From Syntrophaceae bacterium (GTDB lineage Bacteria > Desulfobacterota > Syntrophia > Syntrophales > Smithellaceae): DNA of 64,000 bases. How positions within the stretch are numbered: position 1 is the first letter of the stretch; each line of letters starts with the position of its first letter. Below, piece by piece: positions 1 through 64,000 of the stretch. Location: positions 4,756 to 68,755 of the forward strand of contig PLMQ01000050.1 of NCBI GenBank assembly GCA_003142535.1. Direction: 5' to 3'. A model generated the notes under the pieces. The model worked only from the letters and a program-made list of their open reading frames with translations, searched no databases and was not told where the DNA came from. A program made the translations under genes and the position numbers.

Positions 1-74
1 TTGCTGGTCGAATTATCCCGCATAGCAGTGGTAAACAATCCCGCGCAGCGGAGGGTTTAATGCCCGTGATTTTC
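1..74 (-). repeat. Family A intergenic repeat, copy 1 (cut by window edge)
   Basis: Read on the minus strand, this begins with the family A head (AATCACGGGCATTAAACCC) and continues into CCTCCGCTGCGCGGGATTG. The tail end lies outside the window. The head overlaps the 3' end of the thiolase-fold gene at 57-1091 and supplies its last codons (Asn-His-Gly-His) and its TAA stop. Copies 4, 6, 8 and 9 show the same head. Confidence 0.75.
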
Positions 75-1091
75 ACCCCAGCGAATAAGCAGAGAATCCC
101 ACGCATAGCCTATACCTGCGGATATCATCAAAACGAGATCACCATCTTTAACCAGATTTTCTTCGATAGCTAATTCCAGAGAAAGAATCTGATCATTCTG
201 GCCATGGTGACCGAATTCTCCTAAGTACCTGGTTTGGTGAGGTTTTACTCCCAGCTGATTCATTAAGTAATCATGTGCGCTTTTCTTTACAAGAATCATC
301 GCGACATAATCAATATCCTTACGCGTATAGCCGCTCTTTTCCAGGGCTTTGTCGATGGAAAGAAGCCAGTTGGAAAGGGACTTCATTTCCAGACGCTTCT
401 TCATTCCTTCCGGATCAACACAGGTAACGCGATATTCATTATTTAACAGGGCTTGTTTGGTTATGGGCTTGGCCGCGCCACCGACTGTAATAAGAACGTC
501 ATTAGAGAAAGAGCCGTCACTGATAATGTGTCCCTCCAGAATCTGATTTTTTGGACAATCTCTCTGGATGATACAAGCTGCGCCGCCCGCTGCCAGATAA
601 AGCATAAACCTGGCTTCTGCATCATCATAATCAACAAGGTCGCAATTGCGGTAACCGGTGGCAATCAGAATATTTTTAATGCTGCCGTCGCCGCGAATCA
701 TGTCGCGAGCCAGCTTTATAGCGGCAACCGTAGTTCCGCAACGCTGCTGCATGTCAAAAGACCATGCTTTTTTAAGTCCCATCTCTTTTTGGATTTTAGG
801 CCCGACTGGCCAGCTGCGATACTCTTTGTATTCCTCACCGCTCCAAATTACCAAATCAATATCTTCTGGTTGGAGACCGGAATAATACAGGGCTTTGCGC
901 GACGCTCTCAAACCCATTTCTACAGTGTGATCACCGGGACCGGGTACGTTTTTTTGTGTCCAACCAATTTTGTTTCTGATTACATCTGCGGGTGTGTGTG
1001 AATGTGCGGCGATATAATCCGCATCATGATGGTAGCGGGTAATATAAGTCGCAAGACTAAGTATACCTGCACTTGCCTGAGGCAGTTGCAT
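57..1091 (-). CDS. Thiolase-fold 3-oxoacyl-ACP synthase III / HMG-CoA synthase-like protein
   Basis: This 344-aa protein has the size and layout of the FabH/HMG-CoA-synthase branch of the thiolase superfamily. The nucleophile region is visible as QQRCGTT (Cys about residue 118). A C-terminal GEFGHHGQND segment lies where FabH has its YGNTS loop, and the classic FabH HQAN motif is absent. A thioester-acylated cysteine and Claisen-type condensation or acyl transfer would be expected, but the substrate is unknown. It is paralogous to 10267-11316. Upstream is the decayed livH/livG remnant. An AGGAGG-like sequence precedes the ATG. The final NHGH and stop are encoded by a family A repeat, so the natural C-terminus may have been altered. 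The fold is fairly certain, the reaction is not. Confidence 0.75.
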   Translation of the reverse strand: MQLPQASAGILSLATYITRYHHDADYIAAHSHTPADVIRNKIGWTQKNVPGPGDHTVEMGLRASRKALYYSGLQPEDIDLVIWSGEEYKEYRSWPVGPKIQKEMGLKKAWSFDMQQRCGTTVAAIKLARDMIRGDGSIKNILIATGYRNCDLVDYDDAEARFMLYLAAGGAACIIQRDCPKNQILEGHIISDGSFSNDVLITVGGAAKPITKQALLNNEYRVTCVDPEGMKKRLEMKSLSNWLLSIDKALEKSGYTRKDIDYVAMILVKKSAHDYLMNQLGVKPHQTRYLGEFGHHGQNDQILSLELAIEENLVKDGDLVLMISAGIGYAWDSLLIRWGENHGH

Positions 1092-1199
1092 CTAGATACC
1101 TCCTAAAATGATTTTGATTTCTTGTGAGTGTTCGTAAAATCCATATACGGCGGTTACCTGAACAAACATGCTCCAGAGTAAGCTTCATCCTCCATTGCT

Positions 1200-1415
1200 G
1201 CAACGCATACTTAAATGAGCTTCACTCCTCGGCATTCGCGCGCCTCTTTTAAGGAATACATTTTGCCAATCAGAACTCCGACCATGATATTTTCTATTGC
1301 AAACCCTCAATGAGGATCGCCCTGTTTATAAATGCCAATAAGAATAAAGGCAGCAAGAATAAGAATGAAGCCGATTAAAAAAATTTTTAAATTTGTTCAA
1401 AATCGATTTTGTCAT
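1200..1415 (-). pseudogene. Decayed livH'-livG' fusion remnant of a second transporter operon
   Basis: On the minus strand, ATG at 1415 starts MTKSILNKFK, matching the intact livH start (MINSILSKFK at 6520). After a 5-base deletion the frame shifts, and a livH-like membrane segment (LIGFILILAAFILIGIYK) continues, followed by sequence matching livH LFEGLQ at the DNA level. The similarity then jumps to the interior of LivG: ENIMVGVLIGKMYSLKEARE against QNIMVGAMFGKGHSLKEARK of the intact LivG. Stop codons follow. A deletion therefore joined the 5' end of livH to the middle of livG, removing livM. It lies directly behind the paralogous binding-protein gene, just as livH lies behind the other one. 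Non-functional. Confidence 0.75.
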
Positions 1416-1440
1416 GATAATTAAATCCCAACATGATGGA

Positions 1441-1479
1441 TAGATTCCTTGCAGGCGCTAGACACCCGCAAGGAATCTA
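1441..1479 (-). other. Intercistronic hairpin after first binding-protein gene
   Basis: Perfect 12-bp arms TAGATTCCTTGC and GCAAGGAATCTA surround a 15-nt loop. There is no U-run on the minus-strand exit side, so an mRNA-stabilising or processing hairpin is as likely as a terminator. A related hairpin at 6550-6584 lies in the same place behind the other binding-protein gene. Confidence 0.6.
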
Positions 1480-1498
1480 TTAAACTTGTTATTAATTC

Positions 1499-2773
1499 TT
1501 ACTTCTTTTTAGCATCTTTGGCCGGAGCAGCTTTGGCTGCATGCTTCGTACCCCGTTTATCCCATGCCGGGAACGGATACATCAATTTGCCGGTAGCAAC
1601 TGCCGCAGGCCAGAGAACCACTACTTTACTTTTTTGCCATTGCATAAACTTGGGTGAGGCAAATGCCTGGTGGTTGATAATTTTGCTCTTGCCGAAAACG
1701 AATCTGTCGCCCATCGGAGAATCATAACTCGTTGCTTCTAAAGCTTTGATTAAAGCGTCTTTATTCAAAGTACCTGCTCTTTCAATAGCTTCGGCAACAA
1801 TCATGATATTGGTATAAGCAAGCGGGCCGAAGTAAGTGGTCGGTGCATCTTTGTACTCTTTATTGAAAGCGTCGGAATAAGCCTTGCTCTTTTTGCTGAC
1901 GTTTTTAATGGCTTCATTCCACATGCTGTAAAACACAACACCTTCATTGAGCGGTGATTTGGCAAAATCCACGGGCCAGGCCGGAGGAGCACCTATATAA
2001 ACAGGAGGAGCAAAACCGATTTCCTTGGCTTGTTCCAACATGGGTAACGCGTCTTTATCGTAACCACCCCAAATAAACATATCCGGCTTATATTCTTTAG
2101 CATGACGCAATACGGAGCGATAATCGCCGCCGCCCATAGCAGCGCTCTTAAATGCTTCGCCTTGAATCTCATACCCATTTGCAGCTGCCAACGGCACGCC
2201 AGCCTTATAGCTACCGGAACCAAACGGACCTTCTTCGTAGGCCATAAAAACTTTCTTTCTCTTTATCTGCGGATATTTCTGCATCATTTCAGCCCAGCCT
2301 ATTTCATAAATAGCGCCCTGCTGATAATCCCAGCTGTGCAGGTGAAAAAACCAATCCTTGCCTTCCATGGCCTCTTCAATTCTGCCCGATGCGCCGCCAC
2401 ACCAAACAGTAACTTTTTCGTATTTTTTCATACCGGGAATCAAGGCCATTGTTACTCCGGAGGCCATACCACCAACAAGTATGTCAACGTTATCCACCGT
2501 CACTAATTTATCCAGAGCTGCTGCTCCTTTTTCTGCCTTCATTTCATCATCCATTACAATTAGCTCTACCTTACGTCCCAGAAGACCGCCTTTAGCGTTG
2601 ATTTCCTTTACGGCAAGCTCCATGGATCTGCTACCATCTTTACCTGTAGCATCAGCCAAAGGCAAAATAGCGCCTATTTTAATCGGCTCCGCCGCTTGGA
2701 CAGGCGCAGCCACAAAAAACAGGCCTGTTACAAATGCTGCTAACAATAACCCAATAAATACTTTAATTCTCAT
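1499..2773 (-). CDS. Branched-chain-amino-acid-type ABC transporter periplasmic binding protein (paralogue 1)
   Basis: A 424-aa LivK/Peripla_BP_6-type substrate-binding protein. The signal peptide (MRIKVFIGLLLAAF to VQAAEP) is followed by the usual IKIGAILPLADATGKDG opening. I chose the ATG at 2773 because it sits 7 nt after AGGAGG and begins the signal peptide; a longer ORF would start 13 codons upstream. The C-terminus is Ala/Lys-rich (AAKAAPAKDAKKK). It is close to the protein at 6602-7903 over the whole length, and the first ~200 bases are nearly identical in DNA, pointing to recent duplication or gene conversion. It follows livF in the same direction and was once the head of a second liv operon, now decayed at 1200-1415. 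The ligand is not determinable; this family also binds aromatic acids, amides and urea. Confidence 0.88.
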   Translation of the reverse strand: MRIKVFIGLLLAAFVTGLFFVAAPVQAAEPIKIGAILPLADATGKDGSRSMELAVKEINAKGGLLGRKVELIVMDDEMKAEKGAAALDKLVTVDNVDILVGGMASGVTMALIPGMKKYEKVTVWCGGASGRIEEAMEGKDWFFHLHSWDYQQGAIYEIGWAEMMQKYPQIKRKKVFMAYEEGPFGSGSYKAGVPLAAANGYEIQGEAFKSAAMGGGDYRSVLRHAKEYKPDMFIWGGYDKDALPMLEQAKEIGFAPPVYIGAPPAWPVDFAKSPLNEGVVFYSMWNEAIKNVSKKSKAYSDAFNKEYKDAPTTYFGPLAYTNIMIVAEAIERAGTLNKDALIKALEATSYDSPMGDRFVFGKSKIINHQAFASPKFMQWQKSKVVVLWPAAVATGKLMYPFPAWDKRGTKHAAKAAPAKDAKKK

Positions 2774-2856
2774 CACAGCCCCTCCTAAAATTATTTTTAA
2801 AAACATGCTCAAAAAAGCACTTCCACAATATTGAATTTTTTATTAAAATTCTATAT

Positions 2857-2885
2857 TTCCTAATAAATTTAGCTCGGGATGTCAA
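2857..2885 (-). promoter_or_regulatory. Putative sigma-70 promoter of binding-protein paralogue 1
   Basis: On the minus strand, TTGACA (2880-2885) and a 17-nt spacer lead to TAGGAA (2857-2862), a weak -10. The TTGACATCCCG core is shared with the promoter of the other paralogue at 7970-7998, so the promoter was duplicated with the gene. Confidence 0.45.
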
Positions 2886-2940
2886 GTAAAAGTTGCAGCG
2901 CAAAACAAGGCTGGAAAATATATCCCCCCAATATTAAGCA

Positions 2941-3135
2941 AATCCCGCATAAGTACCCCAAAGCAAGCTTTGGGGTACTTATGCGGGATAATTCGACTAA
3001 CAAACTTCAATTCGCTTCGCCCGACATGCGCCGAATTTCGCTTTCGGAATTGGAGTTTCACGACCACCGCTTATGCGGGATTGTTCAACTTGCCAATTCC
3101 GCTACGCTTCGCTTTCGGAATTGGAGTTTCACGAA
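2941..3135 (+). repeat. Family A repeat, copy 2, with a 48-bp near-perfect palindrome
   Basis: The block between livF and the next binding-protein gene is filled by family A sequence. It opens with a palindrome of two perfect 23-bp arms (2942-2964 and 2967-2989) separated by AA. Two successive GGAATTGGAGTTTCACGA tails follow (near 3048 and 3116), so it looks like a partial tandem or a nested pair of copies. No coding potential is apparent in 2886-3135. Confidence 0.8.
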
Positions 3136-3140
3136 TAAAA

Positions 3141-3174
3141 AACCCCTTTATTCTTCTTTCCAGATAAAGGGGTT
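3141..3174 (-). terminator. Intrinsic terminator of the livHMGF operon
   Basis: The arms AACCCCTTTAT (3141-3151) and ATAAAGGGGTT (3164-3174) have a 12-nt loop. Read on the minus strand, the hairpin is followed directly by TTTTTATT. It lies 40 bases after the livF stop. Confidence 0.85.
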
Positions 3175-3215
3175 AAGTGATTTCCTGATTCACTCTTGAC
3201 AATTTTACCGGTTTA

Positions 3216-3917
3216 CTAAATTCCCAAATATGATTTTCTTATATGATCGTTTCCGGCAAGATTTTGCGCCGTATCGGCCATCGCTATTTTACCGTCTTCC
3301 AGGATATATCCCCTATCAATTGCTTTAAGCGCCTGGCGCACATTTTGTTCCGTTACCAATACGGATACGTTTTTTTTAATTTCCTTTAAGCCATGGAACA
3401 CTTCCGTTACTATAGACGGCTGCAAACCGCCGGACGGCTCATCAAGAATTAATACCTTGGGATCGGCCATCAATGCTCGGGCAATAGAAACCATCCTTTG
3501 CTGACCGCCGCTCATACTTCCTGCGGGCTGGTCCAATCTTTCTTTTAATATCGGAAACATTGCAAAGACATATTCCAGTCTTTCTTTGTACTTCTTTTTT
3601 GCTCTGGGTATATATGCACAACCGGTTCGCAGATTTTCCAGCACGGTCATCATAGGAAATAATTCCCTGTCCTGCGGTACAACGGCAATTCCATGCTTAA
3701 TTATCTTATCTGTTTCCATTTTTAAAAGCGATTCGCCGTCCAGTGTGATTTCACCGCTTATTGGCCTTACGATACCCAGTATTGCATTAATCAATGTTGT
3801 TTTGCCGGCACCATTTGGCCCGAACAAACCAACCGATTCGTTTCCAATTTGCATAGATACATCCCAAAGGATTTGCAACTTACCGTAAGATACATTCAAA
3901 TTTTTGACTTCTAACAT
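3216..3917 (-). CDS. livF: Branched-chain-type ABC transporter ATPase LivF
   Basis: A 233-aa cytoplasmic ATPase of the LivF class that powers uptake through LivH/LivM. Walker A is GPNGAGKTT (about residue 34), the signature is MSGGQQRMVSIARALM (about 133), Walker B is LILDEPSGGL, and the H-loop region reads VLVTEQN. The length is normal for the family. Its start overlaps the end of livG by 7 bases, so the two are translationally coupled. It is the last gene of the livHMGF operon and is followed by an intrinsic terminator. Substrate specificity is set by the binding protein, not by this subunit. Confidence 0.93.
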   Translation of the reverse strand: MLEVKNLNVSYGKLQILWDVSMQIGNESVGLFGPNGAGKTTLINAILGIVRPISGEITLDGESLLKMETDKIIKHGIAVVPQDRELFPMMTVLENLRTGCAYIPRAKKKYKERLEYVFAMFPILKERLDQPAGSMSGGQQRMVSIARALMADPKVLILDEPSGGLQPSIVTEVFHGLKEIKKNVSVLVTEQNVRQALKAIDRGYILEDGKIAMADTAQNLAGNDHIRKSYLGI

Positions 3918-4633
3918 TCTGCTTCCTCACCAAGATATGCTGTAATGACTCGCTGATCACATGATACTTTTTCATAGGTACCCTCACACAATACTTTGCC
4001 CCATTCCAACACAACAACACGCTGAGTCAATTCCCGAATAACTCTCATAACGTGTTCAATAATTACGATTGTCATCCCCCGAGAATGAATCTTCCGGACA
4101 GTATTAATCATTTCCATCGTTTCATCTTTATTGAGACCGGCCATAACTTCATCAAGGAAAAGTAATTTTGGTTCCGTCGCCAGCGCCCGCGCTATTTCCA
4201 TCTTTTTTATTTCCAACGCAGTCATTGCGGAAATCGGCCTTTCTACATTTTCTAAATCTAAAAACTTACAGAGTTCCGCTGATCTTTTACGTGCTTCCTT
4301 TAACGAATGTCCTTTGCCAAACATTGCACCAACCATTATATTTTGAATCATATTAAGCCCGATTAAGGGACGCATAAGCTGAAATGTCCGGCTGATTCCT
4401 GCATGGCATTTTTCATGTGTTGTTTTTTGTGTTATATCCTGACCGCAAAATTCGATCTTCCCTGATGTCGGTAAATATACTCCGGCAACAACATTGGTAA
4501 ATGTCGACTTACCCGATCCATTTGGACCGATTATGCCCACGATTTCATTTTCGTTTACTTCGACATTTACATCGCTCAGTGCCACTAGCCCACCGAATTG
4601 TTTTGTCACTCCCGTTGTCTTTAAAATTGTCAT
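3911..4633 (-). CDS. livG: Branched-chain-type ABC transporter ATPase LivG
   Basis: A 240-aa ATPase partner of LivF. Walker A GPNGSGKST (about residue 36) and Walker B LLFLDEVMAGL are intact. The usual LSGGQ-like signature before the RRLEIARAL helix is unrecognisable: the sequence reads AMTALEIKKMEIARAL. LivG proteins often have a loose signature, so this need not mean loss of function. The C-terminal CxxGTYEKV segment is typical. Its 3' end overlaps livF. An internal stretch around IQNIMVGAMFGK is the source copy for the fragment preserved in the 1200-1415 pseudogene. Confidence 0.92.
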   Translation of the reverse strand: MTILKTTGVTKQFGGLVALSDVNVEVNENEIVGIIGPNGSGKSTFTNVVAGVYLPTSGKIEFCGQDITQKTTHEKCHAGISRTFQLMRPLIGLNMIQNIMVGAMFGKGHSLKEARKRSAELCKFLDLENVERPISAMTALEIKKMEIARALATEPKLLFLDEVMAGLNKDETMEMINTVRKIHSRGMTIVIIEHVMRVIRELTQRVVVLEWGKVLCEGTYEKVSCDQRVITAYLGEEAEC

Positions 4634-4655
4634 TGATCAATCCCTGCTTCAGAAA

Positions 4656-5579
4656 TTATTGATTACTTATTTTAAACATTTTTTTAATAAAACCCATGAT
4701 ACCACCGGGAAACCACAAAATACCTACAACCATGATAATGCCGTAAACCAGCAAATGACCATAGGGAATTCTCAGCTTTAAACTTTCTGCAATTACACTT
4801 AACAATACCGCACCGATAACCGGCCCCCAAGTTGTATATAAGCCGCCCAAAAGCGCCATAGTAATCGGCATGAGAACGAAGTTTATACTAAATGTTGTTG
4901 CCGTCGGTTCAACAAATCCATAAAGTTGAACATATGCGCCGCCAACCAAGCCTTGAATCGCCGATGTAACGGCAAAAATGATGACCAAATATTTAAAAAT
5001 ATTAACACCACTGGAAGCGGCTACAATCTCATCATTACGAATGCTCGTGGAAGCGTAATGTATTCTTGTTTTTTGAAAAATAATCGAGATAATTATTGTC
5101 AAGACGCCGATAGCAAGCATAACCCAATAAGTACTAGCTGCATCACCTTTGAACATGGTCTGTTTCAGCAACATTCCTTCCGTGCCGCCGGTAATTTCCA
5201 AATTCTGCGCAATAACACGAAATATTTCACCGAGAGCCAAAGTTACAATTGCGAAATACAGTGCCCTTAATCTCAATACAGAGTAACCCACGAGTGCAGC
5301 AACCAGTCCAGCTGTTATCGCGGCAGCCATCAGACTCAGCAGGGGATTAAACCCGAAATATGTACTGGTCAACATGGTCGCATATCCCCCTAATCCGAAA
5401 AATCCGGCTATGCCGAAGGATAATTGACCGGTGCGCAAAAGCATATCCCAACTCAAGGCAAGTGCCATGTATATCAAGATGATATTGGCCATTTGCAATG
5501 GATATACGCCGATAAATTTAGGAAGCGAAACCGCTACTATCAATAATACCGCACAAATTAAATATTTCCAGTACTTCAT
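4656..5579 (-). CDS. livM: Branched-chain-type ABC transporter permease LivM
   Basis: A 307-aa inner-membrane permease with about 8-10 hydrophobic segments. It carries the LivM signature area (LALSWDMLLRTGQLSFGIAG near residues 41-60) and the EAA-like region RLRALYFAIVTLALGEIFRV. The start overlaps the livH stop by 4 bases (ATGA), indicating coupling. Together with LivH it forms the translocation channel for the substrate delivered by the periplasmic binding protein. The length is slightly short of the 320-420 aa seen in enteric LivM but usual for other bacteria. Confidence 0.92.
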   Translation of the reverse strand: MKYWKYLICAVLLIVAVSLPKFIGVYPLQMANIILIYMALALSWDMLLRTGQLSFGIAGFFGLGGYATMLTSTYFGFNPLLSLMAAAITAGLVAALVGYSVLRLRALYFAIVTLALGEIFRVIAQNLEITGGTEGMLLKQTMFKGDAASTYWVMLAIGVLTIIISIIFQKTRIHYASTSIRNDEIVAASSGVNIFKYLVIIFAVTSAIQGLVGGAYVQLYGFVEPTATTFSINFVLMPITMALLGGLYTTWGPVIGAVLLSVIAESLKLRIPYGHLLVYGIIMVVGILWFPGGIMGFIKKMFKISNQ

Positions 5580-6520
5580 TTTACCTGCCTTTGATGAGAT
5601 CTATACAAAATAAAGCCTATTATCAAGGCGAAATAAATAATATCCGCCCATTTTCCGTATTGTAATGACGAGAGAACTAACGTTTCGGCCATCCCTAAAA
5701 TCAGCGCTGCCAAAACCACACCATTTAACGAACCCATGCCACCCACGGCAACCAGTATAAACGATTTGAGAGTATATTGGTCGCCAACTCCGGGAAATAT
5801 TGTGTATCTGGTGCCAAACAAAGGACCAATTGCTCCAATTAATGCTATAGACAAGGCAAAGATCAATAAATAAATCCATTGAACATTGATGCCCACTATT
5901 TTTGCCCCGCGGGGATTCTGGCCCACAGCAAGTGCTGCCTGCCCCGTATCTGTCTTTTTTAAAAACAATTGCAGGCCAACTAAAATAATTATTGTCGCAG
6001 CCACATACACAAATTCAAATGTTCCAAAAGTGAAACCACCAATGGTTGCCGATGATGAAACATAATCCAAACCAAGTTTACGCGGAAAATTAGTTGCAAT
6101 AACAGTAATACCTTCTGCTAACACCAATCCGACTCCAAACCCCAAAAGAAGCTGGCTGAGCGGCTCTTTCCCGATGATATGCTTAAAAGTAATATAATAA
6201 ACAAGGATGCCGAATAGGAAGAAGAGAAATAGTGCCGGTATGACGGCTACTATAGGATCCATACCAAATTGTACATTCATGAAGTACGCAAAATATGCAC
6301 CCACCATCATGAATTCGCCGTGCGCCAGATTAACGATATCCACAATTCCTAAAAGAAGTGCCATTGGCAGGGCAATTAAGGCATACAAAGCGGATCGCTG
6401 CAAACCTTCAAAGAGAACATTAGGCTTATAGATAGCAACTAATATGATCGCAGCAATAATTATAATAAAGCCAATTAAAAAATTTTTTTGTTTAAACTTA
6501 CTTAAAATCGAATTTATCAT
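5576..6520 (-). CDS. livH: Branched-chain-type ABC transporter permease LivH
   Basis: A permease of 314 aa from the ATG at 6520. The open frame extends 23 codons further upstream, into the intercistronic hairpin, which would not be a sensible N-terminus. The chosen start (MINSILSKFK) also matches the decayed paralogue at 1415. The hydrophobic segments include the LivH hallmark LLLGIVDIVNLAHGEFMMVGAY and GVGDQYTLKSFILVAVGGMGSLNG. It is preceded by the binding-protein gene and a hairpin, and followed with overlap by livM. Confidence 0.92.
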   Translation of the reverse strand: MINSILSKFKQKNFLIGFIIIIAAIILVAIYKPNVLFEGLQRSALYALIALPMALLLGIVDIVNLAHGEFMMVGAYFAYFMNVQFGMDPIVAVIPALFLFFLFGILVYYITFKHIIGKEPLSQLLLGFGVGLVLAEGITVIATNFPRKLGLDYVSSSATIGGFTFGTFEFVYVAATIIILVGLQLFLKKTDTGQAALAVGQNPRGAKIVGINVQWIYLLIFALSIALIGAIGPLFGTRYTIFPGVGDQYTLKSFILVAVGGMGSLNGVVLAALILGMAETLVLSSLQYGKWADIIYFALIIGFILYRSHQRQVK

Positions 6521-6549
6521 GGTTATCAAATCCCTAAACCTAATGGAAG

Positions 6550-6584
6550 AATTCCTTGCGGGCTTATATTGCCCGCAAGGAATT
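6550..6584 (-). other. Intercistronic hairpin between binding protein and livH
   Basis: Perfect 14-bp arms (AATTCCTTGCGGGC / GCCCGCAAGGAATT) with a 7-nt loop lie between the binding-protein stop and livH. There is no U-run. Such hairpins in ABC operons commonly protect the upstream mRNA and make the binding protein more abundant than the permease. The sequence is related to the hairpin at 1441-1479. Confidence 0.7.
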
Positions 6585-6601
6585 AACATATTATAAACTG
6601 G

Positions 6602-7903
6602 TTATTTCTTTACTTTATCCTTTTTAGCATCTTTCGCAGGTACAGCTTTCTTTTCTCCTTCAATAGTCGCACTTGCTTTACCGCGTTTATCCCAAGCCGG
6701 GAAAGGATAAATCATTTTAGCCGTTGCATATTCCCACGGCCAAATTACTTCCAACTTTCCTTTTTGCCATTGCATGAACTTGGGCCACGAATTTGCCTGG
6801 TGGTCGATGACATTGCTCTTTTTAAAGACAAATGTATCTCCCAAGGGTGAGGGATAATTGGTTGTTTCCAACGCCTTGATTACTGCTGCTTTATCAATTG
6901 TTCCTGCTTTTTTAATTGCATCGGCAAGAATCATGATGTTGGTGTAACACAGCGGACCAAAATATGTTGTCGGTGTATCCTTGAATTCTTTATGGAAAGC
7001 GTCAGAATAAGTCTTGCTAGCTCTGCTCACGTTTTTCATCGTATCAGCCCAATAGCTGTATAATAGCACGCCTTCATTCAGGGGCTGTTTGGCAAAATCT
7101 ACTGGCCAAGCCGGAGGTGATCCGACAAAGGTAAGCGGAGAAAAACCGATTTCTTTGGCTTGTTCCATCATCGGTAGGGCATCTTTATCGTAGCCTACCC
7201 AAATGAATTGATCAGGATTAAATTCTTTGGCATGTCTCAATACAGAACGGTAGTCACCACCACCCATGGCCGCGCTTTTGAAGGCTTCGCCCTGAACTTC
7301 ATACTTACCGTTTTCAGCAAGAACTTTTTGACCTTTAAAACTACCGGACCCAAAGGCACCTTCTTCATAAGCCATGAACATTTTATCTCTTTTGAAACTA
7401 GCGTACTTCTGTTTCACTTCAGCCCAGCCTTTTTCATAATAAGCGCCCTGCTGATAATCCCAGGCATGAAGATGAAAGAACCAATCCTGTCCTTCCATGG
7501 CTTTTTCTACTCCCGAGTAAGCCGCACCGGCCCAGACAACAACCTTGCCGTATTTTTTCATACCAGGAATCAAAGCCATGGTAATACCACTGGCCATACC
7601 GCCGACGATGAAGTCAACATTATCAACTGTGCAAAGCTTGTCTAAAGCTGCTGCCGCTTTCTCGGCTTTCAGTTCATCATCAATAACAATAAGTTGTACC
7701 TGACGTCCAAGAATTCCGCCTTTGGCATTGATTTGCTTTACGGCAAGCTCCATGGATCTGGACCCATCTTTACCTGTAGCATCAGCCAAGGGCAAAAGCG
7801 CGCCTATTTTAATCGGCTCCGCCGCTTGGGCAGGCACAGCTACAAAAAACAGGCCTGTTACAAATGCTGCCAACAATAACACAATGAATACTTTAATTCT
7901 CAT
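6602..7903 (-). CDS. Branched-chain-amino-acid-type ABC transporter periplasmic binding protein (paralogue 2)
   Basis: A 433-aa LivK-type binding protein and first gene of the intact livHMGF operon. The start at 7903 follows AGGAGG by 7 nt and begins the signal peptide MRIKVFIVLLLAAF ending AQAAEP. Conserved family blocks include IKIGALLPLADATGKDG and the FMAYEEGAFGSGSFKG area. The C-terminal tail is Lys-rich (KAVPAKDAKKDKVKK). It differs from paralogue 1 mainly in the ligand-binding lobes (for example WAGAAYSGVEKAME here against WCGGASGRIEEAME there), so the two may bind different ligands through one shared permease. The ligand cannot be told from sequence. Confidence 0.9.
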   Translation of the reverse strand: MRIKVFIVLLLAAFVTGLFFVAVPAQAAEPIKIGALLPLADATGKDGSRSMELAVKQINAKGGILGRQVQLIVIDDELKAEKAAAALDKLCTVDNVDFIVGGMASGITMALIPGMKKYGKVVVWAGAAYSGVEKAMEGQDWFFHLHAWDYQQGAYYEKGWAEVKQKYASFKRDKMFMAYEEGAFGSGSFKGQKVLAENGKYEVQGEAFKSAAMGGGDYRSVLRHAKEFNPDQFIWVGYDKDALPMMEQAKEIGFSPLTFVGSPPAWPVDFAKQPLNEGVLLYSYWADTMKNVSRASKTYSDAFHKEFKDTPTTYFGPLCYTNIMILADAIKKAGTIDKAAVIKALETTNYPSPLGDTFVFKKSNVIDHQANSWPKFMQWQKGKLEVIWPWEYATAKMIYPFPAWDKRGKASATIEGEKKAVPAKDAKKDKVKK

Positions 7904-7969
7904 CACAGCCCCTCCTAAAAAAATTTTTAACGACATTCTCAAAAAAGCACTTACATAATATTGAACCGT

Positions 7970-7998
7970 TTATTAATAAATGCCTTCCGGGATGTCAA
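7970..7998 (-). promoter_or_regulatory. Putative sigma-70 promoter of the liv operon
   Basis: On the minus strand, TTGACA (7993-7998), a 17-nt spacer and TAATAA (7970-7975) lie 67 bases before the start of the binding-protein gene. The -35 region is conserved in the duplicate promoter at 2857-2885. Confidence 0.55.
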
Positions 7999-8027
7999 GC
8001 AAAAAATGCATCGCCAGATCAGAAAAA

Positions 8028-9554
8028 TTACTTATATTTTTCCCTTAACGTATTTTTTAGAACCTTGCCCATGGCATTTCGCGGCAATATGTCCACAAAG
8101 GTTACGCTGGCGGGCACCTTGAATTTCGCCAGGCGGCCTTTCAAATAAGAGATGATTTGCTCTTCGGTCAATTTTTTACCCGGTTTTACTGTAACAATTG
8201 CTTTACCGACTTCGCCCCATTTCTGATCAGGAATTCCTATCACCGCCGCTTCACCAATTTCTGGAATTTCATAAATGGCGTTTTCCACTTCCGCCGGATA
8301 GACATTTTCGCCGCCGGAGATATACATATCCTTCGACCGGTCAACTATATACAAGCTGCCGTCTGCTTCGCGGCGCGCCAGATCGCCGGAATGAAACCAG
8401 CCTCCGCGGAACGCTTCTTCTGTTGCTTCGGGACGATTCCAATAGCCGATCATGACATTCGGACCGCGCATGATCAGTTCGCCGATTGCCCCCGGCGACA
8501 CATCGTTCATATCTTCATCAACAACTCTTGTTTCCAGATGCATCAGGCGGCGGCCGATGGAACCGGCTTTTTTAAGATACATATCCAGATCCAGGATGGC
8601 GATGCTCGGTGCGGCCTCACTCATCCCGAAACCCTGGACCAGCCGCAAGCCGTTTTCTTCATACAATTTAATCAGGCTGACGGGCAGGGGCGCCCCGCCG
8701 CTCATTATGACGCGGACATCTTTCATGCATTTAAAATCGGGTTGATTGGCCAGGAAAAGAAATATTGCCGGAACACCCATGAAAATGGAAACTTTTTCCT
8801 TTTTTATTAATTCCAGCGCCTTGGAAGGATCAAACGTCCGGGTAAGGATAACCGTACCACCCATATAAAAGATGGGCAGGGTAAACAAACCGATGCCGCC
8901 GATATGGAACATCGGCAGGACATTCAAATTGCGGTCGGCGGAAGTTACGTTCATCCCTACGACGACATTAACGGCATTCCAGAAGCTGGCCCCCTGCGTT
9001 AAAACTGCTCCCTTGGGCTTACCTGTTGTCCCTGCCGTATACATTATAATATGAGGAGTATCGAAACCGACAGGAGCATCGGGCTGCGGTTCCGTTACCG
9101 GTTTTCCCGCAATAATTTCGTCATAATTTTTCGCATCAGCCAGTTTGGACTTGCCGCTGATGGACATTAATATCTGTATTCCGGCTTTATTTTTCAATTC
9201 TTCAGCAGTGGACTCAAAGGAAGCGTCGTAAAATAACACTTTTGCCCCGCTATCGGACACAATGTAGGTGAGTTCAATGGGAGTCAGTCGCCAGTTCAGA
9301 GGGACAAGAATTGCTCCGAGCTTGGCCAACGCCATGACAATCTCGGCAAATTCATTACCGTTGTAAGCAAGAACGGCAACACGATCTTCATGTTTTATTC
9401 CCAGACATTGTAACGACGAACAAAGCTGATTTACACGCTGGTTCAGTTGTTTGTAATTAAACCTTTTTCCGTCAACAACCAGTGCCTCCTTATCAGGAGT
9501 TTCTATCTCCCGATATTTCAACCACGATCCAATTCCTTCCGGCTGCATTTGCAT
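8028..9554 (-). CDS. AMP-forming acyl-CoA synthetase
   Basis: A 508-aa ANL-superfamily ligase that activates a carboxylic acid to its CoA thioester through an acyl-AMP. Visible motifs: the P-loop-like YTAGTTGKPKGAVLTQ (about residue 172), FGMSEAAPSI, the GWFHSGDLARRE hinge region, GGENVYPAEVE and the catalytic Lys near the C-terminus in NAMGKVLKNTLREKY. Length and motif spacing fit medium/long-chain FadD or benzoate/cyclohexane-carboxylate-type ligases, and the substrate is open. It sits upstream of the liv operon in the same direction as the flavoprotein and thiolase-fold genes. This suggests a set that imports and activates an organic acid, but that is inference. Confidence 0.88.
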   Translation of the reverse strand: MQMQPEGIGSWLKYREIETPDKEALVVDGKRFNYKQLNQRVNQLCSSLQCLGIKHEDRVAVLAYNGNEFAEIVMALAKLGAILVPLNWRLTPIELTYIVSDSGAKVLFYDASFESTAEELKNKAGIQILMSISGKSKLADAKNYDEIIAGKPVTEPQPDAPVGFDTPHIIMYTAGTTGKPKGAVLTQGASFWNAVNVVVGMNVTSADRNLNVLPMFHIGGIGLFTLPIFYMGGTVILTRTFDPSKALELIKKEKVSIFMGVPAIFLFLANQPDFKCMKDVRVIMSGGAPLPVSLIKLYEENGLRLVQGFGMSEAAPSIAILDLDMYLKKAGSIGRRLMHLETRVVDEDMNDVSPGAIGELIMRGPNVMIGYWNRPEATEEAFRGGWFHSGDLARREADGSLYIVDRSKDMYISGGENVYPAEVENAIYEIPEIGEAAVIGIPDQKWGEVGKAIVTVKPGKKLTEEQIISYLKGRLAKFKVPASVTFVDILPRNAMGKVLKNTLREKYK

Positions 9555-9581
9555 ATATACTCTCCTTATGTAAGCATAATT

Positions 9582-10154
9582 CTAAACAAATATTTTTTCC
9601 ATAACACCCGACATATTTTTCCCGAAGGCCTTTAGAGTCTGAATGCCTATTTCATCCTTTTCGGGATCTCTCGCCCCACGGGAACCGGCAATACAAATAT
9701 TCCAGTAAATGGACCCCGGAACGGTTATTCCGTTAAAAAAATACCACATCAGCATCTGGGAGAGAGCCATATTCTGACCGGCGCGTTGCGCTACCGTTAT
9801 GGGGCCACCGACTTTACCCATCAACATTTTTCCACCCCAGTGCGCAACAAATGCCGAACGTTGCATAACGGACATCAGCGGCGCGGTAATCGAACTCACA
9901 TAGACGGGGGTACTGAGAACGAGACCTTCCGCCGCCTTCATCTTATCGAATATCTCGTCGAAATCATCATTGATCGTACACTGACGGGCTTCACGGCAAT
10001 CGTAACAGGCCGAACATGGCTCTATTTTCTTATCACGCAGGGCAATCACTTCTGTTTTGATACCCGCTTTCTCTATTTCTTCCAGCGCACACTTCAGATA
10101 ATAAAGAGAATTACTATTTTCTCGTGGACTTCCCGCGATACCAATAACTTTCAT
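9582..10154 (-). CDS. Flavodoxin-fold NAD(P)H-dependent FMN reductase / iron-sulfur flavoprotein-like
   Basis: A 190-aa flavodoxin-fold protein. GIAGSPRENSNSLYYL near the N-terminus is the FMN-phosphate loop. PCSACYDCREARQC (about residues 48-61) supplies a compact Cys set as in archaeal iron-sulfur flavoproteins, and STPVYVSSITAPLM is the second flavin loop. It probably moves electrons between a pyridine nucleotide or ferredoxin and an unknown acceptor. I prefer the ATG at 10154 because AGGGGG lies 6 bases before it. It is placed between the acyl-CoA synthetase and the thiolase-fold gene in the same direction. Confidence 0.82.
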   Translation of the reverse strand: MKVIGIAGSPRENSNSLYYLKCALEEIEKAGIKTEVIALRDKKIEPCSACYDCREARQCTINDDFDEIFDKMKAAEGLVLSTPVYVSSITAPLMSVMQRSAFVAHWGGKMLMGKVGGPITVAQRAGQNMALSQMLMWYFFNGITVPGSIYWNICIAGSRGARDPEKDEIGIQTLKAFGKNMSGVMEKIFV

Positions 10155-10266
10155 AGCCAACCCCCTTCATTTACAAACCCAGTCGGGTAGTTTTGTCGTT
10201 GTGTTTAAAATTCCCTCTTTTATCTGCCTGCATATCCTCTCCTCCCTTGACACAACCGTATCTGTT

Positions 10267-11316
10267 CTATTTTCCCCACCTTATAATACTCGAAGAAAAT
10301 GCATACCCGGTCCCCGCTCCAAGCATGCAGACAAGAGAGCCATCCTTAACCTTACCGGCCTGGATTCCGAGGCCCAGGGACAAAAAGTTGTCCGGATGAC
10401 CGCAATGTCCATAATCGTAAAGATAAATCGTTTTATCCCGCGCGATTCCCAGCGTATCCATGAGCCCGAACTGGGTTTTCGGACTCGTCGCAACCATGGA
10501 GAGGTAATCGATTTCCTCCGGTTTGATCCCTGAATTCCCGCAGGCCTTCCTGATAGCATTGGTGAAATCGGGAAGCGATCTCTGGGCCAGGTTTTCCCTC
10601 ATTTGCTGGAGGTCGTTTAGTTGTGCGTAATTTATTTCGTCGAGGACTTTCGGATTCTCCATTATCTCACGGACTTTTTCCATCGTGAGATGCCGCGTTC
10701 CCCCTCCCACTCCAACGACGTTGGTCGAAAACACGGGATCGGTTACAATGCCGCTTCCCAGGATATTGTTTCGATCGTAGTCTCTGATCAGAATGGCCGC
10801 GAAGGCCGCCGGGGCCATGTTATACATGAAAGAATGTTCCGGGTCTTTGAGGTTGACAAGATTGCAGTTTGCATTTCCTGCCACGAGCAGCACGGTCTTC
10901 AAGGAGGGATCTGCATACATTGTTTCTTTGGCTACCTTCAGTCCGAGAGGCGTCCCGGCGCAGCGCAAAGACAGATCAAATGCGTAACACGAATCGACTG
11001 TCGCACCAATCTGCTCCTGCACATAAATACCGATTGTCCAGCAGGTATATTCCGCATAAGTTTCGCCGGCATATAAGATCAGATCGATATCGAGGGGATT
11101 AATGCCAGTCTTTTTAAGGACTTCCTTAGCCGCCTTGACGGCCATGATTCCCGGATGATCGTCCGGTCCACCGATATATCTTCTATGAATACCCATTTTA
11201 TTTCTTAGCACATCGACAGGGACATTGGTAATGGCGGCAAGCTCTTCCGCGGTAATGGTTTTTTCGGGAAGATAAACATGATAATCGAGGATTCCTACTT
11301 TAAAATTGCTTTCCAT
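10267..11316 (-). CDS. Thiolase-fold 3-oxoacyl-ACP synthase III / HMG-CoA synthase-like protein (second copy)
   Basis: A 349-aa paralogue of the protein at 57-1091. The nucleophile Cys is in SLRCAGTP (about residue 118), and the C-terminal block reads YGHCGHPDNFLS where FabH has YGNTSAAS. A canonical HQAN is missing. The N-terminal GILDYHVYLPEKTITAEELA is typical of the family. It may condense or transfer an acyl-CoA-derived group made by the neighbouring acyl-CoA synthetase (inference). Its promoter region carries the 26-bp motif at 11395-11420 that is also found before the MaoC gene, so the two are probably co-regulated by the double-TetR protein encoded between them. Confidence 0.78.
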   Translation of the reverse strand: MESNFKVGILDYHVYLPEKTITAEELAAITNVPVDVLRNKMGIHRRYIGGPDDHPGIMAVKAAKEVLKKTGINPLDIDLILYAGETYAEYTCWTIGIYVQEQIGATVDSCYAFDLSLRCAGTPLGLKVAKETMYADPSLKTVLLVAGNANCNLVNLKDPEHSFMYNMAPAAFAAILIRDYDRNNILGSGIVTDPVFSTNVVGVGGGTRHLTMEKVREIMENPKVLDEINYAQLNDLQQMRENLAQRSLPDFTNAIRKACGNSGIKPEEIDYLSMVATSPKTQFGLMDTLGIARDKTIYLYDYGHCGHPDNFLSLGLGIQAGKVKDGSLVCMLGAGTGYAFSSSIIRWGK

Positions 11317-11394
11317 TCAAACATCCTTTTAGGCCTTAAACCGAGTCCTGAGCAACATAATTGGGTTTTAGAGATCGGTCTTGATTGTTTTTAA

Positions 11395-11420
11395 TACATG
11401 AATCACCTATCAGTAATATT
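11395..11420 (-). promoter_or_regulatory. Putative operator, copy 1 of an identical 26-bp motif
   Basis: These 26 bases are identical to 13754-13779 and in the same orientation. The core is GAATCACCTATCAGT with a loose dyad (TGA...TCA). The motif starts at the presumed -10 of the promoter at 11415-11443 and extends downstream, the usual place for a repressor site. Confidence 0.65.
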
Positions 11421-11443
11421 TACCGGATATTGTTTTTTGTCAA
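11415..11443 (-). promoter_or_regulatory. Putative sigma-70 promoter of thiolase-fold gene 10267-11316
   Basis: Minus-strand TTGACA (11438-11443), a 17-nt spacer and AATATT (11415-11420). The -10 lies inside the first bases of the shared 26-bp motif. The -35 overlaps the end of the upstream TetR gene. Confidence 0.5.
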
Positions 11444-12723
11444 GAAATATTTTTATTTCTGGCCGGATGCAATCCCCAGAGCACAAAATCAATATTGCTT
11501 TCCAGAGATTTACGAAACAGCGCTGCTTCCTGATGAAAACCCCAGATAATCCATTTCAGCCCGATGAAATGCGTTATTCCCATCAGCGAATGCGCCAGAA
11601 ACAGAGGAGGGTACTTGCGAAGTTCTCCTTTTTTCATACCATCTTTCAGGCCGACAATGTAGCCGCTGGCCGTTTTTTTATAGTACCAGAGAGCCACGTC
11701 TTTATCGATCATTTCAAATTCCGGCACAATACGATATACTTGACGATGCCGCCGGACAAATTCATAGCAAGCTATAATGCCTACTCTTTCCGCATCACGG
11801 CGATCGTGCACCTGAGATGAAAAACGTTCGATCTCACGGCGTATATTGCGATTTATATATTTGACATATCCCTCTACCAGTTCGGCCTTACTGGCAAAAT
11901 GAACATAGAAAGTACCCAGCGCAACACCCGCTTCGCGGGTAATTTCGGCAATGCCGGCCCGGTTTATTCCATAACGGCCGAATATTTTTTCGGCAGCATC
12001 CAGTATCATCTGCGTGGTCTTTTCGCCCTTGGTCAGCAATTCCTCGCTATCACTGCGCAATGGAACGGCTTCCGGCAAAGAAAGTAAATTCCAGCCCGCC
12101 GGACGCCTCCAGGGGGCATCGCCGCTTATTCCATTCATGACCAATTCAGCCATTAAATCGATAATTTTATTTTCAGTTAAGTTTTCTTTTGGTTCACCCC
12201 AGTTGAGCGAATTCAAATAGCAAATGCCGATCATGCCGTAAGCAATAATATTGGGGTCAAGTGAACGGATATTTCCGGAAATAGTTTCCTTGCGTAAAAA
12301 GCCGCGTAGATAACGGGCTATTATTTCATAGTAAGTTAATGTAACGCGATCAATGAGTTCCGACTCCCCCAGGATGCGGTGGAAGGCCAGGTTATTTTTC
12401 ACATGCTGGTAGAGAAGCTGAATAACATTATGCAGACGCTCATCAAAATCAAGACCATCTAAATTAAGATTTTCCGCCTTCTGGAGAAAACGTTCAATGA
12501 TAAGATCATTGAGCTCCTGAAAAACCTGCTCTTTATTTTTGAAATATTGATAGAATGTTGCCAGTGAAACCTTGGCGCGCCGGGTTATTTCTGATATAGA
12601 AGAAGCATAATATCCTGTATCGCGAAACACTTCATGAGCGGCATCAAGAATACCGGACCTTGTTGCCGCCCCTTTTTTGGTCAGCATTCTCCCGTTATTT
12701 TCTTTTCTCATCTCTCTTGCCAT
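11440..12723 (-). CDS. Fused tandem TetR-family transcriptional regulator
   Basis: A 427-aa protein made of two complete TetR units. The first DNA-binding domain is GILDAAHEVFRDTGYYASSISEITRRAKVSLATFYQYF-type (residues about 18-65). The second is ILDAAEKIFGRYGINRAGIAEITREAGVALGTFYVHF-type (about 235-285). Each is followed by a helical ligand/dimer domain. Normal TetR proteins are about 190-220 aa and act as dimers, so this is a genetically fused pseudo-dimer or a two-input regulator. It lies between the two genes whose promoters share the 26-bp motif, making it the best candidate repressor. Effectors in such contexts are often acyl-CoAs, but that is not shown here. Confidence 0.88.
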   Translation of the reverse strand: MAREMRKENNGRMLTKKGAATRSGILDAAHEVFRDTGYYASSISEITRRAKVSLATFYQYFKNKEQVFQELNDLIIERFLQKAENLNLDGLDFDERLHNVIQLLYQHVKNNLAFHRILGESELIDRVTLTYYEIIARYLRGFLRKETISGNIRSLDPNIIAYGMIGICYLNSLNWGEPKENLTENKIIDLMAELVMNGISGDAPWRRPAGWNLLSLPEAVPLRSDSEELLTKGEKTTQMILDAAEKIFGRYGINRAGIAEITREAGVALGTFYVHFASKAELVEGYVKYINRNIRREIERFSSQVHDRRDAERVGIIACYEFVRRHRQVYRIVPEFEMIDKDVALWYYKKTASGYIVGLKDGMKKGELRKYPPLFLAHSLMGITHFIGLKWIIWGFHQEAALFRKSLESNIDFVLWGLHPARNKNIS

Positions 12724-12744
12724 ATTTTTTCAGCACAGGATTAT

Positions 12745-12790
12745 TATCGAAGATTATACGACCGACACAAGAAGTTGGTAATCTTCGATA
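12745..12790. promoter_or_regulatory. Inverted repeat upstream of the tandem TetR gene
   Basis: Two perfect 12-bp arms (TATCGAAGATTA at 12745-12756 and TAATCTTCGATA at 12779-12790) are separated by 22 bases, just upstream of the tetR start at 12723 and after the MaoC stop. It could be an autoregulatory operator pair or a terminator with a long loop. There is no U-run, which favours a protein-binding role. Confidence 0.5.
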
Positions 12791-12836
12791 CGCAAAACAT
12801 ATTTTTTGAAGGTATTCTTTTATATCTCTTACTATG

Positions 12837-13703
12837 TCAGCGCGACAGCATTTCTTTCGCCATCACCAGGCTTTCAGCCTGACAAACAACTTTTCCCTTG
12901 GAAGTAATACACTGATCCTGAAGATAAAACAGATCTTTATCCGGCCTGATGCGAACGACTTTTACTTCAGCCGTTATCTCCTCTCCCAGATATGCCGGAT
13001 TGGGTAAATATATGTTCTGTTTAAGCCAGTTCGTTCCGCGCCCCGGTAGCTCAGTCCCCAAAAGATAGGAGAACATACCGTTTAAAAGCGCACCAGGAAT
13101 AATGACATCTTGGAATCCATGAGCCTGAGCAAATTTTTTATCCAATATAAAAGGATTTTGATCACCGGTCAGGTCGGCATAATCCGTTAAATCCTTTTCC
13201 ATAAATACCCTCTTCTGTTGAACTTTATCACCCAGTTTAATTCCCTTATGTTCTTTTGCCTCGGAAGTAACATCTTTGCTTAGAAATTGGTTTTCCCCTG
13301 CAAAACCGGCTTTCCAACCGGGCAGAAAAACAGATGTCTTGCCATCAATGGCGACACCACGTTCAGTTAAGCAATTTGTGTTAATTGTAGCTCTGTCCTT
13401 TTGAACGTCAATTACTTCCAATTCAAAATTCACAACCTCATCCGTGTATACGGCAGTTGGATACGTCATTTCCTGCTGATACTGAAGAGTTCCTATCCCG
13501 GGAGCCTGTGTATTGAGCATACGGCAGATAATCGAATATAAATGCATGCCGTGAGCAAGCGTTCTACCAAAACGTGTTTTTGCTGAAAATTCAATATCCA
13601 CATGGGTTGGATTGTCATCGCGGCTTATTTGCGCAAAACGATTAAAGTCCTTCTGTAAAAAATACCTCTGCAACACTAACTTCTGCCCTACTTTTAGTTC
13701 CAT
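12837..13703 (-). CDS. Tandem hotdog MaoC-like dehydratase/hydratase
   Basis: A 288-aa protein with two hotdog halves. Each starts with a (R)-hydratase-like substrate loop: FAQISRDDNPTHVD...TLAHGMHL in the first (about residues 20-55) and YADLTGDQNPFILD...VIIPGALLNGMFS in the second. The Asp/His catalytic pair of R-specific enoyl-CoA hydratase 2 (D...NP..H) is present in the first half; the second has N-P-F instead of N-P-x-H, so only one half may be catalytic. It probably hydrates an enoyl-CoA or a related thioester. I chose the start at 13703 (MELKVGQK), since the 27 extra codons upstream overlap the promoter region. It carries the shared 26-bp motif in its promoter. Confidence 0.82.
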   Translation of the reverse strand: MELKVGQKLVLQRYFLQKDFNRFAQISRDDNPTHVDIEFSAKTRFGRTLAHGMHLYSIICRMLNTQAPGIGTLQYQQEMTYPTAVYTDEVVNFELEVIDVQKDRATINTNCLTERGVAIDGKTSVFLPGWKAGFAGENQFLSKDVTSEAKEHKGIKLGDKVQQKRVFMEKDLTDYADLTGDQNPFILDKKFAQAHGFQDVIIPGALLNGMFSYLLGTELPGRGTNWLKQNIYLPNPAYLGEEITAEVKVVRIRPDKDLFYLQDQCITSKGKVVCQAESLVMAKEMLSR

Positions 13704-13753
13704 TTTGTTATAGCTTCTTTCGTTAACCCAAGTACGTTGGATTAAAAATAATT

Positions 13754-13779
13754 TACATGAATCACCTATCAGTAATATT
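13754..13779 (-). promoter_or_regulatory. Putative operator, copy 2 of the identical 26-bp motif
   Basis: Identical over 26 bases and in orientation to 11395-11420. It overlaps the -10 box of the MaoC promoter (13777-13782) and extends into the transcribed leader. Confidence 0.65.
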
Positions 13780-13804
13780 ATCAAGAACGCTGTCTTACTG
13801 TCAA
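13777..13804 (-). promoter_or_regulatory. Putative sigma-70 promoter of the MaoC gene
   Basis: Minus-strand TTGACA (13799-13804), a 16-nt spacer and GATAAT (13777-13782). This is a good match located about 75 bases before the chosen start codon. Confidence 0.6.
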
Positions 13805-13866
13805 GCCATTTTACCGCTTTTTAGCCAAACATTATTTTTTAAAGGTTTTACGAAGAAAATTGTTAT

Positions 13867-14985
13867 TTAACTATCGGAGATTAAATCAATTATGGTAATT
13901 TCCGGTGGAGCAAAAACACGCACCGGCGGCCCCCAAGTGCCTGTACCACGGCTAACATAGAGCAATTTATTTTTTGCCAGGCCGTACAATCCGTAGTCCT
14001 GGGGGAAAAATAAATGTGTTATCAATCGGAAAAAAATGAACTGACCGCCATGCGTATGGCCGGAAAGCTGCAAATCAAACACATCCTTATCATTGACAAA
14101 AGGTTGATGTTTCAAGAGCAAAATAAATCCGCCACCCTTTATCTCCGGTAGCTTTTTTTGCCGGTCAGGATTATTCCGTACGATACCTATTCTCCTGCCT
14201 GTCGGGTCATCCAGCCCGATAATATTTATTCCCGCAACCTGCCTGGCTTCATCTATTAAAACCTCGAAACCGGCCCCGCGCGTAAACTCCAAAGATTTCT
14301 CTATTCCGGCATAATATTCATGATTGCCGACAACTGCATATTTGCCGTACTTCGGCTTTATTTGCTGGAACAGGTCAGTCAGGGGCATGACATTATTTAG
14401 CTCGCCGTCCAGCAGGTCTCCCGTAGAAACCAGCATATCGGGGTCTGCTTCTTTTACGCGATCAAGAACCAATTGCAGTCTTTTTTCTTTGATAATTAAA
14501 CCAATATGGACGTCAGATATCTGAACAATGCGTATCTTCCCATTATTGGGCAGTTTATGTTCCGTATGAATCTCCAGTTTTTTAATCCGAATTCTTTGAG
14601 CATCAATAAACCCATAGATAACAAAAGCAACTGATAAAAATACCGTCAAGCCGAAAGCTATATTTCTCAACGAAACAGCATCTCCTCCATGGGGAACAAC
14701 TTTTAATATCAATCGCAAAAGGTCAAAGACAATACCTATGCAAAAAAATAAAAAGATAAAAGCCATCCAAATATAACCGGTATAGGCGATAGCCCGCGCC
14801 AACTCCTCCCAATGACGGCTTTCCGCTATGCGGACGAGAAGCGGCGCAAAGATTAAAAAAATAAATAAAATTAAAATGAATATTTTCAGGCCGCAAGAAA
14901 AATGAAATACGCTATTGGCCCGAATATAGGCGTAAACATGGGTCCCGCCATAAAGCAACAAAAAGGTCAGAATAAACATCGGCAT
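13867..14985 (-). CDS. Membrane-anchored calcineurin-like metallophosphoesterase
   Basis: A 372-aa protein. The N-terminal half has four hydrophobic segments (residues about 1-20, 28-50, 65-95, 108-130). The C-terminal half is a cytoplasmic-type metallophosphoesterase domain with all metal motifs: VQISDVHIG (D-x-H), STGDLLDG (GD), VVGNHEYY (GNH) and LSGHTHGGQF (GHTH). This layout matches the YaeI/YkuE-type phosphodiesterases, and the substrate is unknown (UDP-diacylglucosamine-like hydrolases and phospholipid phosphodiesterases are in the same fold family). It stands alone between the MaoC gene and the GGDEF gene. Confidence 0.85.
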   Translation of the reverse strand: MPMFILTFLLLYGGTHVYAYIRANSVFHFSCGLKIFILILFIFLIFAPLLVRIAESRHWEELARAIAYTGYIWMAFIFLFFCIGIVFDLLRLILKVVPHGGDAVSLRNIAFGLTVFLSVAFVIYGFIDAQRIRIKKLEIHTEHKLPNNGKIRIVQISDVHIGLIIKEKRLQLVLDRVKEADPDMLVSTGDLLDGELNNVMPLTDLFQQIKPKYGKYAVVGNHEYYAGIEKSLEFTRGAGFEVLIDEARQVAGINIIGLDDPTGRRIGIVRNNPDRQKKLPEIKGGGFILLLKHQPFVNDKDVFDLQLSGHTHGGQFIFFRLITHLFFPQDYGLYGLAKNKLLYVSRGTGTWGPPVRVFAPPEITIIDLISDS

Positions 14986-15068
14986 AAAAATATTCCATCA
15001 TCTTTCATTTATTAATTATTATAGCAAAAGAGATTTTGCGAAAAGTCAATTCCCTACGGCGGGCCAGG

Positions 15069-17264
15069 TTAAATAAAATCATAAAATTTATAGTTGTTAC
15101 GGCCTCCTTCTTTAACGCGGTACATAGCGATATCGGCGTTTCTAACAAGATCATCAAGATTATCTCCATGTTCCGGATATACGGCAATACCGATACTGGG
15201 CGTTGTTTTTATGACATGTCCATTACATAAAACAGGCTGCTCAAAAACATGCAGAATTTTATCGGCGATATGGGCAATATCTTCATGGGTAGAAATTTCC
15301 GTCATTAAAAGCACCATAAATTCATCCCCACCCATTCTTGCTATCGTATCGCTTGTTCGCACCATTTCCGTCAGACGTTTCCCCACAGCTTTTAACAACA
15401 TATCTCCGACAAGGTGCCCCAGGGAATCATTTACTTCTTTAAAACGGTCCAGATCAATCATCATCACAGCGAGCATAGATTCATTGCGATCAACATATTT
15501 CAGGGCCATATTGAGACGGTCACTGAATAGACGCCGGTTGGGCAATCCGGTGAGCGAATCGTGATAGGCCAACTTCTTGATTATCTCTTCGGCCTTGCGG
15601 CGCTCAGTGACATCGCGCACAATGCCGCGAAAACCCGTGATCCTGCTATTGGCATCTTGGATTAAGGACGCTGATAGTTCACCGATACGATCCTCTCCGC
15701 TTTTACCTTGCATTTCCCATTCAATTTCAATTCCATGTGCCGGCTGACGCGTCTGGAAAACATTATGAAAAGCCTGAAAGACATTGTCGCCATTGTCTTG
15801 TTTACAGAATTTGCGAAAATTAACACAAAACATCTCTTCACGGGAATTACCGCTCATCCTCAGTACAGCGTCATTAAAATAGGTCAGGTTACCATCCAAA
15901 TCTGCCTCATAATATCCATCTTCGATATTTTCGATAATGGTTCGATATCTTTCTTCCGATTGTCTTAAGGCATTTTCCCTTGCTTTCTGGTCGCTGATAT
16001 CAATAGCAATACCGCGCAATCCGACAGGTTTGTTATTTTGATAAATCAGAACTCCATATAACCTCATGGGGAATTTTTCACCGCTTCTTTTAATACCGGT
16101 TAATTCTATTCCATTGGCATCAGAATTGTTTATCAATAAACGAGATACATATTCCATTACCGTACCAACTTCTTCACTGGATATTGCTTTGATAATATTC
16201 AGGCCGCGCTGTACATTCTTTTCACTATAGCCAAATGTAGAAATCGCTTTTTTATTAAGAAAAGTTATATTGAAATTTCTATCGCATTCAAAAACACTGC
16301 CGGGCAAAAGGTCGGCTAATTCCCGAAAACGTTCGCCGCTGGCCTCCAGTTCGCGCTGAATTTTTTTGCGGGCGGTAATATCGCGGGTGATTCCCTGTGC
16401 TCCGATCATTTTGCCCTGCTTATCCCGCAGCGCTTTCATGCTGACGGAAATATCAACGATCGAACCATTTTTATGATAATGTTGCAGTTCAATTTCAATA
16501 TCACGGTTGGGATCTACATGGGAATCATTATCCTTACCAATTTCTTCGACAAATATCCGGGATACATAATCAAATGATTCCGGGGCAATAATTTCCCCCA
16601 GACTTTTCTTGGCATATTCTTCCACTGTGTATCCAAATAGCTTTTCTACCGAACGATTCAACAGCCGGAACTTTATATCGCTAAGCGGAACAAATTCTCC
16701 CGTGGCATTATCTATAATGGTTATCATCCAGATTGGTTCAGCTGCATTTTCAAGCAATTGCCTGCATTCAATCATATCCTGCTCAATAAGCTTGCGCGAG
16801 GTAACATCCCGAATTATTGCCTGCACCAGTTTCTTGTTTTTTGTATTTATTAAACTCAGGCTTACTTCCGCATCAAAAGGTGTACCGTTATAGCGCAAGT
16901 GGCGCCATTCAAAGAATTGGGGCTTCCCGGCCAGAGTAGCACTGATATATTTTGTTCCGATTTTTTTCGACGCTGTTCCATCAGGCTGAAACTTCGGAGA
17001 AAATTGGAGTGGGTTTTTGCCGATTATTTGATTTTTCCGGCAACCAAATATTTTTAATGCTTTTTTATTGCATTCCAGATACTTGCTTTTATCCATTAAG
17101 ATAATGGCATCATTGGCGGCTTCAAATAATGTCCGGTATTTCAATTCGCTGTCTTGAAGCAATTGATTGGAAAGAGATTTTTTTGTGCAGCAGTTATTCC
17201 GGCTATTCTTCTTAGGAATAGGTAATTTCAATTTATTTATTTTTTTCTTATCCGCTTTTTTCAT
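15069..17264 (-). CDS. Multi-PAS diguanylate cyclase (GGDEF)
   Basis: A 731-aa sensor enzyme expected to make cyclic di-GMP. Four PAS/PAC units follow each other (about residues 37-160, 163-300, 305-425, 428-555), each ending in a GxxRDITxRK-type connector (IIRDVTSRK, GITRDITARK, GIAIDISDQK, GIVRDVTERR). The GGDEF domain begins at AYHDSLTGLPNRRLF. The active site ARMGGDEFMVLL is canonical, and an inhibitory I-site RTSD lies exactly five residues before it, so product inhibition is likely. There are no transmembrane segments and no EAL domain. The N-terminus is very Lys-rich. The signal sensed by the PAS domains is unknown. Confidence 0.93.
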   Translation of the reverse strand: MKKADKKKINKLKLPIPKKNSRNNCCTKKSLSNQLLQDSELKYRTLFEAANDAIILMDKSKYLECNKKALKIFGCRKNQIIGKNPLQFSPKFQPDGTASKKIGTKYISATLAGKPQFFEWRHLRYNGTPFDAEVSLSLINTKNKKLVQAIIRDVTSRKLIEQDMIECRQLLENAAEPIWMITIIDNATGEFVPLSDIKFRLLNRSVEKLFGYTVEEYAKKSLGEIIAPESFDYVSRIFVEEIGKDNDSHVDPNRDIEIELQHYHKNGSIVDISVSMKALRDKQGKMIGAQGITRDITARKKIQRELEASGERFRELADLLPGSVFECDRNFNITFLNKKAISTFGYSEKNVQRGLNIIKAISSEEVGTVMEYVSRLLINNSDANGIELTGIKRSGEKFPMRLYGVLIYQNNKPVGLRGIAIDISDQKARENALRQSEERYRTIIENIEDGYYEADLDGNLTYFNDAVLRMSGNSREEMFCVNFRKFCKQDNGDNVFQAFHNVFQTRQPAHGIEIEWEMQGKSGEDRIGELSASLIQDANSRITGFRGIVRDVTERRKAEEIIKKLAYHDSLTGLPNRRLFSDRLNMALKYVDRNESMLAVMMIDLDRFKEVNDSLGHLVGDMLLKAVGKRLTEMVRTSDTIARMGGDEFMVLLMTEISTHEDIAHIADKILHVFEQPVLCNGHVIKTTPSIGIAVYPEHGDNLDDLVRNADIAMYRVKEGGRNNYKFYDFI

Positions 17265-17309
17265 TTTATGGATTACTTTTTATTAACAATGCCCGGATTA
17301 AGGCAAAAT

Positions 17310-18230
17310 TCAGCAATGGGCAGCAAGCCATTTGATTATATCCATCATAACTTCCTCCCTGTTTATTTCGTTGAGCATTTCATGGCGGCCACCTTCATAA
17401 AACTTAAAGCTCAAATCCTTAATGCCCAATTGCTTATACCTGTTAATTAATTGCCGGACACCCCGGGAATTACCACCGACAGGGTCTTTCTCGCCGGAAA
17501 ATATGTAAAGCGGCAAATCGCGCGGTATTTTACTTAGCTCTTCAGCGCGATGAATATGCCGCCAGAACTTGAGCAACTCATAAAAAAATGACGCCGGGAA
17601 AACTCCGCCGCAAAAGGGATCAGCTATGTATTTATCAACTTCCGCATTATCGCGGCTCAGCCAGTCAAAAGCCGTGCGCTCAGGCTTAAATTGTTTGTTA
17701 AAACTGCCGAAACTCAAAAAATTAATAAGGCTGCTTCTTCCTGTTTTACCCACTCTGAGCATTTCCAGATAAGCGATAGCCTGTCCTATAGCCGTCAGCA
17801 AATCAGCAGGGCCTGCCGCGCCGGATAATATTGCGCCTTTTAATTCGCTACCCCAATGGGCGAGGTATCCCTGCGCCAGAAAAGAACCCATACTGTGGCC
17901 CAGTAAGAATACCGGAGCTAACGGAATTTCTCTTTTAATTATCCCTGATAACTGGTGCAAATCGCCAAGCATCAGATTTAAAGCATCGGCTCCCGCCTCC
18001 CCGGCATGGCTTGCATCTTTGATTGTCCGGCCATGCCCGCGGTGATCTTCCGCGTAAACGGCATAACCGTTTTCAGTCAATAGGCCCGCAAAACGCGCAT
18101 AGCGTGCAGCAGTTTCCGCCATGCCGTGAGCAATATTGACTGCCGCTTTTATTTGGCCTTCGGGTAACCATTTATAAACATAAATTTCCAATCCATCGGG
18201 CGCGCAAAATTTAAAATTCTCCTGTTTCAT
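17310..18230 (-). CDS. Alpha/beta hydrolase, monoacylglycerol lipase / lysophospholipase type
   Basis: A 306-aa serine hydrolase of the Hydrolase_4 (lysophospholipase L2-like) group. The nucleophile elbow is LGHSMGSF (Ser about residue 106), the oxyanion strand is VNIAHGMAE, the acid is in FSGEKDPVG, and the catalytic His is in GGRHEMLNE near the C-terminus. The ATG overlaps the stop of the upstream HTH gene by 4 bases, so it belongs to the same transcript. No signal peptide, so it is probably cytoplasmic or membrane-associated. Confidence 0.85.
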   Translation of the reverse strand: MKQENFKFCAPDGLEIYVYKWLPEGQIKAAVNIAHGMAETAARYARFAGLLTENGYAVYAEDHRGHGRTIKDASHAGEAGADALNLMLGDLHQLSGIIKREIPLAPVFLLGHSMGSFLAQGYLAHWGSELKGAILSGAAGPADLLTAIGQAIAYLEMLRVGKTGRSSLINFLSFGSFNKQFKPERTAFDWLSRDNAEVDKYIADPFCGGVFPASFFYELLKFWRHIHRAEELSKIPRDLPLYIFSGEKDPVGGNSRGVRQLINRYKQLGIKDLSFKFYEGGRHEMLNEINREEVMMDIIKWLAAHC

Positions 18231-18889
18231 GATTTTTTTCCCAGACCAGCCAGACAGTTTATATATCTGGAATAGATTTCATCCAAAGGCTCGATGCAAA
18301 GGCATTTCAAATATGATTTAATAAAACCTTTGAGAAATACGAGCGCCGGCAACGCTTCGATATTTTCTTCCTCAATGCTTCGTAAATAATCAATCCGGAC
18401 TTTAGTTTTCTGGGCAATTTTTTCCAGCGGCACAGCCAGTTCATTTCTAATTACCTTGAGATCGCCCCCCCTGATTTCCTGTTTAGCCAGTATTTTTTCA
18501 ATACGTTCATTGGCGGCAATTCTTGCCCGAAATTCAGCATCGGTGTTTTTTAATCCGCCGGTTTTACACTGATCACGATTAATATCGAAAATACTTACGG
18601 GCATTTTAGATGGAGATTTCTTTGCTGCTTCGGTAAGAATTCCCAGACGAATAAGATCGTTATCGTAATCCTGTCTTTCTTTTTCATTGTTCAGAGTAAG
18701 ATAAGCCTTTTCCAGAAGAGTCAGTATTTCCTTTCTTTCTGATTGTGAGAAGAAAGAATAACTGACCAGAGAATCAGCCTGATACATCTGCAAAGCAGCG
18801 TTATAGGCATGACGAATTTCGAAGAAAGCCACATCCGGCTTCACATCCAACATTTCATAGTAATTCAGTTTGGTAAAATTCATCTCCAT
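18227..18889 (-). CDS. J-domain-like N-terminus fused to a RodZ-type HTH domain
   Basis: A 220-aa protein. Residues about 8-65 (LNYYEMLDVKPDVAFFEIRHAYNAAL ... LTLLEKAYLTLNNEKERQDYD) follow the J-domain pattern, but the HPD tripeptide is not visible, so DnaK stimulation is doubtful. The C-terminal ~75 residues (ELAVPLEKIAQKTKVRIDYLRSIEEEN ... FLKGFIKSYLKCLCI) are the RodZ/YmfM-type HTH_25 domain, without the transmembrane helix of RodZ. I prefer the ATG at 18889, six bases after GAGG. It lies downstream of a MinD/FlhG-like ATPase and overlaps the hydrolase gene. A scaffold or regulator linked to cell-pole or cell-shape proteins is possible. Confidence 0.75.
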   Translation of the reverse strand: MEMNFTKLNYYEMLDVKPDVAFFEIRHAYNAALQMYQADSLVSYSFFSQSERKEILTLLEKAYLTLNNEKERQDYDNDLIRLGILTEAAKKSPSKMPVSIFDINRDQCKTGGLKNTDAEFRARIAANERIEKILAKQEIRGGDLKVIRNELAVPLEKIAQKTKVRIDYLRSIEEENIEALPALVFLKGFIKSYLKCLCIEPLDEIYSRYINCLAGLGKKS

Positions 18890-18956
18890 AAATGACCTCA
18901 CGGACAATTCTTTTCTGTTGCTTCTCCGGCAGACATTTTTCAGGAATCACGATTAT

Positions 18957-19070
18957 GAAACCCCGGTATTCATACCCTCCGCTACGAGTGATTGCGAAGT
19001 CCGCCGCAGGCTGATTCACCTTACCAATTCCGCTGGCGCTACACTTGCGGAATTGGAGTTTCACGAATAA
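18957..19070 (+). repeat. Family A repeat, copy 3
   Basis: Contains the pieces ATACCCTCCGCTACG..., CTTACCAATTCCGCTGG and the tail GGAATTGGAGTTTCACGAAT. The tail overlaps the 3' end of the MinD-like gene, whose last codon and TGA stop (Tyr-Ser-stop) are read from its complement. Confidence 0.8.
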
Positions 19071-19981
19071 TTAATCTGTAATTGGTCGCCGGCAGAACTA
19101 ATGATATGATTGCTCAATTCCCGCACATCACAGGCGGTACGTGTATAGGGATAACGGTCAAGAAATGACACCCGCTGGCAGATGGCATCATGCACGTGGT
19201 CGTCAAAGGCAATATTCCCGGCAAACTCAACTTTCAGCCCCAGATGTTTTTCAATCAGACGGCATATTTGTCCGCCCAGCGCTGCGTCATCCTGCTTGCG
19301 CAGTTGATTCAGGATGAGCTTGAATCTATAACCGGTAAAGTCACCAGCCAGTTTCAGGCCGATTTCCGGATGATTTTTTTTAACCATCTGCATCATGCAT
19401 TCCGGCTTATTAAAGGAGCCGTCGCCAAAGACATTGACAACTTCTCCTTCGAGTTCCTTAAACTCCATAACGGTAAAACATTGCCTTATCCGGCGAAAAT
19501 ATATAGACCGTATCAGGCGGTGAATGTTTTCAATGGAAGTTGGTTCCGGGGTAGCTATAAAAATGCCGTTTTGCGAAATCAGAAAAAAGTCCATGGTATT
19601 GAATGAAGACCCTGCGCCCAGATCAAGCAAAATACATTCATAGCCCAGCTTTGCTATGGCCCGCAGAGTTTTAATCTTTTGCTCATAGGGAAGGTTGGCA
19701 ATATCCAGAGTGTCATTCGCGCCGCTGATCAGAAAAAGGTTGGGGACAGGAGTTTCTAAAACGACATTTTCGAGAAGAGGAAATTTTTTTTTGACGAAAT
19801 CGGAAAGCGATTTGGCCGGATAGGGAATATCCACCAAGGTATGCAGGTTGGCTGCACCCAAGTCCAGATCAATAAGAAGAGTCCGTTTGCCTGAACCCGC
19901 CATAAGACGTCCCAGAGCACTGGTTAAAAAACTCTTACCGGACCCGCCTTTTCCCCCTCCAATTGGCCAGATATGCGCCAT
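19061..19981 (-). CDS. MinD/FlhG-like P-loop ATPase
   Basis: A 306-aa ParA/MinD-superfamily ATPase. The deviant Walker A is GGKGGSGKSFLTSALG (about residues 8-23, with both Lys), switch I is LLIDLDLGAANLHTLVD, and Walker B is CILLDLGAGSSFNTMDFF. This resembles FleN/FlhG and the Desulfobacterota family of MinD-like proteins paired with an HTH protein. The following ORF (18227-18889) carries J-like and RodZ-type HTH domains. No amphipathic membrane-targeting tail as in MinD is evident. The last residues and stop come from a family A repeat. It is divergent from the SpoIID-like gene. Confidence 0.85.
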   Translation of the reverse strand: MAHIWPIGGGKGGSGKSFLTSALGRLMAGSGKRTLLIDLDLGAANLHTLVDIPYPAKSLSDFVKKKFPLLENVVLETPVPNLFLISGANDTLDIANLPYEQKIKTLRAIAKLGYECILLDLGAGSSFNTMDFFLISQNGIFIATPEPTSIENIHRLIRSIYFRRIRQCFTVMEFKELEGEVVNVFGDGSFNKPECMMQMVKKNHPEIGLKLAGDFTGYRFKLILNQLRKQDDAALGGQICRLIEKHLGLKVEFAGNIAFDDHVHDAICQRVSFLDRYPYTRTACDVRELSNHIISSAGDQLQINYS

Positions 19982-20081
19982 AAGCCATCCGCCGATAATT
20001 TTAATTAAAGATTATTACACGAAAATTTAATAATATTCAAGTAATATATTAAATTTATATATTTTTCAAATGATAACTTTC

Positions 20082-20110
20082 TTGACTTCTACAGTGATTA
20101 TTCATAAAAA
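20082..20110 (+). promoter_or_regulatory. Putative sigma-70 promoter before the SpoIID-like gene
   Basis: TTGACT (20082-20087), a 17-nt spacer and TAAAAA (20105-20110), inside a markedly AT-rich divergent intergenic region (19982-20146). Confidence 0.4.
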
Positions 20111-20146
20111 AATGAACCAATATTATAATATTGTCTTGGATTGTCC

Positions 20147-21472
20147 ATGATTACTAATGAGCCGAAAATTAAAGTCGCTATTCTCCAGAATTACAGCGAG
20201 GCGGAAATAGTTCTAAACGGCAATTTCCGGCTATCGGACGGCTTTTCCTTGCGCGGCAAAATTGTGGCCAAAGCCGAATCCTCGCTGATTCGGCTTTCAG
20301 ATTCCAATGAAGCCGAAGTATCGCGGCAAAAGGAATTCATTTTCGCAGCCGATACCGGTGCAACTTTTACCGTAAAAAATGTCCAGATCGGCATTGATTT
20401 CCATTGGGAAAGATTACAGGAGCAGTCGTTTAGCGGCAATATCATTCTTCACGCCAATGCTGATTCTACATTTAACCTGATCAACGAAATCTCTCTGGAA
20501 GATTATCTGGCCTCGGTAATTTCTTCGGAGATGTCGGCGGCGGCGCCACTGGAATTTTTAAAGGCTCAAGCGATTACCGCCCGCAGCTGGCTTGTCGCCA
20601 TGCTGGAGAGAAAAAAGCAAAATCCGGCAGCGGTAAAAACAGAATTCATCTCCGAAAATGAAATAATCCGATGGTTCGACATTAACGACCACGACTTTTT
20701 CGACGTCTGCGCCGATGACCACTGTCAGCGTTATCAGGGAATTTCGCAAATCATCTCGGCAAATGTGGATGCAGCCATTCAGGCGACCCACGGCGTGTTT
20801 CTGGTTTACGGCAATGAAATATGTGACGCCCGCTATCATAAGACCTGTGGCGGCAGAACGGAAATATTTGCCACCGCCTGGGAAGATAAATCTTTACCTT
20901 ATCTGCAAAGCGTCACAGATTATTCTGCCGCACACAGCCCTGTAAATTCAGAGGATGAAACACGCCGCTGGCTTACCACAGAGCCGTCAGCTTACTGCAA
21001 CACTCAGGACAGCGCTTTGCTGCGCCGGATACTTCCACCTTTTGATCAGGAAACGCCGGATTTTTACCGCTGGCAGGTTTCCTACAGCCGCGAGGAGTTG
21101 GAAACACTTATTCATAAAAAATCCGGCATTGATATAGGTAATTTGCAGAACATCGTCCCGCTCCAACGCGGACCTTCCGGCAGAATCAGCAAACTGAAAA
21201 TTGAAGGCTCGAAAAGAAGCATCATGATCGGTAAAGAACTGGAGATACGCCGCTGGCTTTCACCCAGCCATCTTTTGAGCAGCGCATTTATTATTGAAAC
21301 ACAAGACGGCCGGGACGGTTTGCCGGAGAAATTCATTCTGCGCGGCGGCGGCTGGGGGCATGGTGTCGGTTTGTGCCAAATCGGCGCGGCAGTAATGGCG
21401 CTAAAAGGTTTTTCAGTCACCGATATTCTTGCGCATTATTTTTCCGGCGCTCAATTGCAGAAAATATATTGA
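20147..21472 (+). CDS. SpoIID/LytB-domain protein (peptidoglycan lytic enzyme family)
   Basis: A 441-aa protein of the SpoIID family, whose founding member is a lytic transglycosylase that trims denuded glycan strands. Family blocks: SLEDYLASVISSEMSAAAPLEFLKAQAITARSWL (about residues 120-150; Glu is the catalytic candidate), YHKTCGGRTE, and the C-terminal RGGGWGHGVGLCQIGA. No signal peptide is obvious at the chosen ATG (a TTG two codons upstream is an alternative), which is unusual for a wall enzyme. The ampG-like gene follows 37 bases downstream in the same direction, and murU/amgK further on, so a role in wall turnover and recycling is plausible. Confidence 0.85.
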   Translation: MITNEPKIKVAILQNYSEAEIVLNGNFRLSDGFSLRGKIVAKAESSLIRLSDSNEAEVSRQKEFIFAADTGATFTVKNVQIGIDFHWERLQEQSFSGNIILHANADSTFNLINEISLEDYLASVISSEMSAAAPLEFLKAQAITARSWLVAMLERKKQNPAAVKTEFISENEIIRWFDINDHDFFDVCADDHCQRYQGISQIISANVDAAIQATHGVFLVYGNEICDARYHKTCGGRTEIFATAWEDKSLPYLQSVTDYSAAHSPVNSEDETRRWLTTEPSAYCNTQDSALLRRILPPFDQETPDFYRWQVSYSREELETLIHKKSGIDIGNLQNIVPLQRGPSGRISKLKIEGSKRSIMIGKELEIRRWLSPSHLLSSAFIIETQDGRDGLPEKFILRGGGWGHGVGLCQIGAAVMALKGFSVTDILAHYFSGAQLQKIY

Positions 21473-21509
21473 AAATAATTATTGGCTCAGGCCACAAAAA
21501 AGAGATTAT

Positions 21510-22802
21510 ATGCCGGTGTTAAGCACAAATAATATTTCCACAAAAACAAACCGTCCCTGGCTGTGGGTACCGTCCATATATCTGGCCGAAGGCATCCCCT
21601 ACATGATCGCTATGACAGTCAGCGTTGTTCTTTATAAAAGGCTGGGGCTTTCCAACGCCGAAATCGCGTTTTATACAAGCTGGCTATATCTCCCCTGGGT
21701 TATCAAACCCCTCTGGAGCCCGTTTGTTGATCTCTTTCGCACCAAGCGCTTTTGGATAATCGCCATGCAGCTCGCCATCGGCGCGTCTTTTGCCTGCGTC
21801 GCGCTCACGCTTCCTGCGGATAACTTTGTCCGCTATTCACTCGCGATGTTCTGGATCATGGCTTTTTCCTCCGCCACCCACGATATAGCGGCCGACGGCT
21901 TTTATATGCTGGGGCTCGATATTCCCCAACAGGCGGCTTTTGTCGGTGTGCGCACCATTTTTTATCGCGTTGCTACAATTGCCTCCAAAGGCGGCTTGGT
22001 TGTGCTGGCCGGCACTTTGGAAAAGTACGGCTACCCGGTAGTCAGCGCCTGGTCTATTACCTTTGTTACCCTGGCCGCTTTTTTTATCGCTCTTTTTCTT
22101 TATAACTTTTTTGTCCTGCCTTACCCGGAAACTGATAGGAGCGCACCCCGGGATAAATCCAAAAGTGTTCTCTCCGAATATTTCCGGATCCTGACTTTAT
22201 TTTTTCGTCAAAAGAATATTGTCATCATCATTTGTTTCTTTCTGTTCTACCGCTTTGCCGAGGCACAGCTCGTCAAGATGGTCGCCCCCTTTCTGCTCGA
22301 CAGCCGGGTTAAAGGCGGGCTGGGTCTGACTACAGCAGAAGTCGGCCTCATCTATGGAACCATTGGTGTAATTGCCCTGATGCTGGGCGGGCTTTTAGGC
22401 GGTTATCTTGTTTATAAAAACGGCCTCAAATTCTGGCTCTGGCCGATGGTTTGTATCATGCACCTGCCCGATCTTATTTTTGTTTATCTGTCGCAGACCA
22501 TGCCGGCAAGCTTGCTGATAATCAGCTCTTCGGTGGCTATTGAGCAATTTGGTTATGGTTTCGGTTTTACGGCTTACACAATGTATATGATCATGGTCGC
22601 GCAGGGAGAGTATAAAACTGTCTTCTATGCCATCGGCACCGGCATTATGGCGCTGGGTATGATGTTACCCGCAATGGCCAGCGGCTGGATTCAGGAAACA
22701 CTGGGTTATAGTAATTTCTTTTTATGGATTATCCTGACAACAATACCGGGCTTTATTGTTGCGGCGTTGGTAAAGATAGATCCGGCCTACGGTAAGAAAT
22801 GA
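21510..22802 (+). CDS. AmpG-like major-facilitator permease
   Basis: A 430-aa inner-membrane protein with about 12 hydrophobic segments. It opens with RPWLWVPSIYLAEGIPYMIAMTVSVVLYKRLGLSN, characteristic of the AmpG/PAT branch of the MFS (muropeptide or acetyl-CoA permeases). I start it at the ATG at 21510, since the earlier in-frame starts overlap spoIID. It is probably the importer of anhydro-muropeptides produced in the periplasm, supported by the neighbouring SpoIID-like gene and the MurU/AmgK recycling pair. Transport of another amphiphile cannot be excluded. Confidence 0.8.
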   Translation: MPVLSTNNISTKTNRPWLWVPSIYLAEGIPYMIAMTVSVVLYKRLGLSNAEIAFYTSWLYLPWVIKPLWSPFVDLFRTKRFWIIAMQLAIGASFACVALTLPADNFVRYSLAMFWIMAFSSATHDIAADGFYMLGLDIPQQAAFVGVRTIFYRVATIASKGGLVVLAGTLEKYGYPVVSAWSITFVTLAAFFIALFLYNFFVLPYPETDRSAPRDKSKSVLSEYFRILTLFFRQKNIVIIICFFLFYRFAEAQLVKMVAPFLLDSRVKGGLGLTTAEVGLIYGTIGVIALMLGGLLGGYLVYKNGLKFWLWPMVCIMHLPDLIFVYLSQTMPASLLIISSSVAIEQFGYGFGFTAYTMYMIMVAQGEYKTVFYAIGTGIMALGMMLPAMASGWIQETLGYSNFFLWIILTTIPGFIVAALVKIDPAYGKK

Positions 22803-22925
22803 TACCATTTCGCTTTCTTTGGCTAACTTTGTTGGCTGCGTCGTCGGCTTCCTCAACGTATTAATAAATACGCCTGCGGAGCCTCCCTCTTGCCGCCTCG
22901 TAATCCTTCGAAATCGAAATGGTAT
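22802..22925. repeat. Family B palindromic element, copy 1
   Basis: A 124-bp intergenic element with 16-bp terminal inverted repeats (ATACCATTTCGCTTTC / GAAATCGAAATGGTAT, one mismatch). The interior contains GCTAACTTTGTTGGCTGCG and TCGGCTTCCTCAACGTATT. Its reverse complement matches 48128-48288 closely. It starts directly at the stop codon of the ampG-like gene. No ORF. Looks like a MITE or a large structured repeat. Confidence 0.75.
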
Positions 22926-23011
22926 AGAAGTTTTTTATCTGATAAAGGAATTTTAGACATGACCATAAATTCCATGATGTTCATATATTAATCAGAAAGA
23001 GAGGTATTGTG

Positions 23012-23707
23012 ATGATACGACAACGTTGGATATTGTGGTTAGCAGTGACAGGTATCTTTTTAAACCCTGTTCTGGGACTTGCCATAGTTATGCTTGGCGA
23101 TTTTTTCACTATATCTGTTTGGCCTCGAGCATTATCGCTAGCCGTTGATGTTATTTCCGAAACTGGCTTCATATTAATTAGTATCGCTATTGTTCTTTGG
23201 ATTATATCTTTTTGGCAGAAACAATCTTCACGACGTTATTATATCTTATTCTTAATATTAGCAATTGTCGGATACATAATCTGTGATCTTGGATTCGGTG
23301 TGTATGCTCAAATTAAAGTGCAGAATTCATCAATATATCAATCTTTATCAGAAAAGCTCTACTATAGTGCGATACAGCCGTTAGGTACAGTCATGATGGT
23401 GGCACCATTCCTTTTTTTAGGATGGATTTCAGCAAATATTGCACAGAAATATAAACTTTCAATCGCCATTTTATTATTTTTCATGATTCTTGCTGTTCTC
23501 GGCTATATGCATTTTTCTGGACACATGGCTCATGAAATGTACATGATTGAAAAAAAATGGACAGCATCAGCATTATCTACAGGTTTGCTTCCATTCAAAA
23601 GTTTGTTTGTATTATTTGTATTTTTCATAATCACTCGTATATTTATGCATAAAATAGTAGCAAAAAAAGATGACGGACCATCAAATATTCAGAAAACGGA
23701 TATTTAA
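23012..23707 (+). CDS. Hypothetical integral membrane protein
   Basis: A 231-aa protein of unknown function. About six hydrophobic segments are visible (residues about 7-30, 40-63, 74-96, 125-147, 153-172, 190-212) and it ends in a short charged tail. I recognise no family. GAGAGG lies 7 bases before the ATG at 23012. The DNA is distinctly more AT-rich, with AT-ending codons, unlike the flanking ampG and murU genes. This and the family B element in front suggest a later arrival in this locus. Confidence 0.7.
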   Translation: MIRQRWILWLAVTGIFLNPVLGLAIVMLGDFFTISVWPRALSLAVDVISETGFILISIAIVLWIISFWQKQSSRRYYILFLILAIVGYIICDLGFGVYAQIKVQNSSIYQSLSEKLYYSAIQPLGTVMMVAPFLFLGWISANIAQKYKLSIAILLFFMILAVLGYMHFSGHMAHEMYMIEKKWTASALSTGLLPFKSLFVLFVFFIITRIFMHKIVAKKDDGPSNIQKTDI

Positions 23708-23808
23708 AGATATCGAGATATTTTTTGGGAAAATTGGGAACAATGACATATAAAAGATAGTAGCGACGATTCTCGTAACTTTACCATGAAGTGTAGACGG
23801 AAGGTTTA

Positions 23809-24531
23809 ATGACAAAACAAATTAACACTGCCTTTATTCTCGGTGCCGGGCTGGGCACGCGGCTGCGGCCGCTGACGGTAAATTGCCCCAAGCCGCTTTT
23901 AACGATCGACGGCAGGCCGATGATTACTTACGCCATGGAACAGCTTTGCGCTATCGGCGTTAAGAGATTCATCATTAATACTCACCATTGCCCGGAAAAA
24001 TATAAAGAAGCTTTCACGGATTGCCAATGGCAGGGTATTCCTATCATCTTCCGTCATGAACCGGTACTTTTAGATGCAGCGGGCGGGATAAAGAATATCG
24101 AAGATTTAATCGCCTCTGAAGAAAGAATAATTGTCTATAACGGCGACATCATCACCAACTTGCCGCTCGCGCCGTTGATCGAAAAACACTTTGTACAAAA
24201 AACGGAAGTTACGCTGGCACTGCGTTCGCGCGGACATTTGCTCAACGTCAATGTTGACGAAAAAGGCTTTGTCTGCGACATGCGACATACACTGAATAAT
24301 CCGGGTGTCCAGAGCTGCCTTTTCACGGGAATTTATATCATCGAAAAAAGTTTTCTTAACCAACTCGAGGCGGGCAAAATAGAATCTATTGTGCTGCCCC
24401 TCATCAAAATGATTAAAAAGAATCCCCGTTCTGTTGCGGGTATTGTTATAGACGAAGGTTATTGGCATGACTTGGGGACTATTGACGAGTACAATGACTT
24501 TAGAACAAGGGGTTGCAACCCCTTGTTCTAA
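23809..24531 (+). CDS. murU: Nucleotidyltransferase, MurU-like
   Basis: A 240-aa sugar-1-phosphate nucleotidyltransferase. The N-terminal FILGAGLGTRLRPLTVNCPKPLL is the signature nucleotide-binding loop, followed by YNGDIITNLPL (metal-binding GD) and a C-terminal DEGYWHDLGTIDEY. Length and pairing with the downstream AmgK-like kinase fit MurU, which makes UDP-MurNAc from MurNAc-1-P in the recycling route that bypasses fosfomycin-sensitive MurA. The last ten codons and stop lie inside a 34-bp perfect palindrome (24499-24532) and encode an odd tail (RTRGCNPLF). Confidence 0.82.
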   Translation: MTKQINTAFILGAGLGTRLRPLTVNCPKPLLTIDGRPMITYAMEQLCAIGVKRFIINTHHCPEKYKEAFTDCQWQGIPIIFRHEPVLLDAAGGIKNIEDLIASEERIIVYNGDIITNLPLAPLIEKHFVQKTEVTLALRSRGHLLNVNVDEKGFVCDMRHTLNNPGVQSCLFTGIYIIEKSFLNQLEAGKIESIVLPLIKMIKKNPRSVAGIVIDEGYWHDLGTIDEYNDFRTRGCNPLF

Positions 24532-24532
24532 A
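24499..24532. repeat. 34-bp perfect palindrome across the murU stop codon
   Basis: Seventeen bases (TTTAGAACAAGGGGTTG, 24499-24515) are followed without a spacer by their exact reverse complement (24516-24532). The murU stop TAA (24529-24531) is inside. It may act as an RNA hairpin between murU and amgK, or as a protein site. Confidence 0.9.
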
Positions 24533-24534
24533 AC

Positions 24535-25563
24535 GTGGTCGCGAATCGAGTAATAGCAAACATGGAACTCATGGACAAAGAAATCGAAAATTTTTTAGCC
24601 GCTAATCTTGGTACTGCTCCGGGGGAAATGATTCCTATTAAAAAAGGCGGTTCCGACCGCAATTTATTCCGCATATCTTTGACGGATAAAAAGAGCTTCA
24701 TCTTTATGCATTATGGAATGGAAGTAGAGGAAAATCTCTATTGGGCCCGTATTGACTCTTTTTTAAAAGGCATTGCCGTTTCCGTACCGGCAATAATCGC
24801 CCACGATAACGTTCGACATTTTATCTTAATGGAAGATTTGGGGAACATTGATTTATGGTCTTATCGCAATTTAGACTGGACGGAACGACGCAATTACTAT
24901 TTTCAGGTGCTCAAGCAAATCCAGCGGCTGCATGCCTATCCGCTAGTATCAATCCCTGCGGATTTAAAATTGTCCGAAAGCTATGGACCCAGGCTTTATA
25001 AGTGGGAGCAGGAATATTTTCTGGAAAATTTTGTGCAGAATGTCTGTAAATTGGAGTTGACTGAACCATTCCTCGATAATTTAAAAATGGAATTAAACGA
25101 TCTGACCGGTAGATTGCTGAAGGTATCGCCCTGCTTAATTCATCGCGATTTTCAGTCGCAGAATATCATGATTAATAACAGCGAACCTGTTTTGATTGAT
25201 TTTCAGGGAATGCGCAGAGGTTGCCTTTTTTACGATCTGGGTTCGCTGATTTGCGACCCTTACGTTACCTTTACCGCAGAAGAAAGAAACGAATTGATTA
25301 GCTTTTATTATGAGCTCATAGAACCAGTTTATAGCAGGGATGAATTTGTTAATAATTTCTGGGAGGCCTCGACCCAGCGGCTGATGCAGGCGCTGGGGGC
25401 TTACGGCTTTCTGGGGTTAAAAAAGAATAAACCGGCTTTCCTTAAACATCTCAACAACGGTCTGGGCAATTTATTAATTGCGGTCAATTATGCTCCCGAG
25501 CTTCCACGGTTGAAAGATTTAGCAATTCAATGCCAAACGGCTCTTGTCAGTAAAAAGTATTAA
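24535..25563 (+). CDS. amgK: Aminoglycoside-phosphotransferase-fold sugar kinase, AmgK-like
   Basis: A 342-aa APH-fold kinase. Visible are KKGGSDRNLFRI (nucleotide loop), the brenner-type catalytic loop CLIHRDFQSQNIMIN (about residue 200) and VLIDFQGMRRGCLFYDLGSLICDP (metal Asp). Its place right after murU matches AmgK, which phosphorylates the anomeric position of MurNAc/GlcNAc. The frame opens with GTG at 24535, 3 bases after the palindrome, and the ATG at 24562 is an alternative start. Together with murU and the ampG-like gene it indicates cytoplasmic recycling of cell-wall sugars. Confidence 0.82.
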   Translation: MVANRVIANMELMDKEIENFLAANLGTAPGEMIPIKKGGSDRNLFRISLTDKKSFIFMHYGMEVEENLYWARIDSFLKGIAVSVPAIIAHDNVRHFILMEDLGNIDLWSYRNLDWTERRNYYFQVLKQIQRLHAYPLVSIPADLKLSESYGPRLYKWEQEYFLENFVQNVCKLELTEPFLDNLKMELNDLTGRLLKVSPCLIHRDFQSQNIMINNSEPVLIDFQGMRRGCLFYDLGSLICDPYVTFTAEERNELISFYYELIEPVYSRDEFVNNFWEASTQRLMQALGAYGFLGLKKNKPAFLKHLNNGLGNLLIAVNYAPELPRLKDLAIQCQTALVSKKY

Positions 25564-25634
25564 AGGGATTGAAAGCACGCCTTTGATATGCTAGACAAAC
25601 TACACAATATTTTGGTTTGGAGATATTTTTGATC

Positions 25635-28214
25635 ATGAAGTACGAACCAATCGCAATTGAAGAAAAATGGCAGAAAAAATGGGAAACTGAAAAAACATTC
25701 AAGGTTACGGAAGATACCGCGAAGAAAAAATACTATTTGCTGGAAATGTTTCCCTACCCATCCGGCAAAATTCATATAGGACATGTACGTAATTATACCA
25801 TCGGCGATGTTGTCGCCCGCTACAAGCGGATGAAAGGATTTAACGTCCTGCACCCGATGGGCTGGGATTCCTTCGGTCTGCCCGCCGAAAACGCCGCCAT
25901 CGAACATAAAATCCATCCATCAAAATGGACGAATGAAAATATCAATCACATGAAAAAGCAGTTGAAGCGCATGGGCTTCAGTTACGATTGGGACAGGGAA
26001 CTCTCCACCTGCGAACCAAAGTACTATCGTTGGGAACAATTATTCTTTATCCGGATGTATGAAAAAGGGTTGGCCTATAAAAGACGCTCCATGGTTAACT
26101 TTTGCAGCAAATGCGATACGGTACTCGCCAATGAGCAAGTAGAAAGTGGAGCCTGCTGGCGCTGCGGCACAGAGGTTACGGAAAAGATACTGGAGCAGTG
26201 GTTCTTCAAAATTACCGCCTATATCGATGAACTGCTCGAATATTGCGATAAGCTCCCCGGCTGGCCGGACCGCGTCCTCACGATGCAAAGAAACTGGATC
26301 GGCAAAAGCTACGGCTGTGAAATTTCTTTTCCACTGATTGATTCCGATAAAGCGATTAAGGTCTTCACTACGCGCCAGGATACGATTTTCGGCGCGACAT
26401 TCATGCTCATTGCCGCGGAACATCCATTGGTTATGGAATTAGCCAAAGGCAAGAATGTGGAAAAAGATGTCCAGCAATTTGTCGAAAAAGTAAAAAAACA
26501 AGACAAGCTCATGCGCACTTCCGAATACTATGACAAGGAAGGTCTCTTTCTCGAATCCTACTGCCAAAATCCGGTAACCGGCAAGCATATGCCGATCTTC
26601 GCGACCAACTTCGTGCTGGCCGAATACGGCACCGGTTGTGTGATGGCTGTGCCAACGCATGACCAGCGCGACTTTGAGTTTGCGCAAAAATTCAACCTGC
26701 CGATGATTGTCGTCATTCAGCCGCACAATAAAACTCTTAATGTCGAAACGATGAAAGAAGCTTATGTTGAGGAAGGCATACTGGTGCACTCCGGCCAGTT
26801 TGACGGCATGGAAAATATGAAGGCGCTCGATGCCATCGCCGATTATCTGGAATCGATCGGCAAAGGTAAACGGACAATTCAATACCGTCTGCGGGACTGG
26901 GGCATCTCCCGGCAGCGCTATTGGGGCGCGCCGATTCCAATGATTAATTGCGCCAAATGCGGCATCGTGCCGGTACCCGAAGCCGAGCTGCCGGTGGTAT
27001 TACCCAGCGATGTAGTTCTCAGCGGCGCAGGTGGATCACCACTGGCGGCGCTGAAAATCTTTGTGGAAACAAAGTGCCCGAAGTGCGGCGGACCTGCCTC
27101 CCGCGAAACCGATACGATGGATACTTTTGTGGAATCTTCCTGGTATTTCGATCGTTTCTGTTCTCCCCACTGTAACACAAAACCGGGCTTAGACCGTAAA
27201 GCGCTGGATTACTGGATGCCCGTTGATCAGTATATCGGCGGAATCGAACATGCCATCCTGCATTTGCTCTACTCCCGCTTTTATACCAAAATGCTGCGTG
27301 ATTTCGGTATTATCGGCGTTGATGAACCCTTCTTAAATCTATTGACTCAAGGCATGGTTTGCAAAGAAACCATGAAATGTCCCGAACACGGCTATCTCTT
27401 CCCCGAACAGGGAGCCTCAGGCAAATGCCACATCTGCCAGAAAGATGTCATTATCGGCAAAACAGAAAAAATGTCCAAATCGTTAAAGAACGTTATCGAC
27501 CCCGATTACCTGATTAAAAACTACGGCGCCGATACCGCTCGGGTGTTTTGTCTTTTCGCCGCGCCGCCGGAAAAAGACCTGGAATGGAGCGATCAGGGCG
27601 TGGATGGCTCTTTCAGGTTTTTAAACCGCACGTGGCGCATTTTTATGGATTATGTTGATGAGATTAAGAATATTGCGCCGCTCACCGGCAAGGAGGAATT
27701 ACGCGATGATTTGAAAAACATGCGGCGTAAAACTCATCAGACCATCCGCAAAGTGACAATTGATATTGAAGACCGTTTCCATTTCAATACAGCCATCAGC
27801 GCGATTATGGAACTTGTTAATACCCTTTATCAAACTCCGCATCCTGCTAACAATGATAAAATAGGCCTGGCGGTAATTCGCGAAGCGCTCGAAACAGCCA
27901 TAATTTTACTTGCCCCGATTGTGCCACACATGACGGAAGAACTTTGGGAAATACTGGGAAACAAAACACCCCTATCGGAAGTAGGCTGGCCAATGTTCGA
28001 TAAAACAATTGCCAGCGAAGAAGAGATAACCATTGTGATTCAGATTAACGGCAAGCTGCGCAGCCGTATAACCGTTGCCATAGACGAAGAGGCGGAAAGC
28101 ATCAAGGCCGCTGCTCTGGCCGATGAAAAAATAGTCGCTATGTTAAAAGGCAGCAACGTACTGAAAGTTATTTACGTACCGAAAAAACTGGTCAACATTG
28201 TCGTTGCCCAATAG
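25635..28214 (+). CDS. leuS: Leucyl-tRNA synthetase
   Basis: An 859-aa class Ia aminoacyl-tRNA synthetase. The HIGH motif is [10 protein letters not shown] (about residue 45), KMSKS is [11 protein letters not shown] (about residue 617), and the connective peptide 1 editing domain contains [11 protein letters not shown] and [15 protein letters not shown]. Two Cys pairs (CSKCD and CAKCG regions) suggest zinc binding. The family start [16 protein letters not shown] fits the ATG at 25635, with GGAG upstream. Followed 13 bases later by lptE, a common order in proteobacteria. Confidence 0.97.
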
Positions 28215-28227
28215 AATAGGATATTTT

Positions 28228-28764
28228 ATGAAAAATGCAAAATGGCAATTGTTGTTTAAATTCTCCTTGATCGCTTTTCTGTTCACCCTTCTTATGGCCT
28301 GTGGCTATGGTTTTGCTCCCACCGGCGAATATATAGACAAGAGAATTAGAAATATTTATGTCGAACAATTCGGCAATAAGACGTCGCAGGCAGAACTGGA
28401 AAATTATATCCGAACTGCTTTCATCAATCAGTTTATTCTCACGAGCCGTTTCAAAATAGTGGATAGCGTGGAACTTGCGGATGCCACTGTCAAGGGAGAC
28501 ATTGTTAATTTCATCATGGCACCGCTGTCTTATAGCAGCAATACCCTGGTCGCGGAAGAACGGGCAACAATTACCCTGGATGTAACATTCCGCGAAAGAG
28601 AGGGCGGTAAAACTATCTGGAGCGCGAAAAGCATCCAAGGCACAGTAGATTACAAAATAGACAACAATATCAATCTGCTGCCAGCGACAAGAAAGAATGC
28701 GCTAATCAAGCTGTCCAATGACACGGCGGAACGAATATTTAATCAAATGATGGCCAATTTTTAA
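28228..28764 (+). CDS. lptE: LPS-assembly lipoprotein LptE
   Basis: A 178-aa outer-membrane lipoprotein. The signal peptide ends in a lipobox (LLMACGYGF). The body reads YIDKRIRNIYVEQFGNKTSQAELENYI...FKIVDSVELADATVKGDI, the typical LptE/RlpB pattern of a short beta-alpha protein. It would plug the LptD barrel and deliver LPS to the outer surface, marking the host as Gram-negative with LPS. I chose the ATG at 28228, since a longer frame would overlap leuS. It follows leuS, as in many Gram-negative genomes. Confidence 0.88.
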   Translation: MKNAKWQLLFKFSLIAFLFTLLMACGYGFAPTGEYIDKRIRNIYVEQFGNKTSQAELENYIRTAFINQFILTSRFKIVDSVELADATVKGDIVNFIMAPLSYSSNTLVAEERATITLDVTFREREGGKTIWSAKSIQGTVDYKIDNNINLLPATRKNALIKLSNDTAERIFNQMMANF

Positions 28765-28795
28765 TAATTTACTTTTGCAATAACTGCGTAATCCA

Positions 28796-28980
28796 TCACG
28801 GGTATGAAACCCAAAGCAAACTTTGGAAACACATTCCGCAGCAAGCTGCGGAATATCACATCCTCCGCTGAGCGGGATAATTTGACCGGCAAGTTTCGGT
28901 ACACTTTGTTTCCGAAACTTGGGTCTCATTACAACTTGCCAATTCTGCCACGCTTCGCTTGCGAAATTGGAGTTTCACGA
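28796..28980 (+). repeat. Family A repeat, copy 4
   Basis: Head CACGGGTATGAAACCC, internal AAAGCAAACTTTGG and TTCCGCAGCAAGCTGCGGAA palindromes, CCGCTGAGCGGGATAA, then the tail ATTGGAGTTTCACGA, which ends directly at the ATG at 28981. The GGAG of the tail sits 8 bases before that ATG and serves as its Shine-Dalgarno sequence. Confidence 0.85.
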
Positions 28981-30393
28981 ATGAATCTATCAGCCCGCAA
29001 ATTCGACCACTTCATTCTTTTACCGCTAGAAGATGAAATGCAGGTAATTAACGGCCTGAATGAAGCCGGAGAAATCAATAATCTTGGAGCTTTTCTAAAT
29101 AAATTATCCTCTCCCTATTTACTGATATTTGACGCCGGAAGCGAAATTAAATTTACTGATTACGCCATCCGCCGCCTGCTGCAAATAGCCACGGATACTC
29201 AAGCCGGCATAATTTATTGCGATTATATTACCGAAAAAGGCAATATCCCGGTTTATCACCGGCTTATTGACTATCAGCAAGGCAGCATCCGTGATGATTT
29301 TAATTTCGGGCCTGTTTTACTAATTTCGCATGCTGCCATCAGAAACGCTTTGCAAAAAAAAGGCTTCCGGCCGCAGGAAGGAAAAGCGGCAATTTATGAT
29401 TTGCGGCTGAAAATATCTATTGCTGATGAAATTCTGCATATACCGGAATTTCTCTATACCGTCCGAGAAAGAGCCTTTAAAACTGCAAAACGAGAGATCG
29501 GCTGGAATGAAAATCATTTCTCCTACGTTGCCGCCCGGAATTATACTCAACAGAAACTTCTGGAGAAAGTTGCGACAAACTATTTAAAACTCACCGGTGC
29601 ATATTTACCTGCCCGCACCAAAAAAGCACCCGCTGATCAGGAACATTCCCCGGTGGAAGCAAGCATTGTTATCTCCACATTCAACCGGGAAAAAACAATT
29701 GCCGCGGCAATTAAAAGCGCGATGAAGCAAAAAACAGATTTTGATTACAACATCATTGTCGTAGATAACCATTCGACCGACGGCTCAACTGCAATCATCA
29801 ACAAGCTGGCAGCCTCGTACCCGGCATTAAAACTAATTGTGCCGGCCAGCCGGAATCTGAATATCGGCGGCTGCTGGAATGAAGCTATTTATTCCCGGCA
29901 TTGCGGCCGGTTTTCAGTCCAGCTTGATTCTGACGATCTTTATTCATCACAAGATACATTACAAAAGATTGTCGATGCTTTTCATTCAAATAATTATGCG
30001 ATGGTCATCGGCTCCTACACCATTGTTAACGAAAAAATGCAGATGATTCCGCCCGGCCTGATTGACCATCGGGAATGGACGCAAGCTAACGGCCACAATA
30101 ACGCCCTGCGCATCAACGGCCTGGGTGCGCCCCGCGCCTTCAATACAAGCGTGCTGCGGCAAATCGGCTTCCCCAATGTCGGCTATGGAGAAGATTATGC
30201 TGTAGCATTGCGAATAACCCGCGAGTACCGGATAGGACGCATTTATGAGAGCCTTTACTTATGCCGCCGCTGGCAAAATAATACAGATGCAGCGCTTTCA
30301 CCGGAAAAACAAAACCAACATGATTTTTATAAAGACAAACTCCGCACAATGGAAATAAGCGCCAGACAATTATTAAACAAGAAGGCAGGCTGA
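28981..30393 (+). CDS. Glycosyltransferase family 2 protein with an extra N-terminal domain
   Basis: A 470-aa protein. The second half is a GT-A family 2 domain: ASIVISTFNREKTIAAAIKSAM, IIVVDNHSTDGST, and the metal-binding VQLDSDDLYSS (DxD). The first ~220 residues resemble another, degenerate GT-A-like fold (YLLIFDAGSEIKFTDYAIRRLL) without clear catalytic motifs. I start it at 28981: the open frame runs 59 codons further upstream, but only through a family A repeat, and GGAG of that repeat provides the ribosome-binding site. The next gene (DUF4922) overlaps its stop. Probably works in cell-surface polysaccharide or glycolipid synthesis. Confidence 0.82.
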   Translation: MNLSARKFDHFILLPLEDEMQVINGLNEAGEINNLGAFLNKLSSPYLLIFDAGSEIKFTDYAIRRLLQIATDTQAGIIYCDYITEKGNIPVYHRLIDYQQGSIRDDFNFGPVLLISHAAIRNALQKKGFRPQEGKAAIYDLRLKISIADEILHIPEFLYTVRERAFKTAKREIGWNENHFSYVAARNYTQQKLLEKVATNYLKLTGAYLPARTKKAPADQEHSPVEASIVISTFNREKTIAAAIKSAMKQKTDFDYNIIVVDNHSTDGSTAIINKLAASYPALKLIVPASRNLNIGGCWNEAIYSRHCGRFSVQLDSDDLYSSQDTLQKIVDAFHSNNYAMVIGSYTIVNEKMQMIPPGLIDHREWTQANGHNNALRINGLGAPRAFNTSVLRQIGFPNVGYGEDYAVALRITREYRIGRIYESLYLCRRWQNNTDAALSPEKQNQHDFYKDKLRTMEISARQLLNKKAG

Positions 30394-31368
30394 TTGGAAA
30401 TTCAAAAGATATTCGCCAAGTTTGAGGGCAACGCAACAGCCCCGCTTCCCGGCCTTTGCATGGAGCTCCTCGAAGAACAAAAGAAAAACTGGCCGGAGCT
30501 GGCAATTGCCTGCCGGGAATTGGCGAATGTCCTGACAAGATCAGTCCCCTGTGGCAGCTACGATGTATTTATCCAGTATAATCCACAGCGCGAGGTAAGC
30601 AGTGGCGCGGCTGTAGATAAAGAATCAATCAAAAACAGGCCTTGTTTTTTGTGCACTGCTAATCTCCCCGCCGAACAAAAAGGTATTGTTTATCACAACG
30701 ACTATTTTATTCTTTGCAATCCGGCGCCCATTTTCGATAAGCATTTTACAATAGCCCATAGGCAACATAAGCTGCAATCCATTAATTCGTCTTTAGTAGA
30801 TTTTTTGGAATTGGCCCATGATTTAGCGCCGGAGTTGGATATCTTTTATAACGGCCCGGCCTGCGGGGCTTCGGCACCCGACCACATGCACTTTCAGGCG
30901 ATACCGGCAGGGCAATTACCGTTGCTGAAGAATACGGACAAACAATTTCGATATATAAAAGAAATAAATGGCGTAAATATTTATGCGGGTAAAAATCTGG
31001 ACCGCTCTATTTTGCTGCTGGAGGCAAAATCTGCCGAACAACTGGAAAATCAATTGAGGAAAGTAATGCAATTATTGCAAAAGCCTCTCACCACTAGCGA
31101 AGAACCCATGATAAATGCAATTTGCAGCTATGCGGCAGCCAAATGGCGTGTTTTTATTTTTCTGCGGGAAAAACATCGCCCGGATGCTTTTTTCGCGGAA
31201 GGAGAGAAAAGAATTTTTATCTCTTTAGGCGCAATTGATATGGCCGGAGTTATTATCACTCCATTGATAAAAGACTTCAACAATCTGGATGCCTCGCTAA
31301 TTCGCAGTATTTATCAAGAAGTATCCCTGTCAGAGATTTCGCTTAATCGATTGATCGAAGAATTATAA
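30394..31368 (+). CDS. DUF4922 / HIT-like nucleotidylyltransferase-type protein
   Basis: A 324-aa protein beginning at a TTG that directly follows the stop of the glycosyltransferase gene. RPCFLCTANLPAEQ resembles the CxxC of GalT-like proteins. NPAPIFDKHFTIAHRQHKLQ and PDHMHFQAIP provide the HIT-like histidine triad region (HxH). DUF4922 members are thought to be sugar-1-phosphate nucleotidyl- or phosphorylases related to GalT and ATP adenylyltransferase. Coupling to the glycosyltransferase suggests that it supplies or recycles a nucleotide sugar, but the substrate is unknown. Confidence 0.72.
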   Translation: MEIQKIFAKFEGNATAPLPGLCMELLEEQKKNWPELAIACRELANVLTRSVPCGSYDVFIQYNPQREVSSGAAVDKESIKNRPCFLCTANLPAEQKGIVYHNDYFILCNPAPIFDKHFTIAHRQHKLQSINSSLVDFLELAHDLAPELDIFYNGPACGASAPDHMHFQAIPAGQLPLLKNTDKQFRYIKEINGVNIYAGKNLDRSILLLEAKSAEQLENQLRKVMQLLQKPLTTSEEPMINAICSYAAAKWRVFIFLREKHRPDAFFAEGEKRIFISLGAIDMAGVIITPLIKDFNNLDASLIRSIYQEVSLSEISLNRLIEEL

Positions 31369-31381
31369 TGGACTTGAATTT

Positions 31382-31936
31382 ATGCATGATGACGATACCG
31401 TAATTGTCGACAGCGACATTGGTTTTTCCGAGGCCATCAGCGGCTCCAATGCGCCAATGGAAATTATTGACCGATTGGGGCTTATTAACGTTCTGTATTA
31501 TTCGTTTGACGGAGTGAGCCATCACGGGCAGATTGTTGTTGACAGCGATCTGGAAAACGACATTTATAAAATATTTTTACTGATCGAAAAGCTGCGGTTT
31601 CCCGTCGGCAAGGCTATCCCTATTGTCCAATACAACTGGCGGGATCAGGCTTCCATGGCAGCGAATAATTGCTCCGGTTTTAATTTCCGGTTAATTGAGG
31701 GCACCACGAATTTGTCCCTGCATGCACTGGGACGCGCCGTGGACATTAATCCTGTGCAAAACCCCATAATTTATGAAGACGGCCGGATAGCTCCGCCCGG
31801 GAAAACCTACAACGCAAGCAAAGCGGGAACATTCACTGCCGACCATCCCATCGTGGAGGAATTCATAAAACATGGCTGGCAATGGGGTGGTAATTTCGAA
31901 AAGATAAAAGACTATCATCATTTTCAAAAACCATGA
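31382..31936 (+). CDS. M15-family D-Ala-D-Ala carboxypeptidase-like protein
   Basis: A 184-aa protein with the zinc-peptidase M15 core: SLHALGRAVDINP (His and Asp zinc ligands, about residues 115-127) and the C-terminal GWQWGGNFEKIKDYHHFQKP (the catalytic acid region and third zinc ligand His). No signal peptide is visible at the chosen ATG, and an alternative upstream start is not evident, so it may be cytoplasmic or miscalled at the N-terminus. It belongs to the string of wall-related genes in this part of the window. Confidence 0.75.
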   Translation: MHDDDTVIVDSDIGFSEAISGSNAPMEIIDRLGLINVLYYSFDGVSHHGQIVVDSDLENDIYKIFLLIEKLRFPVGKAIPIVQYNWRDQASMAANNCSGFNFRLIEGTTNLSLHALGRAVDINPVQNPIIYEDGRIAPPGKTYNASKAGTFTADHPIVEEFIKHGWQWGGNFEKIKDYHHFQKP

Positions 31937-31991
31937 TCAACCATTAGCGGAATTGTTAAATAGGCCATCAAAGCCCTTTTAATTGACTCTC

Positions 31992-32707
31992 TCAGACTTT
32001 CCCTTGCAAATATTTTTTCCTTTTCTCTTCCGGAAACCTTTCGATGGCATAGCGTAGCATCGTCCGCGGCATATTTTTGCAGTGGTTCTGAAGAAACTGC
32101 TCTTCCACTTCAATATACCGTTTACCTATCTCGCGCAACATCCAACCGACAGCTTTATGGATCAAATCATGCTCATCGTCGAGCAGCCTTTCGGCAATTT
32201 CGAGCGTATCGCCAAAGTCATTCTGACGGATGAAGGTGAACGTGGAGAGAATCGCAATGCACCGCCGCCAAAGGTTGTGGGAGCGGGCAAGAGTATAAAG
32301 CGGCTTCCTGCTTTTATCCGCAAGATAGACGCCGACGATCTGCGGCGCCGTCAGGTCAACAAGGTCCCAATTGTTTATATATTGCGTATTCTGAAGATAG
32401 AATTCGTATATCTTCTTTTTCAGAACGTTATCACCCTGGTAAAAGCCCGGACAAGCATCATGAGTGCAAGCAGCCGTTCTTCGTGCATGCCGGAAATGAG
32501 GAGTGAAAATACGTCAGCGAGAGGGATATCGTCATACTCCTTCGTAAGCTTTCTGAGAACGGGCACCATGATATCGTGAAACATATCCCCTTCGCCGTAC
32601 TGCCCCGGCCCCGTTTTGAAAAACCGCTGAAGGATTTTCGCCTTGTCTTTACTGGCAAGCCTTCTTAGTCTTGCTTGGATTTCGAGTGCCGTCATGGCCT
32701 GTGGCAT
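31992..32707 (-). pseudogene. DNA alkylation repair (AlkD-like) gene with a frameshift
   Basis: The ATG at 32707 opens MTALEIQARLRRLASKDKAKILQRFFKTG..., the N-terminus of an AlkD-type HEAT-repeat DNA glycosylase. The frame breaks at about 32441, in a run of four T (minus strand). One extra T would restore FYQGDNVLKKKIYEFYLQNTQYINNWDLVDLTAPQIVG and carry through to ...KYLQGKV and a stop at 31992. The restored protein would be 238 aa, normal for the family (INNWDLVDLTA is its hallmark). This is either a pseudogene or a sequencing error in a short homopolymer. Confidence 0.85.
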
Positions 32708-33294
32708 TAATTGTACCTGTCCCCATTACTGTTTGTTTTATCATTCTTATTAATTATATCAACCAGCTCTGGTAATAATTTTCCTGACAGCCTGAAGCAT
32801 CCCATAAATATGCACATCGTGGGGATTAGAGCTATCCTGAAAGATATGTTCATTTGATTGAATACAGTAGTGTATCTGATAAAAAAAGCGACAATATATG
32901 TAAGTGGTAATCCAAAGAAAAATAATTTACTGAAAAAACCTCTTCCTTCATATAGATATCTCGAAATGAGCAGAAATTGACAAATAGCGCTGATAACAAA
33001 GCAAATGACAAAAGATATTGCTGTCGTATAGAACGAAAGGGCAATAATGTTTTTATTTAAGACATTATTCGTCATTTGATAACTATAAAAAAATTGTTCA
33101 GCATAAGCTTGCCCCACGCTTGTTGACATAAACAAGTACCACATATATTTTGCGAAATACGACAATACAATGTAGGCAACCGCCATGTATGCTATTAAAA
33201 TTAAAGCCTCGGCAACCATATTTAAATACTTCTGCAAATACCTGATGATTGCTTTTATTTTAATCGAGTATGTCGCAATGTCAAAAATAGACAT
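32707..33294 (-). CDS. Hypothetical membrane protein
   Basis: A 195-aa protein of unknown function with four hydrophobic segments (about residues 27-50, 85-115, 122-142, 155-175). The C-terminus is polar and Asn-rich (DKTNSNGDRYN). I recognise no family. It ends at the first base of the alkylation-repair gene, so the two are in tight succession. The DNA is AT-rich. Confidence 0.65.
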   Translation of the reverse strand: MSIFDIATYSIKIKAIIRYLQKYLNMVAEALILIAYMAVAYIVLSYFAKYMWYLFMSTSVGQAYAEQFFYSYQMTNNVLNKNIIALSFYTTAISFVICFVISAICQFLLISRYLYEGRGFFSKLFFFGLPLTYIVAFFIRYTTVFNQMNISFRIALIPTMCIFMGCFRLSGKLLPELVDIINKNDKTNSNGDRYN

Positions 33295-33376
33295 AATTCG
33301 CTCCCGTAATAAGTTTGTTATTAATCAATCTCTGTAAAATGGTTATTAGGCTATTACAGACAGCTCCCTGTTTCTC

Positions 33377-34159
33377 CTATTTAACCCGCGCTACAATAAT
33401 TCCGGTGAATTTCTTATTTTGCCGGAGATAATCAAGCAGGGGCTTTGCGAAAACAACCACGCCTTTTGCTTTGCTGGAAGCATGCAGCAGATGCAATTTC
33501 TTTCCTTGCCATAACGCAAAACCGACATGAGCAACGTCCAACCCTTCCGTATGCGAGGCAAAGGCAATAATATCGCCGGTTTTTATTTTATCCTCAGTGC
33601 CGCTGAATTCCGCTCTCGGCAAAACATATAATTTGCGCCGCGATATTATTTTTTCTATTTTCCGAATTTGCTGAAACACGTTTTCATCATTTAGCGCCGG
33701 ATATAAATCCCGATGAGTGGTCAGGAAATTGATAACTTTGTACTGGGGCACAGCACCGATCTGGCGGGATATGTTCTTGACGATTCCCTTCCTTTTATTG
33801 TCGTAAAGCCAGTCAGAAAAATAATGCAGGCGTGATGCATAACCTTCAACAATCCCTTTACGGTAACGAATAAATTGCAATTCGCGCCGAAAACTCTGCA
33901 GCGATAAATCATGAGCAAGGGCGCATCTTGTCAGCGCTATAACTGTTTCCAGAAAGGTGAAGCAATCGAACCCACGAAAATTGACAATCAATTTTTCTTT
34001 ACGGCCGGATTCCAGAGTTCCCTCTTTATAGGGAGCATGTAAAAAATGAAGGGCGATTTCCTCAATGAGATCATTCCAAGGCAGCTTAGCTTTCGGCAAA
34101 CTGCTTTGAAGATTCTTTAAGCTAAATTGGATGGTTTTTTTATTGGCCATAACAACCAT
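33377..34159 (-). CDS. DUF1460 / N-acetylmuramoyl-L-alanine amidase-like protein
   Basis: A 260-aa protein of the DUF1460 (NlpC/P60-related) family. The presumed catalytic Cys lies in GFDCFTFLETVIALT (about residue 69), the His in GLDVAHVGFALWQ (about 214), and LHLLHASSKAKGVVV follows. Known members cleave the MurNAc-L-Ala or related peptidoglycan bond. A typical signal peptide is missing at the start (MVVMANKKTIQ). The first codons overlap the edge of family A copy 5, so the true N-terminus could have been lost. Confidence 0.78.
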   Translation of the reverse strand: MVVMANKKTIQFSLKNLQSSLPKAKLPWNDLIEEIALHFLHAPYKEGTLESGRKEKLIVNFRGFDCFTFLETVIALTRCALAHDLSLQSFRRELQFIRYRKGIVEGYASRLHYFSDWLYDNKRKGIVKNISRQIGAVPQYKVINFLTTHRDLYPALNDENVFQQIRKIEKIISRRKLYVLPRAEFSGTEDKIKTGDIIAFASHTEGLDVAHVGFALWQGKKLHLLHASSKAKGVVVFAKPLLDYLRQNKKFTGIIVARVK

Positions 34160-34237
34160 ACCGCCGCTTTCGCGGGATAGTTCGACTTACCAATTTCAAT
34201 GCACTACGTTTTTAAAATTGGAGTCTCACAAATATAG
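34150..34237 (+). repeat. Family A repeat, copy 5 (short)
   Basis: ATACCGCCGCTTTCGCGGGATAG, GACTTACCAATTTC and the tail AAATTGGAGTCTCACAAATA. The copy is diverged and sits between the DUF1460 start and the terminator at 34240. Confidence 0.75.
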
Positions 34238-34239
34238 AA

Positions 34240-34274
34240 AGCCCCCTTTTGCTGTTGAGAGTCAAAAGGGGGCT
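34240..34274 (-). terminator. Intrinsic terminator after the lipoprotein hydrolase gene
   Basis: The arms AGCCCCCTTTT (34240-34250) and AAAAGGGGGCT (34264-34274) have a 13-nt loop, 20 bases after the stop at 34296. On the minus strand a modest T-rich exit (TTCTATATTT) follows. Confidence 0.75.
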
Positions 34275-34295
34275 GATCCTAATAAATATCAGATG

Positions 34296-35873
34296 CTACT
34301 TTTGATTACCATTCCATTTCCATTTTCCGTCCTCTTTAATTATCTGATAACCTTCGGGCATGGGAACTACCATGCCTCCGAGGTTGACAGATCCATCCAG
34401 ATAAACAACATTCGGATTTTTTGCATCCGGTTCGCATTTCGTCAGTTTAATAGCATAATCATTGACAAAACCGAGGGTGCCGGGAAGAGCGCCGAGAAAT
34501 GCCGTGCGATCGTATCCCCTTTCCTTAAAATTAGCCGCATAGTGCGGCTCGATTTTCTTCATATCTTTGGTAAGAATATCTTTTCTAAACTGATCGAAGA
34601 AGGCCTGTATATCTTCCGGAGCTTTTACTCCGGGAGCTACATAGTTACTGACATCTTCAACAGGCCCGCTGATAGAGTCTCTTAATACAATGCGGACAAC
34701 GTCCTGCGCATATTCATCAGGAACATCCGTGTGAATAAAATGACCGGCTCCGGCATAAAATTTAATTACGGGAGCATTTCCGGCTTTTTTCATTTTATCA
34801 TAAAACGGCTTCACTATTTCCCATTTTAAATTTGATTTGCCGCTGATTCTGGTGGGCATAAACGGGTCTTTTTCACCGTATGTCAAGTAAATTGGTGCTT
34901 TGATGTTTACGGCTTTCTTATTAAGACTGTTAGTATCTTCGATGCGGACTTCTACACCCAGCGAATAGATATCGCGAACTGCCTCCAAACAATAATTCCT
35001 GTATTCTCTCTTATCAGCAATCAATTTCACGATAACATCTACATAATATCGGGCATACTCGGTATCATTGTAAAAAAATCCATATTTGGAAGGTTCAAAC
35101 TGGCCGGTCTTCGGATTCTTTGCTTTGAAATAGCAAAAGTTCTTCCAAAATGCTTCATCATGAGCAAATTCCAGATTCATCAGATTTACCCATGCGCCGC
35201 TTTTTTCCCAAACCTTCCAGTCTTTAAGTGAATCATTAAAAAATGGGACATCCTGCCCGCCAATTTTAAATTGTGTTAAGTATTCTTCCAGCGCCGGGGA
35301 CTCCAGAATAATTTTTTCTACAGCATCGGGATATGTCAAAGCATAACCAAGAACCCACTGCGCTCCCAATGAGTGGCCTAAATATGTAGCTTTTTTCACA
35401 CCCAGTTGTTTGACAACTATATTGTTAATAACTTCCCGCGTATCCTGCAGGCTACGGGACAGCGGTTTATCAATATTTCCGGGAATAGATTTTCCGAAGT
35501 GTGGCAAATCAGGAACAATAACCCGCAAACCGTTTTCCAATGCAACTTTCATAACGTAACCGAAGTCACCGCCAAAAGAACCCTTACCATGGATAAGTAC
35601 TAACACTTTGGGATTTGGTTCCAGGCCATAATATTCATCCATGTAGGCAACTTCCCATTCGATTCCTTTGGAATCTTTGGCTTTAGCGTACTTGACGGCA
35701 AAAGGATATTGAACCTGGTCACGCCAAAAACTTTTGCCCTGTGCCGCATTTTCGACTTTCAGCGGCTTTAGCGTAAAGGGCTTAACTTTCGGCGCACTGG
35801 CGCAGCTGACCAGCGTGAGCGAAATAAATAATGCGGCAACTGCAAAAAAAATTCGCGAATAAACATGCTTCAT
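34296..35873 (-). CDS. Lipoprotein alpha/beta hydrolase with a C-terminal NTF2-like region
   Basis: A 525-aa exported protein. The signal peptide MKHVYSRIFFAVAALFISLTLVSC ends in a lipobox, so it is a lipoprotein. The alpha/beta-hydrolase part follows: LVLIHGKGSFGGDFGY (oxyanion region), LGHSLGAQWVLGY (nucleophile Ser), TYGEKDPFMP (acid) and GAGHFIHTDVPDEY (His). The last ~110 residues (PEDIQAFFDQFRKDILTKD ... YQIIKEDGKWKWNG) resemble a SnoaL/NTF2-like fold. The ATG at 35873 is used because AAAGGAGG lies 9 bases before it. Substrate unknown; an esterase at the envelope is likely. Confidence 0.85.
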   Translation of the reverse strand: MKHVYSRIFFAVAALFISLTLVSCASAPKVKPFTLKPLKVENAAQGKSFWRDQVQYPFAVKYAKAKDSKGIEWEVAYMDEYYGLEPNPKVLVLIHGKGSFGGDFGYVMKVALENGLRVIVPDLPHFGKSIPGNIDKPLSRSLQDTREVINNIVVKQLGVKKATYLGHSLGAQWVLGYALTYPDAVEKIILESPALEEYLTQFKIGGQDVPFFNDSLKDWKVWEKSGAWVNLMNLEFAHDEAFWKNFCYFKAKNPKTGQFEPSKYGFFYNDTEYARYYVDVIVKLIADKREYRNYCLEAVRDIYSLGVEVRIEDTNSLNKKAVNIKAPIYLTYGEKDPFMPTRISGKSNLKWEIVKPFYDKMKKAGNAPVIKFYAGAGHFIHTDVPDEYAQDVVRIVLRDSISGPVEDVSNYVAPGVKAPEDIQAFFDQFRKDILTKDMKKIEPHYAANFKERGYDRTAFLGALPGTLGFVNDYAIKLTKCEPDAKNPNVVYLDGSVNLGGMVVPMPEGYQIIKEDGKWKWNGNQK

Positions 35874-35904
35874 AGTAAATTTCCTCCTTTGATTAATTTT
35901 GCTA

Positions 35905-36531
35905 CTATTCTTCACGATTAAGTAAAGCTAAAAAATCTTTAAACAGGTTTTCGACATCTGCCCGCTTTTTTTCCACCAGCATTTCTTTCTCGGCCAGACC
36001 GAGATTCAATTCCATTTCTTTGAGCAAACGTATTTGCGTTTGAATGAGGCGGCCGGACTCCACTTCCATATTATAAAGAGTCTGCAAAAAAGGTGTTTCT
36101 AATTTCCAGTCGGCGGGGAAAAGCGGAATAAACCTTATTTCCGACATAAATGCATGACTCAAAGCAAGATATTCGAAAAAATTTGTATCGCTGGTAATTG
36201 AGCCCCAGACATACTTGCCAATTTGAGTTTTTTGCCAAAACTTCGTATCAAATTGCGCCATCTCCATATAAATAGACATATCGCTGCTCCAGGCCGTAGC
36301 CCGATAAAGCAGAGTGGCCAGCTCAATTTCACGGTAATACTGATTGTGCAGAAAGCTGTAAGCCGTCCAATCCAGCTTATTGTATTCTACTTTGGAAAGT
36401 ATCATGCTGTTGGCCTGTTTTATGGCCAGAACAAATAAACTTATCCTTGTCTGCTCCGCGCTTTCCAGGCCATGCCTGGAAAAATAAGCTATGGTCTTTT
36501 TTCTCCAGTCACCTTCAATGCTAGCCGGCAT
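35905..36531 (-). CDS. Hypothetical cytoplasmic helical protein
   Basis: A 208-aa protein, rich in aromatic residues and predicted largely helical. It ends in a charged coiled-coil-like stretch (LGLAEKEMLVEKKRADVENLFKDFLALL). I do not recognise the family. AGAGG precedes the ATG. It lies 31 bases upstream of the lipoprotein hydrolase in the same direction, so both are probably co-transcribed. Confidence 0.65.
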   Translation of the reverse strand: MPASIEGDWRKKTIAYFSRHGLESAEQTRISLFVLAIKQANSMILSKVEYNKLDWTAYSFLHNQYYREIELATLLYRATAWSSDMSIYMEMAQFDTKFWQKTQIGKYVWGSITSDTNFFEYLALSHAFMSEIRFIPLFPADWKLETPFLQTLYNMEVESGRLIQTQIRLLKEMELNLGLAEKEMLVEKKRADVENLFKDFLALLNREE

Positions 36532-36817
36532 TTACTTTACCTCTTTTCTGGTGGAATAACGGAATGCCGCGGGTATGATCGCCCTTACAGGGAAAAGCCA
36601 GTATATCCGATTTGGGGTCAGCTTTGTGACAACCGTATTTTTAAAAGCCACAAATCACCTCATTGTGCCGCGAGGTTCAGTTAGACACTTTGCCTAAGAG
36701 CGTTGTCAAAAGATAGCCGAAAGTGAAATTATTATCAATAAAAAGATAGCGTCGCCAGCGGCATGAATTGATTTTCCTGATATCACAAAAGTATTTCAGG
36801 AATTTCTTCTCATGCTA
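36532..36817. other. Gene-free stretch between divergent genes
   Basis: No ORF or known RNA is apparent. An inverted repeat TTCCTGA...TCAGGAA (about 36773-36803) lies upstream of the promoter at 36818 and could be a regulator site. Confidence 0.4.
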
Positions 36818-36846
36818 TTGACATTATTAACGAAGCTTGTCATAGT
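36818..36846 (+). promoter_or_regulatory. Putative sigma-70 promoter
   Basis: TTGACA (36818-36823), a 17-nt spacer and CATAGT (36841-36846), 27 bases before the ATG of the alpha/beta hydrolase at 36874. Confidence 0.6.
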
Positions 36847-36873
36847 AAAACAAAAAGCGCAAGAGAGGTAGAT

Positions 36874-37731
36874 ATGCCATTTATCCAGGCGGGAGATGTA
36901 AAACTTAATTACGTGGAATACGGCAAAGGAGATAATATTATTGTTTTTATTCACGGCAATCTGGCGTGTGTAAATTGGATGGATTTAATCTGGCCGCGAA
37001 TACCGGAGAATATTCATGCCTATGCCATAGACTGGCGCGGCTGCGGCGATTCGGATAAACCTATTCCCACAAAGGATTATGGAAATTATTCCATAAAGCA
37101 ACATGCAGCCGATATGCTGGGTGCGATCAAAGCGCTGGGAATAAAAAAATGCGGTTTGGCGACCCATTCTACCGGCGGCATTATCAGCACATACATGCTG
37201 TTGGAACAGCCGGAAATGTTCGATAAAGTGCTGTCTTTAGATCCGGCCTCTCCGCGGGGGTTGGAATTACAGATGGAATATACACCTTTTTTTCAGGCAT
37301 TGAAGGACAGTCGAGAAGTTACCTTCAATGCTCTGGCGGGAGTAGCTCCTTCATTATTTATTAAAGAATCCTTGATTCCGGAAACAAAAGCTCAATTTGG
37401 GCCGAATACAACGAAAGAACAAAAAGACCTTTTTAATCTACTGGTAGATAAAACGAGGCTACTCAGTGATGGCATATGGTTTGGGACGGCATTTCATCTG
37501 GCGGAAGAATACAGAAAAGGCACATTGGTCAAGGAAGCCTATAAAATCAAACAACCGCATTTAGTATTATGGGGTGAAAATGATGTTATTATTCCCCGCG
37601 CTGACATGGAAGAAATGCCCAAGCTTTTACCCAATTGCCAGTTGAGAATAATCAAGGATATCGGCCATTGTTTAAATATAGAAAACCCGGATTTATATGC
37701 TGAAATATTTACGGAATTTTTTAGGAATTAA
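36874..37731 (+). CDS. Alpha/beta hydrolase
   Basis: A 285-aa Abhydrolase_1 protein. IIVFIHGNLACVNWMDL is the HGxx oxyanion loop, GLATHSTGGIISTYM is the nucleophile elbow (Ser-Thr-Gly-Gly variant of GxSxG, with Thr before His), VLWGENDVIIP carries the acid, and IKDIGHCLNIENP the His. It resembles epoxide hydrolase/haloperoxidase-type esterases, and the substrate is unknown. Strong GAGAGG before the ATG. Monocistronic, with its own promoter. Confidence 0.83.
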   Translation: MPFIQAGDVKLNYVEYGKGDNIIVFIHGNLACVNWMDLIWPRIPENIHAYAIDWRGCGDSDKPIPTKDYGNYSIKQHAADMLGAIKALGIKKCGLATHSTGGIISTYMLLEQPEMFDKVLSLDPASPRGLELQMEYTPFFQALKDSREVTFNALAGVAPSLFIKESLIPETKAQFGPNTTKEQKDLFNLLVDKTRLLSDGIWFGTAFHLAEEYRKGTLVKEAYKIKQPHLVLWGENDVIIPRADMEEMPKLLPNCQLRIIKDIGHCLNIENPDLYAEIFTEFFRN

Positions 37732-37806
37732 ATTAAACTTGGGCAGGCTAAGCGAATTTGAATGAAAAGCTACCCGCATATTTGATACGGGCAGCTTCAT
37801 TATTTT

Positions 37807-38073
37807 TTAGCCCTGAAGAGCATTAATTTTTTTGGTGAGCCGGGAAATTTTACGTGATGCATTTTTCCTGTGAATCACGCCTTTAACCGCTGCTTTATCC
37901 AATGCCGGGATAACTGACTGAAGAGCCTTGGCGGAAGCCTGTTTATCTTTGGTCTCCACCGCACCCAGCACCGATTTAACCTTTGTTTTGATAGCTGATT
38001 TGGCGGCAATGTTTCGCGCGCGGCGTTTAACACTCTGACGATCTCGCTTTTCTGCTGATTTATGTGTTGCCAA
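37807..38073 (-). CDS. rpsT: 30S ribosomal protein S20
   Basis: An 88-aa basic protein with the S20 pattern: MATHKSAEKRDRQSVKRRARN at the start and VKGVIHRKNASRKISRLTKKI near the end. It binds 16S rRNA in the small subunit. The length is normal. AGGAGG lies just before the ATG, and a family A repeat (copy 6) starts some 20 bases upstream of the gene. Monocistronic, as is usual for rpsT. Confidence 0.96.
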   Translation of the reverse strand: MATHKSAEKRDRQSVKRRARNIAAKSAIKTKVKSVLGAVETKDKQASAKALQSVIPALDKAAVKGVIHRKNASRKISRLTKKINALQG

Positions 38074-38094
38074 AAGATTCCTCCTAATTTTTAT

Positions 38095-38225
38095 TTGTGA
38101 AACTCCAATTCCAAAAGCGAAGCGAATAACCTAAAGGTCACAAGTCGGAATTGGCAAGTTGAACAATCCCGCAAAGCGGAGGGTATGGCACACCAAAGCT
38201 TGCTTTGGGGTTCATACCCGTGATT
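38095..38225 (-). repeat. Family A repeat, copy 6
   Basis: Minus-oriented copy: TTGTGAAACTCCAATTCC at the left, then the ATAACCTAAAGGTCACAAG module, CCCGCAAAGCGGAGGGTATG, CCAAAGCTTGCTTTGGGG and the head CATACCCGTGATT at the right. It lies immediately upstream of the rpsT ribosome-binding site. Confidence 0.85.
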
Positions 38226-38435
38226 AATAAGGTCGTGATGTTTAACCGAATTGTTCAATCCTGTCAAGAGCAATTTGCCAGCCAAAAAAAATCCGCAATG
38301 CATAATCACGCAGATTGATGTATAATCTTTTCGTATTGTACAGGATGTTGATGTGTGGTACTGCAAAAAATAGCATGTATGTAGCTCTGTGGAGCCCCTC
38401 CAGCAGGAGCCGAAGGCTCCGTTCCAAAACGCGAC

Positions 38436-38498
38436 ATCCCGCTAATTGCAAAACGCATTCATCCTTTGGCGGAAGCCCGGGGCGTTTTGCAGCGGGAT
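38436..38498. repeat. Long inverted repeat in the rpsT-regulator gap
   Basis: ATCCCGCT + GCAAAACGC on the left (with AATT between) and GCGTTTTGC + AGCGGGAT on the right form 17-bp arms around a 25-nt centre. A smaller GGAGCCgaaGGCTCC hairpin lies just upstream (about 38407-38421). It does not match family A, B or C. The rest of the gap 38226-38558 shows no ORF. Confidence 0.7.
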
Positions 38499-38558
38499 AA
38501 GTTTCAGATTTTATATACAAACTGACCTCATAACCAATGTTATAATGGCAAAAGAACT

Positions 38559-40472
38559 ATGAGCCCTAAAGTAAAAAAGACACCTCCTTCCTCCAAAGAC
38601 AGCGTCGTAGAATTTGTGACCAAGAGCTTCAGTGAAGTACGCAACTGGGAGCAGGATGCCGAAACATTCAAAAAGATGGTCGAACATATACCCGTTGGTG
38701 TCTATGTTTACCGTTGGTCCAAAATGATTTATGTAAATCCTTATTTCGAGAGGCTTTCCGGTTTTTCATTGGACGAAATGAAGCAGAAAGATTTTTGGGA
38801 TGTCTGCCATCCGGATCAGCATGCTCTGATCAAAGTCAACGGTTATGCACGTTTACATGGTAAGCCAGCTCCCAATAATTATGAGCTGACTTTAGTAAAA
38901 AAGACCGGTGAATTAATTAACATTGATGTTTTTTTTGCCGTACCTACATTAAGCGGAGAGCGCATAAGTATAGCCGGTGTCATTGACATAACAGAAAGCA
39001 AGCGTCTGAAAGAAGAGCTGCAAGCGGCGCGCGACGAACTGGAGCTGCGTGTTCAACAAAGAACAGAGGAGCTCAGCCGCGCCAACCGGGAATTAGTCTT
39101 CCTCAATCAAAATCTCAACAATATTCTTAATAACCTGTCGGACAGAGTTATCGTTTTCGATAACAAAGGAAATACGGAGATATTCAATTCTTTTACCGAT
39201 CAGACATCGGAAGCGTCATTAGAAGAAATGAAGAATAGATTAAAAAAACTCATGACGTCCGCAAAAAACACTTTCCTGCAACGAATATTCCAGGAGAAGC
39301 TGTCTTTCCGGGACGAAGAAATCAACTTAACTACCACCCAAGGAACATTGCAATATCTGGCCTCGGCCACACCTATGCTTGATGAAAATGGCGAAGTAGA
39401 AAAAGGATTGTTGATCATGCGTCCTATTAAGGAAATCCATAGACTGATCAATCGTTTCGGTGGCGCCCAGGCCAGCTTTCAGTTTGCTGATATCATAACT
39501 AATGATGCCAGAATGCTCGAAACCATTGAGCACGCCAAGCTGGCAGCGCAAAGCTCCAGCAATATCATTATTGAAGGGGAAAGCGGCACAGGCAAAGAGC
39601 TCTTTGCGCAGTCGGTTCACAACTTCAGTGCGCGTAACAAAGCGCCGTTTATCGCTGTAAACTGTGGGGCGATTCCCCGCGAGTTGATTGGTTCCGAGCT
39701 CTTCGGTTACGTAGAGGGAGCTTTTACGGGCGCCAAAAAAGGCGGCAAACCCGGCAAGTTTGAATTGGCATCCGGCGGCACGCTTTTTCTCGATGAAATT
39801 GCCGACATGCCTTTTGAGCAGCAAGCTACATTATTACGTGTTTTACAGGAGAAAAAAGTCGGCCGTATCGGCGGCAATCAGATGCTTCCCATTGATGTCC
39901 GCGTGATTTGTGCAACGAATAAAGATCTAAAAAATGAAATGAAAAAAGGCAGTTTTCGGCAGGATTTATATTACCGTCTCAATGTAATTAGTTTGAGAAT
40001 ACCGCCACTGCGCGAAAGGTCAACCGATGTCATCCGGTTATTCAACCACTTCCTGAAAACGGCTGCTCGCCTGATCAACAAAGACATAAAGAGCGTCTCA
40101 CCGGAAATCCTTAATTATTTAATTGCCTATGGCTGGCCGGGAAACGTACGCGAATTACAAAATGTTGTGGAACGTATGCTTAACACGGCAACTGGCGATT
40201 ATTTGGGAACTGATCAACTCCCGGAGGAAATCCGCAATCCGCTTTCTTCACCCGCCACGATAGTCAAAAACGATCAGCCTTCACGGACCACCGGCATCAC
40301 TATCAGGGAATACCGAGATCAGAACAAACAAAAGGATGCGGTTGCCGAAAAGGACAGGCTGGTCGAGTTACTCAAGAAAAATAATGGCAACATTATGCGG
40401 ACAGCAAAAGAACTTGGACTATCCCGCCCAACCCTATATAAGAAAATGCAAAATTATCACATTTCTAACTGA
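38559..40472 (+). CDS. PAS-domain sigma-54-dependent transcriptional activator
   Basis: A 637-aa bacterial enhancer-binding protein. A first PAS domain (about residues 38-150) is followed by a coiled coil (LQAARDELELRVQQRTEELSRANRELVFLN), a second PAS-like domain (about 190-290) and the AAA+ domain. The latter has Walker A GESGTGKE, the sigma-54-contact loop GAFTGAKKG and Walker B GGTLFLDEI. A Fis-type HTH ends the protein (GNIMRTAKELGLSRPTLYKKM). A nested palindrome 5 bases downstream of the stop and a -24/-12 promoter follow, so the CoA-transferase gene at 40691 is its obvious target. No receiver domain, so the PAS domains must sense the signal. Confidence 0.95.
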   Translation: MSPKVKKTPPSSKDSVVEFVTKSFSEVRNWEQDAETFKKMVEHIPVGVYVYRWSKMIYVNPYFERLSGFSLDEMKQKDFWDVCHPDQHALIKVNGYARLHGKPAPNNYELTLVKKTGELINIDVFFAVPTLSGERISIAGVIDITESKRLKEELQAARDELELRVQQRTEELSRANRELVFLNQNLNNILNNLSDRVIVFDNKGNTEIFNSFTDQTSEASLEEMKNRLKKLMTSAKNTFLQRIFQEKLSFRDEEINLTTTQGTLQYLASATPMLDENGEVEKGLLIMRPIKEIHRLINRFGGAQASFQFADIITNDARMLETIEHAKLAAQSSSNIIIEGESGTGKELFAQSVHNFSARNKAPFIAVNCGAIPRELIGSELFGYVEGAFTGAKKGGKPGKFELASGGTLFLDEIADMPFEQQATLLRVLQEKKVGRIGGNQMLPIDVRVICATNKDLKNEMKKGSFRQDLYYRLNVISLRIPPLRERSTDVIRLFNHFLKTAARLINKDIKSVSPEILNYLIAYGWPGNVRELQNVVERMLNTATGDYLGTDQLPEEIRNPLSSPATIVKNDQPSRTTGITIREYRDQNKQKDAVAEKDRLVELLKKNNGNIMRTAKELGLSRPTLYKKMQNYHISN

Positions 40473-40477
40473 CAAAT

Positions 40478-40518
40478 AGTGTAAATGGATGTAAACGTGC
40501 TTTACAATTGTTTACACT
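40478..40518. promoter_or_regulatory. Upstream activating site: nested palindrome
   Basis: Outer arms AGTGTAAA / TTTACACT and inner arms TGTAAA / TTTACA are symmetric about a 5-base centre (CGTGC), with 4-base spacers TGGA and ATTG. This is the expected design of an enhancer for a Fis-type HTH dimer or tetramer, 95 bases upstream of the -24/-12 promoter and just behind the activator gene. Confidence 0.8.
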
Positions 40519-40612
40519 AGGTGTTTTATCCACCAAATCCCGTAAATCAAAAATCAATCAATAACATTCTGAATCAATTGATTATTTTTATATCTCAATA
40601 AGATATCTGCCG

Positions 40613-40628
40613 TGGCACGACCTTTGTA
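40613..40628 (+). promoter_or_regulatory. Sigma-54 (-24/-12) promoter
   Basis: TGGCACGACCTTTGTA matches the consensus TGGCACG-N4-TTGCW except for T in place of C at the -12 dinucleotide. Spacing is exact. It lies 63 bases before the CoA-transferase start. Confidence 0.75.
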
Positions 40629-40690
40629 ATTACTCTTTGCGAAATGGGGAAAAAACCAAACCAATGATTCCCAATATAAAGGAGGAAAAA

Positions 40691-42004
40691 ATGAGTTGGA
40701 AAGATGATTATAAGAAAAAGTTGGTATCGGTAGAAGACGCGGCAGCAGTTATTAAATCCAATGATCGGGTTTTTTTTGCACCGGTTTGCAGTGCACCGGT
40801 TGATGTAGTCAACGCGATCAATAAAAGAAAAGATGAGTTAACCAATGTTGAGATGTTTTCAGCCCTTCTTCTGTATCCTTTTGAACATTTTAAACCAGAA
40901 TTCAAAGGCCATATCCGACATAACACCTTTTTCATGGGGCCCGTGGAAAGAAAATTTTCTCTTCTGGGAAATGTCGATATTATATCTTACCATTTTGGCG
41001 ACACTGCCTGGTTTACGGAAAATACTATTAAGCCAGATGTGTATATAGCTGATGTGTCCGTACCTGATGAAAACGGTAACATGAGCCTTGGCCCTGTCGG
41101 CACTTTCAATGGCTATCAGGCGGCAAAGCTGGCCAAAAAAGTTATTGTTCAGGTGAACCGTGAAGTGCCCTATGTTTATGGCACCAAGGAAGCTTTTCTC
41201 AATGTAGCCGACGTGGATTATATCTGCGAGGCGGATCATAAAGTTCCCGAATTACCCTCAATTCCTCTCACGGATATGGAAAAGGCAATTGCTCATAATG
41301 TAATTCCCTATATCGAGAATGGCTCTACCATCCAGATCGGCGTTGGTGGCTTGGGCAATGCTGTGGGTTTCTATCTGGAACATCATAAAGACCTGGGCAT
41401 CCATACAGAGATGTTTGTTGATTCCATGGTTCATCTGGCGGAAATAGGTGTTGTTAACGGCAGCAAAAAAACTCTGTATCCGGGCGAAATAACAATTTCT
41501 TTCGCTATCGGTTCGAAAAAGTTATACGATTTTCTGAATAAGAACAAAATGGTGAAGGCGTACCCACTTTCTTATATCAATAATGAAAACGTTATCGGCA
41601 GTAATGATAAATTCATTTCTATCAACAACGCTATCATGTGCGACCTTACCGGTCAGGTTTGCTCGGAATCAATCGGATTTCGGCAGTTCAGCGCCACCGG
41701 CGGCCAGTTAAACTTCGTTCGCGGCGCCAGGCTTTCCAAGGGCGGAAAAGCATTCCTCACCCTGGAATCCACGGCAAAGATGCAGGATGGCACAGTAATT
41801 TCCCGTATTCTCAGCGCACTGCCTCCCGGAGAAGTAATAACCACGCCGCGTTCTGACGTCGACTACATCTGTACGGAATATGGTGCGGTACATTTACGCG
41901 GCAAATCAATATCGCAAAGAGTAAAAGCAATGATCAGCATTGCACATCCTGATTTCCGTGAAAAACTGGAAAAGGAAGCTAAAGAAGAAAAGATGATCTG
42001 GTAG
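40691..42004 (+). CDS. Acetyl-CoA hydrolase/transferase family protein
   Basis: A 437-aa class I-type CoA-transferase of the acetyl-CoA hydrolase / 4-hydroxybutyrate CoA-transferase family. Family features: NAIKSNDRVFFAPVCSAP-like CoA entry, GPVERKF..LGNVD, the central IQIGVGGLGNAV (about residue 215) and FRQFSATGGQLNFVRGA near the C-terminus (about 340). The conserved Glu nucleophile is probably in the HTEMFVDSMV region. AAAGGAGG stands just before the ATG at 40691; an ORF from 40637 would be 18 codons longer. It would swap CoA between acetate (or another acid) and an acyl-CoA. Expression is expected to depend on sigma-54 and the upstream activator. Confidence 0.9.
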   Translation: MSWKDDYKKKLVSVEDAAAVIKSNDRVFFAPVCSAPVDVVNAINKRKDELTNVEMFSALLLYPFEHFKPEFKGHIRHNTFFMGPVERKFSLLGNVDIISYHFGDTAWFTENTIKPDVYIADVSVPDENGNMSLGPVGTFNGYQAAKLAKKVIVQVNREVPYVYGTKEAFLNVADVDYICEADHKVPELPSIPLTDMEKAIAHNVIPYIENGSTIQIGVGGLGNAVGFYLEHHKDLGIHTEMFVDSMVHLAEIGVVNGSKKTLYPGEITISFAIGSKKLYDFLNKNKMVKAYPLSYINNENVIGSNDKFISINNAIMCDLTGQVCSESIGFRQFSATGGQLNFVRGARLSKGGKAFLTLESTAKMQDGTVISRILSALPPGEVITTPRSDVDYICTEYGAVHLRGKSISQRVKAMISIAHPDFREKLEKEAKEEKMIW

Positions 42005-42153
42005 ACAAGATCACAGTTCAACGATCTTCGATCATTTTATCAAGCGACGTCCTTCGTCGTTACTACAGCGGAGGTAGCGTACAATAAAGAACGTGGCACG
42101 AAAGCGAATTGCACGACACCTTTTACATGTATGCGGAGGGCGTCGCAAAAAGT

Positions 42154-42337
42154 AACCACGGGTATTTCATACCCTCTGCTTACGCAGGATAGTTCACCAC
42201 CGCTTAAGCGGGATAATTCGACCTGCAAACTTCAGTACACTTTGTTTCTGAAGTTTGGGTCTCATTAACTTGCCAATTCTAATTCAATGTCGTCCGGCAT
42301 TCGCCGGATTTCACTTTCGGAATTGGAGGTTCACTAA
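42154..42337 (+). repeat. Family A repeat, copy 7
   Basis: Head ACCACGGGTATTTCATACCC, then CTTACGCAGGATAG, CCGCTTAAGCGGGATAA, a TTCAGTACACTTTGTTTCTGAA palindrome and the tail GGAATTGGAGGTTCACTA. The tail's GGAGG lies 10 bases before the ATG of the 17-aa ORF at 42339. The preceding 42005-42153 shows no ORF. Confidence 0.82.
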
Positions 42338-42338
42338 G

Positions 42339-42392
42339 ATGCTGATTTTCGGCATCATTAATATAGCAGTAGCGGTTGTTGTTAGTGTCTAA
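42339..42392 (+). CDS. Putative 17-aa hydrophobic micro-protein
   Basis: ATG at 42339 opens MLIFGIINIAVAVVVSV and stops at 42392, one transmembrane-like stretch. GGAGG from the repeat tail lies 10 bases before the start. It sits 29 bases upstream of the acetate-permease-family gene. It could be a membrane peptide acting with the permease, a leader peptide or chance. No homologue is known to me. Confidence 0.35.
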   Translation: MLIFGIINIAVAVVVSV

Positions 42393-42421
42393 ATCATAAT
42401 TTATTAAAAGGAGGATTCAGT

Positions 42422-43012
42422 ATGTCACAGGAGCATTCATTTACAACCCCAGCGCCCGCATCATTGGGCGCATTTGCGTTGGCTTGTCTTGGTTTCGGAG
42501 CTGTTTATCTTGGCCAGGTCCAATTAGGCGGTCTGCCCCTATTGGCGGCATGGCTTGTGGGCGGCTGCCTTATTCAACTTGTCGCTGCGATTGTCGAACT
42601 TAAAGATAAAAACCTCGTCAGTGGTAATGTATTTTTGTATTTTTCCGGCATTTTTATGTTGGCCGCTGCGTTAAGCGTCATCGCCAAGTTTTTGATGATT
42701 TCCCACGGCATAAAACCGGATCCCACTATTGAAGGCTGGCTCTGGCTTGGAGGCACAGCCTTTCTTTTAGGCATGACTCCTGCTTACGCCAAATCAAATT
42801 TACTGTTGTTCCTCATCGTCCTTTGTGCTGATGTTGCCTTAGGAATGATTGGCTTTTTGGATCTGGGTTTACTTGGCGCCACAACTAAACCTATTATTGG
42901 TTATCTTTGCGTCACTTGCGGCGTTCTCGCTCTTTACCTGGTTTTGGCCATAGTTACAAATACCACGTACGGCAAGGCTATTTTTCCTGTTCCCCCACCA
43001 TTGGTAAAATAA
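42422..43012 (+). CDS. satP: GPR1/FUN34/YaaH-family acetate uptake transporter
   Basis: A 196-aa inner-membrane protein with six hydrophobic segments. The family signature N-P-A-P-L-G-L near the N-terminus appears as TPAPASLGAFALACLGFGA, and the usual length is about 190-210 aa. Members carry acetate and succinate, often with protons. AAAGGAGG precedes the ATG. Its position behind the CoA-transferase suggests uptake or release of acetate or a related acid. The first residue of the motif is Thr instead of Asn. Confidence 0.85.
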   Translation: MSQEHSFTTPAPASLGAFALACLGFGAVYLGQVQLGGLPLLAAWLVGGCLIQLVAAIVELKDKNLVSGNVFLYFSGIFMLAAALSVIAKFLMISHGIKPDPTIEGWLWLGGTAFLLGMTPAYAKSNLLLFLIVLCADVALGMIGFLDLGLLGATTKPIIGYLCVTCGVLALYLVLAIVTNTTYGKAIFPVPPPLVK

Positions 43013-43047
43013 ACCTTTTCCTTTATAGCGTTTGCTGAACTGGAAGA

Positions 43048-43094
43048 CCTCCTTAACCTCGCATTTACAGCGGGGTTAAGGAGGAAATAATTTT
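43048..43094 (+). terminator. Intrinsic terminator after satP-like gene
   Basis: Perfect 11-bp arms CCTCCTTAACC (43048-43058) and GGTTAAGGAGG (43074-43084), 15-nt loop, then AAATAATTTT. The gene ends 36 bases upstream. Confidence 0.75.
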
Positions 43095-43149
43095 AACAAC
43101 AACTTTCTAAATCAATTAATCGAGTCCATCTTAATTTTAGGAGGGAAAT

Positions 43150-43209
43150 TTGAAGATCATTCAAGTATTTGTAGGAGTTTTTGCAGTTTTTTTCTTAGCC
43201 ATCCAGTAG
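43150..43209 (+). CDS. Putative 19-aa hydrophobic micro-protein
   Basis: TTG at 43150 follows TAGGAGGGAAA by a normal distance and encodes MKIIQVFVGVFAVFFLAIQ with a TAG stop. The perfect Shine-Dalgarno sequence has no other start codon to serve. It is a single transmembrane-like peptide, resembling in kind the 17-aa ORF on the other side of the permease gene. Confidence 0.4.
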   Translation: MKIIQVFVGVFAVFFLAIQ

Positions 43210-43302
43210 ACTTCAAAATATATATTTACTAAATGCAGATTTGTTTTGAAAGTACAAGTAGCTTGCATTGACATTTTCACGATTACTTTCTATAGTTCAG
43301 TC

Positions 43303-44253
43303 ATGGGAAAAGAGAAAGTAAAAATTATCGAAGTCGGGCCGCGTGACGGCCTGCAAAATATTAAAACATTTGTCCCTACGGATAAAAAAATCCTATTCAT
43401 CAAAAAGCTGGCCGCCTGCGGTGTCAAAGAAATCCAGATCGGTTCTTTTGTCGCGCTACGAGCCATTCCTCAATTTAAGGATATAAAAGAAGTTGCCCGC
43501 AGTGTCAGCTCTTTGCAGAGAGTTGTTCTTTCAGCCCTGATTCCCAATGAGCAAGGCGCCGAGGAAGCAATTTCCAACGGCATCAAAAAGTTCATCTTTT
43601 TCTTTTCCATCAGCCGCGCACACAATTGCTGTAATGTGAGACAAACGCCGCAGGAATCATTAAAGGAATTAAAGCGCATTTGCCGGTCATATCTGTCCGG
43701 GCCATCCATAACATTGCGCGTAGATTTAGCCACTGCTTTCGGCTGCCCGTTTTCCGGTAATATTACAACTGCTGCTGTTTTGCGTATGGTTGATAAAGTT
43801 GCCGCCTGCGGCATTAAAGAAATAACTCTTTGCGACACTGTCGGTTTCGGCAATCCCCGGATGGTCGAAGATAAATTCAGCGCGTGCCGTCAGCGCTTCC
43901 CCCAGATTAATTTTGGGGCACACTTTCATAACACACGAGGGCTCGCGCTGGCCAATGCGCTGCGCGCTTATGAGACAGGCGTTCGCTCCTTCGATACCGC
44001 GGCGGGAGGCTTAGGCGGCTGCCCTTATGCATCGGGTTCTTCCGGCAATGTCGCCACGGAAGAAATGGTTTTTATGTTTGAAGAAATGGGCATAAAAACC
44101 GGGGTTGATTTAAAAAAACTTCTCGGCGTTTGTTTCTTTTTGCATAAAACAGTACCGCAGGCAAAACTGGCCAGCTCCCTTTACCAGGCCGGCTTGCCCA
44201 ATATTTCTAATCACGGGTATAAAACCCAATGGAAACATTCCGCAACAAGCTGA
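43303..44253 (+). CDS. HMG-CoA lyase-like protein
   Basis: A 316-aa TIM-barrel lyase of the DRE-TIM family. VKIIEVGPRDGLQN (metal Asp and catalytic Arg), EITLCDTVGFGNP, the metal ligands HFHNTRGLALAN (HxH) and the flexible loop Cys in GLGGCPYASGSSGN are those of HMG-CoA lyase, which splits HMG-CoA to acetoacetate and acetyl-CoA. Family members start as MxKVKIIEVG, hence the ATG at 43303; a TTG at 43246 would extend it by 19 codons. The last ~14 residues (NHGYKTQWKHSATS) and the stop are encoded by family A copy 8, so the natural C-terminus has been replaced. It may still be active, since the active site lies upstream. Hydroxy-acyl-CoA variants are possible substrates. Confidence 0.85.
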   Translation: MGKEKVKIIEVGPRDGLQNIKTFVPTDKKILFIKKLAACGVKEIQIGSFVALRAIPQFKDIKEVARSVSSLQRVVLSALIPNEQGAEEAISNGIKKFIFFFSISRAHNCCNVRQTPQESLKELKRICRSYLSGPSITLRVDLATAFGCPFSGNITTAAVLRMVDKVAACGIKEITLCDTVGFGNPRMVEDKFSACRQRFPQINFGAHFHNTRGLALANALRAYETGVRSFDTAAGGLGGCPYASGSSGNVATEEMVFMFEEMGIKTGVDLKKLLGVCFFLHKTVPQAKLASSLYQAGLPNISNHGYKTQWKHSATS

Positions 44254-44376
44254 GGGGTTTTATACCCTCCGCTTCGCGGGATTGTTCAACTTACCAATTC
44301 CGACCTGTGATTTTTAGGTTACTTGTGACCTTCAGATTATAATACACTGCGGTTTCGGAATTGGAGTTTCACAAAT
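44209..44376 (+). repeat. Family A repeat, copy 8
   Basis: Head AATCACGGGTATAAAACCC, ATACCCTCCGCTTCGCGGGATTG, CTTACCAATTCCG, the module TAGGTTACTTGTGACC, and the tail GGAATTGGAGTTTCACAAAT. The head encodes the C-terminus of the HMG-CoA lyase-like protein. The tail ends just before AAAGGAG of the isochorismatase-fold gene. Confidence 0.88.
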
Positions 44377-44390
44377 AAAGGAGAAAAATC

Positions 44391-44930
44391 ATGCTCAGCC
44401 GCGCTTCGGCAGTATTAATTGTTGTTGATATTCAGGGTAATCTTTTTCAGGCCATGCAGGACAAAGAAAATCTTTTGGTCAATGCGCTGAAAATAATCAA
44501 GGGGACAAAAGTATTCAACCTGCCGATAATCGTCACGGAACAAATACCGGAAAAGCTGGGAAAGACTATACCGCAAATTGCACAAGAGCTGGATGGCTCC
44601 GAAACCATCAGTAAAGACAGTTTCAGCTGCTGGGGAAACAATCATTTTCAGGAAAGATTAAAATCATTCAGCCGCAGGGAAGTAATCATTTTCGGTATCG
44701 AAAGCCATGTTTGTGTTTACCAGACAGCAAGCGATTTAATGCAAAACGATTATAATGTGTATGTAGTTGCGGACGCTGTATCTTCGCGTACAAAAGAAAA
44801 TAGCGCTATCGGCATAGAAGCAATGAAGAATGCCGGTGCTCTTATCACCAGTGCGGAAATGGTGCTCTTCGAACTGCTCCGCTCGGCAGGAGATGCCAAA
44901 TTCAAAGACATTTATAAAATAGTAAAATAA
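44391..44930 (+). CDS. Isochorismatase-fold cysteine hydrolase
   Basis: A 179-aa protein of the isochorismatase/nicotinamidase-like family. The triad candidates are Asp in LIVVDIQGNLF, Lys in ISKDSFSCWG and Cys in GIESHVCVYQTASDL, with the cis-peptide region EQIPEKLGKT. Members hydrolyse amides, N-carbamoyl compounds or thioesters, and YcaC-like members are of unknown function. AAGGAGAAAA precedes the ATG. The 3' ~160 bases and the following ~145 bases are duplicated at 46638-46950, on the far side of the HMG-CoA reductase gene. Confidence 0.85.
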   Translation: MLSRASAVLIVVDIQGNLFQAMQDKENLLVNALKIIKGTKVFNLPIIVTEQIPEKLGKTIPQIAQELDGSETISKDSFSCWGNNHFQERLKSFSRREVIIFGIESHVCVYQTASDLMQNDYNVYVVADAVSSRTKENSAIGIEAMKNAGALITSAEMVLFELLRSAGDAKFKDIYKIVK

Positions 44931-45075
44931 ACCGTGAAAGCTTGAACTCAATTTTATAATTGGTGCCAAGATAAACTACAAGTCTTTCTTCCTGCAGTCA
45001 GTCCACAAATCATAAACCTCGACGAAAATGCAGGGTTTTAAGTTATAATCATTGATATTATTTCTTTAATAATTA
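44770..45075 (+). repeat. Direct duplication, copy 1 (intact isochorismatase 3' end and downstream DNA)
   Basis: About 306 bases including codons of the last ~53 residues and ~145 bases of trailer (for example ATAAAATAGTAAAATAAAC and ATAATTATGATACG). A diverged second copy lies at 46638-46950 in the same orientation. The two copies flank the small ORF and the HMG-CoA reductase gene. Confidence 0.85.
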
Positions 45076-45249
45076 TGATACGAAATATAGGGTTTACGAA
45101 GGTATGTGACCGACAGGGACATGATTGACATATTTTGGTACCGTCGGGAAATCCTGCGGCTAAACGGAAAATATAGATCAACATACATTATCAGAAGAAG
45201 CCGGTCTACTCGACTTAAAAACTGACCTGTCATCAATCATGGATATTAA

Positions 45250-45402
45250 ATGGGAATTATTGACAACATAAACACCATTTTAGGCAATGATCTTAAGAAA
45301 ATACTTCAGCCCAATGTGGGGCTAAAGATTGCCGCCTCTTGTTTTTCCATTTATGCCTACGAAGTGATAAAATACTATAAATTAAAAGAGGTGAGAATAT
45401 GA
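45250..45402 (+). CDS. Putative 50-aa protein coupled to HMG-CoA reductase
   Basis: ATG at 45250 opens MGIIDNINTILGNDLKKILQ and ends ...YYKLKEVRI. Its TGA overlaps the ATG of the reductase gene in an ATGA arrangement, a sign of translational coupling. A central stretch (VGLKIAASCFSIYAYEVIKYY) is moderately hydrophobic. I do not recognise a family. The Shine-Dalgarno sequence is weak. The ATGA coupling is the main evidence. Confidence 0.5.
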   Translation: MGIIDNINTILGNDLKKILQPNVGLKIAASCFSIYAYEVIKYYKLKEVRI

Positions 45403-46565
45403 ACAAAAAAATACCACGATCCAAAGAGGACGATTATACCCGTGAGATAGCGGATATGCGCCGGAATTTTATCGAGGAAAAAACCAAACTTGAAATTAAG
45501 CACCTGAATAAATATTCTTTTGATCCTGGTCTGCTCCGGGGGAACATTGAAAGTTTTCTGGGTGTAGCCCAGGTACCAATAGGGCTCGCGGGCCCGTTAC
45601 TGGTTAACGGAGAATATGCCAGCGGAGAGTTTTATGTACCCATGGCGACCACTGAGGGCACCCTGGTTGCCAGCTATAATCGCGGAATGAGATTAGTAAA
45701 TGAGTGCGGGGGAGTAACCACAACCGTCGTTGCTGATGCCATGCAGAGAGCGCCGGTATTCATATTTGATAATGCCCGCGAGGCCAGAAACTTTAGTCTG
45801 TGGATTAAAGACAATTATGATAAGATAAAAAAAGAGGCGGAGAGCACAACATCAGTCGGAAAACTTAAGAATATTGAAAACTATGCAGCGGGTAAACTCA
45901 TGTTCCTGCGTTTTAATTATTCAACCGGCGATGCTGCCGGACAGAACATGGTGGGGAAAGCGACCTTTGCGGCCTGTGAATGGATGAGAAAAAATTATCC
46001 GGCGATAAAGCACTATAATCTCTCCGGCAATCTGGATACTGACAAGAAATATTCATATATAAACTCCCTGCATACGCGGGGTAAAAGGCTAATCGCCGAG
46101 GCGACAATACCGGCGGACCTTATATCCAGCATGGCAAAATTTCCGGCGTCCGAACTGCTGCGACAGCGTAATATTACGAATATGGGCGCCTTTATAGCCG
46201 GCTCAAACAACAATGGTCTGCATTCCGCGAATGGCATTACCGCGATCTTTATCGCTACGGGACAGGACGTCGCGAATGTGGCCGAGTCTTCGTCAGCATT
46301 GATCTATACCGATCAGCTGCCGGACAATAGTTACTACTATTCGGTAACGATCCCTTCCCTGATCGTAGGAACATACGGCGGAGGAACCGGACTCGCTACT
46401 CAAAAGGAATGTTTGGAGATGATGGATTGTTACGGCGCGGGAAAGGTCAATAAACTGGCTGAAATTATAGCCGCAACCGTATTATGCGGCGAGCTTTCCC
46501 TGTTGAGCGCCGTGCTGGCCCGCGAATGGGTATCGAGTCATGAAAAGATGGGCAGAAACCGCTGA
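45399..46565 (+). CDS. HMG-CoA reductase, class I-like
   Basis: A 388-aa enzyme without membrane domain that interconverts HMG-CoA and mevalonate. ESFLGVAQVPIGLAGPL and VPMATTEGTLVASYNRG (catalytic Glu), GDAAGQNMVGKATF (catalytic Lys), GQDVANVAESS (catalytic Asp) and the C-terminal SSHEKMGRNR (catalytic His) are all present. The motif wording is that of class I (eukaryote/archaea) enzymes rather than the class II enzymes of P. mevalonii or cocci. GAGGTGAGAAT precedes the ATG. The gene is enclosed by a direct duplication, indicating insertion into this locus. With the HMG-CoA lyase upstream it could serve mevalonate breakdown or, alternatively, isoprenoid synthesis. Confidence 0.9.
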   Translation: MNKKIPRSKEDDYTREIADMRRNFIEEKTKLEIKHLNKYSFDPGLLRGNIESFLGVAQVPIGLAGPLLVNGEYASGEFYVPMATTEGTLVASYNRGMRLVNECGGVTTTVVADAMQRAPVFIFDNAREARNFSLWIKDNYDKIKKEAESTTSVGKLKNIENYAAGKLMFLRFNYSTGDAAGQNMVGKATFAACEWMRKNYPAIKHYNLSGNLDTDKKYSYINSLHTRGKRLIAEATIPADLISSMAKFPASELLRQRNITNMGAFIAGSNNNGLHSANGITAIFIATGQDVANVAESSSALIYTDQLPDNSYYYSVTIPSLIVGTYGGGTGLATQKECLEMMDCYGAGKVNKLAEIIAATVLCGELSLLSAVLAREWVSSHEKMGRNR

Positions 46566-46624
46566 TTCCAATTCGTAAACAAGCGCTTCTTCTCTTGGCG
46601 GCGTCGCCTTCAACCGGGCATACC

Positions 46625-46804
46625 CAAAAGTATGGCCGTGCGGACGCCGTATCTTCGCGCATAAAAGAAAATAGCGATATCGGCATAGAAGCAGCAATGA
46701 AGAGTGCCGGAGCTCATATCACCGGCGCGGAAATGGTGCTCTTCAAGCTGCTGCGCTCGGCAGGCGATGCCAAATTTAAAGAAATCTATAAAATAGTAAA
46801 ATAA
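46625..46804 (+). pseudogene. Truncated isochorismatase-fold fragment (duplication copy 2)
   Basis: Encodes DAVSSRIKENSDIGIEA...EMVLFKLLRSAGDAKFKEIYKIVK, matching the last ~53 residues of the hydrolase at 44391-44930 with a dozen or so changes plus one extra Ala. The N-terminal two thirds, including Asp, Lys and Cys of the active site, are absent. Similarity goes on past the stop to about 46950. Non-functional. Confidence 0.88.
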
Positions 46805-47089
46805 ACTGGGAAAGCATGAACACAATTTTACGATGAGTATCGGGATAAACTTAAAAGCTTTTTTCCTGTTATCCACAAAACGTCAACCCAGATGAAAATA
46901 CATGATTTCAATCGGTAATCAATAATATTATTTCCACGATAATTATGATACGTATAAACTTTGGAACAAGAGATACTAGACCAATGTGCACTATAGTGAA
47001 ACTAAACGGAAAAAGGAGAAGCAACCTTCAAATCAATATTACGCATAACCATTATATTTAAACATACATCTAATAAATAAAGGAGCTAT
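46805..47089 (+). other. Duplication trailer and AT-rich spacer without genes
   Basis: 46805-46950 is the second copy of the sequence found at 44931-45075 (for example AATTATGATACG). 46951-47089 is AT-rich and shows no ORF. AAAGGAGCTAT for the next gene is at its end. Confidence 0.6.
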
Positions 47090-47096
47090 ATGAAAA

Positions 47097-47765
47097 ATGA
47101 AAATAAACGAAAGCGTATATTATTTTGAAAATATAAAAGGAGCAAACTCATATCTTTTTATATCAGAGCAAAATGAGGTTTCTATTATAGATACAGGATT
47201 TACTGGAAACGGATATAAAATTCTTGGTCAAATTAATGAACTTGGGATGTCTCCGGAAAGGGTTAAGTTCATAATCTTAACTCATTCCGATATGGATCAT
47301 ATAGGAAGTGTGTTGGAAATAAAAAAAGCAACCGGCGCAAAAGTTGCGATACATGAAAAAGAAGTTTCTTATCTTTCAGGTGAAAAAAAGAAAACACGAA
47401 AAGGAATTTTAGGATTAATTTTTGGAATACTTACAAAATTTATCAAAACCCCAACAATAAATGCTGATATTAAATTAAATGACGGGGATTTCATTGGCGG
47501 GCTTAAAGTAATTCATTGTCCGGGGCATACGGAAGGGAGTATCTCTTTATACAAAGAAGGAAATACTTTATTTTCAGGAGATGCAATTATAACCGATAAA
47601 TCTTCAAATATAAAAGGATTTTCTCAAGTATTTAGTTCTGATGTAAAAGAAGCATCGAACACAATAAAAAAAATTACCCTTTTAAAATTTGATGTTTTGC
47701 TTCCAGGCCATGGAAATCCTGTTTTAAAAAATGCATCTGATAAACTTAAGGAATTTAACTGCTGA
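47097..47765 (+). CDS. MBL-fold metallo-hydrolase
   Basis: A 222-aa metallo-beta-lactamase-fold protein. Metal motifs: THSDMDHIG (H-x-x-x-D-H), the His in HCPGHTEGS, GDAI (Asp) and LLPGHGNP. It resembles glyoxalase II/YcbL-like or flavodiiron-type hydrolases, and the substrate is unknown. Codon use is strongly AT-biased (AAA, ATA, TTT, GGA) and unlike the hydrogenase or sigma-54 genes nearby, which hints at a foreign origin. A start at the ATG at 47097 fits the family, although a nearer ATG (47090) in another frame is closer to AGGAG. Confidence 0.82.
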   Translation: MKINESVYYFENIKGANSYLFISEQNEVSIIDTGFTGNGYKILGQINELGMSPERVKFIILTHSDMDHIGSVLEIKKATGAKVAIHEKEVSYLSGEKKKTRKGILGLIFGILTKFIKTPTINADIKLNDGDFIGGLKVIHCPGHTEGSISLYKEGNTLFSGDAIITDKSSNIKGFSQVFSSDVKEASNTIKKITLLKFDVLLPGHGNPVLKNASDKLKEFNC

Positions 47766-48127
47766 CCCTTTCTTTTGCAGATCAATCATCCCAAAAACAA
47801 ATCTTCAAAATATTTAGCTCATTATAATTATTTCTTTGGCAGGTGGCATCAACGATCACCCTTCCTTCCTTGTATTCAAGCGTCCGGTAATTTAGACTGG
47901 CATACTTTCTTTCAAACAGTATTCAAAAATTGACTGTAATGTTATTTTTCTCATTCCACCTGTTTATGTAAGATTTCAATCCGTAATGATTAAAAAATAA
48001 CAGAACTCTAACTGAAAATGTGGTACATATATCAGGAACACGTCATAACCTGAAGGTCACAAGTATCTGGGTCATCGTCGGCTTCCTCGCCATCGTCCAT
48101 ATATATTTACCCATAAGAAAAGGGATC
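47766..48127. other. Gene-free spacer before family B element
   Basis: No ORF seen. At 48047-48065 it carries the module CATAACCTGAAGGTCACAAG followed by GGGTCATCGTCGGCTTCCTC, whose reverse complements lie inside the adjacent family B copy (48195-48232), so the region forms a large imperfect inverted repeat. Confidence 0.5.
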
Positions 48128-48288
48128 ATACCATTTCGCTTTCAAAGGATAACGAGGCGGCAAGGAAGAGGCGACGCAGGCGTATTACTAACATGTGACC
48201 TTCAGGTTATACGTTGAGGAAGCCGATGACCCCTACATACGCGGAGCAGGCGCAGCCAACAAAGTTAGCCAAAGAAAGTGTAATTGAG
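48128..48288 (-). repeat. Family B palindromic element, copy 2 (enlarged)
   Basis: Reverse-complement match to 22802-22925 from ATACCATTTCG to AGCCAAAGAAAG. Between ATTACTAAC and ACGTTGAGG it has an insertion, ATGTGACCTTCAGGTTAT, that is the module also found in family A. It ends at the hypE stop codon. Confidence 0.75.
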
Positions 48289-48289
48289 A

Positions 48290-49312
48290 TCAACATATTC
48301 TTGGAACCAATTCACCCGTCGGCAGATCAACAATCCTTTCCCCACCTATAGAAGTTTTGAGGACAACACGCCCTTGGGTGCCTGTTGCCACATTGCCGAT
48401 AATTGCGGCGGCCTTTCCTAATTCATGCTTTTGCATCGTAGCTAAAACATTCGGCGCATCGGCTGATGGACAAAATAAAACCATTTTGCCTTCATTAGCG
48501 AGATATAGCGGATCGAGTCCCAATATTTCACAAATCCCCCGGACATTATCCTGAACAGGAATAAATTGCTCCGCAATGTTGATTTGGATATTGGCACTCT
48601 GGGCAATTTCCGCCAGAATTGCCCCCAAACCACCTCTGGTTGCATCACGCATGCAGTGGATGTTCGGGTTTGCCTTTAAGATTTCCGAAATCAGCCCGTT
48701 GAGTGGCGCCGAATCGGAGATCACTTCCGCTTCCATTCCCAGATTTTCTCGGGATTTGATTATTGCGGCGCCATGATCGCCGATTGTTCCGTTGATGATA
48801 ATTACATCTCCGGCCTTGATGCTTTTTACAGACAAAGATCCTTCGTATTCGACAATCCCGATGCCGGATGTATTGATAAAAATGCCATCAGCAGCGCCAC
48901 GGGGAACAACCTTCGTATCGCCAGTGACAATTTTTACACCGGCTGTTTTTGCCGCCTCAGCCATCGATGCAATTATTTTTTCCAGCGAGGCAAAAGGGAA
49001 ACCTTCTTCCAGTATAAAGCCTGTACTCATGAACAGCGGCTTACCGCCACATACGGCAAGATCATTGACAGTACCGTGCACAGCGAGCGATCCGATATCG
49101 CCGCCTGGGAAAAAGATTGGGCTTACGACATAGGAATCAGTAGTAAAACAAAGTTTCTGATTGCCGATGGTCAGTATGGCGCTGTCTTCGAGCCGCTCCA
49201 GATAGGGATTACTAAAATGCGGTAGGAAACTTCCCGCTATCAACTCATTGCTCAAGAGCCCGCCACTGCCGTGTTCCAGCAGTACCTTGTCGTATTTTCT
49301 GATGATTGTCAT
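48290..49312 (-). CDS. hypE: Hydrogenase maturation protein HypE
   Basis: A 340-aa PurM-like ATPase that dehydrates the HypF-carbamoylated C-terminal cysteine to a thiocyanate, the source of the hydrogenase cyanide ligands. The essential C-terminal Cys is present (ELVPRIC-stop). GSGGLLSNELI at the N-terminus, TTDSYVVSPIFFPGGDIG, and MRDATRGGLG (ATP-binding) are typical. The gene is split from the rest of the hyp operon by the FlgO/TPR gene and two cassette-like genes. Confidence 0.96.
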   Translation of the reverse strand: MTIIRKYDKVLLEHGSGGLLSNELIAGSFLPHFSNPYLERLEDSAILTIGNQKLCFTTDSYVVSPIFFPGGDIGSLAVHGTVNDLAVCGGKPLFMSTGFILEEGFPFASLEKIIASMAEAAKTAGVKIVTGDTKVVPRGAADGIFINTSGIGIVEYEGSLSVKSIKAGDVIIINGTIGDHGAAIIKSRENLGMEAEVISDSAPLNGLISEILKANPNIHCMRDATRGGLGAILAEIAQSANIQINIAEQFIPVQDNVRGICEILGLDPLYLANEGKMVLFCPSADAPNVLATMQKHELGKAAAIIGNVATGTQGRVVLKTSIGGERIVDLPTGELVPRIC

Positions 49313-49452
49313 GAAAAAATCCTTTTCAATTCCCTATTTAGAAATGAGATTTGTGCGTTTGCTACTTTCATTTTCTTTCCAGACGCTTCATTACTTCTTT
49401 CAAATTCCTAAACCGTTTGGAATTAAGTATCCTGTCCCAGAAATTCCCCGCA

Positions 49453-50007
49453 TTAGCCAACAACTGGTACGCCCGCGATGTATGGAGGCAAACCGTCAGG
49501 GTGCCTGCGCGCAAACCTCTCATAGTTCTTCATGTATTGTTCAGTGGCTTCGACTGCCTGGAGCCAAACCCGAGCACCAGCAATGACCTCTCGGCAGAAG
49601 AGATTTAGGTCGATACAAAGAGCGTCATTTATCTGGCCATAGTGAATGACGTTCGTGGTTGCGCCTGGTTCGATGAAAACGATGCGGCTGAACGGACTTT
49701 TCGGATGTTGTGAACTGCCTTGATGCAGAAGTGAGCACCTAAAACGGTAACAAACATCACCAGTAAGAGGATTCTCGATGTCCTTGACATACGGGCACGC
49801 ATGCTCCGGTACTAAGGCGCGAACGGCCTCCACGAATCTTGGCCGAGCCCATGTGTCATACCAATCCGCGTACTTCTTCCCTGATGCATCACCATCAACG
49901 GAGCTGAGAGCGCCCGCAATGTCGGGCACAGCGAGAGTTCCAATCAAGGACAGGTAGTAGAGACTCGAGCCGAGCGAGGCTTCGATCTGGTCAATTAAGC
50001 TGCGCAT
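49453..50007 (-). CDS. Hypothetical protein, cassette-like
   Basis: A 184-aa soluble protein of unknown function, with many Trp/Tyr residues and Cys at about 71, 86 and 90. I do not recognise a family. Its ATG lies 13 bases after GTTAGGC at the end of an attC-like site (50021-50084), a spacing typical of integron gene cassettes. Codon use is more GC-rich than its neighbours. Confidence 0.65.
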   Translation of the reverse strand: MRSLIDQIEASLGSSLYYLSLIGTLAVPDIAGALSSVDGDASGKKYADWYDTWARPRFVEAVRALVPEHACPYVKDIENPLTGDVCYRFRCSLLHQGSSQHPKSPFSRIVFIEPGATTNVIHYGQINDALCIDLNLFCREVIAGARVWLQAVEATEQYMKNYERFARRHPDGLPPYIAGVPVVG

Positions 50008-50020
50008 GCGCTTCCTTTGG

Positions 50021-50084
50021 GCCTAACGCGTGGGTACAGCCATAGCCTACTTTTTGGGCAATTGGCTACACTAGCTGGGTAGGC
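50021..50084 (-). other. attC-like recombination site 1
   Basis: On the minus strand a 64-base stretch starts GCCTACC and ends GTTAGGC (GTTRRRY); the two ends are complementary with one mismatch. The inner segments TGTAGCC and GGCTATGG can pair. It separates two cassette-like ORFs read in the same direction and shares AACGC...CAGCCATAG (plus strand) with site 2. Confidence 0.5.
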
Positions 50085-50086
50085 AC

Positions 50087-50701
50087 TCATTCATAAATTA
50101 TAATTCGTGCCTCTTTTTCGATTGCCTGAAGCAATGGAGGTATTTCCTTAGAGGATATTTTCCAGGCGTTGTCCCAATATTGGTCACGAGTTTGATCGTT
50201 TGTGGAGTCTGACTGCGCCAATAAAATTTGAAGATGCCTTTCATCTATCTTTTGAAAGAAAGCGTCGACCAACTTTGTGACACCGGCTGGTAAATATAAG
50301 CGACCGATGGCGAACTCGTTATGTGCGTCTTTCAATGCTGATTTAAACAGTTCGGAGGCTTCGTACGGTGCCGCACCTACGATGGACACGGCTTGAGTCA
50401 TGAGCACTGAGTAGTTGTGAACTTCATGCAAGCTCTTGTATAGATTGGCCAATATCTCTGCTTGACGTTCATATATACGCGATTGGCGTAGCAGAAGTAC
50501 AGCGTATTGGGACTTAACACATTCAATCTCTTCGGTTATTCTTGCGATGTCCTCCCGTGTAGCGAGGTTTTTACCTTTTTCTCTAAGGTAAGATGGAATG
50601 AAGGACTTCAGGAGAAGGAATACGAATCCACCAGCAATAATCCCTCCAACGCCGAAAGCACCTACGTAGCTTAACACCAGTTTAATTTCTTCTGTATTCA
50701 T
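50087..50701 (-). CDS. Hypothetical membrane-anchored protein, cassette-like
   Basis: A 204-aa protein with one N-terminal transmembrane helix (about residues 12-33) followed by a long helical domain (TREDIARITEEIECVKSQYAVLL). I recognise no family. A GTTGGGT motif of an attC-like site lies 12-18 bases before its ATG, and a second attC-like site follows the stop. The gene context and foreign codon use suggest a mobile cassette. Confidence 0.65.
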   Translation of the reverse strand: MNTEEIKLVLSYVGAFGVGGIIAGGFVFLLLKSFIPSYLREKGKNLATREDIARITEEIECVKSQYAVLLLRQSRIYERQAEILANLYKSLHEVHNYSVLMTQAVSIVGAAPYEASELFKSALKDAHNEFAIGRLYLPAGVTKLVDAFFQKIDERHLQILLAQSDSTNDQTRDQYWDNAWKISSKEIPPLLQAIEKEARIIIYE

Positions 50702-50704
50702 TGT

Positions 50705-50797
50705 TTAGTCTACACCCAACGCTAAAATCAGCCATAGTTGCAATCGAGCGTTTGGATTGCTCCGAAGCGTCATTTCATCTATTGGTTTAAATTTCAT
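50705..50797 (-). CDS. Possible 30-aa ORF running through attC-like site 2
   Basis: AAAGGAGAAAAG precedes the ATG at 50797. The ORF encodes MKFKPIDEMTLRSNPNARLQ and ends ...LILALGVD with TAA at 50705, so its second half is attC-like sequence. It may be the remnant of a cassette gene or chance. Confidence 0.3.
   Translation of the reverse strand: MKFKPIDEMTLRSNPNARLQLWLILALGVD
50714..50756 (-). other. attC-like recombination site 2 (short)
   Basis: Plus-strand ACCCAACGC...GCGTTTGGAT form imperfect complementary ends. The inner CAGCCATAG is shared with site 1 at nearly the same distance from AACGC. It is short for an attC site (43 bases), so may be degraded. Confidence 0.4.
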
Positions 50798-50874
50798 TTT
50801 GGACTTTTCTCCTTTTTTACCAAACAATTAATATGCGAACTTCCATTGGCACTCTCCTTACGGTAATTCTCTTA

Positions 50875-52434
50875 TTAATACCCCAAGCGCTGGGCATTGC
50901 TGAGTGCTTTGTCTTTTTCGGGACCAACATATCCGGCACTGATGAAGGTATCATAAGCGTTTCTGAAATATCTCCCCGCCATTGCCTTGTTTCTCTGTTT
51001 TACATAAATAAGCCCCATATTAAAGAGAAGGCGGGCATAGCCTGCTGTATTCTGCAACCCTAGCCTTTCATGTATTTCCTTAAAATCTGTATAGTATTTC
51101 AGGGCACTGTCCAAGTCGCCTTTGGATTGGTAAACATTACCGATGTTCCCCATGAGGTGGGCATAGTTTGCCGTATTCTGCAACCCGAGCCTGTCCTCTA
51201 TTGCCTTATCTTCCATGTAGTATTTCAGGGCACTGTCCAAGTCGCCTTTGGAGTTGTAAACAACACCGATGTTCATCATGAGGCTGGCATAGTGTGTGGT
51301 ATTGCGCAACCCTAGCCTGTCCATAATTTCCTGAGCATCCAAGTAGTATTTCAGGGCGCGGTCCATGTCGCCTTTGGCGTTGTAAACATTACCGATATTT
51401 CCCATTAGGTTGGCATAGTCTGCTGTATTCTGCAACCCTAGCCTGTCCCATATTGTCTGAGAATCAGTGTAGTATTGCAGGGCACGGTCAAGGTCACCTT
51501 TGGTCGAGTATGTAATTCCGATGCTATTCATGAGTTTGGCATAGTCTGCGGTATTTTGTAACCCGAGCCTGTCCTGTATTGCCTGAGAATCAATATAGTA
51601 TTTCAGGGCACGATCCAGATCGCCTTTGGTGTGGTAGAGATTACCGATTTTCATCATGAGGCGGGCATAGTCGGAGGTGTTAGTGGCCTTGCGTGATTGC
51701 ATTATCTTGTCGGCATGAGTGAGGTAATCCAACGCCTCAGCAAACAGGTTCAACGCTACGCCGGCAGTAGAACCAGCGTTCATCAGAGCAGAAACATAAT
51801 TTTCATCTATCGCCAAAGCTTTCGTAAAATAAGCAAGGGCCTCTTTGGGGTTTGTATCCTGAAGTTCCAGACCTTTGGCATATAATTCATAGGCCGTTGT
51901 TTTCGGTTTTGTTTTTTCCGCTATTCTAACCCGGGCGACATCAGTAATACTCGCCTTGCCGGTCTCCAATAAAAGTGTGAGGACGACCTTATCCTGCAGG
52001 TCAAAGATTTTTTCGAGGGTGCCGTCGAGCTTGGCCGAGCCTTCTGTCTTTCCTGTTTCCACATTGATGAGACGGGCAATTACGCGGACATTCTTTCCGG
52101 AAACCAGATAACTTCCCGAAAAGATGATGTTGGCACCGACAAGCTTACCGACTTTAATCATCGTTTCTTCCGCAACAAGGCCGGAGAGGATGAACTTTGT
52201 CTCCTCTATAATCTTCCTGCGGTCGGCATTGGAGATGACACTGACTTCTTTTATCCCCGTGAGGTCATTAATGGCGGTATCGGTCATACCCGCCGATATC
52301 CAGGAATATTGTTTATCTCCCGTATTCTCAAAAGGAAAAACGAGGATGGTCATTTGTTTGGCCATAGCCTGCGTGGAAAGCAAAATTAAAAGAAAAGAGA
52401 GAACTAATATGCCATAGAAAAATCTCTTTTTCAT
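50875..52434 (-). CDS. Exported FlgO/CsgG-like protein with near-identical TPR repeats
   Basis: A 519-aa exported protein. The signal peptide MKKRFFYGILVLSFLLILLS ends at QAMA-KQ. Residues about 28-150 resemble the FlgO/CsgG N-terminal fold (ILVFPFENTGDKQYSWISAGMTDTAIND, VGANIIFSGSYLVSG). A plain TPR (KEALAYFTKALAIDENYVSAL) and then six TPR-type units of exactly 42 residues follow, each with DYAxLMxxIGxxYxxKGDLDxALKYYxDxxxIxDRLGLQNT. The repeats are nearly identical in DNA too (126-bp period), indicating recent expansion. It probably works as an envelope scaffold. It lies between hypF and the cassette genes. Confidence 0.85.
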   Translation of the reverse strand: MKKRFFYGILVLSFLLILLSTQAMAKQMTILVFPFENTGDKQYSWISAGMTDTAINDLTGIKEVSVISNADRRKIIEETKFILSGLVAEETMIKVGKLVGANIIFSGSYLVSGKNVRVIARLINVETGKTEGSAKLDGTLEKIFDLQDKVVLTLLLETGKASITDVARVRIAEKTKPKTTAYELYAKGLELQDTNPKEALAYFTKALAIDENYVSALMNAGSTAGVALNLFAEALDYLTHADKIMQSRKATNTSDYARLMMKIGNLYHTKGDLDRALKYYIDSQAIQDRLGLQNTADYAKLMNSIGITYSTKGDLDRALQYYTDSQTIWDRLGLQNTADYANLMGNIGNVYNAKGDMDRALKYYLDAQEIMDRLGLRNTTHYASLMMNIGVVYNSKGDLDSALKYYMEDKAIEDRLGLQNTANYAHLMGNIGNVYQSKGDLDSALKYYTDFKEIHERLGLQNTAGYARLLFNMGLIYVKQRNKAMAGRYFRNAYDTFISAGYVGPEKDKALSNAQRLGY

Positions 52435-52615
52435 CGCATCACCTTTTTGGTGCTTGATTTTTTTGTATTTTCACTTACATAAAAGGATAATTCAAGTATT
52501 ATTTCCAAAATTATGGCGGCAGTATATTTAATTATATTTCTGCTTCCTTGCTACATTCTCCTACACCCTTCTTTTTATTGTGCACTATGGAACTGTTGAG
52601 ACCACTTTCGTTTTT

Positions 52616-52739
52616 GGGGCTGTTCAAAAATGTTCAGGTACAAGGCGCGTAAAAACCAACTCGCGAGGCGTATATGAATATACGTTGAGCGGTTGGGTTT
52701 GCAGCGTAACGCAGTAAATGAGCGTTTTTCAACAGCCCC
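52616..52739. repeat. Family C palindromic element, copy 1
   Basis: A 124-bp element with ends GGGGCTGTTCAAAAA / TTTTTCAACAGCCCC and a central ACAAGGCGCG...GCAGCGTAACGCAGT and TATATGAATATA. It lies between the FlgO/TPR gene and hypF, next to the hypF stop. Elements of this plan (AAGGCGCG...GCAACGCAG) are related to copy 2 at 55699. Confidence 0.75.
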
Positions 52740-52740
52740 A

Positions 52741-55017
52741 CTATTTCTTGGCAATTGCTCCGGCGATAACTGCCTGCCCCAGCGCAATGCCGCCGTCGTT
52801 AGTTGGTACCTGTTTATGATGAAAAACCGCAAAGCCGGCACTTTCTAGTTGCTTAATGCTACCTTCTAATAGAATTTTGTTTTGAAAGCAACCACCACTT
52901 AGGCAGACTCTATTTATGCCGGTTTTCTCGCGTATCTGCTCGCACATGGCTACAAATGCTACTGCCAGTGTCCTATGAAAAGAAGAGGAAATTTCTTTTT
53001 TGCTTTTTCCTGCTAACAAATCATTGACAATAGCGCGGATGGTGGATGATATATCAAGGATCAAACAGTTATCAGCATTGGGCGTGATGGCAAAAGGGAA
53101 GGGCTCAGCGGCTTCGTGATCAGACTCACCTTCAAGTTCCATTGCCGCCTGACCTTCAAAGCTCACCGTTTTGCGCACACCGATAATTGCCGCAACACCA
53201 TCAAATAATCTCCCCAATCCCGATGTCAGCGGACTGTTGATTTTATTAGCAATTATTTTATCAAGTACTTTACTGTCCATTCCAGCGGGTATAATGCCCA
53301 GTTGCGCGGCAATCTCAGACCAGGATTGGCCATAGGCCAGAGCAAGCAGGCTTGCAGCTATGCGCCAAGGCTCATGAATTGCTTTCTCACCACCGGGTAA
53401 AACAAAATACTGGAGATGTCCCAGTCGCTTAAATTCCGTTTCATTAGCTATAAGAAATTCACAGCCCCAAGCATGGCCGTCAAGGCCGAAGCCTGTGCCA
53501 TCCATAGCGAGGCCAATCACATCTCCGTCAATCTGATTTTCCGCCATACAACTGACAATGTGGGCGTGATGATGCTGAATGCGGATTACTCTGACACCAG
53601 TCATCTCTTCGGCGACCTTTGTCGAATAGTAGGCAGGATGAGCGTCACAAGCAATCACATCGGGGTTCGATTCGGTAATCTTTTTCATTAAAGTTAAACT
53701 TTCCTGAAAAAAATCTCTGGCCTGTGGCGTTTCCAGATCGCCGATATGCGGGCTCAAAAAGGCAAAGTTGCCTTTCACAATGCATTGTGTTGCTTTTAAA
53801 TGCGCACCTAAAGCAAGGACATCAGGAAAAGAATCTTTCAGTAGAATGGGCTTGGGGACAAAACCGCGCGACCGCCGCAATAGCTGCTCTTTTCCTGCCG
53901 CGATCATAGCAATGGAGTCATCACAGCGAACTAAAATATCACGATTATGGATAAGGAAATAATCGGCAATTCCTTTTAAGCGAATTATCGCTTCCCGATT
54001 GCTGATACATATCGGCTCATCAACCTGATTGGCGCTCGTCATGACCAATGCGGCAAAATCTTTTTCCAGCAGCAGGTAATGCGGCGGCGTATAAGGAAGC
54101 ATGACACCGAGGTTAGGAACACCGGGCGCAACCTGCTCAGAAATTGTGGAGCTATTTTTCTTTTTCAGCAAAACAATTGGCCGTTGCGGCGAGGTCAGAA
54201 GCTTCTCTTCCTCTTCATTAACATCCGCCAAGCATTTCACATTTTCCAGATTCATGACCATGATGGCCATCGGCTTTTCTTCCCGGTACTTGCGTGAACG
54301 AAGTCTCTTTACTGCTTCATCGTTTCCGGCATCGACACTCAGATGAAATCCTCCCAAACCCTTGATGGCTAATACTTTACCCTCTTTAAGCAATCCAATG
54401 GCAGTCTTTATCGGATCATCGGTGCGGAGCGTCTTTCCCACTTCATCGAGGAGTTGAATTTTGGGGCCGCATACAGGGCAGGCATTAGGTTCGGCATGAA
54501 AGCGCCTGTTTGCCGGATTTTCATATTCCGTTTGGCATTGCGCGCACAGCGGGAAGCAGGCCATTGAAGTATTAATGCGATCATAAGGAATTGATTTGAT
54601 GATTGTCAGCCGCGGGCCGCAATTTGTGCAATTAATAAAAGGGTATTGGTAACGGCGGTCTTGGGGATCGAAAAGTTCTTTCAGACAATCCTGACAGATG
54701 GCAATGTCCGGTGAGATGTGCACATCGCCATCGCCGCATGTGTCGCTGGCGATAATCCTAAAATTATCATCCGGCTCTCGGGGAATTTCTTCGGATGAAA
54801 TATTCGTGACATCAGCCAGCGGTGGTAGTTCACGGCGAACCGAGGCGAGAAAAGAATCGATCGCCGCTTCCGAGCCTTCGACTTCTGCCAGAACTCCATC
54901 CGGGCGATTTTGGACAAAACCGCGCAAAGAGTTTTTGACAGCCAGGCGATAAATAAAAGGCCGGAAACCGACGCCCTGAACCACGCCGGAAAATAGATAA
55001 CGAACTCTTTTAATCAT
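52741..55017 (-). CDS. hypF: Carbamoyltransferase HypF
   Basis: A 758-aa enzyme that carbamoylates HypE from carbamoyl phosphate. The acylphosphatase domain (YLFSGVVQGVGFRPF, about residues 6-20) comes first. Two zinc-finger Cys sets follow (CQDCLKELFD...CTNCGPR; CAQCQTEYENPANRRFHAEPNACPVCG), then the YrdC-like domain (KEGKVLAIKGLGGFHL) and the Kae1-like C-terminal domain with HHHAHIVSCMAE and GLAMDGTGFG. The ATG at 55017 is the family start; another at 55038 overlaps hypB further. It is translationally close to hypB. Confidence 0.95.
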   Translation of the reverse strand: MIKRVRYLFSGVVQGVGFRPFIYRLAVKNSLRGFVQNRPDGVLAEVEGSEAAIDSFLASVRRELPPLADVTNISSEEIPREPDDNFRIIASDTCGDGDVHISPDIAICQDCLKELFDPQDRRYQYPFINCTNCGPRLTIIKSIPYDRINTSMACFPLCAQCQTEYENPANRRFHAEPNACPVCGPKIQLLDEVGKTLRTDDPIKTAIGLLKEGKVLAIKGLGGFHLSVDAGNDEAVKRLRSRKYREEKPMAIMVMNLENVKCLADVNEEEEKLLTSPQRPIVLLKKKNSSTISEQVAPGVPNLGVMLPYTPPHYLLLEKDFAALVMTSANQVDEPICISNREAIIRLKGIADYFLIHNRDILVRCDDSIAMIAAGKEQLLRRSRGFVPKPILLKDSFPDVLALGAHLKATQCIVKGNFAFLSPHIGDLETPQARDFFQESLTLMKKITESNPDVIACDAHPAYYSTKVAEEMTGVRVIRIQHHHAHIVSCMAENQIDGDVIGLAMDGTGFGLDGHAWGCEFLIANETEFKRLGHLQYFVLPGGEKAIHEPWRIAASLLALAYGQSWSEIAAQLGIIPAGMDSKVLDKIIANKINSPLTSGLGRLFDGVAAIIGVRKTVSFEGQAAMELEGESDHEAAEPFPFAITPNADNCLILDISSTIRAIVNDLLAGKSKKEISSSFHRTLAVAFVAMCEQIREKTGINRVCLSGGCFQNKILLEGSIKQLESAGFAVFHHKQVPTNDGGIALGQAVIAGAIAKK

Positions 55018-55021
55018 TTCT

Positions 55022-55678
55022 TTATTTTTGGAAAGCATTTATGCGATCCGTAAGCCACGAAATCCAGCCATCAAGGCCGACACCGGTCTTACAGGATACT
55101 TCAAATATTTGCAGGTTTTTGTTAATCGAAAGTGCATCGTGTCTTGCTTTGACCAGATCAAAGTCCACATAAGGAAGAAGGTCAACCTTGTTAATAAGCA
55201 TGACTGCAGATTCCTGAAACATCAACGGATATTTTGCCGGTTTGTCGGCGCCTTCCGGAGTGCTTAAAAGCATGATCTTGGCATTTTCACCAATTTTGAA
55301 TTCGGCCGGGCAGACAAGATTACCGACATTTTCGCAAATGAGTAGATCGATTTTGGTGAGATCAAAAGTAGGCAGCGCTTCCCGGATCATATTGCCGTCA
55401 ATATGGCAGGCTCCGCCGGTATTAATCTGTACTACAGGAATACCAAGCGCGGCTACTCGGTCGGCATCATAAGTATCCTGAATATCTCCTTCGATCACAC
55501 CAATCCGGTATTTGTCTTTCAGCGCTAGGATTGTCCTTTCCACCAGCGTCGTCTTTCCCGCGCCCGGTGAACTCATGAGGTTAATGACATACACATTGTT
55601 CTTATCAAATAATGCCCTGTTTTCGGCAGCAATTCTATCATTGGCATCAAGTACATTTTTTACGACGGTTACTTTCAC
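55022..55678 (-). CDS. hypB: Hydrogenase nickel-incorporation GTPase HypB
   Basis: A 218-aa SIMIBI-class GTPase that helps HypA insert nickel. MSSPGAGKTTLVER is the P-loop, EGDIQDTYDADR and NTGGACHIDGNMI bear the conserved metal and switch residues, and INKVDLLPYVDFD is the base-binding NKxD. The start is the GTG at 55678, five bases after AGGAGG. An ATG 32 codons upstream lies in the family C element and gives nonsense residues. The His-rich N-terminal nickel-storage stretch of some HypB proteins is missing. Confidence 0.94.
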   Translation of the reverse strand: MKVTVVKNVLDANDRIAAENRALFDKNNVYVINLMSSPGAGKTTLVERTILALKDKYRIGVIEGDIQDTYDADRVAALGIPVVQINTGGACHIDGNMIREALPTFDLTKIDLLICENVGNLVCPAEFKIGENAKIMLLSTPEGADKPAKYPLMFQESAVMLINKVDLLPYVDFDLVKARHDALSINKNLQIFEVSCKTGVGLDGWISWLTDRINAFQK

Positions 55679-55698
55679 TTTTTCCTCCTTTGATAATA

Positions 55699-55823
55699 AC
55701 GACCTCTTAAAAAGTTCCAGAGGCAAGGCGCGCAAATCCCGAGGAGTGAGACGTACTTTTAGCGTACGTCGCAACGACGAGGGATGCCGCGCAACGCAGC
55801 ATATGGACTTTTTAAGAGGTCGT
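55699..55823. repeat. Family C palindromic element, copy 2
   Basis: A 125-bp element with perfect 17-bp terminal inverted repeats (ACGACCTCTTAAAAAGT / ACTTTTTAAGAGGTCGT) and internal AGGCAAGGCGCGCAAATCCC...GGGATGCCGCGCAACGCAGC with a central GACGTACTTTTAGCGTACGTC. It sits between hypD and hypB. Its edge supplies the TGA stop of hypD. Confidence 0.85.
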
Positions 55824-56911
55824 CAATAATATTTGTAGTAAGTTGAACAAGTTCCTTCCGATGAAACCATGCAAGGGCCAATGGGATTCATCGGCGTGCA
55901 AACTTTCTTAAATAAGAAACATTGTTCGGGTGATTTTATCCCGCGAAGAATATCACCGCAACCACAACCTTCCAATTCAGCGGACTCCATTTCCGGCACA
56001 GCAAATTTTGTTTGCGTATCGTATGAGGCGTAAGCCTCGCGAAAAATAAGCCCGCTTGCCGGAATCGGCCCGATGCCGCGCCATTCCACCGTTTCTGTTT
56101 TAAAGATTGTATTTATTAATTCCATAGCCCGCACATTGCCTTCCGGTTTCACGCCACGGCTATATTGAATTGCTACTTCATATTTTTTGTTGGCAATCTG
56201 CTCCAGAATCATCCAGATTCCTTCCATGATATCAACCGGTTCAAACCCGGTAATTACGGCAGCGCAGCCAGCGGCAGGGATCATATTATAGGCATTGGAG
56301 CCGATCATTGTGCTGACATGTCCCGGGCAGAGGAAACCGTCAATGTTCAAACCGGGATCATTAATCAGGGCATGAATGGCGGGAGGAACAATCTTATGAA
56401 CGGAAAATACGGAAAAATTGGTAATTCCTTTTTGGCGGCAGTTCTCGACAGTCGCGGCAATGGTTGGCGTTGTGGTTTCGAAACCGATGCCCATCATAAT
56501 AACTTCATTTTGAGGAAAAGCCTGCGCCAGATCAATGCACTCATTGGCCGCGGCAACAATACGTACGTCGGCACCAGCGGCTCTTTTCTTTTGTAAACTA
56601 TCGCCGCTTGACCCCGGAACCCGCAGCATGTCGCCAAAAGTGGCAAAGATTATATCTTTCTGACAGGCTAAATACAACGCAATATCGACATCGCGAGCAG
56701 AGGTCACACATACCGGGCAACCGGGCCCGGAAACCAACTTGATATTTTCCGGCAGCATTTTTCTGATGCCGAAGCGGCCGATAGCATAGGTATGGCTGCC
56801 GCATATTTCCATGATCGTTACCGGACGATTAATCCGGTCGGCAGATTTCCTGATCTTCGCCAGCAGCCCCTGCACTAAAGCAGGATCTCTATATTCGTCA
56901 ATATACTTCAT
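55823..56911 (-). CDS. hypD: Hydrogenase maturation protein HypD
   Basis: A 362-aa [4Fe-4S] scaffold that with HypC assembles the Fe(CN)2CO unit. Motifs: IMEICGSHTYAIGRFG (C-G-S-H-T), GPGCPVCVT, MGIGFETTTPT, FLCPGHVSTMIG and the C-terminal cluster cysteines in EGCGCGDILRG. The start at 56911 overlaps hypC by 14 bases. The stop falls at the first base pair of a family C element, so the last residues (STYYKYY) are normal or nearly so. Confidence 0.95.
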   Translation of the reverse strand: MKYIDEYRDPALVQGLLAKIRKSADRINRPVTIMEICGSHTYAIGRFGIRKMLPENIKLVSGPGCPVCVTSARDVDIALYLACQKDIIFATFGDMLRVPGSSGDSLQKKRAAGADVRIVAAANECIDLAQAFPQNEVIMMGIGFETTTPTIAATVENCRQKGITNFSVFSVHKIVPPAIHALINDPGLNIDGFLCPGHVSTMIGSNAYNMIPAAGCAAVITGFEPVDIMEGIWMILEQIANKKYEVAIQYSRGVKPEGNVRAMELINTIFKTETVEWRGIGPIPASGLIFREAYASYDTQTKFAVPEMESAELEGCGCGDILRGIKSPEQCFLFKKVCTPMNPIGPCMVSSEGTCSTYYKYY

Positions 56912-57128
56912 TGTCGATAAGCTCTTGGAGAAAGTCGAGTTTTTCTTTGGCCAGCGCCTCATCGATCTTGTGAATCGCGTAACCGGCGTGACTGATGACA
57001 TAATCGCCGATGATCACTGGTTCATCCACTATATCCAGGCAGACCTCCCGTTTGGTACCGCTGATATCGATCTGGGCATAATTATCTTCATCAATCGAAA
57101 TTATTTTTCCCGGAAATCCAATGCACAT
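56898..57128 (-). CDS. hypC: Hydrogenase maturation chaperone HypC
   Basis: A 76-aa chaperone that carries the iron unit from HypD to the large subunit. The mature start Met-Cys-Ile-Gly-Phe-Pro-Gly (MCIGFPGKI) shows the indispensable Cys2, which decides the ATG at 57128. DYVISHAGYAIHKIDEALA is the family C-terminal helix. It lies between hypA and hypD with short overlaps. Confidence 0.95.
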   Translation of the reverse strand: MCIGFPGKIISIDEDNYAQIDISGTKREVCLDIVDEPVIIGDYVISHAGYAIHKIDEALAKEKLDFLQELIDNEVY

Positions 57129-57135
57129 AACAATC

Positions 57136-57480
57136 CTAGTCAACATCCATTTCTAAAATTTGCAATTCTTCCGTTCCCCCGACCAGAATAACTTCTTCAC
57201 CCTTGCACTGGGGACAAATAGCCGCATATGTATCCACTTCTAAATCCTTGTCGCAGGAAAAGCAATGAATAACTGGCGGGATAATTTTAAAGTGTAATGC
57301 CGCATTTTGCGCCAGCGTTTCTCTGGCCTGCACTGCAAAAGCAAATTGCAATGATTTTTGTTCGATACAGGAAAGGCGACCGAAAGATAATAATAGAGAA
57401 TTAACTTTCTTGAATTTTTGCCGGGCAGCATATTCTTTTACAATATCCAGAATTGATTCAGCCAGATAAAGTTCATGCAT
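57136..57480 (-). CDS. hypA: Hydrogenase nickel-incorporation protein HypA
   Basis: A 114-aa nickel metallochaperone. The N-terminal Met-His-Glu (nickel ligand His2) is present, and two CxxC pairs (CFSCDKDLEV and CPQCKGEE) form the zinc site. The length is typical. It overlaps the protease gene by 8 bases and precedes hypC. Confidence 0.95.
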   Translation of the reverse strand: MHELYLAESILDIVKEYAARQKFKKVNSLLLSFGRLSCIEQKSLQFAFAVQARETLAQNAALHFKIIPPVIHCFSCDKDLEVDTYAAICPQCKGEEVILVGGTEELQILEMDVD

Positions 57481-57973
57481 TTTCTATTTTTTCCAAATTC
57501 ACATTCAACTTGGATAATTCAGTGAGAAGCAATTTTTCCATAACCGGGAACTTCTCCTTCATCACAGAAGTCATTTCCATATTCATTTCTCCGTAATCCT
57601 GCGGGACAATGCACAAGAACAATGTTTGGGGTAATTCGTCCATTAGTTCCACTTTAAACAAGACATCAAAAAAAGTGACTTCATGCGCCGTTGTGGGAGG
57701 CGGCATGTGCGCCTGCATTTCTTCGGTATCGAAACGGTAAATGGAACCGGGTTTATCCTTTGCCTTTAATACATCGATCACAATCATATTTTCACAACTG
57801 CAAATGATGTCGATTAGCGCGTAACCCAGCGTACCGCCATCAATGATGCTGACCCTTTCCGCAGGTTTATACCTCTGGGAGAACCAGCGAACAAAATGAA
57901 CACCAAAGCCTTCATCCGCAAGCAGGATATTCCCTACACCTAAGATCGTGACCCTTTCCTTCTTTTCAGCCAT
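57473..57973 (-). CDS. Hydrogenase maturation protease (HyaD/HybD type)
   Basis: A 166-aa endopeptidase that removes the C-terminal tail of the hydrogenase large subunit once nickel is inserted. LGVGNILLADEGFGVHFVRWF (nickel-sensing Glu/Asp), IDGGTLGYALIDII and the central HxxxF (ATTAHEVTFFDVL) are typical. It heads the maturation cluster, just after the terminator and repeat that follow the structural genes. Confidence 0.93.
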   Translation of the reverse strand: MAEKKERVTILGVGNILLADEGFGVHFVRWFSQRYKPAERVSIIDGGTLGYALIDIICSCENMIVIDVLKAKDKPGSIYRFDTEEMQAHMPPPTTAHEVTFFDVLFKVELMDELPQTLFLCIVPQDYGEMNMEMTSVMKEKFPVMEKLLLTELSKLNVNLEKIENA

Positions 57974-58001
57974 ATACGTTCGAAAATCCCCACAAATAAT
58001 A

Positions 58002-58032
58002 AGAGGGGAGAATTATTATATCTCTCCCCTCT
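58002..58032 (-). terminator. Intrinsic terminator near the hydrogenase protease gene
   Basis: The arms AGAGGGGAGA (58002-58011) and TCTCCCCTCT (58023-58032) are followed on the minus strand by TTATTATTTG. It lies between the cytochrome b gene and the protease gene, separating structural from maturation transcripts at least partly. Confidence 0.75.
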
Positions 58033-58051
58033 CGAAAAAAACAATAGTTTC

Positions 58052-58233
58052 TTGTGAAACTCCAATTCCGAAAGCGCAGCGCATAACCTAACCACCTAAA
58101 GGTGACAAGAGGTCACAAGTCGGAATTGGAAAGTTGAATCCACCTATCGGCGGACTTCGCAATCCCGCGCAGCGGAGGGTATGCGAGCTTAGGAATAGTT
58201 TCCAAAGCTTGCTTTGGGTTCATGCCCGTGATT
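58052..58233 (-). repeat. Family A repeat, copy 9
   Basis: Minus-oriented: TTGTGAAACTCCAATTCCG, two partial modules (ATAACCTAACC, CCTAAAGGTGACAAG, AGGTCACAAG), CCCGCGCAGCGGAGGGTATG, CCAAAGCTTGCTTTGGG and the head CATGCCCGTGATT. It sits between the terminator and the 3' end of the cytochrome b gene. Confidence 0.86.
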
Positions 58234-58237
58234 CCGG

Positions 58238-58903
58238 CTATTCCTTCGTCCTTTTAAACTTTATTCCTCCGACCATGGATGAAACAGTACCCTGCTTCAG
58301 AACTGTGTCATACCAGAAGGCCATGTAGATATGAACCACAATGAACAGGATGAACAACCAGGTGAAGATGTGGTGAATAAGGCGAACCATCGCCAATCCC
58401 CCCAGCAAATTCTCGATCGGTTTCAATACGAAGGCCGCTATCGATGTCAGACCGGCATGGTATCCGGCTCCCATCATAATCAGCCCCGTGATGATGATGA
58501 CGACGACCATCATCCAGCAACCTGTATACGCCAGAGACTGCATTGGTCCATACAGGTACTTCTGTTCAGGGTGGCGGCTGATCAGCAGATAGAATTTAAT
58601 CTGCGCGACAGTACCTTTTATATCCGTCCAAGCCAGAAAGTCTCTCCAGTCCGCATGAAAACGGGAGAAGAAGGCGAGGTAAAGCCGCCAGATGGACAGG
58701 AAGATGAGAAACCCGCCGAAAAAGATATGGACAAAACGCACATTGCCCATGAAGAACTTGTTCACTGTCTCTCCGGCGTAAATCGTGAATGGATCGGCGA
58801 TATAGAAACCGGTCACAATCAATATAAATATGGAGATAGCCACGGCCCAGTGATTGATCCGCATGGAAGCAGACCATTCTTTAATACCCAGATATTTTTG
58901 CAT
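58238..58903 (-). CDS. [NiFe]-hydrogenase cytochrome b subunit
   Basis: A 221-aa integral membrane di-haem cytochrome (HyaC/HupC family) that takes electrons from the small subunit to the quinone pool. Haem-ligand histidines are in MRINHWAVAISIFI, VRFVHIFFGGFL and RLIHHIFTWLFILFIVVHIYMAFW. Four hydrophobic helices are seen. The ATG at 58903 is used, and the longer ORF upstream only overlaps the large-subunit gene. It overlaps neither neighbour by much: 10 bases after the large-subunit stop. Confidence 0.93.
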   Translation of the reverse strand: MQKYLGIKEWSASMRINHWAVAISIFILIVTGFYIADPFTIYAGETVNKFFMGNVRFVHIFFGGFLIFLSIWRLYLAFFSRFHADWRDFLAWTDIKGTVAQIKFYLLISRHPEQKYLYGPMQSLAYTGCWMMVVVIIITGLIMMGAGYHAGLTSIAAFVLKPIENLLGGLAMVRLIHHIFTWLFILFIVVHIYMAFWYDTVLKQGTVSSMVGGIKFKRTKE

Positions 58904-58913
58904 GGTCACCCCC

Positions 58914-60590
58914 TTAAGCCACTTTAAATTTTTTAATCTCGTTTGTCTGCGGATCGATAATATGAACAGCGCAGGCCATGCACGGATCAAAGGAGTGGAT
59001 CGTCCTGATGATTTCCAGCGGCTGATCAATATTTGCCAGTTTCGTTCCGATGAGTGACTCCTCATACGGCCCACGTACTCCGCCTTTATCACGCGGCGAG
59101 CAATTCCAGGTTGAAGGGACAACTGCCTGATAGTTGGCGATGACTCCGTTTTCAATTTTGATCCAGTGGCCTAAGGCACCACGCGGCGCCTCGGTCATGC
59201 CGCGACCCTGAGCGGGTTTTTTGGGAACATCGCAGCGAGTCCAGGTTCTGGTATCACCCTTTTTCACATTGGCGATGAGTTCATTTACCCACGCTTCAGT
59301 ATTATCTGCTACAAGCTTGGTCTCCAACGCGCGGGCTGCCGTGCGGCCAAGTGTGGAGAAGAGAACCGTGGCGGGCAGTCCCGTTGCCTTCAATGTTGAA
59401 TCCACCAAAGATTTGATGGCCGGATTGCCTTGCGCATAACCAACAACGAAGCGGGCCAGTGGTCCTACTTCATAGGGCTTGCCGTCGTAACGTGGTGCTT
59501 TACACCAGGTATATTTTTCGTTTCCTTTGACATGGCCGTCCTTGTCATAGCCGGTATATTCGGGATCAGTCGTTCCTTTGAAAGGATGCTGTGGCTCCGA
59601 ACCCTTGTACCAGGAGTGAGTTGCTTCTTCAGTAATTTTTTCTTCATCCAGTTTAAGCGGCTTGGCCAGATTCCTGTTTTGGACAATTCCTCTGGGGAAC
59701 AATAGTTTATTCCAATCGTCATCCAGCGGAAATCCACCGTAAGAAAGATAATTCTTTACACCGCCGCCAACACCTGCCAATCCTTCGTCTTTATAATATG
59801 TAGCCGCAAGCAGAACATCAGGAAGGTACGCTGTTTCTATAAAATTCTTCATTTCCTTGAAGCGGAACAAATATTGGCCGAGACGCTCAGCATCAAGGGC
59901 ATCCATAACGGAAGTCACACCACCCACAACAAGACTTTGCGGATGAGGATTTTTACCACCAAAAATGGCCATCATCTGGGCACCAACTTTAGAAACAGCC
60001 AGTGCATCGAGGTAATGAGAAAGAATTATTAAATTTGCTTCCGGGGGTAATTTATACGATGGATTACCCCAGTAGGCATTTGCAAAGGGACCGAGCCTGC
60101 CGGATTTGACAAATTTGGTCAGCCGCTCCTGGACAGCTTTATAGTGAGTTGCCGAACAATTGTAAGGATTCGGGCTGTATGCCTTGGCCATGTCCACTGC
60201 CTTTTGGGGATTGGCGGAAAGAGCGCTGACGACATCAACCCAGTCCAGACCATGCAGATGATAAAAATGCATGACGTGGTCGGTCAGATAAAGAGATGCA
60301 TTAATCAGGTTTCTGATAATACGGGCGTTGGGTGGTGGTTTGACCCCAAAAGCGTCTTCGCAGGCCAATATACTGGCTTCGTAATGGACAAATGTACAGA
60401 CACCGCAGAAGCGCTGGACAATCAAGCCGGCATCACGTGGATCACGTCCCTTCAATATTGTTTCAATACCGCGCCAGAGAGTGATACTGCTCCAGGCATC
60501 TTTAATTACGTTTTTATCATCAACTTCCACTTCAATTCTTAAATGTCCTTCAATCCTGGTGATCGGATCGACAATAATTCTCTTAGTCAT
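58914..60590 (-). CDS. [NiFe]-hydrogenase large subunit, group 1
   Basis: A 558-aa catalytic subunit. The N-terminal nickel ligands are in RFCGVCTFVHYEAS (RxCGxC), and the C-terminal pair in FDPCMACAVH (DPCxxCxxH). The 15 residues after His (IIDPQTNEIKKFKVA) form the peptide to be removed by the protease encoded downstream. The subunit is carried across the membrane with the Tat-signal small subunit. The start overlaps the small-subunit gene by 8 bases. The family is a membrane-bound uptake hydrogenase feeding electrons from H2 to cytochrome b. Confidence 0.97.
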   Translation of the reverse strand: MTKRIIVDPITRIEGHLRIEVEVDDKNVIKDAWSSITLWRGIETILKGRDPRDAGLIVQRFCGVCTFVHYEASILACEDAFGVKPPPNARIIRNLINASLYLTDHVMHFYHLHGLDWVDVVSALSANPQKAVDMAKAYSPNPYNCSATHYKAVQERLTKFVKSGRLGPFANAYWGNPSYKLPPEANLIILSHYLDALAVSKVGAQMMAIFGGKNPHPQSLVVGGVTSVMDALDAERLGQYLFRFKEMKNFIETAYLPDVLLAATYYKDEGLAGVGGGVKNYLSYGGFPLDDDWNKLLFPRGIVQNRNLAKPLKLDEEKITEEATHSWYKGSEPQHPFKGTTDPEYTGYDKDGHVKGNEKYTWCKAPRYDGKPYEVGPLARFVVGYAQGNPAIKSLVDSTLKATGLPATVLFSTLGRTAARALETKLVADNTEAWVNELIANVKKGDTRTWTRCDVPKKPAQGRGMTEAPRGALGHWIKIENGVIANYQAVVPSTWNCSPRDKGGVRGPYEESLIGTKLANIDQPLEIIRTIHSFDPCMACAVHIIDPQTNEIKKFKVA

Positions 60591-61809
60591 GTTTTTCCTC
60601 CTTCGTGTTCATCCGGTCATCATTTTTAGGAAAAATATTTTTCCCCTTGTATTTGATCACGCTGGCCACTGCATGCACGGCAACTCCAGCCACAGCCGCA
60701 CCGGTCAAAGCAATTCCGATGTTATCAATGGTTCTTTCTCCGCCGCCTAAAGTTTTTTCGTCAAGCGGTTTTTCCAGTGGCGCCATGTGGTCCCAGAACG
60801 CCGGTTCGGTACAACCGATACAACCGTGACCGGCCATAATCGGCCAGGAAATACCATCATTAAAACGAACTTTAGAACAGTTGGCGTAAGTGTAAGGACC
60901 CTTGCAGCCGACTTTATATAGGCACCAGCCTTTCTTTGCACCTCCGTCTCCCCATTCTTCAACGAATTCGGCAGCATCATAATGCGGCCTTCTTTCACAG
61001 AAATCATGAATACGTTTTTCGTAAGCCCATAGAGGTCTTCCTAAAGAATCCAGCGCGGGAAGTGAACCAAACATTAAATAATGTAAAACGGTTCCAGTGA
61101 AATTGACAGCATTAGGGGGGCAGCCGGCAATATTGACTGTTTTAACTCCTATTGCTTTACTGATTCCAACGGCGTCGGTAGGATTTGGTTTAGCGGCCGG
61201 AATATTGCCAAAAGCTGAACAGGAACCTATACAAACTACGGCAGCAGCTTTGGAAGTGACTTCCTTGGCTACTTGAATACCTGTTTTTCCTTTCGGACCG
61301 AGGGTTAAGTACCTGCCATCCAAACCGCGTGGTAAAGCGCCCTCGATAACACAGATAAACTTGCCATTGAAATCATTGATTGCTTTTTCCAGGTTCTGCT
61401 CCGCCTGATAACCGGAAGCAGCCATTAATGTTTCGTGATATTCCAGAGAAATAGTTTCCAACAGGATATCATCGACATTGGGATAAGAAGAACGTAAGAA
61501 GGCTTCACTGCAGCCGGTGCATTCGGCAAAATGCAGCCAAACTACGGGAAGACGGCTGAAATTTTCCGCGGCTTTTGCCACCATGGGACGGAAAATCGGC
61601 GGCAACATTAAAGCTGCAGTCATTGCGGATGTCCATTTAATAAAATCTCTTCTACTGAAACCCCGATCCCTTAAAATTTCGTGTAGGTCTTCTTTTGGTT
61701 CGGGCAAAACTCTTTCGATTTGTTCCATGTGAACTTGACACTGCTTCATTAAATCTTTGTATTGCTTGTCAATCATCTTCTTGTATTCGGAATCATGTCC
61801 TTTTGCCAT
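60583..61809 (-). CDS. [NiFe]-hydrogenase small subunit, Tat-exported
   Basis: A 408-aa Fe-S subunit. Unusually, about 50 residues lie before the twin-arginine motif (FSRRDFIKWTSAMTAALMLPP). Proximal cluster ligands are in ECTGCSEAFLRSS; further Cys in GSCSAFG, GCPPNA, the KVGCKGPYTYANC segment and GHGCIGCTEP supply the three clusters. A transmembrane helix near the C-terminus (TIDNIGIALTGAAVAGVAVHAV) anchors it. GGGGGGAAGT precedes the ATG. First gene of the structural operon. Confidence 0.96.
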   Translation of the reverse strand: MAKGHDSEYKKMIDKQYKDLMKQCQVHMEQIERVLPEPKEDLHEILRDRGFSRRDFIKWTSAMTAALMLPPIFRPMVAKAAENFSRLPVVWLHFAECTGCSEAFLRSSYPNVDDILLETISLEYHETLMAASGYQAEQNLEKAINDFNGKFICVIEGALPRGLDGRYLTLGPKGKTGIQVAKEVTSKAAAVVCIGSCSAFGNIPAAKPNPTDAVGISKAIGVKTVNIAGCPPNAVNFTGTVLHYLMFGSLPALDSLGRPLWAYEKRIHDFCERRPHYDAAEFVEEWGDGGAKKGWCLYKVGCKGPYTYANCSKVRFNDGISWPIMAGHGCIGCTEPAFWDHMAPLEKPLDEKTLGGGERTIDNIGIALTGAAVAGVAVHAVASVIKYKGKNIFPKNDDRMNTKEEKHD

Positions 61810-61918
61810 ACTTCCCCCCTTTCATTTGATCTTCAGGCATATTACTTTTAGTGAAACATGCCGGTTGCTCAACAAAATATCCTGAAAAAATGCACTTTTC
61901 TTTCTGGCTTTAACTGCC

Positions 61919-62548
61919 TTATTTTTTAAGTCCTTTAATAAAAATATTCAGACTTTCCTTAACCATAGTATGTATTTTCTCCGCCCGCTTCGCCGGCACA
62001 CCGGTAAAAAGATAAAGCGAGATAACACCATTGAGCAAACCCCAGATGGCATTTTGTCCCTGCCGGACATTGATGGCCGGGGAAAACTCACCGGAATCAA
62101 TTCCCTTTTGGAGTATTTCGGCGATGATTCTGATGTTTTCATTAGTCATACGCAGCAGATGGCTGTTTTGCTCTTCGGTAAGATTCATTTGGTCGGCGCG
62201 CAACATAAAAGCCATGAATATTCTGAACAGTTCGGTATCATAAAGAAAATAGTCAACATAAATACGGGCGAACTCCAGCAAAAGTTCAGTTACCGAAGCT
62301 TCTTTTTGAATAATATCAGCAACACTTTTATGAAATTCGACATTATCCGCAATTAATATTTGGGCGTATATTTCTTCTTTGCTGTCAAAATACAGATAAA
62401 TCGACCCTTTGCTGAGCTCGGCCTTGGCGGCAATGCTATCCACCGTAACAAACTTGAAGCCCTTTTCAAAAAACAGCTTCCTTGCCGCTTTTAAGATCGC
62501 GTTTCTGCGATTTTCTTTTTCTTTTTTTCTTCTTTCTTCAGACCTCAA
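61919..62548 (-). CDS. TetR-family transcriptional regulator
   Basis: A 209-aa regulator. The HTH is ILKAARKLFFEKGFKFVTVDSIAAKAELSKGSIYLYF (about residues 17-55). It starts at the TTG at 62548, placed after GGGAGGAGA at the right distance; the 32 codons upstream have no good start. It has a typical helical ligand domain. It lies about 110 bases upstream of the hydrogenase operon in the same direction and may control it, but the target and ligand are not shown. Confidence 0.85.
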   Translation of the reverse strand: MRSEERRKKEKENRRNAILKAARKLFFEKGFKFVTVDSIAAKAELSKGSIYLYFDSKEEIYAQILIADNVEFHKSVADIIQKEASVTELLLEFARIYVDYFLYDTELFRIFMAFMLRADQMNLTEEQNSHLLRMTNENIRIIAEILQKGIDSGEFSPAINVRQGQNAIWGLLNGVISLYLFTGVPAKRAEKIHTMVKESLNIFIKGLKK

Positions 62549-62740
62549 TGGGAATCTCCTCCCTTTATGACAATTTTTTTCCCGAACATCGCGGCTTTTC
62601 CCAAAATCCAAAACAGCGGCTGATCTCACGGAAATTGCAGGCAAAAATAAGCGCCTCTACTGCCGGGGCAATTTCCTCTGACCCCTAGTCATTTTTACAT
62701 ATACCATTAATTATTTTAGAGTCAAGCGAAAACAGGCCGG

Positions 62741-62985
62741 TTATTTTACAGACAAAAAATAACCGTTATGGAGATGGTTTATCTCGGTTTTTTCAGTTTC
62801 CCGGGCAAGCTCTTCCGGTGGCGGACGTTGATTGATATTATGAACATCGATGTAATGGTAATGCCCTTCTTATCGATTATGAAAATAGCCCGTTTTGCCA
62901 TATCGTCCGACCTAAGCACATTTTAATCCAGTTAATCCGGCAGGATACTGCCCATTCTACATGGTCCATCATTAGCAGCTCTTTA
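62741..62985 (-). pseudogene. Peroxiredoxin (AhpC/TSA) C-terminal remnant
   Basis: In one frame SDDMAKRAIFIIDKKGI and in the next YIDVHNINQRPPPEELARE resemble the C-terminal third of alkyl hydroperoxide reductase/Prx proteins (KRAVFVIDKEGI...YIDVHDINQRPPLEEL). A frameshift divides the two pieces, and the stop is at 62741. The catalytic Cys part is missing. The region between 62986 and 63058 shows nothing. Confidence 0.55.
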
Positions 62986-63058
62986 CGACTCGGCAAATAC
63001 AATAGTAAAGCAAGAACAGGCGATTTTCTTTATCGTGATTCACTTCTTTCCCTTAAAT

Positions 63059-64000
63059 TCAATTGCGTTTAATCAGATACTGGACGGCTTTTTCCAGACC
63101 ATCCAGCGACAGTTCAAACATCGGAAATACGTTCCTGATTTGCTGTATTGTCCAGGTATAATGCCATGCATCCTGCGGCAAGGGATTGAGCCAGAGCGCG
63201 TGGCGGAATGTTTTCGCCAGTGTTTGCAGATATTCGATACTAGGATGGGAATGACCCTGGCTGATATAAATAGCACCGTTACGATCCAGCAGTTCATAAG
63301 GCGCCATGGAGGCGTCGCCGACAATAATCAGCCGCGTCTCGGGATCGCTGCGGACAAAATCTTCTACCGGCACCGGCTTTTTGTGGCGCTGGGCGTCCTG
63401 CCAAACATTTTTATAAATGGTATTATGAAAATAGTAAATCTCCAATTCCTTGAATTGAAAACTCGCGTAATGAAAAAGAACCTGCACGAGCTCGACATGA
63501 GGGTCCATTGACCAGCCGCCGTTATCAATAAACAGTTTTACCTTCAAGCGATCAGCGAGCCTGCGGTCAAAGATAATTTCAATTTCGCCGGCATTGCGCA
63601 TCGTTTGATAAATTGTTTTATTAATATTGACTACATCGCGCGGCCCGGCAGGTGAAAGATGTTTGAGCCTTTTGAGAGCTTCGCCGATTTGTGAAGCGGT
63701 AATCGGCCCTTCCTGCGAATAGTCCCGGTAACGCCGCTCCATCGCTACCTTAACTGCCGATTTATTGCGCGATGAACCGCCCACACGCATACCGCCCGGA
63801 TGCGTCCCCGAATGGCCGACAGGAGAAGTTCCTTTCGTACCAATCCAGTAGTTCCCGCCGTGATGCGCTTCGGTCTGTTCTTTCAAACGCTGCAGGAAAT
63901 AATCCAATAACTCTTCGGGCGTCATTTCTTTAAGTTCATCTTCAGGAATGCCCAGAGCTTGCGCCATTGCCTCCGAGTCTTGGAGCCACTCGGAAAGCAG
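63059..64000 (-). CDS. VWA-domain (CoxE-like) protein, partial
   Basis: At least 313 aa are in the window and the frame stays open to the right edge, so the N-terminus is missing (family members are about 390 aa). GNYWIGTKGTSPVGHSGTHPGGMRVGG and the VKLFIDNGGWSMDPHVELV segment (a MIDAS-like site with D-N-G-G-S instead of D-x-S-x-S) fit the CoxE-like/VWA proteins that often pair with MoxR ATPases to mature metalloenzymes. The C-terminus WHYTWTIQQIRNVFPMFELSLDGLE is characteristic. The partner gene would lie further right. Confidence 0.82.
   Translation of the reverse strand: MLSEWLQDSEAMAQALGIPEDELKEMTPEELLDYFLQRLKEQTEAHHGGNYWIGTKGTSPVGHSGTHPGGMRVGGSSRNKSAVKVAMERRYRDYSQEGPITASQIGEALKRLKHLSPAGPRDVVNINKTIYQTMRNAGEIEIIFDRRLADRLKVKLFIDNGGWSMDPHVELVQVLFHYASFQFKELEIYYFHNTIYKNVWQDAQRHKKPVPVEDFVRSDPETRLIIVGDASMAPYELLDRNGAIYISQGHSHPSIEYLQTLAKTFRHALWLNPLPQDAWHYTWTIQQIRNVFPMFELSLDGLEKAVQYLIKRN

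Follow-up and report, generated by a model that had tools for sequence, protein, structure and literature searches.

A probable decayed cassette array beneath an orphan attI core between hypF and hypE of a Syntrophaceae bacterium

The window analysed here is a stretch of 64,000 nucleotides from a Syntrophaceae bacterium (assembly GCA_003142535.1, contig PLMQ01000050.1, referred to below as C7). Two chromosomal genes frame the locus of interest, hypF (52741-55038, an ORF call) on the left and hypE (48290-49312, Pfam AIRS and AIRS_C) on the right, both on the minus strand. In relatives the two genes directly adjoin each other: in the closest one by hypE (G012, 88%) and in many others, hypE lies within about 0-130 bp of hypF. 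Given this arrangement, the roughly 3.4 kb that separate them here must be regarded as an insertion. Its left edge, directly after hypF, is a repeat recognised from the sequence at 52616-52739, with inverted ends GGGGCTGTTGAAAAA...TTTTTGAACAGCCCC. It is followed by a TPR gene (50875-52434, minus strand; Pfam TPR families), which does not occur between hypF and hypE in relatives, and then by an attI core and cassettes. On the right, the flank just before hypE can be aligned with G012 from about 49347. Repeats resembling the one after hypF are present on contig C53 of the same genome (L008, near 6555) and upstream of hypE in L070.

Past the 3' end of the TPR gene the minus strand carries, in this order, the attI core (50823-50849), a remnant of 30 codons that we call ORF X (50705-50797), the 3' half of an attC site (50714-50735), ORF A (50087-50701, 204 aa), a weak but whole attC-like site (50021-50084) and ORF B (49453-50007, 184 aa). 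The unassigned stretch in which an attC of ORF B would be expected, 49347-49452, forms the right edge of the inserted block; no attC was found between 49452 and 49313. The first-pass annotation had noticed the two ORFs of one direction, and both are real (A at 50701-50087, B at 50007-49453). It was also correct that each is preceded by a GTTRRRY box, GTTGGGT (50720-50714) ending 12 nt before the ATG of ORF A and GTTAGGC (50027-50021) ending 13 nt before that of ORF B. Its claim of foreign codon use, on the other hand, is weak, since GC3 is 0.43 in ORF A and 0.56 in ORF B versus 0.45-0.47 in hypF and hypE. The AACGC motif is indeed common to both sites, but the spacer had been miscounted: the correct form is AACGC-N6/N7-CAGCCATAG, not N5/N6.

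Of the two sites proposed, only the one at the A/B junction has the architecture of a whole attC. Our architecture scan reads its 64 nt (50084-50021, GCCTACC...GTTAGGC) as R''-spacer-L''-loop-L'-spacer-R', with R'' GCCTACC, L'' GTGTAGCCA, L' TGGCTGTAC and R' GTTAGGC. As had been proposed, its terminal bases are complementary (6/7) and its inner arms pair, the best pairing being GTGTAGCCA/TGGCTGTAC at 9/9 including two G-T pairs. In Markov-resampled sequence one would expect 0.075 such sites per 64 kb, under limits that were chosen after the site had been seen. Its single-strand folding energy is not unusual and no better than that of shuffles (z = -0.5). The site before ORF A, ATGGCTGATTTTAGCGTTGGGT, is the L'-spacer-R' part of a host-type attC. 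A matrix of the attC 3' arm, built from 61 sites, gives it 15.3 bits and rank 2 of 127,954 window positions; about 4 comparable hits are found in 800 kb of reversed control. A 5' half is not recognisable there, and we read this site as half an attC, at which cassette A starts. The arms of the A/B site rank only 221 and 78 of 127,954 under the same matrix, and it is plausible from its R'' (GCCTACC versus GCCTAAC) that it is a degenerate attC of another type.

The cassette reading of the first-pass annotation seems largely right to us, but not for the reasons given. We built covariance models from the lineage's own attC sites (R1 from 18 sites, R2 from 62 including those of relatives), and both window sites score at background. 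Background scores were among the outcomes that annotation had named as speaking against it, yet these lineage-biased models also miss two evident attC sites beside the ORF B homologue in L047. An Rfam search returned nothing relevant. A hand-made composite consensus ranked the A/B site first in the window and was dropped as partly fitted by eye; a simple scan of relatives for attC by R''/R' pairing gave too much noise to be of use.

The attI core, which the first-pass annotation did not report, is near-perfect; it lies at 50823-50842 as AAGTTCGCATATTAATTGTT, that is, AAGTTCGCATATTAATTG followed by TT, and the cut within G/TT falls between 50825 and 50824, about 120 nt upstream of ORF A. Next to the integrase gene intI this core recurs on contig C53 of this genome and in the relatives G010, G018, G021, G045, G023 and G009. 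The intI-adjacent attI of C53 ends in GTATATTAATTG before the cut and continues with TTGGCC after it; its window counterpart has AAGTTCGCATATTAATTG and TTTGGT. The 20-mer core matches the window once only, where 0.07 matches would be expected even at 3 mismatches. A matrix built without the window copy gives it 21.4 bits, compared with 12.7 for the second-best window position and a maximum of 17.4 over 864 kb of reversed control. Of a complete integron the locus therefore possesses the attI, as a core of about 24 nt only; no intI gene lies next to it, and the TPR gene, which ends 26 nt before the core, adjoins it instead. Most other orphan copies in this genome (attI without an adjacent intI) keep about 180 bp, of which the window copy retains only about 24.

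ORF X begins 27 nt after the attI cut, with a ribosome-binding site, and ends 3 nt before the ATG of ORF A. No homologue of it was found. It may be the truncated first cassette serving as a translated leader for ORF A, by analogy with known short ORFs before cassette genes. Another possibility is that cassettes entered a chance attG-type site inside a small gene: if the first 28 codons of ORF X are placed directly before the sequence that follows ORF B, the two read through in frame at G/TTGG as a 56-codon ORF with a ribosome-binding site. Cassette insertion at attG and at attI-like secondary sites is known (Loot et al. 2024, as cited in PMC12901181). In our opinion such a split gene is highly improbable: joining in frame happens by chance in one third of cases, searches of the class sample, the phylum sample, plasmids and viral contigs gave no intact homologue, and the attI core 27 nt upstream of ORF X better accounts for the left edge. 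One candidate for the split gene, on contig C2 with a 54% match, runs antisense to another gene, and we regard it as chance.

The advice to look for an integrase and further attC sites elsewhere in the genome proved fruitful. Contig C53 encodes an integron integrase that clears the curated cut-off of NCBIfam TIGR02249 by a wide margin (search of the window's own assembly). With it lies a cassette array, in which four small ORFs upstream of intI, divergent from it, have attC sites between them. By pattern search and covariance model we found 19 attC sites (E below 0.001), spread over ten contigs. TIGR02249 matches occur on C53, C57, C20 and C29 only, and none on C7. Hence the description of the array as lacking an integrase holds locally but not for the genome. 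As to the protein itself, the C53 intI (L008:2492-3796) encodes 434 aa, about 120 aa beyond the family model, and upstream the N-terminal part of the model is matched a second time, weakly; similarly long open frames occur in several relatives. A further tyrosine recombinase (C57:44109-44918, L003/L004) matches the integron-integrase model partially and below the cut-off.

We take ORF A and ORF B to be cassette cargo because an attI core lies upstream, ORF B has homologues in canonical cassettes and the whole block is an insertion. ORF B homologues with 45-68% identity are found in Chloroflexi, a deltaproteobacterium, Polaromonas, Nitrospirae, Rhodanobacter and others, and those in Chloroflexi, Nitrospirae and Rhodanobacter assemblies sit in canonical attC cassettes. 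GTTAGGC or GTTAGCG precedes the homologues in L043, L047 and L049. In L043 GTTAGGC stands shortly before the ATG and GCCTAAC...GTTAGGC follows the gene; in L047 a canonical attC follows it; in L049 the gene has an attC on either side, and the contig ends within the downstream one. ORF B of the window likewise follows an R' box, while an attC of its own is absent from its 3' side. Since its homologues end in GVPVVG or similar, ORF B is complete and only the attC is missing. Other relatives occur outside integrons, in a prophage region and in phages. The gene is widely transferred. Among 395 genomes of the phylum ORF B is present in 3 and ORF A in 1, the bacterium's own; neither was found in IMG/VR.

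In the alignment of ORF B the RCSLLHQGSSQHP-type block and RCSLLH are invariant. HEPN RNases are recognised by a helical HEPN fold with an Rx4-6H motif, and the Rx4H of ORF B suggests such an enzyme, as a lead only. Its AlphaFold model (pLDDT 79.5) has no significant match in the PDB; AbiV and Csm6 appear only at E 6-9, with a TM of about 0.35 or less. ORF A has neither a homologue nor a family, so that its cassette nature rests on position. It is predicted to be a membrane-anchored helical protein, again only a lead, the prediction coming from a single-sequence model to which we give low weight.

It could be argued that these are ordinary horizontally acquired or orphan genes, and that the boxes and palindromes arose by chance. 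The background covariance scores, the insignificant folding and the ORF B relatives outside integrons would all agree with this. However, the attI core exceeds anything in the controls, the attC 3' half lies in the expected place and ORF B belongs to true cassettes elsewhere, and we consider coincidence very unlikely.

The attI core of the window does not stand alone. Counting within selected loci and a 400-kb sample, we found at least eight further copies without an adjacent intI in this genome, mostly in the form of attI, one gene and attC. They lie on C53 (a second copy, before an SDR gene), C50, C66, C12 (two copies), C20, C36, C43 and C67. In most of them one ORF follows within 12-40 nt of the core and an attC follows the ORF. 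Full copies have about 170-183 bp upstream of the cut in common with the intI-adjacent attI, and little else beyond. Since some of the contigs break off close to the copy, a split assembly could hide an intI in the case of C36 and C43. "Orphan attI plus cassettes" is thus a recurrent arrangement in this genome, and the window locus represents it in a worn state.

Several of these copies deserve a comment of their own. On C67 (L041:1076-2002) dapF, encoding diaminopimelate epimerase (Pfam DAP_epimerase, 3e-57), lies between an attI-like core of type i, with about 180 bp common to the C53 attI, and a host-type attC that begins right after the dapF stop; it is a housekeeping gene in a cassette-like unit. 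On C53 (L008:7773, minus strand) a type-ii attI, some 5.5 kb away from the intI-adjacent one, lies 20 nt before the SDR gene, and no attC follows that gene. On C66 (L034:1482-1668) the core immediately follows an attC within a cassette array; it looks as though attI DNA had itself entered in the manner of a cassette. C20 and C43 (L037:1974-2187 and L040) have type-ii attI with different cassette genes and are 93% identical over 214 bp from the attC on; this common part includes a segment starting GAGCCTGTAG and ending CTACAGGCTC, which may represent either a cassette lacking an ORF or a small mobile element. In G015, which has no strong integrase match, there are two candidate orphan attI (L140:1292-1991 and L141:9718-10543) of 24.7 and 18.0 bits. 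Both have an attC or a piece of one downstream, and the weaker scores close to the control maximum of 17.4. In G022 (L071:227, minus strand) an orphan core lies about 1.3 kb downstream of hypE, a position different from that of the window locus.

These copies bear directly on the explanation that a whole integron once stood at the locus, from which intI was deleted so that only attI and a few cassettes remain, and that the other orphan copies have the same kind of origin. Loss of intI is an accepted origin of CALINs (PMC8618304), and attI types ii and iii match the attI beside intI in G010 and G018, as would be expected of former integrons here. Repeated loss from several integrons is indeed a serious rival as an account of the attI spread. 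For the window locus we nevertheless find it rather unlikely: no remnant of intI was found near the locus, none on C7 at all, and only 26 nt separate the end of the TPR gene from the core. Moreover, to account for nine or more loci with three attI types, one would have to assume deletion many times over, each event independent and ending at a similar distance, 170-183 bp, from the cut.

We therefore favour, with reasonable though not full confidence, the explanation that 50849-49453 on the minus strand is a decayed cassette array without integrase, whose cassettes were captured at a stray attI and decayed in place. An integron integrase, that of C53 or one since lost, would have recombined incoming cassettes into the attI downstream of the TPR gene. 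The resulting order would have been attI, a first cassette (now ORF X and the half attC), cassette A (ORF A and the weak attC) and cassette B (ORF B). Subsequent loss of attC parts would have fused X to A and removed the terminal attC of B, in consequence of which the cassettes could no longer be excised efficiently and became fixed in place. Their transcription, and any expression, would probably come from the side of the TPR gene. The sporadic distribution of ORF A and ORF B and the other orphan attI copies lend this further support; against it speak the negative covariance models, the folding no better than shuffles, the lack of an attC after ORF B, the shortness of the attI and an ORF A without homologue.

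How does such a locus compare with known systems? CALINs and SALINs are clusters or single attC sites without an integron integrase (IntegronFinder 2.0, PMC9024848; PMC12690207). Like them, the locus combines cassette genes and attC remains with no integrase nearby and a genomic integrase elsewhere; unlike them, it is headed by a recognisable attI core, and its sole whole attC-like site is missed by covariance models. IntegronFinder 2.0 asks for at least two attC sites in a CALIN, and here there are one whole attC-like site and one 3' half, none of them detected by covariance model. A SALIN has one attC recognised by a model; our models are negative here, though the same models miss the canonical attC of L047. 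Insertion at attG and attI-like secondary sites (for off-target activity see PMC10127599) resembles the present case in that the cassettes landed far from the integrase, but here they landed in what is recognisably a copy of the lineage's attI and not a degenerate short triplet. In the fused cassettes of PMC4670013, as here, partial loss of an attC joins two cassettes and a short ORF precedes a cassette gene; the present case differs in being chromosomal, outside an integron and deprived of the terminal attC as well. Finally, the sedentary chromosomal integron of C53 has the same attI core and the same host-type attC 3' arm, whereas the window locus has no adjacent intI and its A/B attC is of another type.

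In our opinion the unusual part is the dispersal of stray attI in a genome that bears an integrase, more than the window locus by itself. We tentatively suggest, as a possibility we hold to be somewhat less probable than its opposite, that attI itself is dispersed in this bacterial family: about ten integrase-less copies of three types in one genome, several with the same intI-attI intergenic segment of about 180 bp, would serve as landing pads, each taking up one or a few cassettes and in one case even dapF, with one integrase acting on many chromosomal sites. Perhaps attI itself moves as cassette-like DNA, as the C66 copy inside a cassette array might indicate. A literature search found no paper on orphan or dispersed attI, although absence of this kind is not proof. 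CALINs are usually put down to lost integrases, rearrangement or off-target insertion. Full or partial copies of attI at many loci, each with a cassette gene, offer a further, testable route, in which landing pads are served in trans by one integrase. If this is true, it would account for cassette genes turning into ordinary chromosomal genes, and it would predict the positions of cassettes in related genomes.
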